This document shows, piece by piece, positions 1 to 64,000 of a stretch of DNA of 64,000 bases (positions are counted from its first letter, which is position 1; every line of letters starts with the position of its first letter). Origin of the DNA: Sporichthyaceae bacterium (GTDB lineage: Bacteria; Actinomycetota; Actinomycetes; Sporichthyales; Sporichthyaceae); the NCBI GenBank assembly GCA_036493475.1, contig DASXPS010000083.1, positions 1 to 64,000 of the forward strand, written 5' to 3'. Position numbers and translations under genes: made by a program. Under the pieces are notes generated by a model. It was not told where the DNA came from, did not search any database, and worked only from the letters and a program-made list of their open reading frames with translations.

Positions 1-350
1 GCCACGGCGTCCCCCTCGCCGTCGGGCGCACCCGGCGCACCGTCACCCCGGGCCAGTGGTCGGCCCTGGTCATCCGCGACACCGGCTGCATCTTCCCCGG
101 CTGCGACCGCCCCGCGGCCTGGTGCCAGGCGCACCACCTCATCCCATGGGAAGAGGGGGGTCCCACGGACCTGGACAACCTGGTATTGCTCTGCGACCAC
201 CACCACGACACGATCCACCACCACGACTGGGAAGCCGAACTCGGCGCAGACGGCCACCCCCAAGTGATCCCACCACCATGGATAGACCCGTCACGAACAC
301 CACGGCGCAACCAGCACTGGCGACCACCGCCCGTTGGCGTGTTCACCTGA
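1..350 (+). CDS. HNH endonuclease, 13E12/DUF222 type (3' end only)
   Basis: The gene runs in from the left edge; the open frame begins at base 3 and stops with TGA at 348-350. The visible 115 residues hold a textbook HNH module: a first cysteine pair in CIFPGCDRP, then QAHHLIPWEEGG, then LDNLVLLCDHHH, which supplies the metal-binding histidines and the second cysteine pair. This arrangement is typical of the C-terminus of the actinobacterial 13E12 repeat (DUF222) proteins, a large multicopy family with a probable nuclease role. The N-terminal DUF222 part lies outside the window. The stop overlaps by 8 bases the convergent gene ending at 343. Such proteins are scattered through actinobacterial genomes, so this does not by itself mark a mobile element. 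Confidence 0.85.
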   Translation, partial: HGVPLAVGRTRRTVTPGQWSALVIRDTGCIFPGCDRPAAWCQAHHLIPWEEGGPTDLDNLVLLCDHHHDTIHHHDWEAELGADGHPQVIPPPWIDPSRTPRRNQHWRPPPVGVFT

Positions 351-1311
351 GATGACCGGCGAGCCGACCGTTGTAGGTCTCCATCAGCGCCTCGGTGCGC
401 ACGGGCTTGCGGGTCTCACCCTCGCGGAACGCCCAGCCCTGGATGCGGCGATGCCCTTCGGGGAGATCGGCGCGGATCGGGTCGCGGTAGCCCGCGGGGT
501 GGGCCTGCCAGATCCAGGTCTCGCCGCCGGGACCGGCGTAGCGGACCTCGACCGGGTAGTCGTCGGAGATCCGCGCGGAGACCTCGAAGTCGCGGAAGAT
601 GACCGGCGGGCCGTCGGTGCAATGGACGATGACGATGCAGAAGTTGTCCGTGCCCCACACGAGATGGCCCGCGTGGATGGTGCCGTCCTCGAACTCGGTG
701 GCGAAGGCGACCCACGCGCCCTGCAGATCGGTGATGTAGGCGCTGCGGATGAAGTCGACGTCGGCCGGCATGTGCATCGAGTCGTGGAAGAACAGGCCGC
801 TGACGTCCTGGCCCTTGATGGTGCCGCTGCCCTTGAACAGGCGCGAGGTGTAGAGGAGCGGCTCCTTCTCGTCCGGCATGAAGAACTGGATCGCCGGGCC
901 GACGAGTTCGCCGGTCAGGTCGAGGAAGCCGGACTCGGTCCAGCGAAAGCGCGGGCCGTTCGTGGCGAGGATCGGCGAGCCGTCCGCGCGCCAGGTCCCG
1001 GTCCAGCCGTCGCGCGTGCCGGACTGCACCGGCCCGACCTCCGCGGCCTCACCCTGCGCCGCCCACCGGAAGTCGACCGGCGTGCTCGCCTCGGACAGGT
1101 GCATGCGCCGGCTTTGCGTCTCGTACGAGCCGCGGATCGGCCAGTAGTAGGTGCCGTCCTCCGCGCGCAACGTGCCGTATGCGTAAGCCATGTTCATCGG
1201 CAGGCCGAGGATCGGGTCCCACTGGCTGTGCCCGTCCGGCTCGACCATCCCGCCCACCGGCTGGAAGCCGAAGCGGCCGTTCGGACGGACGGGGTGGATG
1301 GTGTCGGCCAT
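343..1311 (-). CDS. conserved protein, probable beta-barrel (lipocalin/CrtC-like), paralogue of 3343-4323
   Basis: 322 residues, no signal peptide and no membrane helix. It is rich in Trp, Tyr, Gly and Asp in short alternating stretches, as expected of an all-beta fold. Its C-terminal half aligns with the protein at 3343-4323: both contain AT-E-x-DGTI, a GP-containing strand, a W-W pair and a terminal GETRK-V-T motif. It resembles the uncharacterised families related to hydroxyneurosporene synthase/AttH barrels found in steroid- and terpene-degrading actinobacteria, where they are unassigned. The start ATG lies 10 bases after the mycofactocin-type SDR stop, so the two genes form one minus-strand transcript. 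The function is unknown; binding of a hydrophobic substrate or intermediate is an inference. Confidence 0.75.
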   Translation of the reverse strand: MADTIHPVRPNGRFGFQPVGGMVEPDGHSQWDPILGLPMNMAYAYGTLRAEDGTYYWPIRGSYETQSRRMHLSEASTPVDFRWAAQGEAAEVGPVQSGTRDGWTGTWRADGSPILATNGPRFRWTESGFLDLTGELVGPAIQFFMPDEKEPLLYTSRLFKGSGTIKGQDVSGLFFHDSMHMPADVDFIRSAYITDLQGAWVAFATEFEDGTIHAGHLVWGTDNFCIVIVHCTDGPPVIFRDFEVSARISDDYPVEVRYAGPGGETWIWQAHPAGYRDPIRADLPEGHRRIQGWAFREGETRKPVRTEALMETYNGRLAGHLR

Positions 1312-1321
1312 GAGGGAGCTC

Positions 1322-2170
1322 CTAAGGGCGGGGCTTGTGCTTGACGTAGGCGCCGGCGTCGACCGGCAGCTGCAGGCCGGTGATCCAACGGGCCTGTGCG
1401 GAGAGCAGGAACAGGACCGCGTCGCTGACGTCGCCGGGCTCGACCCACGGGGTCGGCATCGCGTTCATCGCCGGGAACGCGGTGCGCGCATCCTCGGCGG
1501 TCGGGTTCTCCAGGTCCGGCCGGAACGCCCGGTACATCGGCGGGCTCTGCAACATGGGCGTATTGGTGTTGGTCGGATGCACCGCATTGATCCGGATGTT
1601 CCGTGGCGCCAGCACCTGCGCGAGGTCGTGCACGTAGCCGGCGATCGACACCTTCGACCAGCTGTAGCCGAGGCCGCCGCCGGCGTTGCGGCTCGTGCCG
1701 CTGGAGACGAGCCCGGCCAGCGACCCGGTGCAGACGATCGCGCTCCCGGCCGACAGATGGGGCATCGCCGCGCTCACCGTGTTCAGGACGCCGCCGAGGT
1801 TCACGTCGACGACGTCGAGAAACGCCTGCGGATCCTCGTTGCCCAACGGGCAGATCCCGGCCTGGGCGATGACGTGGGTGAGCCCGCCGAGGTCGGCGAC
1901 CCCGCGAGCGACGACCTCGCGCACCGCCGCGCGGTCCCGCACGTCGGCCTGCACCAGGACAGCGCGGCGGTCGTGCTCCTCGATGAGCTTGCGGGTCTGC
2001 TCCAGGTCGTCCGGCGTGGCCAGCGGGTATTCGTTGGTGGCGATGTCGGCGCAGATGTCGAAACCGATGATGTCGGCGCCCTCCGCGGCCAGGCGCACGG
2101 CGTGACTGCGGCCCTGTCCGCGGGCGATCCCGGAGATCAGGACGACGGCACCGTCGAACCGATTCTTCAT
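1322..2170 (-). CDS. mycofactocin-coupled short-chain dehydrogenase/reductase
   Basis: 282-residue SDR. The nucleotide site is GIARGQGRSH at residues 14-23, followed by the DIC...YPLATPDDLEQT insertion that marks the mycofactocin-associated SDR subfamily. Those enzymes hold a non-exchangeable NAD and pass electrons to mycofactocin rather than to free NAD. The catalytic set is visible: Ser150, Tyr169 and Lys173 (YSWSK). Substrates in this subfamily are typically alcohols or carbonyls. The gene leads a two-gene minus-strand operon and is divergent from the 2217 operon. Its ATG sits 6 bases after a TACAGT -10 box, so the message is probably leaderless. No mycofactocin biosynthesis gene is in the window. 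Confidence 0.88.
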   Translation of the reverse strand: MKNRFDGAVVLISGIARGQGRSHAVRLAAEGADIIGFDICADIATNEYPLATPDDLEQTRKLIEEHDRRAVLVQADVRDRAAVREVVARGVADLGGLTHVIAQAGICPLGNEDPQAFLDVVDVNLGGVLNTVSAAMPHLSAGSAIVCTGSLAGLVSSGTSRNAGGGLGYSWSKVSIAGYVHDLAQVLAPRNIRINAVHPTNTNTPMLQSPPMYRAFRPDLENPTAEDARTAFPAMNAMPTPWVEPGDVSDAVLFLLSAQARWITGLQLPVDAGAYVKHKPRP

Positions 2171-2196
2171 GGCAGAACTGTAGATGATTTGCGCAG
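2171..2196 (-). promoter_or_regulatory. promoter with shared AATCAT box (site A)
   Basis: Read on the minus strand the region contains CTGCGCAAATCATCTACAGT, then six bases, then the ATG of the SDR at 2170. TACAGT fits the actinobacterial -10 consensus TANNNT and its spacing to the ATG implies a leaderless transcript. CTGCGC-AATCAT-TACA is shared almost base for base with the sites at 10535 and 16806, and in shorter form with 33941 and 44390. Confidence 0.65.
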
Positions 2197-2204
2197 TCGT
2201 CGGC

Positions 2205-2216
2205 TAGCGTGGGCCC
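2205..2216 (+). promoter_or_regulatory. leaderless promoter of the P450 operon
   Basis: TAGCGT at 2205-2210 is a TANNNT -10 hexamer, and six bases later the GTG at 2217 begins. No Shine-Dalgarno sequence precedes the GTG, so transcription probably starts at or next to the start codon. It is back to back with site A, so both directions could be controlled together from the 46-base gap. Confidence 0.5.
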
Positions 2217-3317
2217 GTGGGCGAGACCTATCGGGTGGCCGTCTGGGGCACCGGCGACGTCGGGCATTTCGTGTTGCGCGGCCTGCTGCAGCGTCCCGAC
2301 CTGGAGCTGGTGGGCCTGCGCGTCTGGAGCGAGGAGAAGGCCGGCCGCGACGCCGGCGACTTCCTCGGCTGGGAGCCGACCGGCATCACCGCGACCACCG
2401 CGACCGACGAAATCCTCGCCGCGCAGCCCGACTGCCTCATCCACTGCGGGCCGTCGCGGACCCTGACCGGCGTCGCGGAATTCCTCGAAGCCGGCGTCGA
2501 CGTCATCACCCTCGGCAGCGCCCGCCTCGCGCACCCACGCTCGGCGCCGGCCGAGATCCGCGAGCCGCTGGCGATGGCCGCCGCGAAGGGCAACAGTTCC
2601 CTGTTCTACGGCGGCATCGACCCCGGCTTCGCGGCGCACACCCTGCCGATCACCCTGAGCGCGATCTGCGAGCGCATCGACCTGCTGACCTCCTACGAGG
2701 TCCGCGACTACGACCCCCTGCCGCTGCACCAGCTCGACTACTTCAACTTCGGCCGCCAGACGACGCAGGGTGCGCGCTTTTTCACCCCCGGCGGCATTCG
2801 CGGGACCTGGGAGGCTCCACTCCGTCTGATCGCGGAAGCCCTCGGCCATGAGCTCGACGCCGTCGAGGAGTTCCACCAGGTCTCGCTCGCCCCCGAGGAC
2901 TTCGAGGTCCCCGCGATGCCGGTGCCGAGGGGCGCGATCGCCGCGGTGCGCTTCGGGTTGCGCGGCATCATCGGCGGCACCGAGCGCCTCCGCATCGAAC
3001 ACGTCAACCGCCTGCGCCGCGACCTCGCGCCGGAGTGGATGAGCCGGCAGGGCTATGGCGTGCACATCGAGGGTTCGCCCAGGTACCACCTGCACCTCGA
3101 CCTCTGCGACCCCGACGGTGTGCAGCCGCGGCCGGCCCTCTGGGGCACCGCGATGTACATGGTCAACGCCGTCCCCGCGGTCGTGGCCGGCCCGCCCGGA
3201 CTGCTGACCGTCCTCGACCTGCCCATCATCCGCGGGGCGACAGTGGGTGGCGACCATCGACCGGCGACCTGGGGGCTGAGCGAACGCATTCGCTCCGGCC
3301 AGGTCCGCACCGCCTGA
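2217..3317 (+). CDS. NAD(P)-binding dihydrodipicolinate-reductase-like protein (amine dehydrogenase family)
   Basis: 366 residues. The N-terminal Rossmann site is VAVWGTGDVGHFVLRGL (from about residue 7), followed by a long alpha/beta domain with GSARLAHPR and FYGGIDPGFAAHTLP. This pattern belongs to the dihydrodipicolinate-reductase-like family that includes 2,4-diaminopentanoate dehydrogenase; many actinobacterial members near lipid or steroid genes have no known substrate. A second member lies at 10561-11667 and shares the GNSS-GI-PGF core. It is the first gene of a plus-strand chain with the P450. The GTG start was chosen because the -10 box sits 6 bases upstream and the Rossmann fold begins at once. 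The true reaction is unknown; a reductase or dehydrogenase acting on a carbonyl or amine is likely. Confidence 0.8.
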   Translation: MGETYRVAVWGTGDVGHFVLRGLLQRPDLELVGLRVWSEEKAGRDAGDFLGWEPTGITATTATDEILAAQPDCLIHCGPSRTLTGVAEFLEAGVDVITLGSARLAHPRSAPAEIREPLAMAAAKGNSSLFYGGIDPGFAAHTLPITLSAICERIDLLTSYEVRDYDPLPLHQLDYFNFGRQTTQGARFFTPGGIRGTWEAPLRLIAEALGHELDAVEEFHQVSLAPEDFEVPAMPVPRGAIAAVRFGLRGIIGGTERLRIEHVNRLRRDLAPEWMSRQGYGVHIEGSPRYHLHLDLCDPDGVQPRPALWGTAMYMVNAVPAVVAGPPGLLTVLDLPIIRGATVGGDHRPATWGLSERIRSGQVRTA

Positions 3318-3342
3318 CGCAGCGCCAGAAAGGAACCTTGCA

Positions 3343-4323
3343 TTGGTCACGCTCGTCCCGCAGCGCCGTGGTGACTTCAACCACCAGACGGTCGTGTCCG
3401 CGATCGAGGTCAACTTCCCGGACATGCTCCCGACGTGGACCTACGGCCCGCTGGTGCAGGACGGCCTGTACCTCTACGGCTCGTTCCGTACCGCCGACGG
3501 CCGCCTGCAGACGCTGCTGCGCAAGTGCGCCGGCGAGCTCTCCTATGGCCTGGTGCACAACATCAGCAACGGCACGTTCCTGGCGACCTCGCCCCGTCAG
3601 GCGGAGGCCTTCCGCGGTGGGTCGGTCCGCTTCAGCGCCGACGACGACCACTTCCGCATGCACGTGGGCATGGCGCGTTCGCCGGGTGAGCCGTTCTCGC
3701 TGGAGCTGACCCGCGAGGCGACGAGCACCAAGGTCGTGTGGGACGAGGGCGAGATCCTGCACCTCGAGGGCTTCATCGTCGGCAACGCGGGCGTGCAGAT
3801 GTACGACCCGATGCGCGACGGCGGAAATCTCTACTGCTCCTACATGATCCGCTCGCGCGGACACATCCTCGGCGAGGAGGTCGAGGGTTTCTTCGGCTTC
3901 GACCAGCAGCACCTGCGCCCCGGCACGATCTGGCGCACCGCGCCGTACTTCAATGAGCTCGAGATCGCCTGGCACACCGCGACGACCGAGTACGACGACG
4001 GCACCATCGAGGTCGGCCAGATCTGCCACGGTGGCAAGGACTGGGGCTTCGCCGTCATGCTCAACAACAACGGTCCGTTCAAGCTCACCACCGACGTCAC
4101 GTCGAAGATCACCTTCGGCGACGATGAGTTCCCGAAGAAGGTGGAGTACCTGATCGACGGCGAGGAATGGGACTGGGTCGCCTCCGCGGACGGCACCATG
4201 CCGGCCTACGCCAAGGACGCGACCTACCGTCCTGCCGACGGCACCACCACGCGGCGCGGGGAGACCCGCAAAGTCGTCACCTCGGCCGGGTGGCTCGACG
4301 CCTTCAGCGACGGCCGCTCCTGA
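3343..4323 (+). CDS. conserved probable beta-barrel protein, paralogue of 343-1311
   Basis: 326 residues, soluble and all-beta in character. Shared features with the protein at 343-1311 are the ATTEYDDGTI motif, the EEWDWVAS strand and the terminal RRGETRKVVTSAG motif. The start is taken as TTG at 3343, with AAAGGA about 8 bases upstream; no ATG or GTG fits better. Its TGA overlaps the ATG of the P450 (TGATG), so the two proteins are translationally coupled. Having one copy on each side of the divergent promoter suggests related roles for both arms. The role is unknown; a lipocalin-like binding protein or a hydratase-type barrel are possibilities. Confidence 0.75.
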   Translation: MVTLVPQRRGDFNHQTVVSAIEVNFPDMLPTWTYGPLVQDGLYLYGSFRTADGRLQTLLRKCAGELSYGLVHNISNGTFLATSPRQAEAFRGGSVRFSADDDHFRMHVGMARSPGEPFSLELTREATSTKVVWDEGEILHLEGFIVGNAGVQMYDPMRDGGNLYCSYMIRSRGHILGEEVEGFFGFDQQHLRPGTIWRTAPYFNELEIAWHTATTEYDDGTIEVGQICHGGKDWGFAVMLNNNGPFKLTTDVTSKITFGDDEFPKKVEYLIDGEEWDWVASADGTMPAYAKDATYRPADGTTTRRGETRKVVTSAGWLDAFSDGRS

Positions 4324-5594
4324 TGGACGACCTGCGGACCTGGATCCGGGAGGCGGACGACCGCGCCTACAGCGAGCACGTCGCCAAGGCCGAGACGGAG
4401 TCACCGCGGGCGCAGGTCGGGGAGTTCCACGGCCCGCTCGCCGAGGCACGCTCCCGCTGCCCGGTCCAGCCGCACAGCCAGTCGACGCTGGTCGGTTTCG
4501 AGGACTACCGCAAGGCGATGTCGGTCTTCAGCGAGCGGCCGGTCTATGCGCTGATCGGCCACGCGCAGACGCGGCAGGGCTTCATGGACACCTCGGTCTT
4601 CTCCTCCTCGATCCACAACGAGACCATCGCCCAGGTGTGGGGCGAGACGCTGCTCGGAATGGACGGCGGGCAGCACCGCCAGTACCGCGGGATCATCACC
4701 CACGCCTTCCGCAAGTCGGTGCTCGAGCGCTGGGAGGGCTCCGCGATCTCGCCGATCGTCGAGGGTCTGATCGACCGCTTTGCCGGGCGCGGCCGGGCCG
4801 AGTTGGTGGGCGAGTTCACGATGTTGTTCCCGGTGTACGTCGTCGCGGAGATGCTCGGGCTACCGCGCGCGGACGTCCCGAAGTTCACCTCGTGGGCCGC
4901 CGACACGATCGCGATCTTCTTCGACCCGAAAACCGCGCTGGCCGCTTCGGCCGCCCTGCAGGACTACCTGGACGCGGCCATCGAGGAGCGCCGGGCGAAG
5001 CCGAACGACGACCTGATCGGCCTGCTCGTCGCGGCCGAGATCGAGGGCCAGCGGCTGACCAACCAGGAGATCATCAACTTCTGCCGCATCCTGCTGCCCG
5101 CCGGCGCCGAGACGACGGCGCGTTCGACCGGCAACCTGCTGCTCGGCCTGCTCACCCACCCCGATCAGCTCGAGCTGCTCCGCGCCGATGAGTCGATGAT
5201 CGACCGCGCCATCGAGGAGGGACTGCGCTGGGAGCCGCCGCTCACCTCGGTGAACCGGCTGTCCACCCGGCAGGTCGAGATCGACGGCGTGCCGATCCCG
5301 GCCGGGGCGATCGTGGAGTGCAACATGAGCGGCGCGAACCGCGACCCCGCCGTCTGGCCGGACCCGGACCGGTTCGACATCACCCGCCCACCGGCACAGC
5401 ACTTGGCGTTCGCCGCCGGTCCGCATCTCTGCCTCGGGATCCACCTCGCCCGGGCCGAGTCCCGGATCGCACTGCGCACCCTGCTGCGCCGGCTGCCCGG
5501 GCTCCGACTCGACCCCGACGCGGCGGTCCCGAAAGCCCGCGGGCTCGGGTTCCGCTCCCCGCGTTCGCTCCCTGTCGTCTTCGACGTGTCATGA
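4323..5594 (+). CDS. cytochrome P450
   Basis: 423-residue soluble class I bacterial P450. The I-helix oxygen-binding motif is AGAETTAR at residues 260-267, the K-helix ExxR is Glu299-Arg302, and the heme loop is FAAGPHLCLG with Cys370 as thiolate ligand. All essential residues are present, so it should be an active monooxygenase, needing a ferredoxin and ferredoxin reductase that are not adjacent. It is in the size range of the CYP families that hydroxylate steroids, terpenes and branched lipids; the family number cannot be set by eye. Start ATG overlaps the upstream stop, and the stop overlaps the next ATG, placing it mid-operon. Confidence 0.95.
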   Translation: MDDLRTWIREADDRAYSEHVAKAETESPRAQVGEFHGPLAEARSRCPVQPHSQSTLVGFEDYRKAMSVFSERPVYALIGHAQTRQGFMDTSVFSSSIHNETIAQVWGETLLGMDGGQHRQYRGIITHAFRKSVLERWEGSAISPIVEGLIDRFAGRGRAELVGEFTMLFPVYVVAEMLGLPRADVPKFTSWAADTIAIFFDPKTALAASAALQDYLDAAIEERRAKPNDDLIGLLVAAEIEGQRLTNQEIINFCRILLPAGAETTARSTGNLLLGLLTHPDQLELLRADESMIDRAIEEGLRWEPPLTSVNRLSTRQVEIDGVPIPAGAIVECNMSGANRDPAVWPDPDRFDITRPPAQHLAFAAGPHLCLGIHLARAESRIALRTLLRRLPGLRLDPDAAVPKARGLGFRSPRSLPVVFDVS

Positions 5595-6460
5595 ACGGCC
5601 TTCCCATCCCACCGCCGCTCGGCACCGGCATGCTCCCGCCCGGTACCTACGCCGGTCAGGTGGTGGCCGTCACCGGCGGCGGCACCGGCCTGGGTAAGGC
5701 CATCGCCGTGGAGTTCGCGCGGCTCGGTGCCGCGGTCGCGGTGCTTTCGCGCAAGCCCGAGCACCACGCCGCCGGGGTCGCGGCGATCGAGGCGGTCGGC
5801 GCGAAGGCGGCAGCGTTCGCCGTGGACGTCCGGGACCCGGAGGCCGTTGCCGCCGCGTTCGACGCGGTCGAGGAGGCGCTGGGACCCGTCGACGTCCTGG
5901 TGAACAACGCGGCCGGGAACTTCCCGCAACCCGCTGAGGACATCAGCCCGCGCGGCTGGCGTGCGGTCACCGACATCGTGCTCGACGGAACCTTCTTCTG
6001 CAGCACGGAGTTCGCGCGCCGTTGCCACGCGTCCGCACGGCCCGGCGCGATCCTCAACATCGCCGCGACGTACTCCTGGACGGGCGGCCCGGGAACCTCG
6101 CACTCGGCTGCGGCCAAGGCCGGTGTGGTGAATCTGACGCAGTCTCTGGCGGTGGAATGGGCGCCCGACGGCATTCGCGTCAACGGCCTCGCCCCCGGCC
6201 TGTTCCCGCACGAGGACGTGCCGGTGCAGATGCGGGTGGACACCCCGGAAGGTCTCGCCTCGCTCGCCGGCACCATTCCGGCCGGTCGCGTCGGGCAGCC
6301 GCACGAGCTCGGCTGGGCCGCGACCTACCTCTGCTCGCCGTACGCCGCCTACCTGACCGGCCACACGCTGGTGCTTGACGGCGCCAACTGGTTGCGCCGG
6401 GGTCTGCGCATGCCCGACTTCACTGCGGTGCGAGAGCAATTCCCCAAGGAGACGTCGTGA
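5591..6460 (+). CDS. SDR of the 2,4-dienoyl-CoA reductase (DECR/PECR) type
   Basis: 289 residues. It has a Rossmann motif TGGGTGLGKAI at 28-38 and NNAAGNF at 105-111, the latter typical of 2,4-dienoyl-CoA and peroxisomal trans-2-enoyl-CoA reductases. The normal YxxxK is changed: Lys176 is present but the position of the catalytic Tyr is Ser172, in SHSAAAKAG. That loss is known in the DECR group, which uses a different proton donor, so it supports the assignment rather than inactivity. It probably reduces an unsaturated acyl-CoA made during side-chain or chain degradation. ATGA overlaps link it to the P450 and to the following binding protein. Confidence 0.82.
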   Translation: MNGLPIPPPLGTGMLPPGTYAGQVVAVTGGGTGLGKAIAVEFARLGAAVAVLSRKPEHHAAGVAAIEAVGAKAAAFAVDVRDPEAVAAAFDAVEEALGPVDVLVNNAAGNFPQPAEDISPRGWRAVTDIVLDGTFFCSTEFARRCHASARPGAILNIAATYSWTGGPGTSHSAAAKAGVVNLTQSLAVEWAPDGIRVNGLAPGLFPHEDVPVQMRVDTPEGLASLAGTIPAGRVGQPHELGWAATYLCSPYAAYLTGHTLVLDGANWLRRGLRMPDFTAVREQFPKETS

Positions 6461-7614
6461 CCGAGCATCCGCCCCTGCCCGGCACCCCGCCGCAGCGGCT
6501 CTACCACGGCAAGCCGATCGAGCCGTACAGGCTGGGCGTGATCGTCGACCTGCCCGAGCACCCGGGGCTGTCCGATGCCTTCCCCGACATGGCGCAGTTC
6601 GCCCTCGACGAGGCGCACGCCCGTGGTGCGGTCGAGCGTCCGGTCGAACTCGTCGTCAAGGAGGTCTTCGGACAGCCGTGGACGAACTCCTACGCGCTGC
6701 GCCGCGTCTACGCAGAGCTCGTCGAGGAAGGCGTGCTCGGCGTGATCGGCCCGTTCACCACCGACAACTCCCTCGCGGTGCTCGACCTGACCGAGCAGCA
6801 CCGGCTGCCCACGATCTCGATCTGCGGGACGTTGCACTGGCGCGGGCCGTACGCCTTCGCCATCGCCAACGGCGGCCTGGCAGACGAGCCGTACGTCATG
6901 GCGTCCTGGCTTGCGGCCAACCGGCATCGCCGTGTCGCGGTGCTGCGCGAGCGCACGCAGATCGGCGAGGAGTACGCCGAGCATTTCCGCCGTGCGATGC
7001 AGATGTACGGGATCGCCGTGGTCGCCGAGCCGCCGGTGTATCCGTCGATCCACGTCGATGAGCTTGCGGACGTGTTGGAGGAATGCCGCGCGGCGAACCC
7101 GGACGCGTTGGTGTACCTCGGCCTCGGTGGTGTGAACCAGACCGTCCGCCCGGCTCTGGAGAAGGTCGACTGGGATCCGCCGCGGATCCAGACCACGGCG
7201 TACGTCAGCGCGGGCTACAGCGCGGAGCGCGCGCGCCGCATCGAGGGCTGGGTGGGCGTCGACCAGTATCACGAGGGCAACGAGGTCTACGCCGCCGTGC
7301 TGGACCGGTTCTCCCCGCGTTATGGCTACCGGCCGGCCAACAGCGGGGGCACCTGCGGTTACGACATCGGGCACGTCTTCGGGCTCGCGCTCGGCCGGAT
7401 GCGCACCGCCAGTCCGTGGGGTCTGCGCGATGCGGTGGAGACCGTGCGCCGGCTGCCCGCATGCACCGGCGGACCGGGGACCACGATCACGTTCGGCCCG
7501 GAGGACCACCGCGGCCTGAAGGGCCCCGACTTCCTGATCCTGCGCCGCTCCGTGGACGGCCAGAGCGTCCTGGAAGGCACGGCGGCGGTGCCGGGTTGGA
7601 CCCAGCCCACATGA
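6457..7614 (+). CDS. periplasmic-binding-fold (LivJ-type) protein without signal peptide
   Basis: 385 residues with the two-lobed type I periplasmic-binding fold of branched-chain amino acid receptors: a first strand YRLGVIVDLPEHPG, then GVLGVIGPFTTDNSLAVLDL, AVLRERTQIGEEY and PDALVYLGLGG. Unlike the three lipoprotein receptors in this window, it begins MTEHPPLPGTPP with no hydrophobic segment, lipobox or twin-arginine motif, so it should be cytoplasmic. It starts at the GTGA overlap with the SDR and ends in the ATGA overlap with the epimerase. No permease or ATPase is adjacent. It might be a cytosolic sensor or carrier of the pathway substrate; this is inference. Confidence 0.78.
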   Translation: MTEHPPLPGTPPQRLYHGKPIEPYRLGVIVDLPEHPGLSDAFPDMAQFALDEAHARGAVERPVELVVKEVFGQPWTNSYALRRVYAELVEEGVLGVIGPFTTDNSLAVLDLTEQHRLPTISICGTLHWRGPYAFAIANGGLADEPYVMASWLAANRHRRVAVLRERTQIGEEYAEHFRRAMQMYGIAVVAEPPVYPSIHVDELADVLEECRAANPDALVYLGLGGVNQTVRPALEKVDWDPPRIQTTAYVSAGYSAERARRIEGWVGVDQYHEGNEVYAAVLDRFSPRYGYRPANSGGTCGYDIGHVFGLALGRMRTASPWGLRDAVETVRRLPACTGGPGTTITFGPEDHRGLKGPDFLILRRSVDGQSVLEGTAAVPGWTQPT

Positions 7615-9017
7615 GAGTGCTCGTCACCGGCGCGAGCGGCGCTTTCGGTGCCCCGCTCTGTGCAGCGCTCGCCGCCGGGGGAGTCGACGTCATCGGGATG
7701 GCCCGGCGTCCTCCGGCGACCTTCCCGGCCGGCGCCGAGTTCGTCGCCGGTGACATCAGGGATGCCGACGCCGTCGATGCCGCGGTCGCGAAGGCTGACC
7801 GTGTCGTGCATCTGGCCTGGTTCATGGGTGTCGCGAAGGACCGCGAGGGCGCCGAGCGGATCAACCTCGGCGGTACCCGCAATGTGATCGCGGCGGCCCG
7901 CAAACACGGCGTGCAGAAACTGATCTTCTCCTCGTCGGTGACGGCCTACGGCGTGACTCCGGGCCACGGGGTCTACCGCGAGAACGACGAACGCCGGCCG
8001 GACCCGCAACTGCAGTACGCGCACCACAAGATGGTGGTCGAGGACGAGTTGCTGGGCTGCGGCATCCCGTTGGCGATGGTGCGGCCCAATATCGTCATCG
8101 GCCGCAACGTGTCCTCGATGTCGGTGGCGATTCTCGCGACGCCGGTTCTGGTGGGCGTCCGCGGCCAGGCGCACCCCTTCCAGTTCGTGCATCAGGACGA
8201 CGTGATGCGCTTCCTCTACGCCGTCACGACCGGGGAGCGCACCGGCCTGGTCAACCTCGCCGACGCGGCGACCACGAGCCTGGAACAGGTCGGGGAGATG
8301 CTGGGGCGCCGGGTCGTGCGGCTGTCCGCGGGTGTGCTCGGGCGCAGCATGGATCTGATGTTCCGGTTCGGATTGAGCGACGTCGACAGCGTCGCCCTGG
8401 ACATGCTGAAGGAGTTCCCGGTCGCGGACACCACGGCCCTGCGCGAGCAGTGGGGCTTCCGGACGTCCTGGTCGATGCAGGACGCGTTGCGCGACACCCG
8501 TCGGGCCATCGCCGGGGTCAACCTGCTCGGCACCAAGCAGGTACGGCGCCGCGACGCCCCGGTCCTGCCGCCCATCGGGGGGGCCGCCGGGGACATCGCG
8601 CGGCTCTCGCCGGCCGTGCTCGCCGCTGTTCATCGCGAGCTGCCGGCGGACTCGGCCCTGACTGCGGACCTCCTCTCCCGCGCGGCCGGTGGATGGCAGG
8701 CGCGCCCGAGCCACGACACCCGCAGGGTGGCTGGGTGGGCGGCGACCGAGACGTCGTTGCTACTCGGCGCCCTGCCCACGGATCTGTCCGTGGAGACGGC
8801 CGCGGCGCGGCTTTCCCAGCTCGGCGATCTGCTGGTCGACCTGGTCGCGCTGACGCAGGACGAACCCGCGGTGATCACCCGGGTCGAGGCCGTCGCCCCG
8901 GCGCTGTCCGGCTTGGTCGCTGCGGTGGGAGCAGGCGCAGACTTGCCATCGCCGTGGTCCGCGCCCCTGGCGGATGTGGTGCACGCCGCCCGGACCTGTG
9001 CCCGGGCATGGAACTGA
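7611..9017 (+). CDS. NAD-dependent epimerase/dehydratase with unassigned C-terminal helical domain
   Basis: 468 residues. Residues 1 to about 300 form an extended SDR: GASGAFGAPL nucleotide loop, SSSVTAYG, and the catalytic YAHHK. Residues from about 320 to the end (LLGTKQVRRRDAPVLPP onward) are an Ala/Leu-rich helical extension that matches no domain I recognise. A similar epimerase core begins the 879-residue fusion at 33981-36620. Such enzymes often act as 3beta-hydroxysteroid or dihydroflavonol-type dehydrogenases, but the substrate is unknown. The ATG overlaps the preceding stop (ATGA). It is the last gene of the plus-strand operon; a 16-base gap separates it from the convergent aldehyde dehydrogenase. 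Confidence 0.82.
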   Translation: MRVLVTGASGAFGAPLCAALAAGGVDVIGMARRPPATFPAGAEFVAGDIRDADAVDAAVAKADRVVHLAWFMGVAKDREGAERINLGGTRNVIAAARKHGVQKLIFSSSVTAYGVTPGHGVYRENDERRPDPQLQYAHHKMVVEDELLGCGIPLAMVRPNIVIGRNVSSMSVAILATPVLVGVRGQAHPFQFVHQDDVMRFLYAVTTGERTGLVNLADAATTSLEQVGEMLGRRVVRLSAGVLGRSMDLMFRFGLSDVDSVALDMLKEFPVADTTALREQWGFRTSWSMQDALRDTRRAIAGVNLLGTKQVRRRDAPVLPPIGGAAGDIARLSPAVLAAVHRELPADSALTADLLSRAAGGWQARPSHDTRRVAGWAATETSLLLGALPTDLSVETAAARLSQLGDLLVDLVALTQDEPAVITRVEAVAPALSGLVAAVGAGADLPSPWSAPLADVVHAARTCARAWN

Positions 9018-9033
9018 GCGACGCCTGCTCAGC

Positions 9034-10518
9034 TCAGCCGGCGTGCCATTGGATCGCCTTCATCTCGGTGAACTCGTCGAGCGCGCCCTCGCCGAGCTCG
9101 CGGCCGAGACCGCTGCGACGCCAACCGCCGAACGGTGCCCAGCTACTCATGCCGCCGGTGCCCCCGTTGATCGACACGTTGCCGGTGCGCAAGGCGCAGG
9201 CGAGGTCGTAGGCGCGGGCTGGGTCCCCCCACACCGCGCCGGACAGGCCGTAACGGGAGTCGTTCGCGATCGCGATGGCTTCCTCGTCGGTGTCGAAGGG
9301 GATCGCGAGCAGCACCGGCCCGAAGATCTCGTCCTGTGCGACCGAGCTGGCATTCGTCAGCCCGGTCACCAATGTCGGCCGGTAGTAGAAGCCGCGGTCC
9401 AGGCCGGCCGGCCGGGCGCCGCCGGCCAGGATCTGCCCGCCCTCGGCACGCGCGAGGTCCACGTAGTGCTCGACGCGGGCGCGTTGCGACTCGCGGATCA
9501 GCGGCCCCATCACGGTGGCGGGGTCGCGCGGGTCGCCGACGGTGACCTTCTCCAGGCCCACCGCGAGCATCCCGACGTAGTCCTCGAAGCAGCTGCGATG
9601 GACGAGGTGGCGGGTCCACAGCGCACAGCCCTGACCGGAGAACGTCGCGGCCTGCTGCACGCCCCCCGCGACCGCCGCGGCCAGGTCGGCCTCGGGCAGC
9701 ACGATCATCGCGGACTTTCCGCCGAGTTCCAGCAGCACGCGCTTCATCGTCGGGGCGGCCTGGACGAGGATCTGCTCGCCGACGGCATCGGATCCGGTGA
9801 AGGTCACCGCGTCGATCCGTGCATCGGTGGTGAGGGCCCGGGCGACGTCGATGCCGCCGGTCACCACGCTCAGCACGCCCGGCGGCAGCTCGGCCTCCTC
9901 GGCTGCCCGCGCGATCAACAACGCTTCCAGCGGTGTGTACGGCGAGGGCTTGAGCACCATCGTGCAGCCCGCCGCCAGCGCGGGCGCCAGCTTCATGATG
10001 TTGAGGAAGAACGGCGCGTTGAACGGCGTGATCGCGGAGACGACACCAACCGGCTCGCGTCGGAGCACGCCGGACCCGAGCACCCGCCCGTGCCGTGCGC
10101 TCATCACGGTCGCGGGCAGGGGCGTCTCCGGCTTCCAACCCGCGAGGTGCTCGACGAACCACTCCAGGTGCCGCAGCGGAGTGTCGACCTGCCCGCGCCG
10201 CGCGATCATCGCCGAGGTCCCGACCTCGTCGATGACGACGTCGGTGATGGCGTCCGCCCACGAGGTGAAGATGCCGAGGAGACGCTCCAGGGCGGCCCCG
10301 CGCTGACGGGGCGTCAGGTTCGGCCAGGGCCCGGTGTCGAACGCCCGCCGGGCCCCGGCAATGGCGAGGTCGACCTCGGCCATTCCGCCCACTGGCGCCC
10401 GGGCAATGACGGCTTCGGTGGCGGGGTTGAGCACCGGCTCGTCGGCGTCGGTCGGGAGCCAGCGGCCGTCCACGTACAGGCCGTCGAACACCCGCAGATC
10501 CGGGGTCGCCACCGACAT
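9034..10518 (-). CDS. NAD(P)-dependent aldehyde dehydrogenase
   Basis: 494 residues, full length for the ALDH superfamily. Asn167 (TPFNAPF), the glutamate in LELGGKSA (Glu264) and the catalytic cysteine Cys298 (FSGQGCALW) are all present. It oxidises an aldehyde to the acid, and its place beside a P450 locus suggests removal of an aldehyde formed by hydroxylation and alcohol oxidation. The ATG is preceded by GGAGGAG at good spacing. It is divergent from the amine-dehydrogenase-like gene at 10561, and the conserved AATCAT box lies in the 42-base gap. The close relatives by eye are the broad betaine/phenylacetaldehyde-type ALDHs; exact substrate is not deducible. Confidence 0.93.
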   Translation of the reverse strand: MSVATPDLRVFDGLYVDGRWLPTDADEPVLNPATEAVIARAPVGGMAEVDLAIAGARRAFDTGPWPNLTPRQRGAALERLLGIFTSWADAITDVVIDEVGTSAMIARRGQVDTPLRHLEWFVEHLAGWKPETPLPATVMSARHGRVLGSGVLRREPVGVVSAITPFNAPFFLNIMKLAPALAAGCTMVLKPSPYTPLEALLIARAAEEAELPPGVLSVVTGGIDVARALTTDARIDAVTFTGSDAVGEQILVQAAPTMKRVLLELGGKSAMIVLPEADLAAAVAGGVQQAATFSGQGCALWTRHLVHRSCFEDYVGMLAVGLEKVTVGDPRDPATVMGPLIRESQRARVEHYVDLARAEGGQILAGGARPAGLDRGFYYRPTLVTGLTNASSVAQDEIFGPVLLAIPFDTDEEAIAIANDSRYGLSGAVWGDPARAYDLACALRTGNVSINGGTGGMSSWAPFGGWRRSGLGRELGEGALDEFTEMKAIQWHAG

Positions 10519-10534
10519 TCGCTCCTCCTGGAGA

Positions 10535-10560
10535 TGCGCTAATCATTTACACTGTAGTCC
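10535..10560 (+). promoter_or_regulatory. leaderless promoter with shared AATCAT box (site B)
   Basis: TGCGCTAATCATTTACACTG lies at 10535-10554. TACACT at 10548-10553 is a good -10 hexamer, and seven bases later the GTG of the plus-strand gene at 10561 begins, so the transcript is probably leaderless. The box is nearly identical to the site at 16806-16828. Confidence 0.68.
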
Positions 10561-11667
10561 GTGGCCGAACCCAGAGACACCCGCGCCGGCGCGGGACGCA
10601 TTCGCGTTGCGCAGTGGGGGACGGGCAATGCCGGCTCGGTGGCGCTCGGCGCCATCCTCGACGACCCCGGTCTCGAACTCGTTGCCCTCTGGGTCGCCCG
10701 GTCGAGCAGCGCATCCCGGGACGCGTCGGAGCTGGCGATACGACGTGCCGGGACGGGCGCCGTCGGAGTTGCGGCGACCACGGACCCGACTGCGGTCCTC
10801 GCCGCCCGACCCGATTGCGTCGTCTACATGGCAACGGACCGGGACCGGGCCGAGGAGGTCGTCGACGACCTGGCCACGATCCTCGCCGCCGGAATCAACG
10901 TCGTCGCCACGACGATGCCCATGCTGGTACATCCCGACGGGGCGGGGCCGGTAGTGCGGGCCCGGTTGGCAGCGGCCTGCGCGTCCGGGAACAGCTCGTT
11001 CCTCTGCACCGGCATCGAGCCCGGCTTCACCGCCGACGCGCTCGTGCTGACCTTGTCCAGCCTGTCGCGGGAGATCACCCGGGTGTACGTACAGGAGGCG
11101 ATGAACGTCGGGAGCTACCGGGTTCCGCGGTGGCGATCGGGGCTCGGCAACAACATCCACCAGGACGCGACGCTTTATCGCGAGGGGCACATTGCCCGGG
11201 GCTGGACGGGGGTGCTCACGCTGCTGGCGGACGGGCTCGGCGTGACGCTCGAGGAGATCCGCGAGGTCCGCCGCGTCGCGGCGGCGGGCCGGGTGTTCGA
11301 GGTTCCCGCCGGGCGCTACGGACCGGATGACGTTGCCGCGCTGAATTTCCAGGTGATCGGAGTTGTGGGTGGAGAACCTCGCCTGGTCGTCGACCACACC
11401 TACCGACTGCTCGATGAGGTCGCCCCGGACTGGCCGCAGCCGCTGGCACCGGATCGCCGCACGACACGCATCCGGATCAGCGGCGTCCCGGACATCGACG
11501 TGACGCTCGAACTCGGCGGTGCGGGACTCGACCCGACCGATCAGGGCGTGTTGGGGACGGCCATGCGCGCCGTCCACGCGATCCCCGCCGTCGTTGCGGC
11601 ACCTGCGGGCATGCGCACCAGCCTCGACCTGCCCGTCATCGTCGGCCGGCACGCGATGGCACCGTGA
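10561..11667 (+). CDS. NAD(P)-binding dihydrodipicolinate-reductase-like protein (second copy)
   Basis: 368 residues, same family as 2217-3317. The nucleotide loop is VAQWGTGNAGSVALGAIL, and the conserved GNSSFLCTGIEPGFTADAL core aligns with GNSSLFYGGIDPGF of the other copy. The C-terminal domain ends AVHAIPAVVAAPAGMRTSLDLP, again matching the paralogue. It is a probable NAD(P)-dependent oxidoreductase of unknown substrate in the 2,4-diaminopentanoate-dehydrogenase-like group. It appears to be transcribed alone from the AATCAT promoter, with a GTG start and no ribosome binding site, and is followed after six bases by the convergent TetR gene. Confidence 0.8.
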   Translation: MAEPRDTRAGAGRIRVAQWGTGNAGSVALGAILDDPGLELVALWVARSSSASRDASELAIRRAGTGAVGVAATTDPTAVLAARPDCVVYMATDRDRAEEVVDDLATILAAGINVVATTMPMLVHPDGAGPVVRARLAAACASGNSSFLCTGIEPGFTADALVLTLSSLSREITRVYVQEAMNVGSYRVPRWRSGLGNNIHQDATLYREGHIARGWTGVLTLLADGLGVTLEEIREVRRVAAAGRVFEVPAGRYGPDDVAALNFQVIGVVGGEPRLVVDHTYRLLDEVAPDWPQPLAPDRRTTRIRISGVPDIDVTLELGGAGLDPTDQGVLGTAMRAVHAIPAVVAAPAGMRTSLDLPVIVGRHAMAP

Positions 11668-11673
11668 ACCTCG

Positions 11674-12306
11674 TCAGCTTCTGGTGGACCGGCGGATCTT
11701 CCGGACGGCGACCAGTGCTTCGCGCAAACCCTGTTCCGCCTCGGCGAGTTCGCCGGCGACCGGGCTCCGTGCCGGCCGCAACGCGGGCGCGAAGAACGTG
11801 CGGAAGAGCGTGCGGGCCTCTTTGGCGGTGAAGGTGCGATAGGACGTTCCGCCGACGTAGCAGTCCAGGATCCAGTCGGTGATCGTGCCGGTGCCGATGT
11901 CGGCACGGATCTCCCCGTTGTCCTGACCCACCCTCAGGATCGGGTCGACGAAGGCGAAGCCCATGCCGCGCAGGAAATCGTGGCCGGCGAGACCGGTGGA
12001 CGGGATGAGGTGGGCCAGCGCTTCGTCGGCCCGTACCTCGGTGACCGTGTAGACCACGGTCGCCTCGATCTTCGCCACGGCATCGCGTTCGCGGCTCACC
12101 AGATCCGCCACGGTGTTCCGGTGGCGTTCCAGCGCCCGCTCGGTGACCGCCTGCAGGATCTCCGGGACGCCGCTGACGGCGCGGTAGGCCGTGGCCCGCG
12201 AGACGTCGGCGGTGCGGGCGACGTTCTCCATCGTCGGCGGGACCTCGCCGGCCGTCAGCAGTGCGCGTGCCGCATCGATCAGGCGCTCACGGGTGGCGGT
12301 AGACAT
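11674..12306 (-). CDS. TetR-family transcriptional regulator
   Basis: 210 residues. The N-terminal helix-turn-helix covers about residues 6-50: RERLIDAARALL, then TMENVARTADVSRATAYR with the TetR recognition helix. The remainder is a helical ligand-binding domain without recognisable subgroup motifs. It is divergent from the FAD monooxygenase operon that starts at 12379. On the minus strand TATAGT stands six bases before its ATG, giving a probable leaderless transcript, and this -10 box lies inside an inverted repeat, so autoregulation with control of the divergent operon is the simplest model. The ligand is unknown. Confidence 0.9.
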   Translation of the reverse strand: MSTATRERLIDAARALLTAGEVPPTMENVARTADVSRATAYRAVSGVPEILQAVTERALERHRNTVADLVSRERDAVAKIEATVVYTVTEVRADEALAHLIPSTGLAGHDFLRGMGFAFVDPILRVGQDNGEIRADIGTGTITDWILDCYVGGTSYRTFTAKEARTLFRTFFAPALRPARSPVAGELAEAEQGLREALVAVRKIRRSTRS

Positions 12307-12332
12307 GAGACGACTATAGCTCTACTGTCTCA
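12306..12332. promoter_or_regulatory. candidate TetR operator in divergent promoter
   Basis: TGAGAC at 12306-12311 and GTCTCA at 12327-12332 form a perfect 6-base inverted repeat. A second, imperfect palindrome TATAGCTCTA lies at its centre (12315-12324). The TetR -10 hexamer TATAGT (minus strand) is inside. This fits an operator for the adjacent TetR acting on both its own gene and the 12379 operon. Confidence 0.5.
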
Positions 12333-12378
12333 AGAGGCGATACACCAAAATCCGAAGTGTCTCTCGACAGGTATCTCC

Positions 12379-13800
12379 GTGGCCACCGAAAGCGTCGACG
12401 TCCTGATCGTGGGCGCGCGCTGCGCGGGTTCCGCCGCGGCCGCGATGTTCGCCCGCGCAGGCCGTTGCGTGCTGGCGCTGGAGCGGGCCACGTTTCCGGC
12501 CGACACCCTGTCCAGCCACACGATGTTCGCCGGTCATCTGGACGAGATCCGGCTCATCGGCGCCGAGCACCGGGTGCTGGAACTCGGCCCGCCGGACCTG
12601 CGTTATTCGCATCTCGAGGTATCTGACGGTATGTCAGCACCGGTCACCCTGGACGAGGTGGTCTCCGACGACAACGCGTTCACGGTGACCTCGGTGCGTC
12701 GTTACCTGCTGGACCAGGTGCTGGTGGACAACGCTCGCGAGGCCGGTGCCGAGGTGCGCGAGCAGTCCGCGTTCACTGACCTCATCCGCCGCGGCGGGCG
12801 CGTTGTCGGCGTGACCTACGTCGATGCGTCGGGCGAGCAGCACCAGGTGCGGGCGAAGCTCGTGCTCGGTGCGGACGGTCAGTTCTCCTCGGTGGCCGAG
12901 CGGCTCGGCGTCTCGGAGCCGTACCGCTACTCGCACAGCCCTCGCGCGGCGGTGTACCGCCACATCGTCGATCCGGTCACCACCGGTCCCGCGGCGACGA
13001 CGGTCTACAGCTGGCTGCTCGGCACGTCGATCGCCTTCGCCTTCCCGACCACCCCCCGCGGCCAGATCGTGGTCATGTTCATCGACGAGGACACGGACCT
13101 GGACCTGGCGCGGCAGGACCCCGAGCGGTTCTGGGACGCCAAGCTGACCGTCCATCCGACGATCGCCGCACGCCTGGCCGGCGCGACGGAGATGGGGCCG
13201 TTGCGGATCACCGACCAGCTCTCGTCTTACTTCCGGCACGCGAGCGGGCCCGGCTGGGCGCTGATCGGCGACGCGGGTCATTTCAAGGACCCGATCATCG
13301 GCCAGGGTATGCGCGATGCCATCTGGGCGGGCCGAACGGTGTGCGAACGCGCCGAGGCGCGTCTCGACAATCCCGCCGAACTCGACCGGGCGTTGCGCCG
13401 GTGGGAGGCAGAACGGGAGCGCGAATGCCTGCTCGCCTACCTGGGGGCGGTACTGGAGTCCCACCTGACGGTGAACTCCGCCGGCCGTCGCCAGTTGCTC
13501 CGGGTCCTCGACGAGTTGAAGTTCCCGCTCATCCAGGCACTCGGGCACCGCAACGGCAACGTCACGAAGTTCATCCGCCCCGACTTGGTGGCCACCGCCC
13601 TGGGGCGCACGCTGAAAGCCTCGCCGGACCGCCGCGCGCTGATCGGTGACCTGGCGGCCGACGCGAGGCTGCTCGGCCGGGTGCTGTGGCACGCGAAACG
13701 CAACACCTTCCGCTCGACCGATGCGATGCTCGAGCTCGAGCAGGTCGGCGCGGGATGGCCGCGACCGCGTCGCGGAGACCGAACGTCCGCGCCGTGTTGA
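12379..13800 (+). CDS. FAD-dependent monooxygenase/oxidoreductase
   Basis: 473 residues. The FAD-binding start is VDVLIVGARCAGSAAAAMFARAG, a variant of the GxGxxG dinucleotide fold, and the second FAD motif is GWALIGDAGHFKDPIIGQGM at roughly residues 290-310. The pattern belongs to the p-hydroxybenzoate-hydroxylase/geranylgeranyl-reductase-like flavoproteins. It could hydroxylate, epoxidise or reduce a hydrophobic substrate. The GTG at 12379 was chosen because the FAD fold starts directly after it; no clear ribosome site is seen. It leads a four-gene operon, and its stop overlaps the next gene. The TetR at 11674-12306 is divergent and a probable regulator. Confidence 0.85.
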   Translation: MATESVDVLIVGARCAGSAAAAMFARAGRCVLALERATFPADTLSSHTMFAGHLDEIRLIGAEHRVLELGPPDLRYSHLEVSDGMSAPVTLDEVVSDDNAFTVTSVRRYLLDQVLVDNAREAGAEVREQSAFTDLIRRGGRVVGVTYVDASGEQHQVRAKLVLGADGQFSSVAERLGVSEPYRYSHSPRAAVYRHIVDPVTTGPAATTVYSWLLGTSIAFAFPTTPRGQIVVMFIDEDTDLDLARQDPERFWDAKLTVHPTIAARLAGATEMGPLRITDQLSSYFRHASGPGWALIGDAGHFKDPIIGQGMRDAIWAGRTVCERAEARLDNPAELDRALRRWEAERERECLLAYLGAVLESHLTVNSAGRRQLLRVLDELKFPLIQALGHRNGNVTKFIRPDLVATALGRTLKASPDRRALIGDLAADARLLGRVLWHAKRNTFRSTDAMLELEQVGAGWPRPRRGDRTSAPC

Positions 13801-15650
13801 CCCGAATCGCGGCCGTCCAGCCGCGGCTGCACCAGGCCGCGGTGGAGACCAACCTGGCCCTGGTCGAGGACCTCGTCCGCGACGCGCACCGGGTGCACGC
13901 TCCGGATCTGATCGTGCTCCCCGCAGAAATCGGTGCCGCACGCGACTCCGGCGCGCAGGCGCGGCCGGTCGACGGGGCCCCGTTGGCGCTGTTGCGTCAG
14001 CTCGCCGCGGAACTGCAGTGCGTGGTCGCCGGCGGTGCGTCTGCGGTGCGCGGTCGCGACGCCTACGCCACGTACTTCCTGGTGGAGCCCGACGGGCGCA
14101 TCCACCTGCACGACAAGAACACCGCGTCCGGCCGGGAGCAGTTTCGGCTGCGCAGCGGATCCGATGACGGCCTGACGGCCGTCGTGGCCTGGCACCGTGC
14201 GCGCGTCGGTCTGGTCAGCGGCCTGGAATGGGCGCAGGTCCGCACGGCTGCGCGGCTACGTGCGGCCGCCGCGGGTCTCGTGGTCGGCGGGCAGGCCGGG
14301 GACACCTGGCCGTTGGCGGACCGAGCGGACCTGACGGGTCGTCTTCCGGGCCTGATGGCTCGTCAGGTGGGAGCGCCGGTCGTCATGGCGGCGCATTCCT
14401 CAGTGGGCGGGACACAGATCTGCGACCGCGACGGCACGGTGTTGGCCCGGCTCGACCGCGCGGACGGCGAAGGGCATGTCAGCGCCACGGTGCGTCTCGG
14501 GCCGAGCGAGCCGATCGACCGTCCGCGCGGCGGGACCTGGACCGTCGATCTCGGGCGAGCCACGGTGTCCGCGCTGCGAACCCTCACCGCCGTGGGCGCG
14601 ACTACTTATCGCCTGCGCCGCACGACGCGGCGCTTCGCCTGGCAGGACTGTCCGGCCACCGACCTGCCCGACGAGCTGGGGCCGGGCGGCCCGCGGCCGC
14701 ACCGGGGTGGTTCCCTTCCCGCGCGCGAGGTCGTCGTCACCGCACGCCGCGCCCTGGCGGACGGCGTCGTCGGACTGACGTTCAGCGCGGCGGACGGCGG
14801 TTTGCTGCCGGTCTGGGCGGCCGGGGCGCACATCGATCTGCTGTTGCCGAATGACCTGATCCGGCAGTACTCGCTGTGCGGCGAACCGACGAGCGGCCGG
14901 TTCGACATCGCGGTGCTGGATGTTCCCGGCGGCCGGGGTGGATCACGCTGGATCCACCAGAACCTCATGCCGGGGGAGCGGCTGCAGGTCCGGGGGCCGC
15001 GCAACCACTTCGCACTGTCCGCGGGTTCCCAGCCCGTATTTCTCGCCGGGGGCATCGGCATCACCCCGATCCGCGCCATGGTCCACGAGGCCCGGGCGCG
15101 CGGCCTCGATTGGCGCCTGATCTACGGCGGACGTACCCATTCCGCGATGGCGTTCGTCGATGAGCTGCGGGCGCTGGATCCGCAACGCGTCCGGGTCGTT
15201 CCGCTCGACGTCGACGGTCTGCTCGACCTGGACGGGACCGTGGCGAACCTGCCGGGCCGCGCCGAGGTGTTCGCGTGTGGACCCGCCGGCATGCTCGAGG
15301 TCCTGGAGAAGCTGTTCGCGGAGGACACGACCGGTCGGCTGCACCTCGAGCGGTTCGAACCCCGGCTGTCACCGGTCGATCGGGTGGACGCCGACTTCAC
15401 CATCACGCTGGCCTCCTCCGGCCGGCAAATGGTCGTGCCCGCGCACCGGCGGGCACTGGACGTGCTGCGCGAGGCCGGGGTGCCCGTCGACAGTGCCTGC
15501 CGCGCCGGGGTGTGTGGCAGCTGCGCCGTGCGGGTGCTGGACGGTACCCCTGATCACCGGGACTCCATCGGCGAATCGGGACGACCCGAGAACGCGATGA
15601 TGGTCTGCGTATCGCGGTCCCTCACCCCCGACCTCACCCTCGAGGTATGA
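13794..15650 (+). CDS. fusion: nitrilase-like (inactive site) + phthalate-dioxygenase-reductase-type flavoprotein with 2Fe-2S
   Basis: 618 residues in two parts. Residues 1 to about 290 follow the carbon-nitrogen hydrolase fold: Glu45 (LPAEIG) and Lys108 (HDKNT) of the catalytic triad are present, but the cysteine position in GLVSGLEW is Gly143, so hydrolase activity is unlikely. Residues from about 305 form an oxidoreductase: flavin motif RQYSLCGEP, NAD motif GGIGITPIR, and a plant-type 2Fe-2S centre with Cys569, Cys574, Cys577 and Cys605. The second half should pass electrons from NAD(P)H to a partner oxygenase. A GTG at 13794 is used; an ATG at 13755 is an alternative. The start overlaps the FAD monooxygenase stop. 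Confidence 0.83.
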   Translation: MLTRIAAVQPRLHQAAVETNLALVEDLVRDAHRVHAPDLIVLPAEIGAARDSGAQARPVDGAPLALLRQLAAELQCVVAGGASAVRGRDAYATYFLVEPDGRIHLHDKNTASGREQFRLRSGSDDGLTAVVAWHRARVGLVSGLEWAQVRTAARLRAAAAGLVVGGQAGDTWPLADRADLTGRLPGLMARQVGAPVVMAAHSSVGGTQICDRDGTVLARLDRADGEGHVSATVRLGPSEPIDRPRGGTWTVDLGRATVSALRTLTAVGATTYRLRRTTRRFAWQDCPATDLPDELGPGGPRPHRGGSLPAREVVVTARRALADGVVGLTFSAADGGLLPVWAAGAHIDLLLPNDLIRQYSLCGEPTSGRFDIAVLDVPGGRGGSRWIHQNLMPGERLQVRGPRNHFALSAGSQPVFLAGGIGITPIRAMVHEARARGLDWRLIYGGRTHSAMAFVDELRALDPQRVRVVPLDVDGLLDLDGTVANLPGRAEVFACGPAGMLEVLEKLFAEDTTGRLHLERFEPRLSPVDRVDADFTITLASSGRQMVVPAHRRALDVLREAGVPVDSACRAGVCGSCAVRVLDGTPDHRDSIGESGRPENAMMVCVSRSLTPDLTLEV

Positions 15651-16081
15651 GCGGCACGGGTGGCGTCCCCACCGCGATCTACCGTTGTCCCGCCGCGGCG
15701 GCGGCGAGCGCGCTGAGCGGCACCGGACGGGTGCCCCTGGTCGTGGGCGGGAAGGCCTTCGCGGTACTCGCGGTCCTCCCCTCGGCCGTCGTGGTCGCGG
15801 TGGTGGTCCGTGGTCCCGTCGGGCTCCTCGTGCTGCAGCGGAAGGCCGCGACCGTCATCGCGGAGAGCCGACAGACCCGGCTGGAGGTCAGTGTGGGCGA
15901 CAGTTTCGTGCTCGCGGGCTCCCTGCCGCGACGATGGGCGGTTGGCCGACGCGGCCGACCCCTGCATCTCGGTCAGCACCCGATGGCACGCCTCGCCCGC
16001 GGTCTGGGCATGGCGGGACGGCCGGTGGCGACCCTCACGGTCGATGGTTCACGTTTCCGGACGGAGGTTGTGCATGGCTGA
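15647..16081 (+). CDS. half-length acetoacetate-decarboxylase-like protein
   Basis: 144 residues. The C-terminal half matches the end of the next gene: LHLGQHPMARLARGLGMAGRP here versus DLGEHPMAHRMRALGMTRRP there. The N-terminal half is shorter than the paralogue and lacks the WALPK stretch with the presumed active-site lysine. It may therefore be a non-catalytic partner or a decayed duplicate, although the frame is intact and the overlaps at both ends (ATGA with 15650, 8 bases with 16074) suggest it is still translated. No membrane helix is convincing; the central Val/Ala-rich run is probably a buried strand. Confidence 0.6.
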   Translation: MSGTGGVPTAIYRCPAAAAASALSGTGRVPLVVGGKAFAVLAVLPSAVVVAVVVRGPVGLLVLQRKAATVIAESRQTRLEVSVGDSFVLAGSLPRRWAVGRRGRPLHLGQHPMARLARGLGMAGRPVATLTVDGSRFRTEVVHG

Positions 16082-16793
16082 GCTCATCGCTGATCGCACC
16101 TGGGCGATCCAGGGGCGGACGATCAACCTGCCGGTGCGGTTGGAGGGCGCGGAGTTCGCCTGCGCCATCTTCGCCGCCGACCCGTCCGCCACAGCCGAGC
16201 TGTTGTCGGGCGCCGGTCTGCGGCCGTTCACCATCGCCGCCCGGAGCTTCAGTGTGCTGTTGCTCGTGCACTACCCGGACTGGGCGCTGGGCAGTTACGA
16301 CGAGGTCGGGATCGGCGTGCTGGCGCGCGGACCCGGTGGGCGCTCGCCCGCCGTGCACATCCTCGATCTGCCGGTCACGGAGCCGTTCACGTTGGAGGCG
16401 GGACGTGATGTGTGGGCGCTGCCGAAGTGGCTGATGTCCGCGGACCTGCGCTTCCGCGACACCGAGGCCACGGTTGGCATCCATGACGGCAGCACGTTCG
16501 TGATGCGCGCGCGGCTGCAGGCGGGTCGCCTCGGCCTCCCCTTCCGGTTGCCCGCCAAGATGCCCGCCCTGAACCGCATCGATCACGGCGCGCAGGCGGG
16601 CGTCCTGCTGCGCGGTACAGGTGCGATGTCCGTCCGGGGCACGCACCTGGGTCGCGGCCGCTGCGACGTGGACCTGGGCGAGCATCCGATGGCGCACCGG
16701 ATGCGGGCACTGGGCATGACCCGGCGTCCGCTGCTGACCGTGCACGCCCGGGAACTCAGCGGTGAGCTCGACGCCCTCGCGCCGGTGAACTGA
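16074..16793 (+). CDS. acetoacetate decarboxylase family protein
   Basis: 239 residues, close to the usual length of the family. It carries the ADC-type pattern with EVGIGVLA, a lysine in DVWALPKWLM corresponding to the Schiff-base lysine region, a GRLGLPFRLP strand and a terminal HPMA-RALGM motif. The family includes decarboxylases and also aldolases/dehydratases using the same lysine, so the reaction is not settled. The ATG overlaps the half-length paralogue by 8 bases. It is the last gene of the operon that begins with the FAD monooxygenase; 40 bases downstream is the next leaderless gene. Confidence 0.8.
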   Translation: MAELIADRTWAIQGRTINLPVRLEGAEFACAIFAADPSATAELLSGAGLRPFTIAARSFSVLLLVHYPDWALGSYDEVGIGVLARGPGGRSPAVHILDLPVTEPFTLEAGRDVWALPKWLMSADLRFRDTEATVGIHDGSTFVMRARLQAGRLGLPFRLPAKMPALNRIDHGAQAGVLLRGTGAMSVRGTHLGRGRCDVDLGEHPMAHRMRALGMTRRPLLTVHARELSGELDALAPVN

Positions 16794-16805
16794 GCCTGGC
16801 GGCAG

Positions 16806-16832
16806 ACTGCGCTAATCATTTACACTGTTGCC
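16806..16832 (+). promoter_or_regulatory. leaderless promoter with shared AATCAT box (site C)
   Basis: CTGCGCTAATCATTTACACT lies at 16807-16826 and is the best copy of the shared box. TACACT at 16821-16826 is the -10 hexamer; GTTGCC follows and then the ATG at 16833. The ATG is therefore about seven bases from the -10 box and the transcript should be leaderless. Confidence 0.7.
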
Positions 16833-18017
16833 ATGCCGCTGCAGGACTACATGAAGCTCGTCTCCGTCGACGACCACGCGATCGAGACGGCCGACGTCTG
16901 GACCTCGCGCCTGCCCGCCAAGTACGGCGACGCCATGCCGCACGTCGAGGAGGTGGACCTGGACGGCACCCGGCTGCAGTTGAACGCCGTCGCGCACGGA
17001 CGGGTGCAGTGCTGGGTCTACGACGGGAAGCAGTACCCGTCGATCGGGTTGAACGCCGTCGCCGGCAAGGACCCGCGCACCTGGGGCGTCGAACCTGCGC
17101 GCTTCGAGGACATGCGGCCCGGTTGCTACGACCCGGTCGCACGGTTGGCCGACATGGACTCCGACGGCGTCTGGGCGCACCTGTGCTTCCCGAGCTTCCC
17201 GCGCTTCGCCGGGACCCGCTTCCTCGAGGGCACGAACCGCGAGCTGGCGCTGGACTGCATCCGTGCCTGGAACGACTGGATGCTGCAGCACTGGTGCGCC
17301 GCCGCACCCGACCGCTACATCCCGGTATGCATCCTGCCGCTGTGGGACATCGACGCCTGCGTGGCCGAGGCCCGTCGTGCCATCGACCTCGGCGCGGTCT
17401 GCATCTCGTTCCCGGAGAACTGCTCGCCGCTGGGTCTGCCGTCGTTCCACACCGACCACTGGGACCCGCTCTTCGCGCTCGCCCAGGAGGCCGAGGTCCC
17501 GCTGACCATGCACTTCGGAACCTCGGGACGCACGCCGTTCGTCAGCCCCGACGCGCCGTCGCCGGTGGTGGTGTCGCAGATGGGACTCAACAGCATGTCC
17601 GCGATGGCGGACCTGTTGCTGTCGCGGACCTTTCACCAGTTCCCACGGCTGAAGGTCGCGTTCGCCGAGGGCGGCACCGGCTGGATCCCCTACATGCTCG
17701 AGCGCATCGATCAGGTGTGGGAGCGGCACCGCTGGTACTCCGGAGTGGACGTGCAGACGCGCCCGTCGACGCTGTTCCGGACCAACATCTGGGGCTGTTT
17801 CATCTCCGATCAGGCGGGCATCGACTCCCGGCACCGGATCGGCGTCGACCGCCTCACCTATGAAAGCGATTACCCGCACTCGGACTCCCTGTGGCCGCAC
17901 TCGCGCAAGCACCTCGCCGAGGCCCTGGCCGATGTCTGCGACGACGAGGCGCACCGCATCGTCGAACTCAATGCCTGCGAGCTGTTCGGCTGGCGGCCCT
18001 GGGCCGAGCAGGCGTGA
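16833..18017 (+). CDS. amidohydrolase-2 family metal-dependent hydrolase/decarboxylase
   Basis: 394 residues with the TIM-barrel features of the ACMSD-like amidohydrolase-2 group. Metal ligands are VDDHAIE near the N-terminus, the histidine in LTMHFGTSG, and the aspartate in TYESDYPHSDS near the C-terminus. Members hydrolyse or decarboxylate ring-derived acids, and actinobacterial copies are often found in steroid and terpenoid degradation loci. The gene has its own leaderless promoter with the shared box and is followed by the convergent TetR at 18086. Ring cleavage or decarboxylation of a pathway intermediate is a reasonable but unproven role. Confidence 0.87.
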   Translation: MPLQDYMKLVSVDDHAIETADVWTSRLPAKYGDAMPHVEEVDLDGTRLQLNAVAHGRVQCWVYDGKQYPSIGLNAVAGKDPRTWGVEPARFEDMRPGCYDPVARLADMDSDGVWAHLCFPSFPRFAGTRFLEGTNRELALDCIRAWNDWMLQHWCAAAPDRYIPVCILPLWDIDACVAEARRAIDLGAVCISFPENCSPLGLPSFHTDHWDPLFALAQEAEVPLTMHFGTSGRTPFVSPDAPSPVVVSQMGLNSMSAMADLLLSRTFHQFPRLKVAFAEGGTGWIPYMLERIDQVWERHRWYSGVDVQTRPSTLFRTNIWGCFISDQAGIDSRHRIGVDRLTYESDYPHSDSLWPHSRKHLAEALADVCDDEAHRIVELNACELFGWRPWAEQA

Positions 18018-18055
18018 CCGCTGCCTGCGCTCAGCACAGTGTTCGGCGTCGAGCT

Positions 18056-18080
18056 CTCCGGCTGAGCGGCCGGGCCGGAG
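18056..18080. terminator. weak hairpin between convergent genes
   Basis: CTCCGGC at 18056-18062 pairs with GCCGGAG at 18074-18080, giving a 7-base stem and an 11-base loop. It lies in the 68-base gap between the amidohydrolase and the convergent TetR. There is no T-run on either strand, so it is only a possible terminator. Confidence 0.3.
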
Positions 18081-18085
18081 CGTTG

Positions 18086-18793
18086 CTAGCTCGCGGTGTG
18101 GCGGCGTAGCTCGTCGACGGCGCCGGCCAGGTCGGCGCTGCGCGAAGCAATCGTGCCGACCAGTGACCGCAGCGCGTGGTCGGTGGCGTAGGCCCGAGCG
18201 GTCTCATCGGAAAGTATCGCGGGGAGCAGGAAGGTTTCCAGCTCGCGGCGCATCGCCTCGTCAGTGGGCCGGTGGCCCTCGGCGGCTTCGAGGTAGGACA
18301 GGAAGATTCGCCGGAACCAATGCACCACATCGGTCGGATCGAGCCCGGCCCGCGCCTCACCCCGGTGCTGGGCGTCGCGGAGCAGCGGCTCCCACAAGCC
18401 CATCGCCACCTCGTCGAAGGCGGCCGAGGTCGTCGAAAGGCGCGCCGCACGTGACGCCCGGTCGTCGTTGAGCAGGCCGTAGACGACCTTGTTGCGCTCG
18501 ACGGCATGTAGTGACTCCAGCATCATCTCGACGCACAGTTCGGCGAAGTTGGGGTAGCGCTTGGCCTTCTTCTCCAACGAAGAGCGCAGCACCGCGGCCT
18601 CCTCGACAACCAGTGCGCCGACGACGTCGTTGCGGTTGGCGAAGTGCAGGTAGAAGGTGGCCCGAGAGACGTTGGCTGCGTCGCAGATGTTGCCGACGGT
18701 GAGCCTGCTCAGTCCGTCGCGCAGGATCAACTCGCGCGCGGCCGCAACGAGCCGCTGCCGAGTCGAGGCACCATCCGGCGCAACCCTCACCAC
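18086..18793 (-). CDS. TetR-family transcriptional regulator
   Basis: 235 residues. The helix-turn-helix region is QRLVAAARELILRDGLSRLT, then VGNICDAANVSRATFYLHFANR at about residues 30-52, a standard TetR_N domain. The start is GTG at 18793 with TAGACT seven bases upstream on the minus strand, which indicates a leaderless message. The -10 box lies within an inverted repeat (18802-18829), so autoregulation is likely. It is divergent from the nine-gene transporter operon beginning at 18886 and is the natural candidate regulator for it. Confidence 0.9.
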   Translation of the reverse strand: MVRVAPDGASTRQRLVAAARELILRDGLSRLTVGNICDAANVSRATFYLHFANRNDVVGALVVEEAAVLRSSLEKKAKRYPNFAELCVEMMLESLHAVERNKVVYGLLNDDRASRAARLSTTSAAFDEVAMGLWEPLLRDAQHRGEARAGLDPTDVVHWFRRIFLSYLEAAEGHRPTDEAMRRELETFLLPAILSDETARAYATDHALRSLVGTIASRSADLAGAVDELRRHTAS

Positions 18794-18801
18794 GCCGGGC
18801 A

Positions 18802-18829
18802 GTCTATGTACGACGGCGCGACCATAGAC
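18802..18829. promoter_or_regulatory. candidate operator between TetR and transporter operon
   Basis: GTCTATG at 18802-18808 and CATAGAC at 18823-18829 form a perfect 7-base inverted repeat with a 14-base spacer. The minus-strand -10 hexamer of the TetR gene (TAGACT) overlaps its left arm. The site lies 57 bases before the ATG of the surface protein and is well placed for control of both genes. Confidence 0.55.
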
Positions 18830-18885
18830 ACAGAGGCAGATACGTCAATATAGTTTTTGCAATTCGTCAACGCGAAGGGGCGAGC

Positions 18886-20115
18886 ATGAGGCGGCGGCTC
18901 GCAACCTTGATGGTGGCGACCACGGTGTCTTGGTGCGCGACCGCCTCCCTCGGCGCGACCGGCGCCGATGCCGCGGGCTCGAGCGTCTTTGCCGCGACCG
19001 CCGCCGCGAGCGGCGTGCGAATGACCGTGGAACTGCCGGACGCGCCGGCCACCGACACGCCGGTGGACGGCGGCGGCCCGACCGCGCAGGCCTCGCTCAG
19101 CTCGCTGGGGGAGTCGATCGGCTACGCGGCGTTTCCCGATCCCGGCGGTTTGGTGATCTCGGCACCGGGACTGATCGCCGGGCTGTCGCAGTCGCCGATC
19201 TCGCCGCCGGAGTATCCGCTGTTCGTCTCCTCGGACGCGACGACCAAGCCGAACGCATCGCTCGACGCCGGACCGTACGCGCTGTCCGCGGTCAGCGACG
19301 CGGTGTCCTCCCATGCCGCCGCGACGGCCGGGCTGTTGTCGGACGCCGGCGCCGCCGCCAACGTCTCATCGATCGCGAGCGTCACGTCGAATGCCGGTCG
19401 GGTGATTTCCGCCGGGACGACCGATGTCGAGGGGCTGACGATCGGCGCACTGACGGTTAGTCAGATACGTTCATCGGCGCAACTTGCGCAGAACCCGGAC
19501 GGCTCCAGTACCCCGACCAGCGACCTCGAGCTGACCGGGCTGAGGGTCGGCAACAATCCGATCCAGCTCGCGCCGGACGCCCTCAACCTCGCCAACGCGG
19601 CCACCATCCCGCTGCCGATCGGCGCGGCGGCCAACGAACTGCTCAAGGCGCAGGGAATCACGGTCGAGGTGCTCGGCGTGCGCGCGACGAAGGGCACCGT
19701 CGTCTCGCCCGCGCTGCAGATCCGCTTCCCGTCACCCGTTCCGGACCTCGGCACCGCCATCGTCACGATCGTGATCGGGAATTCGGTCGCGTCACTGTCG
19801 ACGACCACGGGCGAGGGGTCGAACCATGCCGGGTCCGGCGCCGTGATCGCGCCGGGCAGCGGTACTCCCACGACGGGCGGCGTGGGCGATGCGCTCGGAT
19901 CGGTCGGCATCGCCGGAACGGCGCCGGGCGCCGGCCGGGCCGCCGACATCGCGTCGGTCAGTGCCGATCAGACCGGGACTGCGTTGGTCATCCCGCCCCA
20001 GCTGCCCATCGACATCAGCAGCTTGTACGTCGTCTGTGCGCTGGCCATCGCGGTGCTCTTCACCATGTCGCAGTTGATCCGGCTGGCAGGAGTACGGGCC
20101 CGATGGAGAAGTTGA
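18886..20115 (+). CDS. surface protein of the transporter module, one C-terminal membrane helix (locus 1)
   Basis: 409 residues. A signal peptide covers about residues 1-29 and cleaves near ADAAGS. The exported part is rich in Ser, Ala, Gly and Thr. One membrane helix near residues 375-397 and the basic tail VRARWRS give a type I topology. It is homologous to the protein at 40013-41317: both have a TP-D-PxAQAS stretch, then PG-L-SAPGLI-GL, a PEYPL/PGYPL strand and an AATAG motif. I do not recognise the family. It precedes two small membrane proteins and an ABC permease in both loci. AAGGGG precedes the ATG. A role in presenting substrate through the thick envelope is inference. Confidence 0.72.
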   Translation: MRRRLATLMVATTVSWCATASLGATGADAAGSSVFAATAAASGVRMTVELPDAPATDTPVDGGGPTAQASLSSLGESIGYAAFPDPGGLVISAPGLIAGLSQSPISPPEYPLFVSSDATTKPNASLDAGPYALSAVSDAVSSHAAATAGLLSDAGAAANVSSIASVTSNAGRVISAGTTDVEGLTIGALTVSQIRSSAQLAQNPDGSSTPTSDLELTGLRVGNNPIQLAPDALNLANAATIPLPIGAAANELLKAQGITVEVLGVRATKGTVVSPALQIRFPSPVPDLGTAIVTIVIGNSVASLSTTTGEGSNHAGSGAVIAPGSGTPTTGGVGDALGSVGIAGTAPGAGRAADIASVSADQTGTALVIPPQLPIDISSLYVVCALAIAVLFTMSQLIRLAGVRARWRS

Positions 20116-20438
20116 TCGTGGCAGCGCGGCTGCACTGGGATCGCCTCGCCGCGATCGTCGCGGTACTCGCCGGGCTCGTGTCGATCATCCTTGGTTGGTT
20201 CGGCGTGAGCGGGCATGCTCTGGTGACCGAGCAGTTGCCGTATCTCGCCTCCAACGCGGTGTTCGGTGGCTTCGCGCTCGGTATCGGCGGGACGCTGTGG
20301 CTGTCCGCCGATATCCGCGACGAGTGGGCTCGGCTGGAGCAGATAGGCGAGTCCCTGCATCAGCAGATCGCGGCCCTGCAGCAGCAGGTGGCCGCTTCCT
20401 CAGCGCCGGAGCCGGCAAGCAGCCGAATCGACCGGTGA
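20103..20438 (+). CDS. small two-helix membrane protein of the transporter module (locus 1)
   Basis: 111 residues with two membrane helices at about residues 16-35 and 50-67, then a C-terminal helix rich in Gln and Glu that may form a coiled coil. It shares a strong core with the protein at 39633-40025: GW-GVSG, QLPYL, GG-FAL, then TLWLSAD-RDEW. The identical spacing shows a true family rather than generic membrane similarity. Its ATG overlaps the surface protein gene by 13 bases, the same overlap seen in the second locus. The family is unknown to me. It may link surface protein and permease. Confidence 0.75.
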   Translation: MEKLIVAARLHWDRLAAIVAVLAGLVSIILGWFGVSGHALVTEQLPYLASNAVFGGFALGIGGTLWLSADIRDEWARLEQIGESLHQQIAALQQQVAASSAPEPASSRIDR

Positions 20439-20902
20439 ACCAGATTCGCGCCGGGGCCCCCGGCCCGTGGAGCCTCGAGATCTCGATCCGAGTGCTGGCG
20501 TTCAACGTGGTCGGCCTGATCCTCATCGTCGTCGGTTGGTACAACTCCGCCGGTTCCGACCAGCCCGGCAGCCAACTGAGGTGGATCGAGGTCGGCGTTG
20601 CCGGCTTCGCGGTCGCGACGATCGGCAACGGCATGTGGGTGCTGCGCGGCCGCCGAGCGGTCGGCGCCGCGGCCCGCCAGCTATTCGGCTCGGATCTGCC
20701 CGCGGTGTTGCCGTCCGTGCCCGGTGCGCTCGCCGTCGCGCCGGCAGGTTTCGACGTGTTGCTCGCGGCGCCCGGCACGATCCGCTATCACCGCCCGGTC
20801 TGCACCCTGCTCAGTGGACACCCGCTGGACTCGCTCGACAGCCACCCGCGGGGCGCCCATGAGCGGATCGGGCGGCGGGCCTGCGAGGTGTGCCGGCCGT
20901 GA
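20435..20902 (+). CDS. small membrane protein with C-terminal CxxC motif (locus 1)
   Basis: 155 residues. Two hydrophobic segments lie near residues 18-37 and 54-72. The C-terminal cytoplasmic part holds HRPVCTLLSGHP and ends ACEVCRP. The homologue at 39194-39628 has HLPECPLLAGKP and ends GCGICGR. The conserved C-LL-G-P...CxxC set suggests a zinc or redox site. GTG at 20435 forms a GTGA overlap with the previous stop, and GTGA also links it to the permease. No known family was recognised. Confidence 0.7.
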   Translation: MNQIRAGAPGPWSLEISIRVLAFNVVGLILIVVGWYNSAGSDQPGSQLRWIEVGVAGFAVATIGNGMWVLRGRRAVGAAARQLFGSDLPAVLPSVPGALAVAPAGFDVLLAAPGTIRYHRPVCTLLSGHPLDSLDSHPRGAHERIGRRACEVCRP

Positions 20903-22788
20903 ACCTACTCGCGTATTTGATCGTCGGCATCACCACCGGGTCCATCTACGGCTTGGCCGCCGTCGGCCTGGTGCTGACCTATCGGACGTCGGGCGCCTTC
21001 AACTTTGCGCACGGCGCCGTGGCGGCGGCAGCCGCGTTCTTCTTCTACCAGCTGCACGTGACCAACGGCTGGCCCTGGCCGCCGGCCGCCGCCACGGTCG
21101 TGACCGTGTTCGCGGTCGGTGGCGGGTTGCTGATGGAGGCGCTGACCCGCCGGCTCGTCGACGTGCCGCAGGTTGTTCCGGTGATGCTCACCGTTGGAAT
21201 GCTGCTCGGGATCCAGGGTCTGCTGTTTCTGACCTTCGCCAACACCAGCAGCAACTTTCCGGCCTTCCTGCCGCAGCGCGGGTTCACTGTCGGCGGCGTG
21301 CTGATCACCGGAGCCGACGTGATCACGATCGGCCTCGCCGCGGGAGCAACCGCGGGACTCTATGCGTTCCTGCGGTTCGCGCGGCTGGGCACGCAGATGC
21401 GCGCGGTGGTGGAGAATCCGGACCTGTTGCGGCTGACCGGACAGCGGGCACCGCGGGTGCGCGGCATCGCGTGGGCGATCGGGACGGCGTTCGCCGCGAT
21501 CACCGGCATGCTGCTGGCACCCGCCCTCGGCCTGGATGCGACGTTGCTGACGTTGCTCGTCGTGCAGGCGTTCGGTGCGGCCGCGCTGGGTCGGTTCGCC
21601 AGCCTGCCGCTGACCTACGCCGGCGGTCTGGTCGTCGGCGTCATCGCCAGCTTCGCCACCAAGTTCCTTTCCGCGAAGGGACCGCCGTGGTCCGGCCTGC
21701 CGACCTCGGTGCCGTTCCTCACCCTGGTAGTGGTGCTCCTGGTCGTACCCGCTCGCCATTTCCCGGCGCCGGTCGGCACGTTGCGCGCCTCGGTGGCTCG
21801 GGCGGCGTCGCTTCGGGAGCGTGCGGGGCAACGGTCCGCCGCCGGAATCGCCGCCACCGCAATCCTGCTGCTGCTGGCGCCGACGTTCGTCGGCACCTAT
21901 TTGCCGGTGTGGACCAACGGGCTCGTCATGATCGCGGTGTTCGCCTCGCTGAGCCTGCTGGTCTGGGGGTCGGGCCAGATCTCGTTGGGACACGCGGCGT
22001 TCGTCGCGGTCGGGGCGAGCACCATGGGTCATCTCGCCGGGACCCACCACTGGCCGTGGTTCCTCGCCGTGCTCGGGGCCGGGGTCGTCGCGGTGCCGCT
22101 GGGCGCGGTGATCGCGATCCCGGCGATCCGGGTCGCCGGGCTCTACCTCGCGCTCGCCACGCTCGGGTTCGGCGTACTCATGCAGAACGTCGCCTTCCCG
22201 AGCGGGCTGATGTTCGGCCTGGACGGCACCGAGACCGCGCCGCGGCCGGAGATCGCTACCTCGGATCGGGCCTACTACTACGTCGTCCTCGCGGTTGTCG
22301 TCGCCTGCTGTGTGCTGCTGGTCGCGATTTACCGCAGTCGACTCGGCCGGTTGTTGCGGGCCCTGTCCGAGACGCCCGCGATGCTGGAAACCCAAGGACT
22401 GTCGACCCGGCTCACCCGGCTGCTGGTGTTCTGCCTCTCGGCGTTCATCGCCGGCGTTGCCGGCGCGCTCGCGATCGGGCAGACCGGCAGTGTCAGCGGC
22501 GTCGGCTACGGGCCGCTCACCTCGCTGACCTGGCTCGCGGTGCTGACCATCTCCGGCACCCGAATGCTGCGGTCGGCGATTCTCGCGGCCGGCGCCCTCG
22601 CGGTGCTGCCTGGCTACATCACGTCCTTCACCGCGGACAAGCAGACGATGGTGTTCGGCCTGGTCGCGATGGGCGCGGCGTTGTTCGCCGCGTACCGGCC
22701 CGCGATCGAACGAAGCTTCGCGGCCTGGCAGCCGAGCCGTCCCACCCGCTCGCCGCTGTTCCGGCCGGTCGGGGAGGCGAAGTCGTGA
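20899..22788 (+). CDS. fused LivH-LivM branched-chain-amino-acid-type ABC permease (locus 1)
   Basis: 629 residues with about 17-18 membrane helices. Residues 1 to about 290 are LivH-like, starting LIVGITTGSIYGLAAVGLVL and including SGAFNFAHG. Residues from about 320 are LivM-like, with GSGQISLGHAAFVAVGA and LPAIRVAGLYLALATLGFGV-type cytoplasmic loop. Having both halves in one chain is common in actinobacteria. The start is taken as GTG 20899 rather than GTG 20890 because the paralogue at 39197 starts with the same VN and has the same GTGA overlap. It forms the channel for a substrate delivered by the lipoprotein at 24253. Confidence 0.92.
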   Translation: MNLLAYLIVGITTGSIYGLAAVGLVLTYRTSGAFNFAHGAVAAAAAFFFYQLHVTNGWPWPPAAATVVTVFAVGGGLLMEALTRRLVDVPQVVPVMLTVGMLLGIQGLLFLTFANTSSNFPAFLPQRGFTVGGVLITGADVITIGLAAGATAGLYAFLRFARLGTQMRAVVENPDLLRLTGQRAPRVRGIAWAIGTAFAAITGMLLAPALGLDATLLTLLVVQAFGAAALGRFASLPLTYAGGLVVGVIASFATKFLSAKGPPWSGLPTSVPFLTLVVVLLVVPARHFPAPVGTLRASVARAASLRERAGQRSAAGIAATAILLLLAPTFVGTYLPVWTNGLVMIAVFASLSLLVWGSGQISLGHAAFVAVGASTMGHLAGTHHWPWFLAVLGAGVVAVPLGAVIAIPAIRVAGLYLALATLGFGVLMQNVAFPSGLMFGLDGTETAPRPEIATSDRAYYYVVLAVVVACCVLLVAIYRSRLGRLLRALSETPAMLETQGLSTRLTRLLVFCLSAFIAGVAGALAIGQTGSVSGVGYGPLTSLTWLAVLTISGTRMLRSAILAAGALAVLPGYITSFTADKQTMVFGLVAMGAALFAAYRPAIERSFAAWQPSRPTRSPLFRPVGEAKS

Positions 22789-23561
22789 GCGAATTCCTCG
22801 AGGTGCGCGGGCTGAGGGTGGCGTACGGGGGCGCAGTGGCCGTGAGCGACGTCAGTCTGGCGGCGGGGGTCGGTCGGATCACCGGCTTGATCGGACCCAA
22901 CGGCGCCGGCAAGACGTCGACCTTCAACGCGATCAGTGGACTGCTGCGCCCGGCTGCCGGCTCGGTGCGCATCGATGGACGTGACGTCACCCGCACCCGG
23001 CCGGCCGGCCGGGCGCAACTCGGGCTCGGCCGCACGTTCCAGCGGGTGCAGGTCTGCGAAGCGATGACCGTCGGGGAGAACATCGCGGTCGGCATCGAGT
23101 GCCGGATGGCCGGCGGCAGTGCCTGGCGGCAGGTGGTCCCGCGCCGGCGGGAGCGCGCCGAGATCGCCACCCGCGCCGGTGCCGCGATGAGGATCTGCGG
23201 ACTGGAGCCGATCCGTGACGCCTACGTCGCCACGCTGTCGACCGGCCGGCGCCGGCTGGTCGAGCTGGCGCGGGTGATCGCCACTGACTTCACGATGCTG
23301 TTGCTCGACGAGCCGTCCTCCGGCCTGGACGAAGCCGAGACGACCGCCTTCGGCGCGGTCCTGCAGCGGGTCGTTTCGGATCGCGGCTGCGGCGTCCTGC
23401 TGGTCGAGCACGACATGTCGCTGGTGATGGAGCTCTGCGACTACATCTACGTCCTCGACTTCGGCCAGCCGCTGTTCGAGGGCACGCCGGACGAGGTGCG
23501 CGACTCGGCCGCGGTCCGCGCGGCCTACCTCGGCACCGACGATCAGGGCGCCGCCGCGTGA
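22785..23561 (+). CDS. livG: ABC transporter ATPase, LivG type (locus 1)
   Basis: 258 residues. Walker A is GPNGAGKTS, the signature region is STGRRRLVELARV (a degenerate form of LSGGQ: TLSTGRRR), Walker B is LLLDEPSSGLD and the switch histidine is in LLVEHDM. The long insertion after GLGRTFQRVQ is typical of LivG. It pairs with the LivF protein that follows by a GTGA overlap. The signature change from SGGQ to STGRR is worth noting and is seen in some actinobacterial LivG homologues. No second LivG is present in the other transporter locus. Confidence 0.9.
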   Translation: MSEFLEVRGLRVAYGGAVAVSDVSLAAGVGRITGLIGPNGAGKTSTFNAISGLLRPAAGSVRIDGRDVTRTRPAGRAQLGLGRTFQRVQVCEAMTVGENIAVGIECRMAGGSAWRQVVPRRRERAEIATRAGAAMRICGLEPIRDAYVATLSTGRRRLVELARVIATDFTMLLLDEPSSGLDEAETTAFGAVLQRVVSDRGCGVLLVEHDMSLVMELCDYIYVLDFGQPLFEGTPDEVRDSAAVRAAYLGTDDQGAAA

Positions 23562-24256
23562 GACTCGACCTGGCCGGCGTCACTGCGGGATACGGCGACC
23601 TGACCGCGCTGCGCGAGGTCAACCTCACCGTGCCGACCGGAAGTGTCGTGGCGCTGCTCGGGCCCAACGGCGCCGGCAAGAGCACCCTGCTGTCCGTCAC
23701 CTCCGGGCTGGTACGACCACGGTCCGGCACCGTCTTGCTCGACGGCGTTGACTGCACGCGCTGGGGGCCGGACCGCCGCGCCCGGCGCGGAATCTGCCAC
23801 GTCACCGAGGGCCGTGCGGTCTTCGGGGGCCTGACGGTCCGTGACCACCTGCGGATCTTCGCCAAGGCCGGGGAGGGGGCCGCCGCAGCGCAGCGGGTGG
23901 TGGACGCCTTTCCGCGGCTCGGCCGGCGACTCGATCAGCAGGCCGCAACGATGAGCGGTGGCGAGCAGCAGATGCTCGCGCTGGCCCGCGCCTACGTGAC
24001 CGGGGCGCCGGTCGTACTCCTCGACGAGGTGTCGCTCGGCTTGGCGCCCGTCCTGGTCGACGAGATCTTCGCCTTCCTGCGCCTGCTGGCGAGCAAGGGC
24101 ACCACGTTGTTGATCGTCGAGCAATACGTGTCGAAGGCGCTCGCGCTGGCCGACCTGGTCTACCTGCTGGTCCGCGGCCGGATCAGCTACGCCGGCGAGC
24201 CGAGCGAGTTCGTCGACGGCGACGTGTTCGCCCAGTATCTGGGAGCCAAAGCATGA
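23558..24256 (+). CDS. livF: ABC transporter ATPase, LivF type (locus 1)
   Basis: 232 residues. Walker A is GPNGAGKST, the LivF hallmark ICHVTEGRAVFGGLTV is present, the signature is MSGGEQQML, Walker B is VVLLDEVSLGLAP and the switch histidine position is Gln in VEQY, as usual for LivF. It overlaps LivG by GTGA and the lipoprotein gene by ATGA. With LivG it powers the fused permease. Confidence 0.92.
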   Translation: MRLDLAGVTAGYGDLTALREVNLTVPTGSVVALLGPNGAGKSTLLSVTSGLVRPRSGTVLLDGVDCTRWGPDRRARRGICHVTEGRAVFGGLTVRDHLRIFAKAGEGAAAAQRVVDAFPRLGRRLDQQAATMSGGEQQMLALARAYVTGAPVVLLDEVSLGLAPVLVDEIFAFLRLLASKGTTLLIVEQYVSKALALADLVYLLVRGRISYAGEPSEFVDGDVFAQYLGAKA

Positions 24257-25677
24257 GGCGAGGTCTCACCGGCCTGCTCGTGGTCGCGGTCGGGCTCAGC
24301 GCAGCGGGCTGCGGCAGTCGGCTGTCGCACGACCGATTGGTGACTGCAGCCGGCGGTCACCTCGAGATCACCGGTTCGCCGAGGAGTGTGCCGACCGGCG
24401 TTGGCAGCGCACCGCTCACCACCGCGTCGAGCGCCGCGCCGGCGGCGGGCGCCGGCGGTGGTAGCAACGCCGGCGGTGCCGGCTCGACCGGCCCGAGTCC
24501 TACCTCGTCCGCCGACCCGTCCGGCGGTGCCACGAGCTCCCCCAAGGGCACCGGCGCGGGATCGGCCTGCTCCGGTGCGAGCAGCCCGATCGTGATCGGC
24601 AGCGTGGGGGAGATCTCCGGGCTGGCCGGCTCCAACAGCCTGGATGGCGTGAACGCCGTACGCGCCTGGGTTTCCGACGTCAACGCCCGCGGCGGGATCG
24701 CCTGCCACCCGGTGAACTACCTGGTCGCCGACGACGGCGGCAACCCGTCGACGGCGCAGTCGGAGGTGAAGAAGTTCGTCGAGCAGGATCAGGTGGTCGC
24801 GTTCGTCTACATGACCGGCGCGCTCACCGGTCAGAGCACCCAGGCCTACATCGCCAAGCACCAGATCCCGGTGATCGGTAGCGAGGGCGGCGAGAACGAG
24901 TTCTACAACAGTCCGTACTACTTCCCGCAGGCCTCGTCGGGGGACCAGTTCATTGCCCTCGGGATCTACGCCGCGGCGGACAACGCGCGCGCCCATCAGA
25001 TGAGCGCGATCGGCACGCTGTCCTGTGTGGAGGCCGCGGTGTGCACGACGTTGTACAAGAACGCGCCGGCGCTGGCGGCGCAGCGAGGTACCAACGTCGT
25101 CTACCAGGGCCAGACCTCGCTGGGCACCCCGGACTACACCGCGAACTGTTTGTCGGCGAAGAGCGCCGGGGTCCAGATGTTCATCATCGCGCTGGACGCC
25201 AACAGCCTGCTGCGGGTCGCGAAGAACTGCTCGACGGTCGGCTTCCACCCGACGTTCGCGACGCTGGGGTCCAACGCCGAGGATTCGCTGACCAGCAATC
25301 CGGCCCTGGACCGGATGGTGGCCGGCATCCAGACCATCCCGCCGTTCGTCACCGGCAACGCGGCGGTTGCGCACTACCGGTCCGTGCTCGGGCAGCATCT
25401 CGCCGGCGCGCGGTACAGCTTCAACTCCATCCTCGGCTGGACCGCCGCGCAACTGTTCGGGCTGGCCGTGAGCCGGGTGAAGGAGCCGACGACGAGCGCG
25501 GCGATCCTCACCGGCCTGTACTCGGTGAAGCACGACGACCTCGGTGGGTTGACCGCGCCGCTCACCTTCACCCGCGGTCGCAATGCCCCGTCGACGACCT
25601 GCTGGTGGGCGGCGGTCATCGCGGACGGGGAGTACACCAGCCCGAACGGCGCCACCCGCACCTGCATTGGAGAATGA
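24253..25677 (+). CDS. branched-chain-amino-acid-type substrate-binding lipoprotein (locus 1)
   Basis: 474 residues. The lipobox is LSAAGC with Cys at about residue 20, followed by GSRLSHDRLVTAAGG, a stretch shared with both lipoproteins of the second locus. A Ser/Thr/Gly/Pro-rich linker of about 70 residues leads to the type I periplasmic-binding fold: IVIGSVGEISGLAGSNSLDG, VAFVYMTGALTGQST and PVIGSEGGENEF. Cysteines such as SCVEAAVC suggest disulphides. The two-lobed domain should bind the substrate and hand it to the permease. It lies downstream of LivF. The ligand is not predictable; amino acids, amides, and small acids are all bound by this family. Confidence 0.9.
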   Translation: MRRGLTGLLVVAVGLSAAGCGSRLSHDRLVTAAGGHLEITGSPRSVPTGVGSAPLTTASSAAPAAGAGGGSNAGGAGSTGPSPTSSADPSGGATSSPKGTGAGSACSGASSPIVIGSVGEISGLAGSNSLDGVNAVRAWVSDVNARGGIACHPVNYLVADDGGNPSTAQSEVKKFVEQDQVVAFVYMTGALTGQSTQAYIAKHQIPVIGSEGGENEFYNSPYYFPQASSGDQFIALGIYAAADNARAHQMSAIGTLSCVEAAVCTTLYKNAPALAAQRGTNVVYQGQTSLGTPDYTANCLSAKSAGVQMFIIALDANSLLRVAKNCSTVGFHPTFATLGSNAEDSLTSNPALDRMVAGIQTIPPFVTGNAAVAHYRSVLGQHLAGARYSFNSILGWTAAQLFGLAVSRVKEPTTSAAILTGLYSVKHDDLGGLTAPLTFTRGRNAPSTTCWWAAVIADGEYTSPNGATRTCIGE

Positions 25678-25679
25678 CA

Positions 25680-26735
25680 GTGGTAGCTCAGATTCCGTTT
25701 GAGATCGTCACCGATCCGAGCTTCGACCTGCCGGCGGCGCCGCAGTTCGAGGTGCCGCTGTGGAGCGAGACCTACCTGTGGTGCTGCTGGGATCCCGAGC
25801 GTCGTATCGGCGTCTACTTCCACCAGGGCACCGCGTTCTTCGACCAGAGCATCTGGCGCAACACGATGACGGTGTGCCTGCCCGACGGCCGGATGATCGA
25901 GACCAAGCACTACGGCCGGCCGTCCGGCGGGACGACCAACGGTTGCGAGGCCCTGGGTGTCGTTTTCGACGAGCCGTTGCAGAAGTGGACGGTCCGGCTC
26001 AACGGCGCCTGCCAGATCGTCACCCGCGAGGCCAATCGCACCCGGCTGCACACCGACGGTCCGCCGCGGGGCGCCAAGGTCGAGCTCACCTTCACCGCGA
26101 AGAACGAGTTGCTCAACCACGGCGTGGTCTCGTGGGGCAAGCTGCACCACAACCAGCACTGCTCCGTCGCCGGCCGGATCGAGGTGGACGGCGAGGTCTA
26201 CGAGTTCAGCGGTCCCGGGTATCGCGACCACTCCCGCGGCCCGCGTGACCTGACCGGGTACATCGGCAGCGATTTCGTGTGGGCGCAGTTCCCGAGCGGC
26301 ACGACGCTGATCGCCGCCGACATCTTCATGAAGCAGGAGGGGTGGGGCAAGGCGTACGGGCTGATGAACCGTGATGGCGTGTATACGCCGTTCGACATCG
26401 TGAGCATGCCGGACCTCACGTTGTGTGCGAGCGATCCGGGGGCGGTGTTGTTCTCGATCGATGAGGGCAACGGCAACGGGCCGGTCGAGATCACCGGCCG
26501 GATCGAGCAGGCCATCAACTTCACCCACAAGTTGCCGGGCACCGAGCTGTGTCTGGGCACCGAGCTCACCACGAACTCCCCGACCGACATGGTCGTGCTG
26601 GATTGCTGGACGACGTATGAGTGGAACGGCGAGGTCGGCTACGGGCTGTGCGAGTGGATCACGCCGATCAACCAGCCCCGGCCGGGGAAATCGGCGATCC
26701 CGCGGCTGCTCGACATCCCGCTGTTCACGTGGTGA
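25680..26735 (+). CDS. probable CrtC/AttH-like beta-barrel protein (DUF7064/7065 type)
   Basis: 351 residues, cytoplasmic, all-beta character. The motif GPGYRDHSRGPRDLTGY in the middle is the hallmark of uncharacterised barrel proteins related to hydroxyneurosporene synthase and AttH. WSETYLWCCWDPERRIGVYFHQG opens the N-terminal half. It is only distantly, if at all, related to the two barrel-like proteins at 343 and 3343. GTG at 25680 has GGAG seven bases upstream; ATG at 25674 overlaps the lipoprotein stop but has GGAG too close. Its stop overlaps the next GTG. A role in hydrating or binding the transported hydrophobic compound is inference. Confidence 0.72.
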   Translation: MVAQIPFEIVTDPSFDLPAAPQFEVPLWSETYLWCCWDPERRIGVYFHQGTAFFDQSIWRNTMTVCLPDGRMIETKHYGRPSGGTTNGCEALGVVFDEPLQKWTVRLNGACQIVTREANRTRLHTDGPPRGAKVELTFTAKNELLNHGVVSWGKLHHNQHCSVAGRIEVDGEVYEFSGPGYRDHSRGPRDLTGYIGSDFVWAQFPSGTTLIAADIFMKQEGWGKAYGLMNRDGVYTPFDIVSMPDLTLCASDPGAVLFSIDEGNGNGPVEITGRIEQAINFTHKLPGTELCLGTELTTNSPTDMVVLDCWTTYEWNGEVGYGLCEWITPINQPRPGKSAIPRLLDIPLFTW

Positions 26736-28312
26736 CGCTCGCCGACCCGCTGCACGACGGGGACGCGACGAAGGCCGCCTGGACGACCCGCAACGCCGCC
26801 GAGGCGATGCCCGGCATCACGACGCCGCTCGGTTGGACGGTGTGGTACCCGCCGTGCGAACTCGCGCTGCGCGGCGCGTTCTGTGATCTGGGTGGGTTGC
26901 GCCGCGATGACGTCGTGCTGCCCGCGGCGCTCGACGAGCGATTCGTCGGCGTCTTCTATGGTCGGTTCGCCGGCAACATCGACCTGATGCGACGCATGGG
27001 TGACCAGATGCCGGGGTCGTCCGGGGCCGCGGTCGAGGAACAGTACTTCGCCTCGGCGCGGGACATCCCGAGCAGCCGTGACCTGACCCGGCTGCCGCTG
27101 GTGGTGGGCAAACTCCCGTACAGCGCCTGGCGGGCGCGCCGCCGGATTCGCGAGCTGGCGTCGGTGACCGAGGCGTGGTGGGCGGCGAGCGTCGTGCCCG
27201 GCGCGGTGCCCGACGGGGATGGCACCCGGGAGGTGTTGCGGGACGCGATTTCCCGGCTCGAGGTCATCATCCGGGCGCACACGATCGTGTCGATGATCGG
27301 GCAGGGCACCTTCGAGCAGGTACGGCGACTGTGCGAGTCCATCCAGGCCGAGGGCCTTGAGTTCGAGCTGACCACCGCGCAGGACGCGGTGCACGAGTCG
27401 GCGTTGATCAATGACCTGTGGGCGGTGGCGCACGGGCGGCTCGCCATGGCGGAGTTCCTTGCGCGGCACGGCTTTCATGGCCCGGCCGAAGGACAGCTCG
27501 CCGGCAAGTCGTGGCGCGAGGACCAAGCCCCGCTGCGGGCGTTGCTCGATGCCTACCGGGCCAGGGAAGCGCCGCTGCAGAGCAGTGGTGCCACCCAGCG
27601 GGCCGCGGCCGAGACGAAGCTGTTCGGCGCGCTCGGTCGCGCTGGGCGGGTGCGGGCCCGACTCGTGCTGCGACTGGCGCGCAGCTACATCCCGCTGCGC
27701 GAGGTCGGCCGGGCGACCTTTCTCAAGGCGTTCGATGTCGCTCGCGCGATGTGCCGGCAGATCGGCTGCGAGCTGCACGCCGATGGCGTCATCGACGATG
27801 CCGCGGACGTGTTCTATCTGACGCTGGACGAGGTGCTCGCCACGCGCGGCGGCGACCTGCGTGACGTGGTGGCCGGGCGACGCCGCACCCGTGAGCAGTA
27901 CCTGACCCTCGAGCTACCCGACGCCTGGATCGGGCCGCCGGTCGCGACCCCGATCACTGCTACCGACGACGGTGACGTCGGCTCCGTCGAGGGGATCGCC
28001 GGCATCGGGGTGAGCCCGGGCGTTGCCGAGGGGCGCGCGGTCGTCGTGCTGGACCCGGCCGATCCCGACGATCTGGCGGACGGCGACATCCTGGTCTGCC
28101 GGACCACTGACCCCAGCTGGGCGTCGTTGTTCTTCCTGGTGTCGGCGTGCGTGATCGACATCGGCGGAGCGATGAGCCACGGCGCGATCGTTGCCCGCGA
28201 GCTCGGCCTGCCCTGCGTCATCAATACCCGGGTCGGCACCCGCGATCTGCGTACCGGCGATCGGATCCGGGTGGATGGCGCGGCCGGGACGGTGACGATC
28301 CTGTCCCGTTAG
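26732..28312 (+). CDS. PEP-utilising enzyme, swivelling-domain protein without ATP-grasp
   Basis: 526 residues. The C-terminal domain has the phosphohistidine swivelling-domain signature: GIGVSPGVAEGRAVV, then DIGGAMSHGAIVARELGLPCV with His at about 483. The preceding 370 residues are helical and include DVFYLTLDEVL, a motif also found in the C-terminal part of PEP-synthase-like enzymes such as rifampin phosphotransferase. The ATP-grasp domain that normally charges the histidine is absent, and nothing similar is coded nearby. It shares the swivel and the FYLTLD motif with the 879-residue fusion at 33981-36620. GTGA overlap joins it to the barrel protein; it is last in the operon. Confidence 0.78.
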   Translation: MTLADPLHDGDATKAAWTTRNAAEAMPGITTPLGWTVWYPPCELALRGAFCDLGGLRRDDVVLPAALDERFVGVFYGRFAGNIDLMRRMGDQMPGSSGAAVEEQYFASARDIPSSRDLTRLPLVVGKLPYSAWRARRRIRELASVTEAWWAASVVPGAVPDGDGTREVLRDAISRLEVIIRAHTIVSMIGQGTFEQVRRLCESIQAEGLEFELTTAQDAVHESALINDLWAVAHGRLAMAEFLARHGFHGPAEGQLAGKSWREDQAPLRALLDAYRAREAPLQSSGATQRAAAETKLFGALGRAGRVRARLVLRLARSYIPLREVGRATFLKAFDVARAMCRQIGCELHADGVIDDAADVFYLTLDEVLATRGGDLRDVVAGRRRTREQYLTLELPDAWIGPPVATPITATDDGDVGSVEGIAGIGVSPGVAEGRAVVVLDPADPDDLADGDILVCRTTDPSWASLFFLVSACVIDIGGAMSHGAIVARELGLPCVINTRVGTRDLRTGDRIRVDGAAGTVTILSR

Positions 28313-29055
28313 TGGTGTGGCTGCGGCATCCGCAGCGTTACCTGCGGCCGGGCGGCTTGGCGTTGCGCATTCAGGCTGGCGAGCACCGGCACCATGACGC
28401 CGATCTCGACGACGAGCATGAGGGCGCCGGCCGCGCGCTGGTCGGCCACCGCCGACAGTCCCCACAGGCCATCGCCGCCGCCGTGCAGGGGATCGGTGGT
28501 GAGCAGCAGGGCCAGGCCGAGCAGCGCGTTGGCCTGGCCGGCGACGATGACGGCGATCTGCCGTGCGGCCGGGGGTGCCACCCGCCGCCCGGCGCCGAGA
28601 ACGCAACGCCAGAACGCGACGCCGGTCACCAGCACGGTGCCGCCCCGCACGATCTGCCACGCCGAGCCGGTGTGGTCGTGGGCGGCGGGCAGGTGCCAGA
28701 ACCACAGCACGGTAGGTGCGGCGAGGGTCGCCGCGAACAGCTGTCGGCGTGCCCCGGGCCGGTAGCTACGGTCGCGCGCCGGGAACAATCGGGCGAGCAG
28801 CACCGGCACACCCACACCGAGCAGCATCAGTTGCAGCATCAGCGCCAGGTGGGACGTCTCGCCGGCCATGGGGTGCATCGACATCCCGGCGTTCTCGGTG
28901 AGGCCGCGGGCGATCGCCCATGCGATCCCGAGCTCGACCGCCGCGAGCCCGAGCAGGAGAACAAGGCTCGGCCCGCCCTTGCGCGTCGGGCCGCCGAGGC
29001 CCAGGAGCTGCCGCAGCCGCGCGACGATCATCGCCACCAGCACGCAGCAGGCCAC
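28309..29055 (-). CDS. CtaG-like cytochrome c oxidase assembly membrane protein
   Basis: 248 residues with about six membrane helices. It carries the caa3_CtaG pattern: GMSMHPMAGETSHLALML with conserved Met and His, then LWFWHLPAAHDHTG, both near helix ends. These histidines and methionines suggest copper handling for oxidase assembly, although many actinobacterial members are only named by similarity. The start is GTG at 29055 with GGAG upstream. It is the last gene of the SDR operon, 14 bases after the LDI-like gene, and its TAA overlaps the convergent PEP-type gene stop by 4 bases. Confidence 0.78.
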   Translation of the reverse strand: MACCVLVAMIVARLRQLLGLGGPTRKGGPSLVLLLGLAAVELGIAWAIARGLTENAGMSMHPMAGETSHLALMLQLMLLGVGVPVLLARLFPARDRSYRPGARRQLFAATLAAPTVLWFWHLPAAHDHTGSAWQIVRGGTVLVTGVAFWRCVLGAGRRVAPPAARQIAVIVAGQANALLGLALLLTTDPLHGGGDGLWGLSAVADQRAAGALMLVVEIGVMVPVLASLNAQRQAARPQVTLRMPQPHH

Positions 29056-29069
29056 GTCGCTCTCCTTGC

Positions 29070-30929
29070 CTACAGCTCGCGCAGCACGAGGGTCGTCGGT
29101 CCGGTCAGCCGCACGCGCCAGGTGGCGCGCCCGTCGTGGCCGGCGGTCACGGTGCCGTCGCCGGCCAGGTACGTCGCGCCCGGCCGGAGGCGGTCCAGCA
29201 CGAAGTCGGTGCTGGCCTCCCGAGAGCCGGCCGGAACGTCGAGGACGAAGCTGACCGTGTCCCCGTTCGGTTGTGCCGCTCGGACGACGACGTCGGCACG
29301 CGGTGCCTCAACCAGGCGCGGGCCGGTGTAGCGGGTCAGCCCGTTGACCGCCGCGTGCAGCCCGCCGGGGACGTTGAGACGTCCCATCGCGGTCATGTTG
29401 CGGGTGAAGCTGGACAATCCCCGGCGATTTCCGGTGTCGTCCGCCGGCCAGTTGCGGTCGATCGTGCGCAGCGTCGCCTCGACGATGGCGGGTTCGTTCA
29501 TCTCGCGGGCCGAGGCGGCCAGCACCGAGTAGGCCGTCGCTTCGTTGCGGCGGTAGTTGCCGGGATCGAGATTATCCAGCGGCGTGGTGGTCAGCCGGGC
29601 AAACCCGTCGTCGTCGATGCGCACGAAGCGGTGCTTGTAGATCGCCCACTGCCGGGCCGCGATGTCGGGGTACAGGCCGTTGAGGAGGAACGTCACGTAC
29701 AGGTCCGACGCGCGCGCCGTGCCCGGCAAAAACGCGCCGAGATGCTTGGAGCGCACGACCTTGAGCGACCCGTCGTGCTGCGTGAACTCGCGCTCCAGCG
29801 CCTCACGGAAGCGGGGCCGCAGCTCGGCGCCGAAGTCCGAACCGGTGGCGTTGTCGTGGGCGGTGATGCCGCTCAGTGCGATCACGTTGCAGATCAGGTA
29901 GGTCCAGTTGGGCTCGCACGGATACGCGCAGACGTAGGACGCCGACATCTGCCGGGCGATGTGGCCGGCGATGGAGTCTGCGTCGTAGACGTAGTGGTGC
30001 GAGCCGTCGTCGAAGGTGAGCGCGCCGGGCGCGCAGAAGCGTCGATCGCCGGTGGCGCCTTCGTAGAGCCCGAGCGAGAGCAGCAGGTAGCCGCTGAGCA
30101 TCACGTTCTCGCGGTGGATCGGATCGGGATCCCAGCGCAGGTTGCCGACGAGGTTTTCGTAGCGCCAATAGGTCCAGACCTTCGGCGCCAGGTGTTTGAC
30201 GATGAGGTTGCGTTGCGCCTCGCCGAGCCAGCCGTCGAAGGCGGTATAGCGGCCGTGGTGGGCGAGCGAGAGCGTCCAGCCGGCCGTGGTGAGTTGGTAT
30301 CGCCAGGCGGCCTCGCGGAATTGGTCGATGGTGGTGAACCCGTCGAAGGAGTCCAGCGGTTGCAGGGCCAGATCGGCCAGCGGTCGGACGGCCGCCAGCT
30401 CGGCGTCGGTCGCCGGGGCCGCCGCGCCGATGGTGGGCTCGGGCCAGTGCACGGACGACAGCACGCGATTCAGTTCACGGCCCCGGGCGCGAGCCGCGTC
30501 GTGCCGAATGCGATCACCGATGCCGGCGGCGCCAACGAGCACCGCGACGGCGACGGGGACGGCGACCCGCAGGTCCCCGGATCGGCCGTCCGCCGCGACC
30601 GCGGAGAGCACCGCGGCCGTGGCCCACACCAGCGGCGGTCCCAGCACGATCCCGACGAGTAACCAGCCGAACAACGCGATTGCGAACAGGACGAGGGCGA
30701 CGGGGGTCAGCCACCAGAGGCTGCCCATCGGCAGCCCGGCGCCGGGCAGCGCAAGCCCGACGCCGAGCGCGGACAGGCGATCGCCGCCGAGCACGATCAG
30801 CGCGAGTGCCAGGACCTCGACGCCCGCGAGGACCGTGACCGCGCGGCGCACGATCCGGGCGGTGTTCGGCCCGCGGGCCGGTGCCTCGGGGTCGAGCAGG
30901 GTCATCGGCCGCTCGGCCAGGGTGGTCAT
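29070..30929 (-). CDS. membrane-anchored linalool dehydratase/isomerase-like protein
   Basis: 619 residues. Residues 1-150 hold about four membrane helices. The rest resembles the linalool dehydratase/isomerase domain, an alpha/alpha barrel: KVWTYWRYENL at 250-260, DPIHRENVMLSGY at 269-281, GLYEGATGDRRF, and CEPNWTYLICN at 338-348 with Cys338 and Cys347. In the characterised Castellaniella enzyme the domain interconverts linalool, geraniol and myrcene. The actinobacterial membrane-bound forms have no known substrate. The ATG overlaps the stop of the SDR (TGATG). Its presence is the strongest hint here that the region deals with isoprenoids. Assignment rests on recalled motifs and needs a profile search. 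Confidence 0.75.
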   Translation of the reverse strand: MTTLAERPMTLLDPEAPARGPNTARIVRRAVTVLAGVEVLALALIVLGGDRLSALGVGLALPGAGLPMGSLWWLTPVALVLFAIALFGWLLVGIVLGPPLVWATAAVLSAVAADGRSGDLRVAVPVAVAVLVGAAGIGDRIRHDAARARGRELNRVLSSVHWPEPTIGAAAPATDAELAAVRPLADLALQPLDSFDGFTTIDQFREAAWRYQLTTAGWTLSLAHHGRYTAFDGWLGEAQRNLIVKHLAPKVWTYWRYENLVGNLRWDPDPIHRENVMLSGYLLLSLGLYEGATGDRRFCAPGALTFDDGSHHYVYDADSIAGHIARQMSASYVCAYPCEPNWTYLICNVIALSGITAHDNATGSDFGAELRPRFREALEREFTQHDGSLKVVRSKHLGAFLPGTARASDLYVTFLLNGLYPDIAARQWAIYKHRFVRIDDDGFARLTTTPLDNLDPGNYRRNEATAYSVLAASAREMNEPAIVEATLRTIDRNWPADDTGNRRGLSSFTRNMTAMGRLNVPGGLHAAVNGLTRYTGPRLVEAPRADVVVRAAQPNGDTVSFVLDVPAGSREASTDFVLDRLRPGATYLAGDGTVTAGHDGRATWRVRLTGPTTLVLREL

Positions 30930-31693
30930 CAGGAGACCAGGTCGCCGAGGCGCCCGCTCTGCACCTTGCGCATCAAAGCCGGGCTGATCCGCTCGGCCAT
31001 CGCGGCGCCCTTGGCCAGCCCCGGCAGGATGATGAGCTTCTTGCGGGCCAGGCCTTTCTCGATGGCGGCCACGATCTTCTCCGGTGAGGTGGCCATCGAC
31101 TTCTTGCGCTTCTTCGGGTCGGCGAAGAAGTCCACCGCCATCGGGGTGGCCACCGCGGCCGGGCAGACGATGCCGATCGTCACGCCCTTCCCACGGTGCT
31201 CGTGGTCGACGCTGACCAGGTAGTTGATGACGGCGGCCTTGGTCGCGCCGTACGCGGCCATCTTCTTCGGCGGTACCAGGCCGGTGGCCGAGGCGAGGAC
31301 GGCGAACTCGCCGCGTCCGCGTTCCAGCATCAGCGCAAGGACGACGTCGACGAGGTTCACCACGCCGAAGTAGTTGACCCGGGTCATCAGTTCGACGTCG
31401 GCCAGGGAGACGGAGAACGTCGCGCCCACGCGCGCGATGCCGGCGCTGCCGAGCGCGTGCTCGATCGGGCCGATCGCCTCGATCTGACGGACCGTCTCGG
31501 CCAGTGCGGCGCGGTCTGCGACGTCGGTGCTGAACGTCATCACGGCGTCGCCGAACTCGGTCGCGACCGCGTCCAGGTTGTCCTTGGCGACGTCGATGAC
31601 CGCGACCCGGAAACCGCGCTGCACCAGGCGCCGTGTCGCTGCCAGGCCGATGCCGCTCGCGCCTCCGGTCACCAGAGCGATGGGTTGCGCCAT
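30929..31693 (-). CDS. short-chain dehydrogenase/reductase
   Basis: 254 residues. The cofactor loop is TGGASGIGLAA at 9-19; Ser135, Tyr148 and Lys152 (YGATK) form the catalytic set, so it should be active. NAG is replaced by GSAG. The C-terminus is long and basic (KKRKKSM, ARKKLIILPG), as in several membrane-associated SDRs acting on hydrophobic substrates. GGAGGAA precedes the ATG at 31693. It begins the operon with the LDI-like and CtaG-like genes, and a palindrome lies upstream at 31737-31754. Confidence 0.88.
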   Translation of the reverse strand: MAQPIALVTGGASGIGLAATRRLVQRGFRVAVIDVAKDNLDAVATEFGDAVMTFSTDVADRAALAETVRQIEAIGPIEHALGSAGIARVGATFSVSLADVELMTRVNYFGVVNLVDVVLALMLERGRGEFAVLASATGLVPPKKMAAYGATKAAVINYLVSVDHEHRGKGVTIGIVCPAAVATPMAVDFFADPKKRKKSMATSPEKIVAAIEKGLARKKLIILPGLAKGAAMAERISPALMRKVQSGRLGDLVS

Positions 31694-31736
31694 GGTTCCT
31701 CCGCGGGTGTGTGTCGGCCAGGATGCAAAACCATTC

Positions 31737-31754
31737 TGGTACCGGGTGGTACCA
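31737..31754. promoter_or_regulatory. palindromic operator candidate upstream of SDR operon
   Basis: TGGTACC at 31737-31743 and GGTACCA at 31748-31754 make a perfect 7-base inverted repeat separated by GGGT. It occupies the 62-base gap between the acyl-CoA dehydrogenase stop (31756) and the SDR start (31693), so it probably binds a regulator of the SDR/LDI/CtaG operon. No matching regulator is adjacent. Confidence 0.5.
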
Positions 31755-31755
31755 A

Positions 31756-32745
31756 TTACCAGGCCCGCGCCGAGGTTCCTGCCAGAACGGCGTGGCGGAG
31801 GTCCGTCGGGTCGCACAGCAGCGCCCGCAGTCCGTGGGCACGGCGCAGCCGCAGGTGGCTGTCCACTTCCCAGGTGAACCCCATGCCGCCGTGGTTCTGG
31901 ATGTCGTCGCGGGCGTTGGTGACTGCCGCGTCCGCCGCGACCAGCAGCGCGCTCGCGGCCAGTTGGGCCGCGTCGGCGTCGGTCAGGGCGGCCAGCAGGC
32001 ACAGCTGCGTCGCGGCGTCGGCCCGGGTGGCCATGTCGGCGCAGCGCTGTTGGACCATCTGGAACCCGCCGATCGGGCGACCGAACTGCTCCCGTACGGA
32101 CGTGTGGGCGACGCTGCCCGCGACCGCGGCCTGCGCGATCCCGGCCAGCTGCGCGGCGACGAGCAGTATCGCCAGCGTCCACGGCCGTGTTCCCTCGACG
32201 TAGCACTCGACGTCGGAGTCGAGGGTGACCAGCGCCGGCCGGGCGCCGGGGTCCATCGAGTCCGGTGTCGCCGCGATGGCACCGGCAGGCAGCGCGCCCA
32301 GCAGCGCGGCCCGGTCGGGGGAGAGCACGAGCCAGGCCCCGGCGTCCTCGCGATCGACCGTCCGGAACGAACCTGACGGTTCATCAGTAGTGAGTATGCC
32401 CACGGGGAGCCCGGCCATCACCTCGGCCAGCAGCGGGCTCCCGGTGGCGTGCGCGACCGTCGCGGCGACAGTGGTCCCCAGGTACGGGCCGGGCGTGAGG
32501 GTGCGCCCGAGAGCGTGATGGATCAGCGCGAGTTCGCCGGTGCCCAGGCCGAGGCCGCCGGCGTCCTCGGGGATCGCCAGGCCGAACCACCCCTGGGCGG
32601 TGGCCTTGTCCCAGACCCCGAGGTCGCGCACCGGACCGTCGGCCCGCGTTCGCAACGAAGCGGCGGCCGCCACCGGGTCCAGCAGGTCGGTCGCCGCGTC
32701 GATGATGGCGCGCTGCAGGTCGTCGGGAAGCAGGTCGAGGGGCAT
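31756..32745 (-). CDS. acyl-CoA dehydrogenase, short partner subunit
   Basis: 329 residues, shorter than a standard 380-residue acyl-CoA dehydrogenase. The C-terminal helices end with NHGGMGFTWEVDSHLRLRRA, a hallmark of the mycobacterial FadE steroid-type dehydrogenases, but the N-terminal and middle beta domain is reduced and the usual FAD-contacting motifs (W-TSG type) are missing. A four-base gap separates it from the full-length subunit upstream. In mycobacteria such adjacent pairs assemble into alpha2beta2 enzymes acting on bulky CoA esters; the same is inferred here. Confidence 0.85.
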   Translation of the reverse strand: MPLDLLPDDLQRAIIDAATDLLDPVAAAASLRTRADGPVRDLGVWDKATAQGWFGLAIPEDAGGLGLGTGELALIHHALGRTLTPGPYLGTTVAATVAHATGSPLLAEVMAGLPVGILTTDEPSGSFRTVDREDAGAWLVLSPDRAALLGALPAGAIAATPDSMDPGARPALVTLDSDVECYVEGTRPWTLAILLVAAQLAGIAQAAVAGSVAHTSVREQFGRPIGGFQMVQQRCADMATRADAATQLCLLAALTDADAAQLAASALLVAADAAVTNARDDIQNHGGMGFTWEVDSHLRLRRAHGLRALLCDPTDLRHAVLAGTSARAW

Positions 32746-32749
32746 GTCG

Positions 32750-33943
32750 TCACCGCCCCCGCGGGAGGCCGAGGACCCGCTCGGCGACGATGCTGCGCTG
32801 CACGTCCTTGGTGCCGGCCGCGATTGTCGTCGCGAACAGGTAGAGGTAGTCGTGGACCCAGGGGCTGCCCTCCTGCAGTCCCTCCAACCCGCGCAGGTCG
32901 ACCGCAAGCGCGCTGACGCGCTGCTGCAGCTGGGAGAAGAGCAGTCGCACCATCGAGGCCTCGGGGCCGGGCAGCGTGCTGCGCGCGTTGCGGCTGACCA
33001 CGGCCAGGGTCATCGCGAGGACGGCGTGGGCCTCGGCCCGGGCGGTGGCCAGGCGCTCGGCCCACCCGGCGTCGCAGATCAGCGTCCGGCCGGCGCGGTC
33101 GGTTCGGGTACGGGCGAGCTCGACGAGTTCGTCGACCCGGGCGACCAGCTCGACCTGCTCGGGCAGGAAGCCGGTGCCGCGCTCGAAGGACAGCGTGGAC
33201 ATCGCGACGCGCCACCCGTCGTCGATCGTGCCGACAACGTTGGACAGCGGGATGCGGACGTCGTCATAGAAGACCGCGCAGAAGTCGTCATGCCCGGTGA
33301 TCGTGGTGATCGGGCGTGCCTCGATGCCCGGGGTATCCATCGGGCACACGACCCAGGTGATGCCGTCCTGCCGCCGGGCCCCGGTCGAGGTGCGGACCAG
33401 CAGCTCCTGCTGCTGCGCGTGGTGGGCGTAGGACGTCCAGATCTTCTGCCCGTTGACCACGAGGTGGTCACCGTCTACGGCAGCGCGGGTCGACAGCCCG
33501 GCCAGGTCGCTACCGGCGCCCGGCTCGCTGAAGCCCTGGCACCAGATCTCCTCGCCGGACAAGATCGCCGGCAGGTGACGCTGCTTCAGCTGCTCGTCGG
33601 CGCAGGCAATCAGCGTCGGGCCCGCGTGGGCGTTGCCGACGAAGCAGACGCCGGTCTCGGTCGGAGCGCCGGCCCGGGCGTACTCCGAATACCAGATGAC
33701 CTGCTGCACCAGGGAGAGCCCGCGGCCGCCGTACTCGGCGGGCCAGCTGATGCCGGCCCAGCCCGCGTCGAACTGGCGGCGTTGCCAGGCGCGGTCGAAC
33801 TCCACCATGGCCCGGCCGTCGTACGGGCGCCGCTCGCGCGGGGCGTTCTCCGCCAGCCAGGTGGCGACCTCGTCGCGGAACGCCCGCTCCCCGGCGGTCA
33901 GCGTGAGGTCCAACAGCGCTCCCGGTTCGGCGGAGTTCGACAA
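32750..33943 (-). CDS. acyl-CoA dehydrogenase, full-length subunit
   Basis: 397 residues. Visible motifs are WCQGFSEPGAGSDLAGL, the NGQKIWTSYAHHA loop contacting FAD, and FERGTGF in the region of the catalytic base. The end, AGTKDVQRSIVAERVLGLPRG, is typical of the FadE subunits that pair with a smaller partner. It should oxidise an acyl-CoA at the alpha-beta bond and pass electrons to ETF. The TTG at 33943 gives the full N-terminus; the promoter box ends just before it, so a start some residues further in is also possible. It shares a transcript with the short subunit. Confidence 0.9.
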   Translation of the reverse strand: MSNSAEPGALLDLTLTAGERAFRDEVATWLAENAPRERRPYDGRAMVEFDRAWQRRQFDAGWAGISWPAEYGGRGLSLVQQVIWYSEYARAGAPTETGVCFVGNAHAGPTLIACADEQLKQRHLPAILSGEEIWCQGFSEPGAGSDLAGLSTRAAVDGDHLVVNGQKIWTSYAHHAQQQELLVRTSTGARRQDGITWVVCPMDTPGIEARPITTITGHDDFCAVFYDDVRIPLSNVVGTIDDGWRVAMSTLSFERGTGFLPEQVELVARVDELVELARTRTDRAGRTLICDAGWAERLATARAEAHAVLAMTLAVVSRNARSTLPGPEASMVRLLFSQLQQRVSALAVDLRGLEGLQEGSPWVHDYLYLFATTIAAGTKDVQRSIVAERVLGLPRGR

Positions 33944-33962
33944 CAGTGAAGATGATTTTATG
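33941..33962 (-). promoter_or_regulatory. promoter region with shared AATCAT box (site D)
   Basis: On the minus strand the gap between the fusion gene stop (33981) and the acyl-CoA dehydrogenase holds TAAAATCATCTTCACTGTTG. AATCAT-YT-CACTGTTG matches site C closely. The box touches the annotated TTG start, which suggests either a very short leader or a later true start codon. Confidence 0.5.
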
Positions 33963-33980
33963 TATTTCGCTGGGGTTGCG

Positions 33981-36616
33981 CTAGCACTGCTCGGTGGGCG
34001 CCTCGACGGGAACGGGGTCGCTGATGACGCTCACCCGGCCGGTCGAGCCGTCCAACTCGACGACCTGACCGGTCCGCAGTCGATGGCTCGCGCCGGGAAC
34101 GGCGACAACGCAAGGAATCCCGCATTCACGCGCGACCACGGCCGCGTGCGACATCTGGCCACCGGTGTCGGTGAGCACACCGGCGGCGAGCCCGAAGTAG
34201 GGGGTCCACCCCGCATCGGTGAAGGCGGCCACCAGGATCTCGCCCGGCTCCAGATCGATGAGGTCATCCGGGTCGAGAATGCGGACCGTCCCGCGCACGA
34301 CCCCGGCGGACACCCCGATGCCGGAGGCAGTGTCACCGCTGCGCAGTCCGTCGTCCGGGGCTTCGGGGACCCAGTTGCCGGAGAAGAATGCCGGGACCCG
34401 CACCGTGCGGAGCAGGTCGCGCTGCGCACGTCGAAGCGTGACCTGCTCACACGCATCCGCGGGGAGGACGAGCAGCTGATCCAGCGTCAGATAGAACGCA
34501 TCCTCGGGTGCATTCAGCAGCCCGGCGGCCGCGAGTCGACGGCCGCGTTCGAGCGCGGTCAGGCGGTAGGCATGCGCGCCGCGCACCCAGGCGTCGCGGG
34601 CGAGCTCCCGGGAGTGGTGCAGCCGATGGCACCGGGCCGCGATCGGACGCAGCGGTGCCCTCACCGACACGGGCGCGTCGAAGGCTCGGGCCGGTGCCTG
34701 TGCGGTCTTGGCCACCACGTCGAGAAACCGGTGCGGCGCGATGGCGAAGACCTCGCCGGCCAGTTCGAGCTCGCGCGGCCCGCGGTGCCCGTGCTCGGCG
34801 ACGGCGGCGCGCAGTCGACCGGTGAAAGCCGAGTGCGTCCGGTCGAGGACATCCAGTGCCGCATTCCCCGCACCGAGGGCAGCGGTCACCGCCTGCCGCA
34901 GCGCGGGGTCGGCCCGCAGCTCACCGGCCAACGACGTAGTGGCACGCAGCGCGGCGGCGCTCGCCAGGTCGCCGTCGTCGGCGCGGTCGGTCATCAGCGA
35001 CCCCAAACCGTGGTCGGACAATGCCCCGGTCACCGACGCGACGAACGCGGCCGCGTTGGACGACACGGCGGACGCGTCGACGCAGATGTCGTGGCTGAGG
35101 CTGAGGCGACCGAGCAGTTGCTCGTCGGTGAGTTGCCGCAGCGCCGCGGGAACGCGGAAGACCCCGCGCGCCTGACGATCAACGCGCTCGGCCTCCCCGC
35201 GCACGGCCGCGATCGAACGGATCGCGGCGACGCCGATGCGGGCTTTGTCCCGGGTCGAGAGCTTGACCTGAGGCGCCGTCACTTCGACCCCACCGAAAAG
35301 CGCTTCCCAACCCGAGGACCCGGACGAGCCCGGCATCGCGTTGGCCAGTGCCAGGATCACGGACAGGTTCGCGAACACGCCGTGGCCGAAGGACGCGGTG
35401 GAGCGGTCGGCCACGAGGTCGGCGATGTGCCGGGGGAGCTTGACGAGGTCGCCCATCGCCGCACCCGCGGTGCGCATGGAATCCATGGCGAGCTCGAGAG
35501 ACAGCGGCGTCAGCGGACCCGGCATGGCCTCGGAGGTGTTGGCCGAGGTGAAGGCCGGGATGGCCGGATCGACCAGCGAGTCGAACTCCCCGTTCAGCCC
35601 GGCCGGCCCGGCCGGGTGCATGCCCGGCGACGGTGGTAGCTCCGGATGTACCCGGCCGCGATAGCCAAAGGGCGAACGCCGCGGCAGGGCACGCCCGAGG
35701 ATGTAGGTCCGCCCGGCGCTGGCGCGGGCGAAGTCCTCGACGCACTCCCGCGAGGTCCAGCCGCACCGGAAGCCGAGCTCGTCCAGTCGCGGGGTGTCGA
35801 CGATCGGGAACCACAGCATGCCGCGGAAGCTGCCGGGGTCGAGGTCGCCCAGGCCGGTCTTCCAGAGCCCGGCGACCAGCTTCTCCAACGTGCTGCGGGA
35901 GAGTTCGACGTACCGGCGGCCGAGGATCTCGGCGATCTCCCGCATCGCGACGGTGTCCGGCGCGGCCAGATTCACCGGCCCGGACCAGCGCTCGCCGACA
36001 GCGCGGGCGAAGAACCGCCCGACATCTTCCGGATGCAGGAACTGCATCGTGTTCGTGTAGCCGCGCACACCGGGCAGGACCGGTGACGCGAAGTTCTCCG
36101 CGATGATGTTGTCCGCCTGCCGCCCGATCACGGTGCCGGCGCGGATCATCAGTGCGTCCAGGCCGCTGGCCATGATCAGCTGCTCGGCCTCGAGCTTGTG
36201 CACCGAGTAGGCGCTGTCCGGGTCGGGACGCTGGGGTGAGCTCTCCAGCAGCCGCGGCGGATTGTCCTGGTGGCAGCCGTACGACATGACGCTGGAGGCG
36301 AAGACCAGCCGTTTCACGCCGTGCCGATTCATCGCATCGATGACGTTTCGGGTGCCCCCGATGTCGATGCCGTGGGTGATCGAGACGTCCTTGTTCGGGT
36401 ACAGGTTCCACGCCAGGTGGACCACGGCGTGCATGCCCTCGACGGCGTCGCGCACCTTCCGCACGTCGCGGATGTCGGCGGCCCGGTAGTCGGACATGCC
36501 CGGCGGCAGCCGGTCGGGCCGGGTGCGGGACAGCCCGACGACCTCATGGCCGTGCATGGCCAACCGCCGGACGACGTCCCGCCCGAACACCCCGGACGCG
36601 CCGGTGACCAGAACCT

Positions 36617-36620
<4 letters not shown>
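33981..36620 (-). CDS. fusion: NAD-dependent epimerase + helical region + PEP-utilising swivelling domain
   Basis: 879 residues. Residues 1 to about 300 are an extended SDR: GASGVFGRDV, SSVMSYG and catalytic YSVHK. The middle is helical and contains a Ser/Ala/Met-rich part (SEAMPGPLTPLSLEL), similar to the opening of the 26732 protein (AEAMPGITTPLGW), then FYLTLDQLL. The end is a swivelling domain: GIGVSAGVVRG and DTGGQMSHAAVVARECGIPCV with His near 826. As in the 526-residue homologue the ATP-grasp domain is missing. GTGA overlap joins it to LivF. This architecture is unfamiliar to me; a phosphotransfer or dehydratase role coupled to the epimerase cannot be stated from sequence. Confidence 0.8.
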
Positions 36621-37309
<689 letters not shown>

Positions 37310-37310
37310 G

Positions 37311-39197
37311 TCAGGCCTCCTGCAGCCGGGCGTGGACCGGGCCGCCCTTGGCGCGCAGCTCGTCGCGCGAACTGCCCAGGGCGCCCGGTCCGAGCGGGCT
37401 TGCCGTCGCCGACCGGCCGGTGAGCAGCACGGCAAGGATCGCGGCCAGGCCGAAGCCGGGCAGGAAGTACTGGGTGGTGTTCGGGTCGCTGATGTAGCCG
37501 TACGGCAGCGTCAACATGGCCGCGGCGAACAGCGGTGCGCTGACCCGGCCCCGGCCACTGATCGCCAGCACCGAAAGCCACAGCAGCGACGACAGCGGGA
37601 AGAAGGCCTGGCTGGACGTCGACAGGCCCTGGGCACCGAGCAGGGCACCGGCGATCGCGGCCATCCACGCCGAGATGCAGAACACCAACACCTTGGTGAC
37701 GTTGACGCTGAGGCCGGCGGTGGACAGCGCCGTGGGGCTGTCCGCCATCGCCTGCAGCAGGCGGCCCAGCCGGCTGCGGCTGATCGCCACCACCAGCCAC
37801 AGCGCGGCCACCGCAATGGCGAGCAGCACGTAGTAGAAGGCGCGATCGGAGCGGAAGCCGTCCGGCCGGGCCACCGCCCGGTTGTTCAGCTTCCCGAACA
37901 TGAACGTCGTGGTGTACAGCAGTTGCTGGACGAGCACACCGAACCCGAGGGTCGCGAGCGCGAGGTAGAGCCCGGACAGCCGGATCGCCGGCAGTGCCAC
38001 CAGCGCGCCGGCCGGGACCGCCACCAACCCGACCCCGATCAGCGCGAGGGCCCACGGCACGCCGGAGTTCTGCAGGTGGTGGAAGGTCGTCCCGCCGAGC
38101 GCCGCGAACGCGGCATGGCACAGCGAGATCTGGCCCGACGTGCGGACCAGCAGATTCAACGAGGCGAACAGCACCACGAACGCGGCGGCGCCGGCGTAGA
38201 GCGGCAACCGCGCGCCGACCAGGTCGGGCACCAGGATCGCGCCCACCAGCGCGATCGCGAGCAGGGGGAGCTTGGCCGGGCGCGGAATCGGATCCAGTGG
38301 CGGGGGCAGCCGCCGGTCGGCGCCCGCGGCGCCCAGCCGGCTCGTCCGGACCGCGATCAGCACTACCACCAGGACCAGGAAGGGCACCGACCCGGGCAGC
38401 CCGGACAGCGACTCGTAGGTGGCGGTCCACTTGCCGACCAGCGCCTGCGCGACGCCGATGCCCAGACCACCGAGCAGCGTCAACGGCAGGCTGCGGAACA
38501 GCCCCACCGCCGCGGCACCGAACGCCTGCAGCACCAGCAGGCTGAGGAAGAGCGAGTCCAGGCCGGCGGTCGGCGCGATGAGGATTCCGGACAGTGCGGC
38601 GAACACCGATCCGGTCACCCAGGCGGTCCGCCGGACCAGCGCGGTGCTGGTACCGGCCAGCGCGAGCAGGTCGGGGTTGTCGACCACCGCGCGCATCTGC
38701 GTGCCGAGCGCGGAGAACCGGAAGAAGGCGACCAGGCCGCCCACCGTGCCCAGCGCGATCAGGAACGTCGCGAGTTGGTCGTAGCCGACGACGATGCCGG
38801 CGAGCGGGAATCCGTGCGTGGGCAGGAAGCCGGGGAAGACCAGCGGCGTCGCGCCGTAGTGCGCGATCAGCAGGCCGACGATGCCGATCTGCAGACCGAT
38901 CACCGCAACGACCTTGTAGGCGACCGTGGTCTCGGCCAGGCGCCGGGCCAGCAGTTCCAGCAGCAAGCCGAAGACCGGCGCCACCAGCCCGAGGACGACG
39001 ATCAGCGACAGCCAGGCCGGCAGACCCTGCTTCTCCCGGACTTCGAAGTACGCGTAGGCGCCGAGTGCGCCGGTCGAACCGTGGGCGAGGTTGAACACGC
39101 CGCTGGTGACGTAGGTCAGCGTCAGGCCGGTCGCGGTGAGCGCGTAGACCGCGCCGCTGACCAGGCCGACGACGAGGACGGCGAGATAGGCGTTCAC
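37311..39197 (-). CDS. fused LivH-LivM branched-chain-amino-acid-type ABC permease (locus 2)
   Basis: 628 residues, same design as 20899-22788. The LivH half opens VVGLVSGAVYALTATGLTLTY and contains GVFNLAHGSTGA. The LivM half has RTSGQISLCHAAFAALGG and LPAIRLSGLYLALATLGFGV. The many hydrophobic segments imply about 17-18 helices. GTG 39197 overlaps the upstream small membrane protein by GTGA, the same junction as in locus 1. It is expected to pass the ligand of the tandem lipoproteins at 41305-44303. Confidence 0.92.
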   Translation of the reverse strand: MNAYLAVLVVGLVSGAVYALTATGLTLTYVTSGVFNLAHGSTGALGAYAYFEVREKQGLPAWLSLIVVLGLVAPVFGLLLELLARRLAETTVAYKVVAVIGLQIGIVGLLIAHYGATPLVFPGFLPTHGFPLAGIVVGYDQLATFLIALGTVGGLVAFFRFSALGTQMRAVVDNPDLLALAGTSTALVRRTAWVTGSVFAALSGILIAPTAGLDSLFLSLLVLQAFGAAAVGLFRSLPLTLLGGLGIGVAQALVGKWTATYESLSGLPGSVPFLVLVVVLIAVRTSRLGAAGADRRLPPPLDPIPRPAKLPLLAIALVGAILVPDLVGARLPLYAGAAAFVVLFASLNLLVRTSGQISLCHAAFAALGGTTFHHLQNSGVPWALALIGVGLVAVPAGALVALPAIRLSGLYLALATLGFGVLVQQLLYTTTFMFGKLNNRAVARPDGFRSDRAFYYVLLAIAVAALWLVVAISRSRLGRLLQAMADSPTALSTAGLSVNVTKVLVFCISAWMAAIAGALLGAQGLSTSSQAFFPLSSLLWLSVLAISGRGRVSAPLFAAAMLTLPYGYISDPNTTQYFLPGFGLAAILAVLLTGRSATASPLGPGALGSSRDELRAKGGPVHARLQEA

Positions 39198-39628
39198 CGG
39201 CCGCAGATTCCGCAGCCGGCGGCGTCGTCCGGGGCCGGTTCGATCGGCTTCCCCGCGAGCAGCGGGCACTCCGGCAGGTGTGCGCGCGTCATGCCCGGCG
39301 CGCGTACCAGGCCGCCGCTCGGCACCGACATGTCAGCCACGGCTTCGCCGGCCCGGGTCGGCCGGGCCAGCGCCGCGAACTGCACCGCACGTCGCGCGGC
39401 GACGCGCCGCCGCGCCCGAGCGACGACGCGGCCGGACAACAGCCAGTACAGCGCCACCGCGGCCGTGGCGACGTCGAGCCAGGGCAGCTGCTTCGATGTC
39501 CGACCGTGGCCGGCGGCCTGATACCAGCACACGGTGAGCAGGATCAGGCAGGCCCCGCCGGCGGCCGCGACCAAGCGGGCCTCGCGCGGCAACCAGGGCA
39601 GAGCCGGGGTCCGGGTGGGGGCGGCCAT
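39194..39628 (-). CDS. small membrane protein with C-terminal CxxC motif (locus 2)
   Basis: 144 residues, homologous in position and design to 20435-20902. Two hydrophobic stretches lie at about 18-38 and 52-68. The C-terminal part reads HLPECPLLAGKP and ends GCGICGR, so the C-LL-G-P...CxxC set is conserved although the rest has diverged. ATG at 39628 is used; GTG at 39643 would create an 11-base overlap with the upstream gene but has no ribosome site. No known family recognised. Confidence 0.68.
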   Translation of the reverse strand: MAAPTRTPALPWLPREARLVAAAGGACLILLTVCWYQAAGHGRTSKQLPWLDVATAAVALYWLLSGRVVARARRRVAARRAVQFAALARPTRAGEAVADMSVPSGGLVRAPGMTRAHLPECPLLAGKPIEPAPDDAAGCGICGR

Positions 39629-39632
39629 GTGC

Positions 39633-40025
39633 TCAGGCCTCACCGCGCGAACCCGGCGAGGCGGCCACCCGGTGCCGGGCCCGCCCGTCATCGATCGGCG
39701 CTGCGGGCGGCTCGGGCGTGGGCAGCGCCACCCCGGCGTCGTGCAGCGCACGCAGCACCTCGGTCTGGGCGAGGATTGCCGCCTCGACAGCGTCCATCTT
39801 GCGCCACTCGTCGCGCAGGTCGGCCGAGAGCCACAGCGTGGTCGCGGTGGCCAGCGCGAAGATCCCACCGAGACCGCAGGAGATCAGGTACGGCAACTGG
39901 CCGGCGACGATGCCCTGGCCGCTGACGCCGTACCAGCCGTCAACGAGCAGCACCACGCCGACCACACCCGACAGGACGGCCAGCGCGCGGTCCGGCTGCG
40001 AGCGGAGGAAGGTCAGCGGGTCCAC
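39633..40025 (-). CDS. small two-helix membrane protein of the transporter module (locus 2)
   Basis: 130 residues. Two membrane helices at about 13-32 and 46-64 frame GWYGVSGQGIVAGQLPYL, followed by TTLWLSADLRDEWRKMDAVE. This core is nearly superposable on 20103-20438. The tail is longer and Pro/Ala rich. GTG at 40025 overlaps the surface protein gene by exactly 13 bases, as in locus 1, with AAAGG about 8 bases before it. The conserved SAD-RDEW segment just after the second helix probably faces the cytoplasm and may contact the permease or ATPase. Confidence 0.75.
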   Translation of the reverse strand: MDPLTFLRSQPDRALAVLSGVVGVVLLVDGWYGVSGQGIVAGQLPYLISCGLGGIFALATATTLWLSADLRDEWRKMDAVEAAILAQTEVLRALHDAGVALPTPEPPAAPIDDGRARHRVAASPGSRGEA

Positions 40026-41317
40026 GGCAGGGCCTTTCGCAGGACGGCGAACAGACCGCTCGAGCCGAGCAACGCGGCGCCGGCGAGCACGAGGATGAGA
40101 TAGCAGGACAGCACCGTCCCGGAGACGCCGGTCCGCGCCACGACCCGGTCGGCCTGAGGCTGCATCAGATCGACGGTTCGCGGGGCCGAGCTGAGCGCAC
40201 CGGTGCTGGGCCCGACGGCGGTGCCGGGCAGGGCCGCGTTGTCGATACCGGTGGCGCCGGGCGCGGCGGCGGCGGTATCGGTCGGCGCGGTCGAGGTAGC
40301 GGCGCTCTGGTCGAAGCTCTGCGCGTCGGCGTTCGCTGACACCTGCCCGAAGATGTAACGGGTGATGACCGGGACGCCGCTCTGCGGGTCCTTCTGGGTC
40401 AGGCTGATCTGCACGCCGGCCGAGGTGATGCTGGTCTTGGTCTGGCTCTGCGTGATGTAGGTGAGTTCGATCCCCGCTTGCTTCAGGATCGTGTTGAGCG
40501 CGGTCACGTCGACCGGTGTGCTTTGGCCCGGCGCACCGGTGAACCCCTTCGGGCCGAACGCCGCAGGGGTGCCGGCCACCGAGACCGTCCCGATCGTGAA
40601 CGAGCTGGCCGGGGTGAACACCCCGCCGGGGGTGACCGTGCCGGTCGCGTTCGCGATGAGCCCGGACAGCTGAAGCAGGCCGCCACCGACGCTGACCCCG
40701 GTCGCGTCCGACGTCGCGACCGCCGTGGTGGTCCCCGCCGGGTTCTGCCCGGCCCCGGCGGTGGCTGCGACGTGCGCGACCGAGACCCCCACCCCGCCCT
40801 GCACGCTGGAGCTGCCGGACTCCCCCTTTGCGGAGGCGCTGGTCGGTGTGCAACTGGAGGTCATCGTGTACGGCAGCCGCCCGGGTAGCCCGGCGCCCTC
40901 GGTATCGGGGACGCTCACCGACTGCGTGTCACCGGCGCACCGCGCGTTCGCCACCAGCGGGTAGCCCGGCATTGCGAACGGCAACTGGTGACCCTGGTCG
41001 GCCGCCAGACCGCCGATGAGGCCCGGCGCGGAGACGGCGAGATCCCCGGGGTAGGGGTAGCTGGAGAACGCCTGCTGATTGACCGAGGACGAGCTGGCCT
41101 GGGCCACCGGGGCCGACAGGTCGATCGGCGTCTGGGCGACAGGGAACTGGTCGGAGGACATCATCAGCCGCAGGCCGACTGCCGCCGCGCCGGCCTGGTA
41201 GCTGCCGGCCGCCCGCGCGCTGTCCTGCCCGGCCCCGACCGCCCCGATGGTGCCGACCGCGATCAGGGTCAGCGCCCCGGCGGCGCGGGTCGCGCGGCGT
41301 CTCGTCATGGTCGACAT
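40013..41317 (-). CDS. surface protein of the transporter module, one C-terminal membrane helix (locus 2)
   Basis: 434 residues. The start is ATG 41317 with GAGGA upstream. A signal peptide spans about residues 1-37 (cleavage near ARAAGS). The exported part is Ser/Thr/Ala/Gly rich, has two extra cysteines (NARCAGD, SSCTP) not found in the locus 1 protein, and shares TPIDLSAPVAQAS, PGDLAVSAPGLIGGL and PGYPLVA with it. A membrane helix near residues 400-422 and a basic tail LRKALPWTR end the protein. It overlaps the preceding lipoprotein gene and the following small gene by 13 bases each. Function unknown. Confidence 0.72.
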   Translation of the reverse strand: MSTMTRRRATRAAGALTLIAVGTIGAVGAGQDSARAAGSYQAGAAAVGLRLMMSSDQFPVAQTPIDLSAPVAQASSSSVNQQAFSSYPYPGDLAVSAPGLIGGLAADQGHQLPFAMPGYPLVANARCAGDTQSVSVPDTEGAGLPGRLPYTMTSSCTPTSASAKGESGSSSVQGGVGVSVAHVAATAGAGQNPAGTTTAVATSDATGVSVGGGLLQLSGLIANATGTVTPGGVFTPASSFTIGTVSVAGTPAAFGPKGFTGAPGQSTPVDVTALNTILKQAGIELTYITQSQTKTSITSAGVQISLTQKDPQSGVPVITRYIFGQVSANADAQSFDQSAATSTAPTDTAAAAPGATGIDNAALPGTAVGPSTGALSSAPRTVDLMQPQADRVVARTGVSGTVLSCYLILVLAGAALLGSSGLFAVLRKALPWTR

Positions 41318-42816
41318 GCCGTCCTCAGTCCGTTCGGTGTCTGCCATGCTGCGCCATCCGTGGCCTGCATGACGAACCAGCACTTGGAGTCCGGGGTGGG
41401 CGCGCCGCTGGTGAGATTGATGGGCGGGACCAGGCCGCCCAGGGTCTCGTTGCGGATCCCGCCTGCGGCCTTCATCAGCGCGGCCGAGGTGACCGTCGCG
41501 TCGGTCTTGCCGACCACGTGGAGGAAGCGCTCGAACAACAGGCCGGCGGTCCAGCCGAGGGGCGCCGCCGGCCCGGCGGGCCGGGAGCCACCGTAACGTG
41601 CGAAGGCTGTGACATAGCGTTTGTAGGTGGGGTTCTCGGCGTCCTTACCGGTCAGACAGCAGAACGGCATCGTGGGCAGCTGAAGCCGGATGTTGCCGAG
41701 GCCCGGCTTCGTTTGGGTGTCGGGATTGACGCTTGCGTAGAGCTGTACCCACCTCGGGTTGAATCCCTGGCGTGCGCAGGACTGGCCAATGCGCTGCAGC
41801 CCGGACGGATCGACGATGGCCATCGCGGTAGTCACGCCGGCGGCCTTCATCGCCGAGCATTCACTGGTGAAGTCCAGCTGCGTTAGGCTGATCTGCTTGG
41901 TGTAGGCCAGGTCGAGCCCGTTCTTCGTAGCGTATTGATCGTCGACGATCCAGGTCTTCCCGTCGGCGCAGGCGCGCGCCTCCTGGCAGTAGAGGAAGCC
42001 GAACTTGTTGTTCGCGGTGCCGGCGTGGGCCGCCTCGTAGGCGATCGCCCAGATGCTGCTCTGCGGCGCGGCGCATTGATTGACGAAGGCGCGGGACTCG
42101 TTGTAGACGGACGAGCCGCAGTCGCCGCCGATCGACGGGACGCCTTTGCTCTCCAGGTAGGACCGGTAGCCGGCCGCGGTGAGGGTCGCCATCGAGCCGA
42201 CCAGCGCGACGGCACCGTCGTTCTCCACGCAGCCGCGGACCTCGGCGAGGGCCACATTCGGGTCCGACCCGGAGTCCTTCACCAGCAGCCGGATCTGGTG
42301 GCCGTTCACGCCGCCGCCCGCGTTCACGTCCCCGACCCAGGCTTGCAGACCGTTCACACCCTGGGCGATGGCCGCGCCGGGCGGTCCGTCGAGCTCGGAG
42401 ACCGAACAAATGGTGATCGGCTTGTTGTCGGTCTTGACCGCGGCCGTTGCGGTGCGCCCGGTGCCCGCGGTGTTGCCCTTGATCGGCGTGCTGCCGGGCG
42501 CCGGTGACGGGGTGCTCGCCTGCGGCCCGGGCCGGGCCGATAGGCCACCGGCCGGCGTGGCGACGCGTGGCACCGCGACCGCGACGGGGGCAGTTGCCGC
42601 AGTGCCGGAGTCAACAGCGGCGCGCTCGCCGCTGGAGGGCGCGCCGATGCCGCTGGAGTCCCGGCCGAGCGTGGTGGTCGAGCCATGGTTCAGCGCGGTC
42701 AGCTCGGCCTGGGTCAACCGTGACCCGCAGCCGGCCAGCAGGGTCAGACCCAGCGCGCCGGGCAGCACCACGCGCAGAGCTCGCCCGCCCCTGGACTTGG
42801 CCGTCACTGTCGGCAT
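41305..42816 (-). CDS. substrate-binding lipoprotein, branched-chain-amino-acid type (locus 2, copy 2)
   Basis: 503 residues. The lipobox is LTLLAGC, followed by GSRLTQAELTALNHGS; a Thr/Ser/Ala/Pro linker of about 100 residues leads to the binding fold (ITICSVSELDGPPGAAIAQG, GAVALVGSMATLTAAG, SIGGDCGSSVYNES). Cysteines are plentiful (CQEARACADGK, CCLTGKDAEN) and conserved with copy 1, implying disulphides. It is a tandem duplicate of 42804-44303. The chosen start, ATG 42816, makes a 13-base overlap with that gene. Confidence 0.9.
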   Translation of the reverse strand: MPTVTAKSRGGRALRVVLPGALGLTLLAGCGSRLTQAELTALNHGSTTTLGRDSSGIGAPSSGERAAVDSGTAATAPVAVAVPRVATPAGGLSARPGPQASTPSPAPGSTPIKGNTAGTGRTATAAVKTDNKPITICSVSELDGPPGAAIAQGVNGLQAWVGDVNAGGGVNGHQIRLLVKDSGSDPNVALAEVRGCVENDGAVALVGSMATLTAAGYRSYLESKGVPSIGGDCGSSVYNESRAFVNQCAAPQSSIWAIAYEAAHAGTANNKFGFLYCQEARACADGKTWIVDDQYATKNGLDLAYTKQISLTQLDFTSECSAMKAAGVTTAMAIVDPSGLQRIGQSCARQGFNPRWVQLYASVNPDTQTKPGLGNIRLQLPTMPFCCLTGKDAENPTYKRYVTAFARYGGSRPAGPAAPLGWTAGLLFERFLHVVGKTDATVTSAALMKAAGGIRNETLGGLVPPINLTSGAPTPDSKCWFVMQATDGAAWQTPNGLRTACRP

Positions 42817-44303
42817 GTCGGCTTCAATCCGTTCGGGACCTGCCAGGCGCCGCCATTGCGGGCGACCATGGTGAACCAGCATCTGGAGTCCGGCGTTTTC
42901 TGACCGACAGTCAGATTGATCGGGGCCACGGATCCGCCGAGCGTCTCATGCTTGATCTGGCCGGCGACTTTCAACAGGGCCGCGGAGGTGACGGTGGGAG
43001 TGGTCTTGGCGACGTCGGTGAGGAAGCGCTCGAACAGCAGGCCGGCGGTGAAGCCGATGACGGCCGCCGGGCCGGCGGGCCTGCTGCCCCCGTAGCGCTG
43101 GAAGTCGGTCACGTAGCGCTGGTACGCGGCGTTCTGCGCGTCCTTGCCGGTGACGCAGCAGAACGGCATGACCGGCATCTCCAGCCGGATGTTCCCGAGC
43201 CCGGCCTTCGTGGGGGTGTCCGGGTTCACGCTCGCGTACGGCTGGGTCCAGATCGGGTTGAATCCCTGCCGTGCGCACGACTGGCCGAGCCGCTGCAGGG
43301 CGGATGGGTCGGCGACGGTGAGCACGGTGGTCGCGCCGGCGGCCTTCATCGCCGAGCACTCACTGGTGAAGTCCAGCTGCGTCAGGCTGAACACCTTGGT
43401 GTAAACGAGGTTGAGGCCGTTCTTCTCGGCGAAGCGCTCCTCTATCTCCCAGTGCTTACCCTCGGCGCACGTCTGCGCCTCCTGGCAGGTCAGGAAGGCG
43501 AACTTGTTGTTCGCTGCGCCCGCGTGGGCCGCCTCGTAGGACAGGGCCCAGTAGTTGTTCTCGACCGTGGCGCACTGATTGAACAGAACGGGGGAGTCGT
43601 TCCAGGCACTCGACCCGCAGTCGCCGCCGATCGCCGGTACGCCCTTGCTCTGCAGGTAGGGCATCATGCCGCGGCTGGTGAACGGCGCCATCGACGCGAC
43701 GAGGGCGACCGCGCCCTGGTTCTCCACGCAGTCGCGGGCGTCGGCGAGCGCGACGTTCGGGTCGGAGCCGGAGTCCTTGACCATCAACCGGATCTGATGC
43801 CCCGCCACTCCGCCGTGCGAGTTCACGTCGCCGACCCAGGCCTGCGCCCCGTTCACGCCCTGCGCCAACGCGGCGCCGGCCGGTCCGCCGAGCTCGGAGA
43901 CCGAGCAGATGGTGATCGGCTTGTTGTCGGTGCGCGGCGCGGCCGCCGCGGCGCCGGTGCTCGTCGCGCTGCCCGCGTTGTTGTTCTTGGTCGAAGGCGT
44001 AGCGGTGCCCGGCACCGGCAACGTGCTGCTGCTCGGACCGGGGCGCGGTGCGGTGCCACCGGCCGTTGTCGGAAGGGGTAGGGCGCTCGGTGCGGCCACG
44101 CCCGGGTTGGTAGCCGTCGAACCGGTGGCGGTGCCCGTCGCAGCGCCGGTTCCGCCGGCGTCCTCGGTGACCGTGGTGACCGAGCCACCGTTGAGCGCGA
44201 TCAGCTCACCCTGGCTCAGCCGCGACCCGCACCCCGCCACGAGGGCGAGGCCGAGGGCCCCGGGCAGGACCGCGCGGAGAACGCGGGAACGGCGCGCAAA
44301 CAT
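42804..44303 (-). CDS. substrate-binding lipoprotein, branched-chain-amino-acid type (locus 2, copy 1)
   Basis: 499 residues. Lipobox LALVAGC, then GSRLSQGELIALNGGS, a long Thr/Gly/Ala linker and the type I binding fold beginning ITICSVSELGGPAGAALAQG. The cysteine patterns CQEAQTCAEGK and CCVTGKDAQN match the neighbouring copy. AGGAG precedes the ATG. First gene of the eight-gene minus-strand operon; the AATCAT box lies about 90 bases upstream. Two receptors in tandem may widen the ligand range of one permease. Confidence 0.92.
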   Translation of the reverse strand: MFARRSRVLRAVLPGALGLALVAGCGSRLSQGELIALNGGSVTTVTEDAGGTGAATGTATGSTATNPGVAAPSALPLPTTAGGTAPRPGPSSSTLPVPGTATPSTKNNNAGSATSTGAAAAAPRTDNKPITICSVSELGGPAGAALAQGVNGAQAWVGDVNSHGGVAGHQIRLMVKDSGSDPNVALADARDCVENQGAVALVASMAPFTSRGMMPYLQSKGVPAIGGDCGSSAWNDSPVLFNQCATVENNYWALSYEAAHAGAANNKFAFLTCQEAQTCAEGKHWEIEERFAEKNGLNLVYTKVFSLTQLDFTSECSAMKAAGATTVLTVADPSALQRLGQSCARQGFNPIWTQPYASVNPDTPTKAGLGNIRLEMPVMPFCCVTGKDAQNAAYQRYVTDFQRYGGSRPAGPAAVIGFTAGLLFERFLTDVAKTTPTVTSAALLKVAGQIKHETLGGSVAPINLTVGQKTPDSRCWFTMVARNGGAWQVPNGLKPTCRQ

Positions 44304-44389
44304 GCAGCTCCTGGGGCCGGGAAACGGGGAGCGTCACAGCTCGTTCGCTGCCTTCGGACGATACGTGGTGCAGCCCGCTTCGGGAAGAC

Positions 44390-44410
44390 GATAGTGAAGA
44401 TGATTTGTAG
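44390..44410 (-). promoter_or_regulatory. promoter region with shared AATCAT box (site E)
   Basis: On the minus strand CTACAAATCATCTTCACTAT lies about 90 bases before the lipoprotein ATG. AAATCATCTTCACT is identical to site D over 14 bases. Here a leader with a Shine-Dalgarno sequence follows, so the box is not limited to leaderless genes. Confidence 0.5.
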
Positions 44411-44507
44411 GGATGGGGCTCAAAGTCAAGCGTTACGGGCGACCAATAGCGAAAAACATCTACACAGTTATGCTTCGTCCAGGCTTGTGAACGGAGGAGC
44501 GAGGGCA

Positions 44508-45326
44508 GTGGAGGAAAAGGTGGCCGATTCGGTTCCCGTGCTGGTGCAGGTGGCCGACGGCGTGGGCACGATCTCGCTGAATCGTCCGCATCGCCACAAC
44601 GCGATCGACGACGACACCCACGACCGGCTGGTCGAGGCGTGGGACGAGGTCCTCGCCGACCCACGCGTCCGCGTCGTCCTGATCCGGGGCGAGGGCCCCT
44701 CGTTCTGTTCCGGGCGGGACACCGCCCAGCTCGGCGAGCGCGTCGCGGGGGAGAGCGACCTGTCCTTCGTCCGGCGGCATCAGCTGATCCGCGAGACCCA
44801 GCTGACCTCTGCGAAGCCGGTGATCGCCGCGGTCCGCGGCGCGACCTTCGGCGGAGGGCTGGAGATGGCGTTGGCCGCCGACATCCGCATCGCGGCGAGC
44901 GACGTGAAGATGGCCTTCCCGGAGATTCGGTTCGGGCTGATGCCCGACACCGGTGGCACCCCGTTGACCACAATGCTGGCCGGGCCGTCACGGGCGAAAT
45001 GGCTGGCGATGAGCGGCCGACCGATCGACGCCGCGCGCGCGTTGGCCTGGGGGTTGGTCGACGAGGTCGTCGAGCCGGAGGAGCTGGACAAGGTCGCGGC
45101 CGATTTCGCCGCGCAACTCGCCGAGTCCTCGTCCGAGGCGCTGTCGATGATCAAGAGCGCGGTCGACGGCATGTGGGCGGACGCGGTCCGGGCCGCCCTG
45201 CGGGCGGAGCTGCTCTCGCAGGTCGCGCTGTTCGCGGGCGAGGACTATCAGGCGCGCAAGCGGGCCGGACTGACCGACACTCATCCGGTCCTGCGCAACT
45301 CTCGAGACGAGGATTCCCATGCGTGA
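44508..45326 (+). CDS. enoyl-CoA hydratase/isomerase family protein
   Basis: 272 residues of the crotonase family. The CoA-binding region is GPSFCSGRDTAQL and the oxyanion-hole segment is GATFGGGLEMALAADIRIA. The usual second catalytic Glu area reads FGLMPDTGGTPLT, with Asp in place of the hydratase Glu, so isomerase, hydratase or another crotonase reaction is possible. GTG 44508 follows GGAGGAG at about 8 bases. An 8-base overlap joins it to the thiolase. It begins a four-gene beta-oxidation set. Confidence 0.9.
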   Translation: MEEKVADSVPVLVQVADGVGTISLNRPHRHNAIDDDTHDRLVEAWDEVLADPRVRVVLIRGEGPSFCSGRDTAQLGERVAGESDLSFVRRHQLIRETQLTSAKPVIAAVRGATFGGGLEMALAADIRIAASDVKMAFPEIRFGLMPDTGGTPLTTMLAGPSRAKWLAMSGRPIDAARALAWGLVDEVVEPEELDKVAADFAAQLAESSSEALSMIKSAVDGMWADAVRAALRAELLSQVALFAGEDYQARKRAGLTDTHPVLRNSRDEDSHA

Positions 45327-46455
45327 CGCGGTAATCGTGGACGCCGTTCGGACCCCGGTCGGCAAGCGGAACGGAGCACTGGCTGACGTGCACCCGGTCG
45401 ACCTTTCGGCACTGGTGCTCAACGAGCTCGTGCGTCGGACCGGCGTCGACCCGGCCGAGGTCGAGGACGTCATCTGGGGCGTCGGTGGGCAGTACGGCGA
45501 GCAGGGCTTGGACACCGCGCGCCAGGCGGTGCTCGCGGCGGGGTGGCCCGAGGACGTGCCGGGAGTGACCATCGACCGGCAGTGCGGCTCCTCGCAGCAG
45601 GCAATCCACTTCGCCGCGCAGGCGGTGCTGTCCGGCGACCATGACGTCGTCGTGGCCGGCGGCGTGGAGTCGATGACGCGCGTGGCGATGGGCATCACCG
45701 TCACCGCGCAGAGCAACCCGTATACGTCGCAGGGTTGGCAGGCCCGCTACGGCAGGTTGCCCAACCAGGGCATCGGCGCGGAGATGATCGCCGAGCGGTG
45801 GGGTCTGTCGCGCACGCAGCTCGACGAGTTCTCGGTGCGCAGTCACGAGCTGGCGGCAGCGGCGCAGGATCGCGGTTTGTTCGACGACGAGATCGTTCCC
45901 GTGGGTGAGTTCAGTACCGATGAGGGTGTGCGCCGCGGCGGGAGCGTCGAGAAGCTGGCGGGCCTCAAGACCGTTTTCAAGCAGGACGGTGTCATCCACG
46001 CCGGTAACGCCTCGCAGATCTCCGACGGCGCGGCCGCGCTGCTGGTGATGAGCGCAGAGAAGGCGCGGGCCCTGGGTCTGACGCCGATGGCGCGCTATCA
46101 CACCGGTGTGCTGGCCGGGGCCGATCCGATGATCATGCTGACCGCGCCGATTCCCGCGACGGAGAAGGCGCTCAAACGCAGCGGCCTCTCGATCGGGGAC
46201 ATCGGCACCTTCGAGGTCAACGAGGCGTTCGCGCCGGTGCCACTGGCGTGGGCGGCGGACCTGGGAGCCGATGCGCAGCGACTCAACCCCAATGGTGGCG
46301 CGATCGCGATCGGGCACCCGATCGGCGGCTCCGGCGCGCGGATCGCGACCACGCTGTTGCACCACATGCGCCGCGAGGGCATCCGCTACGGGCTGCAGAC
46401 CATGTGCGAGGGCGGCGGGCAGGCCAACGCCACCATCTTCGAATTGCTCGGCTGA
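45319..46455 (+). CDS. acetyl-CoA acyltransferase (thiolase)
   Basis: 378 residues. The nucleophile is Cys89 in DRQCGSSQQA, the second motif is NEAFA, His333 is in GHPIGGSGAR and Cys363 is in CEGGGQANA; all catalytic residues are present. It should cleave a 3-ketoacyl-CoA to acetyl- or propionyl-CoA. It resembles the FadA/FadA5 branch used for lipid and sterol side chains. It overlaps the crotonase gene by 8 bases and is 7 bases before the SDR. Confidence 0.93.
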   Translation: MRDAVIVDAVRTPVGKRNGALADVHPVDLSALVLNELVRRTGVDPAEVEDVIWGVGGQYGEQGLDTARQAVLAAGWPEDVPGVTIDRQCGSSQQAIHFAAQAVLSGDHDVVVAGGVESMTRVAMGITVTAQSNPYTSQGWQARYGRLPNQGIGAEMIAERWGLSRTQLDEFSVRSHELAAAAQDRGLFDDEIVPVGEFSTDEGVRRGGSVEKLAGLKTVFKQDGVIHAGNASQISDGAAALLVMSAEKARALGLTPMARYHTGVLAGADPMIMLTAPIPATEKALKRSGLSIGDIGTFEVNEAFAPVPLAWAADLGADAQRLNPNGGAIAIGHPIGGSGARIATTLLHHMRREGIRYGLQTMCEGGGQANATIFELLG

Positions 46456-46462
46456 GCCCGCG

Positions 46463-47233
46463 ATGGAGATCTCGGGTAGGTCCGCGCTGGTGACCGGCGG
46501 TGCCGGTGGCCTCGGCGAGGCGACGGTGCGCCGGCTGGTGGCCGAGGGCGCCAGGGTGGTCATCGCGGACCTTTCCGATGACCGCGGCGCGAAGCTCGCC
46601 GCCGATCTCGGTGATGCCACGGTGTACGTGCGCACCGACGTCACCGACGAGGCTTCGGTCGGTGCGGCGCTCGACGCCGCGGCCGGCCTCGGCGAACTGC
46701 GGCTCGTGGTGAACAGCCACGGCGGGCCGGTGGCCGGCATGCGGGTGCTGAACAAGGACGGCTCCCCGATGCCGCAGGAACTGTTCGACCGCACCGTGGC
46801 GCTCTACCTGTCCGGCACCTTCCAGGTGCTGCGGCTCGCCGCGGCCCGGATGGCGGGGCTCGACCCGCTGGACAGCGGCGTGCGCGGACTCGTGGTGAAC
46901 ACCGCGAGCATCGCGGCCTTCGAGGGCCAGGTCGGGCAGAGCGACTACAGCGCGGCCAAGGCCGGCGTGCACGGGCTGACCCTGGTGGCCGCTCGTGACC
47001 TGTCCGCCGTCGGCATCCGCGTGGTGACGATTGCGCCGGGCACGTTCTTCACCCCGGCGTTCCGGATGGAGGAGGAGCAGGCCCAGGAGTTGTGGGGCAA
47101 GACCGTGCCGTTCCCCAAGCGGATGGGCCGCGCCGCCGAGTACGCCGACCTGGTCGCCTTCCTCGCCCGCAACGACTACGTCAACGGCGAGACGATTCGC
47201 ATCGACGGCGCGCAGCGGTTCGGGCTGAGATAG
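46463..47233 (+). CDS. SDR, 3-hydroxyacyl-CoA dehydrogenase (HSD17B10-like)
   Basis: 256 residues. Cofactor loop TGGAGGLGEAT, catalytic Ser in NTASIAAFEGQ, and YSAAK. The pattern VLNKDG in the middle and the FEGQVGQSDYSAAKAG block resemble type 10 17beta-hydroxysteroid/2-methyl-3-hydroxybutyryl-CoA dehydrogenases. NNAG is replaced by NSHG. In this operon it would supply the dehydrogenation step between the hydratase and the thiolase. It starts 7 bases after the thiolase stop. Confidence 0.87.
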   Translation: MEISGRSALVTGGAGGLGEATVRRLVAEGARVVIADLSDDRGAKLAADLGDATVYVRTDVTDEASVGAALDAAAGLGELRLVVNSHGGPVAGMRVLNKDGSPMPQELFDRTVALYLSGTFQVLRLAAARMAGLDPLDSGVRGLVVNTASIAAFEGQVGQSDYSAAKAGVHGLTLVAARDLSAVGIRVVTIAPGTFFTPAFRMEEEQAQELWGKTVPFPKRMGRAAEYADLVAFLARNDYVNGETIRIDGAQRFGLR

Positions 47234-47237
47234 GCCG

Positions 47238-48758
47238 GTGCACCCGGGAATCTTCGCCGCGTCGCGGCCGCAGCACGCTGCCGTGGTGCTGCATCCGTCC
47301 GGCGCGACGCAGACCTATGCCGAACTCGATGCCGCGGCCAACCGGATCGCGCACGTGATGCGCGAGCTGGGCCTGACCCGGGGCGACCGCATCGCGATCC
47401 TGTTGCCCAACCATCCGCGGTACCTGGAGATCGCCTGGGCCGCGCAGCGCAGCGGCCTGTACTACGTGCCGGTGAACCACCACCTCACGCCGGCCGAGAC
47501 CGCCTACATCGTCTCCGATTGCGGGGCGCGACTGCTGGTCGGCAGTGCGGACCTGCTCGCCGTTGTCGCGGCCGAGGCATCCGACGTTGAGCACGTCGTC
47601 ACCGTCGACGGGGACCTGCCGGGTGCGCACCGCTACCACCAACTGTGCGCCGCACAATCTGCTGAACCATTGCCCGACGCCGCCGAGGGCGCTTGGATGT
47701 TCTACTCCTCCGGCACCACCGGGCGACCCAAGGGCATCGTGCCCGGCGCGGTCGGCGCACCGCTCGGCACGGTCACCCCGTTCGACCGCATCGTGCGGGA
47801 TCGCTTCGGTTACGACGACGACCTGCGCTACCTGGTGTCCGCGCCGCTGTACCACGCCGCACCGCTGGGCTGGTCCATGGCCGCGCACCGGGTGGGCGGC
47901 ACCGTGGTGGTGCTGGAGTCCTTCGACGCCGAGCAGTGCCTCGCCGCGATCGAACAGCACCGCATCACCCACGCGCAGTTCGTGCCCACCCACTTCGTGC
48001 GGATGCTCAAGCTGCCGGAAGCGGTGCGCAATGCCTACGACCTGAGCAGCCTGCAGGTGGTCATCCACGCCGCTGCACCCTGCCCGGTCGAGGTCAAAGA
48101 AGCGATGATCGACTGGCTGGGTCCGATCGTCACCGAGTTCTACTCCGGCAGCGAGGGCATCGGCTTCTGCATGATCTCCACCGACGAATGGCTCGCCCAC
48201 CGCGGCTCCGTGGGCCGGCCCGCGCTCGGCATCCCGCACATCCTGGACGACCAGGGTCGGGAACTGACGTCGGGTCAGGTCGGGGAGATCTGGTTCGAGA
48301 CCCCGGCAACCTTCGCCTACCACGGCGATCCGGACAAGACCGCCGGGGCGTGGAACGACCGCGGTTGGGCCACCTTCGGTGACCTCGGTTCGCTCGCCGA
48401 CGACGGTTACCTCTACCTCGCCGACCGTCGGGCCGATCTGGTGATCAGCGGCGGGGTGAACGTCTACCCGCGCGAGGCCGAGGACGTGCTGATCCTGCAC
48501 CCGGCCATCATCGACGTGGCCTGCGTCGGCGTCCCGGACACCGAATACGGCCAAGTACTCGTCGCTGCGGTACAACCCGCTGTGGCGGCAGCGTCCGGGG
48601 AGGACCTGCTCACCGCGTTGGACGGATTTGTGCGTGAGCGGTTGTCGGGATTCAAGTGCCCCCGCCGTTACGTCGTGCTGGAGGAAATCCCACGCTTGCC
48701 AACCGGCAAGGTGCTGCGGCGCGAACTTCTGTCGGTGCTCGAGAACCACGCCACATGA
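47238..48758 (+). CDS. acyl-CoA synthetase (FadD-type AMP ligase)
   Basis: 506 residues. The adenylation motif YSSGTTGRPKGIV, the SGSEGIGF region, DLGSLADDGYLYLADRR and the C-terminal lysine in LPTGKVLRREL are all present. It should activate a carboxylic acid to its CoA ester and so feed the operon. GTG at 47238 begins four bases after the SDR stop and lacks a strong ribosome site, which suggests coupling. The next gene is separately started, 22 bases later. Confidence 0.92.
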   Translation: MHPGIFAASRPQHAAVVLHPSGATQTYAELDAAANRIAHVMRELGLTRGDRIAILLPNHPRYLEIAWAAQRSGLYYVPVNHHLTPAETAYIVSDCGARLLVGSADLLAVVAAEASDVEHVVTVDGDLPGAHRYHQLCAAQSAEPLPDAAEGAWMFYSSGTTGRPKGIVPGAVGAPLGTVTPFDRIVRDRFGYDDDLRYLVSAPLYHAAPLGWSMAAHRVGGTVVVLESFDAEQCLAAIEQHRITHAQFVPTHFVRMLKLPEAVRNAYDLSSLQVVIHAAAPCPVEVKEAMIDWLGPIVTEFYSGSEGIGFCMISTDEWLAHRGSVGRPALGIPHILDDQGRELTSGQVGEIWFETPATFAYHGDPDKTAGAWNDRGWATFGDLGSLADDGYLYLADRRADLVISGGVNVYPREAEDVLILHPAIIDVACVGVPDTEYGQVLVAAVQPAVAAASGEDLLTALDGFVRERLSGFKCPRRYVVLEEIPRLPTGKVLRRELLSVLENHAT

Positions 48759-48780
48759 TGCCGAGGTAACGTCCACGGCC

Positions 48781-50241
48781 ATGAACGGGGAACTGAGCCG
48801 ACGGCGATTCCTGGTGCTCGGCGGTCTCGGCGTCGCGGCGACGACCTCGTGGGCGATGGGCCGCGGCGCCCCGGCAGGCGCTGCCGACCTGGCGGAACCG
48901 CCGGTACTGCGCAGCCATCGGGGTCGGCTCGAGGTCACGCTGGTCGCCGCGCCGGGGGTGCGACTGGCTGGGCGCGACACTCAAGCCCTGGGCTATAACG
49001 GCAGGTCACCGGGCCCCACGCTGCGGGTACGGCCGGGTGACGAGCTCGCCCTGCGGTTGACCAACAACCTGAGCACCCCGACGAACCTGCACACCCACGG
49101 ACTGCGTGTGTCCCCGCAGGGCAACGCCGACAACCCGTTCGTCATGGTCGACCCCGGCGCCTCGTTCGACTACCGCATCCAGATCCCGAAGGACCACCCG
49201 GTCGGCACCTTCTGGTACCACCCACACCACCACGGCACCACAGCGGACCAGATCTTCGGTGGCCTGGCCGGCGCGTTGGTGGTCGCGGCCGAACCGGACC
49301 TGTCCGTGACCCGCGAGCGTGTGCTGGTGATCACCGACACGACGCTGACCAAGGACGGACACGTCGCCGATCCCGGCGGGATGGGCCGGATGATGGGCCG
49401 GCGCGGGGACCTGGTTCTGGTCAATGGCGAACACCGGCCCACCCTGGCGGCGACCACCGGCACCACACAGCGCTGGCGCATCGTCAACGCCTGCGCGTCG
49501 CGGATCCTGCGGCTCCACCTGACCGGCCCCGGGCTGCACCAGATCGCGCTGGACGGGATTTACCTGCACCGGCCCCAGTCGGCCGGCGTCGTGTTGCTGT
49601 CCCCCGGCAATCGCGCGGACTTCTTGGTCAGCCCCGAAGCGCCGGGGCGCTTCGAGCTGCGCACCGAACCTCGCCCGCCCGAGGAGGACAACGGCAGCGG
49701 GCCGACGAACGCACCGGCACCCAAGCCGATCCGGCTGGCCACGCTGGCGGTCACCGGGTCCCGTCGCCGCGCACCGTCTCTGCCCACCGCCCTCCCGGCG
49801 GCACCCGCCATCACCGGTCCGGTGCACGGCAACCGCAAGATCACCTTCGAGATGACCATGGGTGGCATGGGCCTGGGCGGTCTGCTCCCGGACGGTATGG
49901 GCATGGGCGACGGCGGCATGGCCTGGACCATCGACGGGCGCAGCTTCGACCCCAAACGCGACGACCAGAAGGTCCGGGCGGGGGACGTCGAGGAGTGGAC
50001 GATCGCCAACGACAGCCCGATGGATCACCCGTTCCACCTGCATGTGTGGGGTTTCCAGGTGGTGGCCGACAGCAGCAACAACCCGGTCTCCGGCACGGCG
50101 CAGGACGTCGTCATGGTGCCCGCGAACGGTTGGGTGCGCGTCCGCGTCGCGTTCACCGGCTTCACCGGGCGCACCCTCTACCACTGCCACGTCGCCGACC
50201 ACTCCGACGCCGGGATGATGGCGACCGTCAACGTCAGCTGA
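48781..50241 (+). CDS. multicopper oxidase, Tat-exported
   Basis: 486 residues. A Tat signal (LSRRRFLVLGGLGVAATTSWA) covers about residues 6-38. Four copper motifs are visible: HTHG, WYHPHHHG, HPFHLHVWGF and HCHVADHSDAGM, the last with Met as axial ligand. A Met/Gly-rich stretch (MTMGGMGLGGLLPDGMGMGDG) lies before the third motif, as in CueO-like cuprous oxidases. Laccase-like or copper-detoxifying activity outside the membrane is likely. No copper regulator is adjacent; the CtaG-like gene is far away. Confidence 0.93.
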   Translation: MNGELSRRRFLVLGGLGVAATTSWAMGRGAPAGAADLAEPPVLRSHRGRLEVTLVAAPGVRLAGRDTQALGYNGRSPGPTLRVRPGDELALRLTNNLSTPTNLHTHGLRVSPQGNADNPFVMVDPGASFDYRIQIPKDHPVGTFWYHPHHHGTTADQIFGGLAGALVVAAEPDLSVTRERVLVITDTTLTKDGHVADPGGMGRMMGRRGDLVLVNGEHRPTLAATTGTTQRWRIVNACASRILRLHLTGPGLHQIALDGIYLHRPQSAGVVLLSPGNRADFLVSPEAPGRFELRTEPRPPEEDNGSGPTNAPAPKPIRLATLAVTGSRRRAPSLPTALPAAPAITGPVHGNRKITFEMTMGGMGLGGLLPDGMGMGDGGMAWTIDGRSFDPKRDDQKVRAGDVEEWTIANDSPMDHPFHLHVWGFQVVADSSNNPVSGTAQDVVMVPANGWVRVRVAFTGFTGRTLYHCHVADHSDAGMMATVNVS

Positions 50242-50249
50242 GGCCCGGG

Positions 50250-52694
50250 TCAGCCCGGCAGGGCCTTGGTCGGGCTCTGCGGGACCGACGGTTTGTTCGG
50301 GATGGACGGCTTGGTCAGCTTCGGGTCGCGGAAGAAGACCGGCAATTCGGTGATCTTCTTACCGAGCACCTTCTGCAGCGCGATCGCGGCGGCGGCATAG
50401 CCGGCAGCGACACCGGTCTCACCGGCGCCGCTGGGCACCAGGCTGCCGTCGTCGATGACGATGAACTCGGTCTCCGGCGGGGTGTCCCACTGGCGGGTCC
50501 AGTAGTAGTCGTCCCAGCCGCCCTGGACCGGAAGACCGTCCTGATAGTCCAGCGCCTCGGCGAACGCGGCGGAGATTCCGTCCATCATGCCGCCCATGAA
50601 CTGGGCCTTACACGCGTCCGGGTTGATCGGGATGCCCATGGCGCCGGCGAAGATCGCCTTGGTGATCCGCGGGCCGATGCCACCGTGCCTTGCCTTTTCC
50701 GCGACCGCTGCCGGCCGGTTGTCGATCTCCATCAGGCAGGCCAGCTGGCATTTGTACTCAGTGTGGATGCCGATCGCCTGCGCCGTGCCGGGCGGCATCG
50801 TGCGGCCCCAGTCACCGCGCTCGGCGACCGCGTCGAGCGCGGCCACCATGCCCGGGTTCTTCGCGAACGCCCGCCGGAACCGGTACCCGTCCATGCCGAA
50901 GGCCTCGGCAATGTCCTCCACCAGCAGCTCGCGGGCAACCGCGACGTCGGGGGAGTACACGTTGCGTACCGGGCCGGTGGGTAGGAAGTCGTACTCGAGC
51001 GCCTCGGTCAGCGCGGTCCGGGTCGGGCCGAAGTTGTACGGGATCGCGGTGAGGATCTGGTAGAGCCACAGGGTCACCGACTCGTTGCCCCAGTAACGGC
51101 TGGGGTCCTTTTTCATCATCCGGGCGCTGATGACGTCACCGGCGCTGTGGGTGACGTCGCAGCAGCCCGAGGCGTGCCACTGGGTGAAGCTGGTGACGCT
51201 GTTGCCGACCTTGGTCGCCCGCACGTGGCAGACCGAGCCGGGGTGCGCGCGGCCGAACCGGACCTGGTCGGTGCGGTGCCACATCAGCCGCACCGGCTTG
51301 CCGAAGGCTTTCGACGCCCGCGCGGCCTCGAGGAACCGGTCACCGTGCAGGGCGGTCCCGAACGAACCACCGACGTAGACGACGTTGAGGGTGACCTTGT
51401 CCAGCGGCAGGCCCATCTCTTCCGCCACCATCGACAGCGGGGTGCCCGGAATCTTCGAGCCTCCCCACAGCTGCACCGAGTCGTCGCGGACATCCGCGAC
51501 GCAGGAGTTCGGCTCCAGCGGGCCGGAGAGGCGGTAGTTGAACGTGTAGGTGTTCTCGAACACCTCTGAACCCGGCGGCGCCGGCTCCATCGGGAGCACC
51601 GTCTTGGCGATCTTGGCCATGATGTCGTCGTTGTTGACCGGGCCGGTGCTGCCCACGGCCCAGTCGACGTCGAGCGCACGAACGGCGTCGATGCACTGGC
51701 CGAACGTGGTTGCCCGCACCGCCACCGCTTGCGACCGGTGCGTGCCGTTGATGACGGCGACGTCGGTGACGCCGGGCATGTTCTTCACCTGGTCCATGTT
51801 GTTGACCTTGTTGATGGTGCCGTTGAAGATCGGCGGCCGGCACAACATGGTGGGCATTGCGCCCGGGATGTCCAGGTCCATCGCGTACTGCTTCTGTCCG
51901 GTGACGATCGCGTGGATGTCCTTGCGGGGCACGTTCTTGCCGATCCAGCCGCCCTTGGGCGGGCCGATCGCGGCGTTGAGGAGCGTGCCGACGAACTCGT
52001 TCTGCTCGGACGCGGCCAGGCCGGCCAGCTCGCCGTAACCGGCCCGCTGCGACTTCTTCGGTCCGTAGACGCATCCGTCCCCGGCGGTGCGCAGCCGCTC
52101 CGGCGCCACCCCCCACTTCTTCGCGGCCGCGCCGATCAGCTTGTGCCGGATCAGTTCACTCAACTCGCGCAGCGGCTCCCACATCGAGTAGACCGACGAG
52201 GACCCGCCGGTGAGCTGGGCCTCCATCAGGTCGATACGGGCCTTGGACTGAGTGATGTCGACCTGGTCGTACGGGATCTCCGCCTGGTCGGCGATGATCT
52301 GCGCGCACCCTCCCTCGACACCCTGCCCGACCTCGCACCGGGGCATGTCGAAGTGGATCCGGCCCTGCGGCGTGACCTCCAGAGTGAGCAGCGGGGTTAT
52401 GGAGCGGGTCTGCTCCCGCATGAAGTCCATGAAGTCGTAGTTGTCCGACGGCGTGGGGTTGCTCAGGATGGGTGTAGCGCGTCCGTCCGTCCCGACCTTG
52501 CCGGAGGGCACCCCCGGAGCTTCGGCCGCGGCCGCGTGGTCGGGGTCGGCCACGTACCTGCCCGCAACGATCAGCGTCGAGCCCGCCAACACGTAGCCGA
52601 CGAAGCGTCGCCGTTCGATGCCGCGGACCCCGGCGTCGGCCGTACCGGAGTTGGGCATCGCGACGTTGGTGGCTGATTGCGGTTGGGGCGACAT
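50250..52694 (-). CDS. molybdopterin-dependent hydroxylase large subunit (isoquinoline 1-oxidoreductase beta type)
   Basis: 814 residues. A Tat-like signal (ERRRFVGYVLAGSTLIVAG) starts at about residue 27. The molybdenum domain features are present: EVGQGVEGG, GSFGTALHGD and the catalytic GAGETGVA near the end. The layout matches IorB-type subunits, which need a separate 2Fe-2S IorA subunit. None is coded next to it, nor elsewhere in this window. It could oxidise an aldehyde or N-heterocycle in the periplasm. It is convergent to the multicopper oxidase (8-base gap) and divergent from the TetR at 52784. Confidence 0.88.
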   Translation of the reverse strand: MSPQPQSATNVAMPNSGTADAGVRGIERRRFVGYVLAGSTLIVAGRYVADPDHAAAAEAPGVPSGKVGTDGRATPILSNPTPSDNYDFMDFMREQTRSITPLLTLEVTPQGRIHFDMPRCEVGQGVEGGCAQIIADQAEIPYDQVDITQSKARIDLMEAQLTGGSSSVYSMWEPLRELSELIRHKLIGAAAKKWGVAPERLRTAGDGCVYGPKKSQRAGYGELAGLAASEQNEFVGTLLNAAIGPPKGGWIGKNVPRKDIHAIVTGQKQYAMDLDIPGAMPTMLCRPPIFNGTINKVNNMDQVKNMPGVTDVAVINGTHRSQAVAVRATTFGQCIDAVRALDVDWAVGSTGPVNNDDIMAKIAKTVLPMEPAPPGSEVFENTYTFNYRLSGPLEPNSCVADVRDDSVQLWGGSKIPGTPLSMVAEEMGLPLDKVTLNVVYVGGSFGTALHGDRFLEAARASKAFGKPVRLMWHRTDQVRFGRAHPGSVCHVRATKVGNSVTSFTQWHASGCCDVTHSAGDVISARMMKKDPSRYWGNESVTLWLYQILTAIPYNFGPTRTALTEALEYDFLPTGPVRNVYSPDVAVARELLVEDIAEAFGMDGYRFRRAFAKNPGMVAALDAVAERGDWGRTMPPGTAQAIGIHTEYKCQLACLMEIDNRPAAVAEKARHGGIGPRITKAIFAGAMGIPINPDACKAQFMGGMMDGISAAFAEALDYQDGLPVQGGWDDYYWTRQWDTPPETEFIVIDDGSLVPSGAGETGVAAGYAAAAIALQKVLGKKITELPVFFRDPKLTKPSIPNKPSVPQSPTKALPG

Positions 52695-52721
52695 ATCGAG
52701 GCTTCCCTTCGCGCCGGATGG

Positions 52722-52743
52722 TTAGTGCAGCGTGGTTCACTAA
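52722..52743. promoter_or_regulatory. candidate TetR operator (TTAGTG...CACTAA)
   Basis: TTAGTG at 52722-52727 pairs with CACTAA at 52738-52743. The right arm extends to GGTTCACTAAG, whose complement contains TTAGTGAAC; the same word occurs at 53430-53438 and, as TAAGTGAAC, at 63072-63080. It lies between the divergent hydroxylase and TetR genes. Confidence 0.55.
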
Positions 52744-52783
52744 GGACGGCCGGCGCAAGACCTCGCGGTCCGAAATAACGGGG

Positions 52784-53452
52784 GTGAGAGACGTGCGCGA
52801 ACAGCGAGTCCGGAGACGGGATCCCGAGCGCCGGGCCCGCATCCTCGAGGCGTCGGCCACCCTGATCTCCAAGCACGGCTACCACTCGGTGGCGATGGCC
52901 GACATCGGTGCGGCGGCCGGAATCGTGGGTTCGGGGATCTATCGCCACTTCGACAGCAAGTCGGCCATCCTGGCCGAGCTGCTCGACGAGGTCATGCAGC
53001 GGTTGGAGGCCACGGCCGCCGAGATCACCATGCAGCATTTCGACGACCGCACCGCATTGACGGCCCTGGTCAGGGAACACGTCCAGGTGGCCGTGCAGGA
53101 TCGGCACGTGCTGCGGGTCTACTACGCCGAGCTGCAGACCCTGGGCGAGGCCGAGCGGCGGCAGCTACGTCGCGCGCAGCGGCGCTACATCGAGGAGTGG
53201 GTCACGGTCACCGGCCCGCTGCGCCCGGATCTGGCCGACGGCGAGGTCCGGCTGTTGGTGCACGCCGCCATCGGGGTGCTCCAGTCGATCCTGTTCCACG
53301 ACCTCGGCGTGCCCGAGCCCCGCGTCGTCGAGCTGCTGGTGGCGGCCGCGCACGCCTGCCTCGGGGTGCATCCAACTCCCTCGCTCGCCGCGCTGCCCAG
53401 CCGGCCGGCCGCGGTCGGCGACGACGAATTTAGTGAACTTACAGTCACTTAG
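52784..53452 (+). CDS. TetR-family transcriptional regulator
   Basis: 222 residues from the chosen GTG 52784. The helix-turn-helix reads RARILEASATLISKHGYHSV, then MADIGAAAGIVGSGIYRHF. An ATG at 52718 would add 22 residues but would place the start inside the operator, so the later GTG is preferred; GTG 52793 is also possible. It is divergent from the hydroxylase gene. The operator word recurs at the tandem TetR at 61872-63050. The last codons overlap another TTAGTGAAC, and the stop is one base before the convergent phosphatase stop. Confidence 0.87.
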   Translation: MRDVREQRVRRRDPERRARILEASATLISKHGYHSVAMADIGAAAGIVGSGIYRHFDSKSAILAELLDEVMQRLEATAAEITMQHFDDRTALTALVREHVQVAVQDRHVLRVYYAELQTLGEAERRQLRRAQRRYIEEWVTVTGPLRPDLADGEVRLLVHAAIGVLQSILFHDLGVPEPRVVELLVAAAHACLGVHPTPSLAALPSRPAAVGDDEFSELTVT

Positions 53453-53453
53453 C

Positions 53454-54115
53454 TCAGGTCCATAGGGCGCGCAAGGGCCCGGAATCCAGACAGGCCAGCA
53501 ATTCCGCGGCGTCCCGGTACACCGTGACGGCGCCGGCGTCGGTCAACTCGGCGCGGGAGATGCCACCGGTGAGCACCCCCACGCAGCCGATGCCCGCCCG
53601 ATGGGCCGCCTCGATGTCCCACACGGTGTCCCCGACGGCGATGGCGTTGCCGGCCGAGACGCCGGCCCTGGCCATGGCCACGTGGAAGATCTCCGGATCC
53701 GGCTTGGCGTCGGACACGTCCTCGCTGCTGGTGACCACATCGATGTGCTCACTGCCACCCAGCGCCTCGAGCAACGCGGGCAGTTCGCCGGCCGCCGCCG
53801 AACTGGCCAGCACCACCCGCGGCCCGCGCTGGGCCACCGCGGCCAGCAACTCCCGCGCCCCGTCGAAGGCACGCAGCTCCGGCTTGAGCACGTCGAAATG
53901 CTGCGCATGACTTTTCTTCGTCGCCGCCAGCCTGCTCTCCTCGGCGCCCGGCAGCAGTTCGCGTAGCAACAGGTCCGAGCCCTGCCCGATGTGTCGATGG
54001 ATCCACGCCGTCGGCACGTTGTGGCCGAGATCGAGAAAGGCCCGACGCCAGGCCAAGGCGTGCAGGTAGTTCGAATCCAGCAGCGTGCCGTCGATGTCGA
54101 AGAGCACGGCAGAAC

Positions 54116-54119
<4 letters not shown>
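53454..54119 (-). CDS. HAD-family phosphatase
   Basis: 221 residues. Motif I is DIDGTLLDSN, motif II is in LASSAAAGEL, Lys and motif IV are in DAKPDPEIF and AVGDTVWDIEAA. The cap domain is of the beta-phosphoglucomutase/phosphoglycolate type, so a small phosphosugar or phosphoglycolate is a likely substrate. ATGA overlap ties it to the debranching enzyme, which supports a link to glucan metabolism. Confidence 0.9.
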
Positions 54120-56209
<2,090 letters not shown>

Positions 56210-56336
56210 GGGTGCTCCTCCGCAGCTCGTCTGGGTGGACCGCTTACCCGGATGCCGGCTCGGTCACACGGTGAATGCCCACCGGCGGATCGGGCAGGCC
56301 GTGGTCAATGTTTGCCGACCCTGGAGGACTGCGCCC

Positions 56337-56819
56337 ATGACCAGCCCGGTGCTCGCCCTGCCCGCCCGCCTCCTCCGTACCGCGCGCAGCCTCGCCGGAC
56401 GACTGGCTGTGCCGGCCAAGCGCGCGGCCGGCCTGATCGACCGCGCGGTTCATCGGGCGGGGCCGCAACCGTCGGCACAGGTCACCCCCGACCCCGGCCT
56501 CACCGCGACGACCGAACCGGCGGCGGATTCCGAGGTTGTTTCACCTCCGGCGGAGGTGGTCGTCGACCCGGTCCCGTTGCCCGAACCTGCGGCCGACCTC
56601 GACGTCGAGGTGACGCTCCCCTCCGAACTGCCCATCCCCAGCTACGACGCCATGAACGCAGCCGACGCCGCAGCGGCCATCAAGCAGCTGACCGACGCCG
56701 ACGAGGTCCGCACGGTACTGCAGTTCGAGGAGGAGAACGCCAAGCGCAAGACCGTGCTCACGGCCGCCGGCGCCCACCTCGCGACGATGAACAACAGGCG
56801 CGGCGATGACGCCGGTTAA
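56337..56819 (+). CDS. small protein with C-terminal YD-x-M/E-E-N-K-R-K motif
   Basis: 160 residues. The N-terminus is basic and helical, the middle is Pro/Glu/Val rich and probably unstructured. The C-terminal 55 residues (LPIPSYDAMNAADAAAAIKQ, then VLQFEEENAKRKTVLTAAG) resemble the helical module found at the end of actinobacterial lipid-droplet-associated proteins, in which YD, L-L, YE and R-VL positions are conserved. GGAGGA lies about 9 bases before the ATG. The gene stands alone between glgX and the next small gene. Confidence 0.68.
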   Translation: MTSPVLALPARLLRTARSLAGRLAVPAKRAAGLIDRAVHRAGPQPSAQVTPDPGLTATTEPAADSEVVSPPAEVVVDPVPLPEPAADLDVEVTLPSELPIPSYDAMNAADAAAAIKQLTDADEVRTVLQFEEENAKRKTVLTAAGAHLATMNNRRGDDAG

Positions 56820-56901
56820 CAGCCGGTAAGCGACGCCCACACCACGTTCGAGGATCCCCGAACCGGCAAGTCTCGCCGCAGACATGAAGGGAGTCACGTT
56901 C

Positions 56902-57174
56902 ATGAGCGGAATCAAAAAGGCAGTCGTGCTGGCCACGGCGGGTTGCGTCGGGGTGTTGGGGTTCGGCGGGACCGCGTCGGCGGTCACTCACTCGCCGAGC
57001 CACCATTCGGTGGTGCAGAAGCACCCGAAGAAGCACAAGAAGAAGCACAAGAAGGGCAAGGGCATGAAGAACGGGTCGGGGGGCATCTACACCGGGCCGA
57101 GCCCGGCACCGAGCCCCGCCCCGGGAGCCGGCCCCGGCGGCCACGACCTCAGCCCGGTGATCTGGCCCGGTTAG
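56902..57174 (+). CDS. small secreted Lys/His-rich protein
   Basis: 90 residues. A signal peptide covers about residues 1-28 (cleavage after TASA). The mature part starts VTHSPSHHSVVQKH, then has a run with repeated KKHKKKHKK, then a Pro/Gly/Ala tail. Such a basic, histidine-rich peptide may bind metals, nucleic acids or acidic polymers in the cell wall. No family is recognised. ATG 56902 has AGGGAG at good spacing; an ATG at 56884 is possible but less well placed. Confidence 0.6.
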   Translation: MSGIKKAVVLATAGCVGVLGFGGTASAVTHSPSHHSVVQKHPKKHKKKHKKGKGMKNGSGGIYTGPSPAPSPAPGAGPGGHDLSPVIWPG

Positions 57175-57192
57175 CCCGACACGCAGGACGCG

Positions 57193-57223
57193 GATCCCGC
57201 CGATGCCCGACACGGTCGGGATC
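57193..57223. terminator. weak hairpin downstream of Lys/His-rich gene
   Basis: GATCCCG at 57193-57199 pairs perfectly with CGGGATC at 57217-57223. The loop is 17 bases and could fold further. No T-run follows, so its role as terminator is uncertain. Confidence 0.3.
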
Positions 57224-57310
57224 GGTGCCTTCCAGCCGTGACGCCGCCGCCCCGGATTGTCATACTCAGCCCAGGCGAAGAAGACGCCGCCCGGCTGACA
57301 AGGACTGTGG

Positions 57311-59500
57311 TTGGACTGGCAGGTCGACACGGCGGAACGCAGTGCCGTGCGCGGCGTGCAGGGCGAGCTGAGCAAACTGCTCGGCGGCATGGGCGCCGAT
57401 GAGAGTGCGATTCACGATGCCGAACTGATCTTCACCGAGTTGATCGGCAACGTGGTTCGCCACGCGCCGGGGGCTGCCCGGGTGTCCCTGTCCTCGCCCG
57501 GTGGACGTTTGGTGCTCGCGGTGGAGGACGCCGGGCGGGGCTTTGTGTATCGCCCGCGGCCGGCCGCTGACGTGCAGGCCGAGTCCGGTCGGGGCCTGTT
57601 CATCGTCGCCGCGCTGGCCGAGGACGTGCGGGTGTCGGCGGGCTCCATCGGCGGTGCCCGGGTGGAGGTCCAGCTCCGCGGCGCCCCCGGCAGCGCGCCG
57701 CTGCGCGGGGCTCCCGGGGTGGCGGCCGAGCAACTGCGTGTGGTGCAGGGGCTCAGCGCCGCGCTGCACCGGACGGGTTCCGCGGAGGGCTTCTACGAAC
57801 ACGCCCTGGACGCGATCGTCACCACCCTCGGGGTGGACCGCGCCTCGCTGTTGCTCTACGACCCGGACGGGGTCATGCGGTTCAAGGCCTGGCGGGGGCT
57901 GAGTTCCGCCTACCGGCGGGCGGTGGAGGGGCATACCCCGTGGCAGCGGGGTGTTTTCGACGCGGTCCCGGTCGTGGTGCCCGACGCGCAGGCCGATCCG
58001 GAACTGGTCGGCCTGCTGCCGGTGTTGCGCGCCGAGGGCATCGCCGCGCTGGCGTTCCTGCCGCTGATCACTCGCGACGGCCTCATCGGCAAATTCATGC
58101 TCTATTACGACCGCCCGCACCCCTTCGGGGTGGACGAGATCGCCCTGGCCGAGGTGCTGGCCGGGCAGATCGCGTGGGCGGCCGACCGGCAACAGGCCCA
58201 CGACGAACTGCGCGCCGCGGCCGAGCGGGCACAGCGATCCGCCCGGCGGCTGGCCAGTCTGCAGAAGGTGACCGCCGAACTGTCCCGTGCGGTCACCACC
58301 TCCGACGTCGCCGCGGTCGCGCTCGGCGTCGCGTTGGCCGAACTCGGCGCCGACACCGGCTCGCTGTGCATGCTCGACGGCGACCAACTGACCATCGCGG
58401 CGGCGGCCGGCTACGAATCCGACGTGCTCACCCACTGGGGCAGCTTCCCGTTGGACGCCGACCTGCCCGCGTCGGAGGCGGTGCGCACCGGGCGCGCGGT
58501 GTTCCTGTCCAGCTCGGCCGAACGCGCCTCCCGGTACCCGGTGTTCGCGGCCAGCCCGGTGGTTCGCGACGAGGCCTACGCGATCATCCCGCTGGCCCCG
58601 GAGGCCCCCCTCGGGGCCCTGGTCGTCGGCTTCCCGCAACCGCGGTCCTTCACCGAGGAGGACGAGGCGTTCCTCACGGCGTTGGCCGGTCAGTGCGCAG
58701 CGGCGCTGAGCCGGGCGGCGCTCTACGAGGAACGCGAGCGCGGGCGGCTGGCTGCCGAGGCCGCCGCCCGCTCGCTGCAGGCCGCGCTGTTGCCCCCGCA
58801 GTTGCCCGAGATCAGCGGCCTGGATGTCGGTGCCCGGTACCTGGCCGGCGGGCCGGGAACCGAGGTGGGCGGGGACTTCTACGACGTGTTCCCGCTGTTC
58901 GGGCATCGCCACCTGGTGGTGCTCGGTGACGTGTGCGGGCGCGGGGCCGAGGCCGCCAGTACCGCGCTGCTGATCCGTCACGTCATTCGCTCCGCCGCGG
59001 TCAACCTACGCACGCCCGCGGCGATCCTGGCCCACCTCAACGACGTGCTGTGCCGGCACAACGAGCAGAGCCCAGCGGCCGACCCGCGGTTCGCCACCGC
59101 GGTGGTGGCCGTGGTGCACCCGCGGTCGGACGGCAGCGTGGGCATCCACCTGGCGGTGGCCGGGCATCCGCTGCCGTTGCTGTGCCGGCCGGGCACCGAG
59201 GTGTCCGCGGTCGGCCCGACGGGATGCCTGCTCGGCGTCATCGCCGCCGCCGGCTTCGACGATTACCCCCTGGTGCTGGCGCCGGGCGATGCGCTGGTCT
59301 GCTACACCGACGGCGTCACCGAACGCCGCAACGGCCGGGCCTTTTTCGGTGAGGCCCGGTTGGCCGCCGTACTGCAGGGCCCGAGCAGGGATGCCGAGGA
59401 GATGGCCGGCGCGGTGGAGACCGCCGTAGCCGGATTCGCCGCCGATGAACCCAGCGACGACCTGGCAGTGCTGGTGCTGCGCGCACCGGTGGGCGTTTGA
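57311..59500 (+). CDS. RsbW-like ATPase + GAF + GAF + SpoIIE-type PP2C phosphatase
   Basis: 729 residues. Residues 1-125 form a histidine-kinase-like ATPase of the anti-sigma type: AELIFTELIGNVVRHA (N box), VEDAGRGF and GRGLFIV. Two GAF domains follow (about 140-290 and 315-465), then a PP2C phosphatase with GGDFYDV, GDVCGRGAEAAS, YTDGVTERR and SDDLAVLVL. The protein could both phosphorylate and dephosphorylate an anti-anti-sigma factor, in response to a ligand sensed by the GAFs. No STAS or sigma gene is adjacent. TTG 57311 has AGGA 6-7 bases upstream. Confidence 0.92.
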   Translation: MDWQVDTAERSAVRGVQGELSKLLGGMGADESAIHDAELIFTELIGNVVRHAPGAARVSLSSPGGRLVLAVEDAGRGFVYRPRPAADVQAESGRGLFIVAALAEDVRVSAGSIGGARVEVQLRGAPGSAPLRGAPGVAAEQLRVVQGLSAALHRTGSAEGFYEHALDAIVTTLGVDRASLLLYDPDGVMRFKAWRGLSSAYRRAVEGHTPWQRGVFDAVPVVVPDAQADPELVGLLPVLRAEGIAALAFLPLITRDGLIGKFMLYYDRPHPFGVDEIALAEVLAGQIAWAADRQQAHDELRAAAERAQRSARRLASLQKVTAELSRAVTTSDVAAVALGVALAELGADTGSLCMLDGDQLTIAAAAGYESDVLTHWGSFPLDADLPASEAVRTGRAVFLSSSAERASRYPVFAASPVVRDEAYAIIPLAPEAPLGALVVGFPQPRSFTEEDEAFLTALAGQCAAALSRAALYEERERGRLAAEAAARSLQAALLPPQLPEISGLDVGARYLAGGPGTEVGGDFYDVFPLFGHRHLVVLGDVCGRGAEAASTALLIRHVIRSAAVNLRTPAAILAHLNDVLCRHNEQSPAADPRFATAVVAVVHPRSDGSVGIHLAVAGHPLPLLCRPGTEVSAVGPTGCLLGVIAAAGFDDYPLVLAPGDALVCYTDGVTERRNGRAFFGEARLAAVLQGPSRDAEEMAGAVETAVAGFAADEPSDDLAVLVLRAPVGV

Positions 59501-59531
59501 ATAGGGGCACAGTCCGGTCTGAGGAGTGGCG

Positions 59532-61124
59532 ATGGAGCTCGGGCAGAACCTTATTCAGCGCATCAACGTCGCGGACTCCCTCGCCCGCTGCGCGGCCGCC
59601 CGCCCCGGGCACACCGCTCTCGTCGACGGTGACCGGTCCTGGACCTACGCCGAGTTCGATGACTGGGTGAACCGGGTGGCCCGCGGGCTGGCCGCCCGTG
59701 GGTACGCCCGCGGCGACGCGCTCGCGTTGGCGTCGGGCAACAGTGCCGAGTTCCTCGCCGTGTACTACGCCTGCGGCCGGTTGGGCGTGGTGTGCGTGCC
59801 GATCAACCTCGGCTGGCGCGTCGACGAGGTCGCCTACGTGCTCGGGCATTCCTCGTCCCGCGGCATTGTGATGGAGTCTCAGCTCGTCGGGCCGCTCAGC
59901 GACGCGGTGAGCAAGGTGAGCGAGGTGGCCGACGTCATCGTGCTTCCCGGCACCGGCGAGTCGTGGCAGGCGCAACCCGCGGACCGGGCCTGGATCACGC
60001 TGGACGAGCTGGAGTCGGCCGGGTCGGACCCGGTCGAGGTGTTCGTGGCCGACCGTGACCCGATCAGCTACCTCTACACCTCGGGCACCACGTCGTTCCC
60101 GAAGGGCGTGGTCGGCACGCACCTGTCCATCTACCTGCAGTCCTCCGCGGCGGCGTTGGACAACGAATGGAACTCCCGCGACCGGTTCATCGCGATGATG
60201 CCGATGTTCCACACCGCCCAGCTCAACGCGTTCTGCACGCCGGCGATCCTGGTCGGCGCCACGATCCATGTGCACCGCGGGTTCGAACCGCAGCGCTTCC
60301 TGGACACCATCTCCCAACACGGCATCACCCAGGTCTTCGGTCTGCCGATGATGTACCGCGCGGCACTGGACCATCCCTCCTTCGCCGGCCGAGACCTGAG
60401 CTCGTTGCGGCGTGCCACCTACGCGATGGCACCGATGCCGCAGGCGCAGATCCGGGCCTGCCTGGACGGCTTCGGCTGCGGGTTCTCGCTGTTGTTCGGG
60501 CAGACCGAGATGAGCCCGATCACCACATTGTTCCGGCCCGAGCACCAACTCAGTCACGTCGGTGCGGTGGGCACCCCGATCACCGGGGTGCGGGTGGGCA
60601 TCATGGGCGACGACGGGGAGCTCTTGCCGCCGGGGGAGACCGGCGAGATCGTCTACCGCGCGCCCTCCACGATGCAGGGCTACCTGGACAACCCCGAGGC
60701 CACCGCGGAGGCGTTCCGGCACGGCTGGTTCCACTCCGGCGATGTGGGACGGTTCGGACCGGACGGCATGCTGTGGTTCACCGACCGGTACAAGGACGTG
60801 ATCAAGACCGGCGGGGAGAATGTCGCCTCGCTCGAGGTGGAGCGGGCCGTCTACGACGTCGCGGAGAACATCGCCGAGGTGGTGGTGATCGGACTGCCGC
60901 ACGAGCGGTGGACCGAGGCGATCACGGCTGTCGTGGTGGTCAAACCGGGGACCACGCTGGACCCGGAAGCCCTGCGCACTGCGCTGCGCGGGCGGTTGGA
61001 CGGCTACAAGGTGCCCAAGTCGGTGATCGTCGCCGAGCAGCTTCCGCGCACTTCCACCGGGAAAATTCAGAAGAACGTGCTGCGCGACCTGCACGCCGCC
61101 CACTACCAACACGACGTTAGGTAA
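59532..61124 (+). CDS. acyl-CoA synthetase (AMP-dependent ligase)
   Basis: 530 residues. YTSGTTSFPKGVVGTH is the adenylate motif, FGQTEMSP the acyl-binding region, SGDVGRFGPDGMLWFTDR the hinge region, and TSTGKIQK holds the C-terminal Lys. It should form acyl-CoA. ATG 59532 follows GAGGAG; GTG at 59526 is too close to it. The gene is 31 bases after the phosphatase and need not be related to it. Together with the ligase at 47238 it provides a second entry to CoA-linked degradation. Confidence 0.93.
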   Translation: MELGQNLIQRINVADSLARCAAARPGHTALVDGDRSWTYAEFDDWVNRVARGLAARGYARGDALALASGNSAEFLAVYYACGRLGVVCVPINLGWRVDEVAYVLGHSSSRGIVMESQLVGPLSDAVSKVSEVADVIVLPGTGESWQAQPADRAWITLDELESAGSDPVEVFVADRDPISYLYTSGTTSFPKGVVGTHLSIYLQSSAAALDNEWNSRDRFIAMMPMFHTAQLNAFCTPAILVGATIHVHRGFEPQRFLDTISQHGITQVFGLPMMYRAALDHPSFAGRDLSSLRRATYAMAPMPQAQIRACLDGFGCGFSLLFGQTEMSPITTLFRPEHQLSHVGAVGTPITGVRVGIMGDDGELLPPGETGEIVYRAPSTMQGYLDNPEATAEAFRHGWFHSGDVGRFGPDGMLWFTDRYKDVIKTGGENVASLEVERAVYDVAENIAEVVVIGLPHERWTEAITAVVVVKPGTTLDPEALRTALRGRLDGYKVPKSVIVAEQLPRTSTGKIQKNVLRDLHAAHYQHDVR

Positions 61125-61202
61125 CACCCGTACTTTTGGCCTGAAACCCCTGCCGCAACGAGTAAACCTCGGGTGTGACCTGAGAATCGCTGGAGAATCT
61201 GC

Positions 61203-61229
61203 GTTTTCTTTTCGAAGGTCTGCGGGTAG
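61203..61229 (+). promoter_or_regulatory. candidate stress-sigma (SigB/SigF-like) promoter
   Basis: GTTT at 61203-61206 and GGGTAG at 61224-61229 are 17 bases apart, close to the GTTT-N(12-17)-GGGTAT pattern of actinobacterial SigB/SigF promoters. Transcription would start about 27 bases before the ATG at 61263. An RsbW/SpoIIE protein is coded 2 kb upstream. Confidence 0.3.
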
Positions 61230-61262
61230 TGCCTCCCTAGAGCGAAAGCGAAGGAGGATCTC

Positions 61263-61850
61263 ATGCGCAGAATTTCAACGATCGTGGGGACCGTGGGACT
61301 GATCGGCGCGTTCTGCGCGCCCAGCGCCGCAGCGGCCGAGCACGGCAACGTGACGGTGCCGGCCAGTATCAACGGTGCCTGCACCCCGGACGGCTCGAGC
61401 TCAAGCACGTCCAAGTCCCCGAAGTCGTCTGGTTCGCCGGGCGAGGGCAAGACGCCGAAGGCACCGCACTCGCCCAAGGGTGCGCCGCAGACACCGGCCG
61501 TGCCGAAGGCACCGGATGTGCCCCCGGCACCGGGCGTGCCCCCGGCACCGGGCGTGCCGAAGGCACCCATGCCCAACACCCCGGGTGCCCCGAACGCACC
61601 GGGTGTCCCGAACGCACCGGATGCCCCGAACGCACCGGGTGCCCCCAGCGTGCCGGGTGGCCCGAGTACACCGGGCGCCCCGAATGCCCCGGGTGCCCCC
61701 AGCGAACCGGGTGGCCCGAGTGCACCGGGCGCGCCGAGCGCCCCGACCCCGCCGAGTGTGGGTGGCCAGAGCGACCCGGGTATGCCGTGCGATTCGGATC
61801 CCCCGCTGGATGGCTACGCGCAGCCGCCGGCGCTTGCTACTACCCGTTGA
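61263..61850 (+). CDS. secreted Pro/Gly-rich repeat protein
   Basis: 195 residues. Signal peptide about residues 1-25 (cleavage after AAAA). The mature start (EHGNVTVPASINGACTPDG) has one cysteine, followed by Ser/Lys-rich sequence and about 90 residues of degenerate NAPG/PGAP/PGGP triplet and hexad repeats, then a short C-terminal part with the second cysteine (MPCDSD). It is probably an extended cell-wall or extracellular protein. GAAGGAGGA precedes the ATG strongly, suggesting high expression. It lies between the ligase gene and a strong terminator. No family recognised. Confidence 0.72.
   Translation: MRRISTIVGTVGLIGAFCAPSAAAAEHGNVTVPASINGACTPDGSSSSTSKSPKSSGSPGEGKTPKAPHSPKGAPQTPAVPKAPDVPPAPGVPPAPGVPKAPMPNTPGAPNAPGVPNAPDAPNAPGAPSVPGGPSTPGAPNAPGAPSEPGGPSAPGAPSAPTPPSVGGQSDPGMPCDSDPPLDGYAQPPALATTR
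61495..61749 (+). repeat. degenerate tandem repeats coding for Pro-Gly-Ala units
   Basis: Within the secreted protein gene, 9-base units such as CCGGGTGCC and CCGAACGCA recur in 18-base pairs, giving the peptide pattern PGAPNA. The repeats are in phase with the reading frame and vary at third positions, so they are kept by selection on the protein rather than recent slippage. Confidence 0.7.
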
Positions 61851-61856
61851 CCGTCC

Positions 61857-61891
61857 GCGCCCTGCCCCTCGTTAGGCGAGGGGCAGGGCGC
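61857..61891 (+). terminator. strong intrinsic terminator
   Basis: A perfect 15-base stem: GCGCCCTGCCCCTCG at 61857-61871 pairs with CGAGGGGCAGGGCGC at 61877-61891, with a 5-base loop and TTTCC after it on the plus strand. It ends the secreted protein transcript. The loop contains the TAA stop codon of the convergent tandem TetR gene. Confidence 0.85.
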
Positions 61892-63050
61892 TTTCCTGCA
61901 CCACCCAGCATGCCGCGCGGACCGTGGCGCGCAGGCCGGGCACCCGCCGCAGCGCGGGCGTGCGGCCGATGTCGTTGGCCACCATCTGCGCCGCCTGAAC
62001 CTTGATGCGCGCCACCGTGGAGGAGTCCGCCGGGTTGCGGGCCAGCACCAGCGCGACCCAGTCGTCGATGTATTCGCGTTGCGCGACGTGCATCTCCCGG
62101 CCCAGTGGCCCGGACGTTAGATGCACCGACTCCGCGATCAGCGTGGTGACCAGGTCGCTCTGCTCGAGCGCGAGGTCAACGTAGGAATCGGTCACCCGGC
62201 GCAGGGCGTCCGCCGCGGTGTGCGCGCCGTCGGTGGCCGCGAGCAGGTCCGCACGCAACCGCTCGTGCCCGCGCTGCATCGCCTCGATCAGGATGTGATG
62301 CTTGCTCGGGAAGTGGTGGTAGACGCTCGGGCCGGCGATGCCGACCGCTGCGCCGATGTCGTCGATGCTCACCGCCGCGTAGCCATTGCGGGCGAACAGT
62401 CCGACCGCGGCATCGATCAACCGATCTCCTCGGCCGGAGCAGCGGGCTCGCCTGGGCGCCGGCGTCGGGTCGGCATCGGCATCGGGATCCAACCGGAGCA
62501 CTCGCAGGGTCAGCTCGGCCAGCAGCTCTTCGAACTGCGCGCGCGGCAGCGTGAGGCGGTGGAAGGACACGCTGGTGAGCACGGCCATCGCGCAGCCGGC
62601 GAGCAGTTCCGCCTGATCGGTGTTCAGCTCGGGCCGGGCCGCGGACAGTTCGGCCGCGAACCAGCGATTGGCCTGCTGAATCTTCCGGCGCAGTCGGGCG
62701 TGATCTGCGCTGTCCAGCGCGCGCGCCTCCCGTTGCCACAGCACCCCGGACAGCCGGTTGTCCAGCGCGTTCGCGGCCAGCACGCGGATCAACCCGGGCA
62801 GGCCCGCACCGGTCGCGGCCGGCAGCCGGGCCAGGGTGTCCTCGAACGCGGCATCCACCACGTCGTAGAGCAGCTCGGCCTTGCCGGCGTAGTGCCGGTA
62901 GAACGCCGACGGCCCCATGTTCACCGCATCCGCGATGTCGGCGACGGCCACGTTGGCGTAACCGTGCCGGGCGAACAACTCAGCACCCGCCGCACGGACC
63001 AGCTCGCGGCGATTGCTGGGCCGCGTGCCACGGGGCGGGGGACTAGTCAT
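61872..63050 (-). CDS. tandem TetR regulator (two complete TetR units fused)
   Basis: 392 residues, twice the usual length. The first helix-turn-helix is at about 13-60 (RRELVRAAGAELFARHGYAN, VADIADAVNMGPSAFYRHY) and the second at about 205-255 (GDRLIDAAVGLFARNGYAAV, IDDIGAAVGIAGPSVYHHF). Each is followed by its own helical ligand domain. One chain may act as a built-in dimer or bind two ligands. A palindrome with the same word as at 52722 lies directly upstream, which suggests autoregulation and control of the divergent thiolase. The stop lies in the loop of the terminator. Confidence 0.9.
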   Translation of the reverse strand: MTSPPPRGTRPSNRRELVRAAGAELFARHGYANVAVADIADAVNMGPSAFYRHYAGKAELLYDVVDAAFEDTLARLPAATGAGLPGLIRVLAANALDNRLSGVLWQREARALDSADHARLRRKIQQANRWFAAELSAARPELNTDQAELLAGCAMAVLTSVSFHRLTLPRAQFEELLAELTLRVLRLDPDADADPTPAPRRARCSGRGDRLIDAAVGLFARNGYAAVSIDDIGAAVGIAGPSVYHHFPSKHHILIEAMQRGHERLRADLLAATDGAHTAADALRRVTDSYVDLALEQSDLVTTLIAESVHLTSGPLGREMHVAQREYIDDWVALVLARNPADSSTVARIKVQAAQMVANDIGRTPALRRVPGLRATVRAACWVVQESALPLA

Positions 63051-63053
63051 AAG

Positions 63054-63078
63054 TCACTTAGTGTGACACATTAAGTGA
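63054..63078. promoter_or_regulatory. candidate operator of the tandem TetR
   Basis: TCACTTA at 63054-63060 and TAAGTGA at 63072-63078 form a perfect 7-base inverted repeat with an 11-base spacer. The site lies 4 bases before the TetR ATG and 36 bases before the divergent thiolase-like gene. TAAGTGAAC is nearly the same word as TTAGTGAAC at 52734-52743 and 53430-53438. Confidence 0.65.
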
Positions 63079-63113
63079 ACGACGGTTAGTCCCTCGGTGG
63101 TTGGAGACGCGAC

Positions 63114-64000
63114 ATGAGCAAGGCGCGAGTGGCCGGGGTGGGCATGGTCCCGTTCGCCACCCCCAGCAAGGCGGAGAGCTACGACCTGATGGCGGGCAAG
63201 GCGGTGCGTGCCGCGCTGAGCGATGCCGGCGTCGACTACGGCGCGATCCAGCAGGCCTACGTGGGTTACGTCTACGGCGACTCCACCTCCGGACAGCACG
63301 CCCTCTACGACGTCGGGCTGACCGGCATCCCGGTGGTCAACGTCAACAACAACTGCTCCACCGGATCCTCCGCGCTGTGGTTGGCCCGCCAGGCCGTCGA
63401 GTCCGGCGCCGTCGACTGTGTGCTGGCGTTGGGCTTCGAGCAGATGCAGCGGGGCGCGCTGGGCTCGCACTGGGACGACCGGCCCTCGCCGTTCGAGCGG
63501 TTCAACGAGGTGCTGGACAAGGAGCAGGGGCCCAGCGAGGCGCCGATGGCACCGCGCTACTTCGGCGGCGCCGGTGCGGTCTACGCCGAGCGTTACGGCA
63601 TGAACACCGACGTGTTCGCGCGGATCGCGGTCAAGGCCCGCGCGCACGCGGCGAACAACCCGTACTCGGTGTTCCGCGACCCCATCTCGCTGGATGACGT
63701 GCTCGGCTCGCCGAAGATCTACGAGTTCCTCACCCGGCTGCAGTGCTGTCCGCCGACCTGCGGCGCGGCGGCCGCGGTGCTGTGCTCACCGTCGTTCGCG
63801 GCCAAACACGGTTTGCGGGCCGACGTGCAGATCAGCGCGCAGGCGATGACCACCGACCGGCCGTCCAGCTTCGAGACCGATCTCATCCGGCTGGTGGGCT
63901 ATGACATGGCCCGCTCCGCCGCCGACCAGGTCTACGAGGCCGCCGGCATCTCGCCGGAGGATGTCAGGGTCGTGGAGCTGCACGACTGCTTCACCACCAA
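63114..64000 (+). CDS. thiolase-fold lipid-transfer protein (SCP-x/Ltp type), 5' part
   Basis: The open frame starts at ATG 63114 (GGAG upstream) and runs off the right edge after about 295 residues. Motifs include NNNCSTGSSALW with the reactive Cys, then VLALGFEQM and VELHDCF near the edge. This is the non-degradative thiolase branch that includes SCP-x and the mycobacterial Ltp proteins, some of which are retro-aldolases in sterol side-chain degradation and need a DUF35 partner. It is divergent from the tandem TetR and shares its operator. The missing C-terminus may hold the partner interface. Confidence 0.9.
   Translation, partial: MSKARVAGVGMVPFATPSKAESYDLMAGKAVRAALSDAGVDYGAIQQAYVGYVYGDSTSGQHALYDVGLTGIPVVNVNNNCSTGSSALWLARQAVESGAVDCVLALGFEQMQRGALGSHWDDRPSPFERFNEVLDKEQGPSEAPMAPRYFGGAGAVYAERYGMNTDVFARIAVKARAHAANNPYSVFRDPISLDDVLGSPKIYEFLTRLQCCPPTCGAAAAVLCSPSFAAKHGLRADVQISAQAMTTDRPSSFETDLIRLVGYDMARSAADQVYEAAGISPEDVRVVELHDCFTT

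Follow-up and report, generated by a model that had tools for sequence, protein, structure and literature searches.

A fusion of an oxidoreductase with RPH-type acceptor and swivel domains, probably one part of a split small-molecule dikinase, in a Sporichthyaceae bacterium

A single open reading frame on the reverse strand of the window (the whole 64,000-nucleotide stretch of Sporichthyaceae DNA analysed here) encodes an NAD-dependent oxidoreductase genuinely fused to the substrate-binding and phosphate-carrying halves of an enzyme of the rifampin phosphotransferase (RPH) type. This protein is, we consider, probably the substrate-binding and phosphate-carrying part of a split RPH/HpeHI-type small-molecule dikinase, in which an SDR replaces the ATP-grasp domain and a VadK-type protein acts as donor. 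This reading supplies a definite mechanism for the so far uncharacterised family of Rv2047c, a protein that M. tuberculosis needs for growth with mycobactin; it recasts VadK, a recently described virulence-associated protein, as one half of a split kinase; and it would extend two-component dikinases beyond phenolic substrates, with an example in which ATP-grasp is replaced by an oxidoreductase. The gene, its domains and two further genes of the window are:

33981-36620, reverse strand: SDR-acceptor-swivel fusion protein, 879 aa (single ORF; Pfam, NCBIfam)
35631-36620, reverse strand: extended SDR (epimerase-like) domain, residues 1-330 (Pfam, motifs, Foldseek)
34341-35630, reverse strand: predicted RPH-type acceptor (RIF-binding-like) domain, residues ~331-760 (phmmer, AlphaFold2/Foldseek, conservation)
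34020-34340, reverse strand: phosphohistidine swivel domain, residues ~761-867 (Pfam, conservation)
26774-28312, forward strand: stand-alone acceptor+swivel protein without ATP-grasp, 512 aa, the second such gene in the window (Pfam, NCBIfam)
7614-9017, forward strand: paralogous SDR with a short C-terminal remnant and no swivel, 41% to fusion residues 2-331

The frame opens with GTG and runs for 879 codons with no internal stop. Pfam places Epimerase at residues 3-210 (E 1.3e-25) and PEP-utilizers at residues 791-861 (E 9.4e-24), and a Pfam search of the protein for PPDK_N, the ATP-grasp, found none, so that the preliminary description of one 879-residue epimerase-swivel frame lacking ATP-grasp is upheld. 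The Gly-rich Rossmann motif GASGVFG (residues 7-13) and the Tyr-x-x-x-Lys motif YSVHK (138-142; Tyr138, Lys142) are both intact and, with a UDP-galactose 4-epimerase fold, mark the N-terminal part as an extended SDR. At the other end, the swivel motif GGQMSHAAVVARE occupies residues 820-832, and the catalytic histidine, at first placed near 826, is His825 (codon at 34146-34148). A scan of genome contigs with the fusion protein returned two partial SDR matches and nothing more.

The ends of the protein were thus correctly described at the outset; what was missed is the domain between them, as well as the second acceptor+swivel gene at 26774-28312. The roughly 430 residues separating the SDR from the swivel have no Pfam match, and a phmmer search of the PDB aligns residues 671-866 to the rifampin phosphotransferase RPH-Lm, with Arg671-Glu672 (34605-34610) falling on RPH Arg666-Glu667, a pair that is essential for the second phosphotransfer and whose mutation abolishes transfer of phosphate from the histidine to rifampin (PMC4844700). 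The AlphaFold2 model of the fusion protein (pLDDT 87.8, pTM 0.91) has RPH-Lm as its top Foldseek matches in the PDB (5fbu/5fbt, E 7-9e-19, ~590 columns), followed by UDP-galactose 4-epimerases. With moderate TM-scores to RPH-Lm (0.41-0.43 on the query) and an identity of 17-18%, the match indicates a common fold and domain order and no close relationship. On the alignment and the model, the middle of the protein is predicted to be an acceptor domain of the RPH type, and the fusion can therefore be described as an RPH with an SDR in place of the ATP-grasp: the acceptor and swivel domains, the catalytic histidine and the Arg-Glu pair of RPH-Lm (5FBS/5FBT/5FBU) all have counterparts, whereas the N-terminal ATP-grasp does not and its position is taken by the SDR. 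We found no evidence for rifampin as a substrate of the fusion protein.

This layout is not new; it belongs to an already known family. By hmmscan, NF004520 (PRK05865.1, 'sugar epimerase family protein') spans residues 2-866 (profile 2-837/854, E 8.5e-132), with a score of 440.8 bits that is below the equivalog cut-off of 1509, and the window protein is therefore a homologue within NF004520/PRK05865 that lies outside the equivalog. We take PRK05865 to be the family of M. tuberculosis Rv2047c, in keeping with the description of the two end domains of Rv2047c published in 2020 (PMC7058343). The preliminary statement that no characterised enzyme has this layout thus holds for biochemistry, for which our literature search found no example, and fails for the layout itself, known from PRK05865 and Rv2047c. 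The window protein shares with Rv2047c and NF004520 the SDR-acceptor-swivel order over the full profile and the lack of ATP-grasp, but differs from its pks12-linked relatives in keeping the SDR Tyr and Lys that they have lost, and its gene lies in a catabolic island instead of after pks12. A pks12-like PKS precedes the fusion gene in 10/10 pks-clade genomes checked; none is found beside the window gene. Another NCBIfam model, PRK12320 (699 aa), aligns to the fusion as well, but no further than residue 753, short of the swivel domain. The sole mention of Rv2047c in Serafini et al., a figure legend reading 'Sdh1/2 (Rv2047c-Rv2049c...)', was set aside as not relevant.

A precedent for a kinase of this kind split over two chains is HpeHI, a two-component RPH homologue in which HpeH (acceptor+swivel) works with the separate ATP-grasp protein HpeI (PMC12167813). 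HpeHI, CreHI and PpsAB all have, like the fusion, an acceptor+swivel chain devoid of ATP-grasp (PMC12167813); unlike the fusion, HpeH has no SDR. The partners differ too: HpeI is an ATP-grasp on its own, and the candidate for the fusion is an ATP-grasp+swivel protein of the VadK type. VadK (Rv1127c), a PPDK in truncated form, phosphorylates itself on His422, and the role assigned to it is that of a regulatory histidine kinase (PMC13400623). It has the swivel domain, and nothing else, in common with the fusion; it lacks the acceptor domain that the fusion has and would supply the ATP-grasp that the fusion is missing. VadK-like proteins and the fusion are thus complementary, each having the domain absent from the other.

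In the mechanism that we propose, a separate ATP-grasp protein would use ATP to phosphorylate His825 in trans; the swivel would then deliver the phosphate to an acceptor domain like that of RPH, positioned by Arg671-Glu672, where it would pass to a hydroxyl of the substrate. In the window protein the intact SDR would probably generate or alter that hydroxyl, turning a ketone or aldehyde into the alcohol or doing the opposite; the substrate would be a lipid, branched or isoprenoid, that the island handles. The donor would most likely be of the VadK type, with ATP-grasp and swivel and no acceptor. A point against the trans scheme is that VadK has a swivel histidine of its own.

The genome of the window holds nine acceptor+swivel ORFs without ATP-grasp, and a search of it for a lone HpeI-type ATP-grasp found none. 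Its PPDK_N proteins are one PPDK (C88), one RPH-like protein (C7) and three short ATP-grasp+swivel proteins, which have PRK05878 'pyruvate, phosphate dikinase' as best or second-best match (one of them below cut-off) and which we treat as VadK-like. These three are candidates for the ATP-grasp partner whose gene was earlier guessed to lie at another locus, and would act as donors; their genes lie on other contigs than the fusion, none shown near it.

An association between VadK and the fusion is evident in related genomes. We surveyed 97 genomes that belong to a single genus and found the fusion in 41. The genus is assumed to be Mycobacterium, since many of the genomes score above the PRK05865 cut-off and have a pks12-like gene. 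VadK is present in 39 of these 41 genomes and in 6 of the 56 fusion-negative ones (Fisher p 2.7e-18, computed over species that are not independent and with no phylogenetic correction); this count leaves out three full-length PPDKs, and the 39 include G543, where the VadK gene is broken by stops, and G489, where it is split over two contigs. Full RPH/PEPS-type proteins, used as a control for lineage effects, show no association (25/41 with the fusion versus 27/56 without, p 0.23). In G543 (contig C1; a 3.3-Mb genome of the mycobacterial genus) the fusion gene, too, gives two separate matches.

The two genes are also physically linked in some of these genomes. VadK stands divergently beside a pks12-fusion in G526, G507 and G535, which count as roughly one event since their PKS genes are closely related. 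In G492 a single gene separates it from the fusion, and in G559 (two fusions) and G491 the distance is 11-16 kb. In fusion-negative genomes it is found close to an acceptor+swivel gene instead, at ~150 bp in G486, 0.7 kb in G487 and 1.5 kb in G516, and G511 and G536 each have three such genes within ~5 kb of VadK; the acceptor+swivel genes near VadK in these five genomes have no PPDK_N match. VadK adjoins ATP-grasp-less acceptor+swivel genes in G491 and G397 too. No acceptor+swivel neighbour of VadK was found in G553 (fusion-negative, VadK present), and in several fusion-positive genomes (e.g. G151, G097, G386) VadK has none within ~10 kb. In G492, the gene between the fusion and VadK is that of an MmpL-type transporter (L062, 9238-11529, reverse strand).

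An alternative, which we regard as unlikely, retains the split RPH-type kinase but gives it another donor (PPDK, the RPH-like protein C7 or an unrecognised ATP-grasp) and has VadK co-occur only as a regulator of propionyl-CoA use in the same organisms. A 2026 study that does not mention Rv2047c links VadK to regulation of the methylcitrate cycle through MCS/MCD (PMC13400623), and Pks12, we infer, may draw on propionyl-CoA-derived extenders; the PPDK (C88) and C7 are at hand in the window's own genome, and recognised VadK is missing from some genomes with the fusion (G558 and G521 have no VadK match, G025 PPDK-length candidates only). Against another donor, the PEP-utilizers proteins of G386, G539 and G557 number exactly two per genome, the fusion and VadK, and the one PPDK_N that is intact there belongs to VadK, which is therefore the only candidate in these genomes if His825-type residues are charged by an ATP-grasp of the PPDK/RPH type. 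That several different acceptor+swivel genes adjoin VadK, and that full RPH/PEPS proteins do not track the fusion, likewise argues for VadK.

Published transposon data are consistent with a VadK-type donor. By TnSeq, growth with high mycobactin or with hemin + mycobactin depends on each of rv1127c (vadK), rv2047c and pks12, and growth with hemin or hemoglobin alone on none of them, a mycobactin-poisoning pattern common to the three (PMC7058343; table columns assigned in the order in which the paper lists its conditions). A role for Rv2047c in mycoketide synthesis was suggested by the authors (PMC7058343), and a 2012 review called the enzymes for mycoketide hydrolysis, reduction, phosphorylation and mannosylation unidentified (PMC3318773); phosphorylation of mycoketide by VadK and Rv2047c would fit. 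The TnSeq paper was the only one that a literature search found to join Rv1127c and Rv2047c. A strain deleted for rv2047c has been published and is attenuated. More tentatively, we suggest as a possibility that VadK-type proteins are general ATP-grasp donors, a phosphorelay hub for ATP-grasp-less acceptor+swivel kinases of which the SDR-fused ones are one branch; that mycobacterial VadK and Rv2047c form a kinase for a phospho-lipid of the Pks12 pathway (phosphomycoketide); and that the pair of the window's organism reduces and phosphorylates an isoprenoid-like alcohol during its breakdown.

Which activity is central to the family can be judged from an alignment of 23 fusion proteins from 15 genomes (mean column identity 50%). 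Four genomes are of the window's own family (its own genome with two copies, G397, G398 with three and G399 with four); the rest are G025, of another class, and ten genomes of the mycobacterial genus. The same continuous fusion is thus seen in 22 further homologues (one second copy in the own genome and 21 from 14 other genomes), which rules out a sequencing error joining two genes, and loss of the phosphohistidine is excluded as well: His825 is invariant in 23/23, as are Arg671, Glu672 and GHRGPxExE (611-619). The window protein and the catabolic-island copies keep the SDR Tyr-x-x-x-Lys; in the pks12-linked mycobacterial clade it is lost or deleted, while the kinase residues there are invariant. 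Judged by these residues, the kinase appears to be the conserved core of the family and oxidoreductase activity optional, the SDR being dispensable for kinase function in general. This rules out the coupling of redox chemistry with phosphotransfer, put forward in the preliminary description, as the core function for the family as a whole; the window protein, with both sites intact and a linalool dehydratase/isomerase homologue in its island, may nevertheless couple the two. The second fusion of the own genome (G000:C93:16392-19046, L053; 39%) adjoins Liv-type ABC genes, with another acceptor+swivel gene ~24 kb away.

The same pattern bears on a reading in which swivel and acceptor form a regulatory module and phosphorylation of His825 gates the SDR, with no small molecule phosphorylated. 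An action of VadK on metabolic enzymes has been put forward (PMC13400623), and the SDR site of the window protein is intact; invariant Arg-Glu in the 23 homologues alongside loss of the SDR Tyr/Lys in the pks12 clade is, however, the reverse of what such gating predicts, and we hold it to be improbable. That the swivel is a relic in a protein working as an SDR only, as the swivel-less SDR paralogue at 7614-9017 might suggest, is very hard to reconcile with invariant His825, Arg671 and Glu672 at 50% mean column identity.

The surroundings of the gene suggest what the proposed split kinase may act on. The neighbouring features are:

36617-37435, reverse strand: LivF-like ABC ATPase, stop overlapping the fusion start (Pfam, NCBIfam)
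37311-39269, reverse strand: fused Liv-type permease, same operon (Pfam, NCBIfam)
32750-33943, reverse strand: acyl-CoA dehydrogenase (a), directly downstream of the fusion (Pfam, NCBIfam)
31756-32850, reverse strand: acyl-CoA dehydrogenase-like (b) (Pfam, NCBIfam)
29073-30860, reverse strand: linalool dehydratase/isomerase family protein (Pfam)
3343-4323, forward strand: protein with AttH-like all-beta fold (no Pfam/NCBIfam match; fold search)

The start of the fusion gene and the stop of the upstream LivF-like ATPase gene overlap in GTGA, and the two are likely translationally coupled. The island comprises Liv-type ABC transporters, acyl-CoA dehydrogenases, acyl-CoA synthetases, a thiolase, a P450, SDRs and the linalool dehydratase/isomerase homologue, relatives of which share islands with the fusion in G398, G399, G025 and G491. 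From these neighbours, a branched or isoprenoid lipid alcohol would be the likeliest kind of substrate, a suggestion that we make with due reserve. The 3343-4323 protein, for which a PDB sequence search gave nothing at E 0.1, has a fold like AttH (2ich) and fungal Diels-Alderases, and in several genomes a homologue of it is encoded next to a fusion gene; a relative, likewise with no Pfam or NCBIfam match, is encoded at 343-1311 (reverse strand). A mycobacterial island (L065, G559:C20) contains an amidohydrolase 79% identical to that of the window together with a P450, a DAPDH-like protein, an aldehyde dehydrogenase, the fusion and VadK-like genes, which suggests that the island has been transferred horizontally. 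The SDR paralogue at 7614-9017 has 76% identical copies in G398 and G399.
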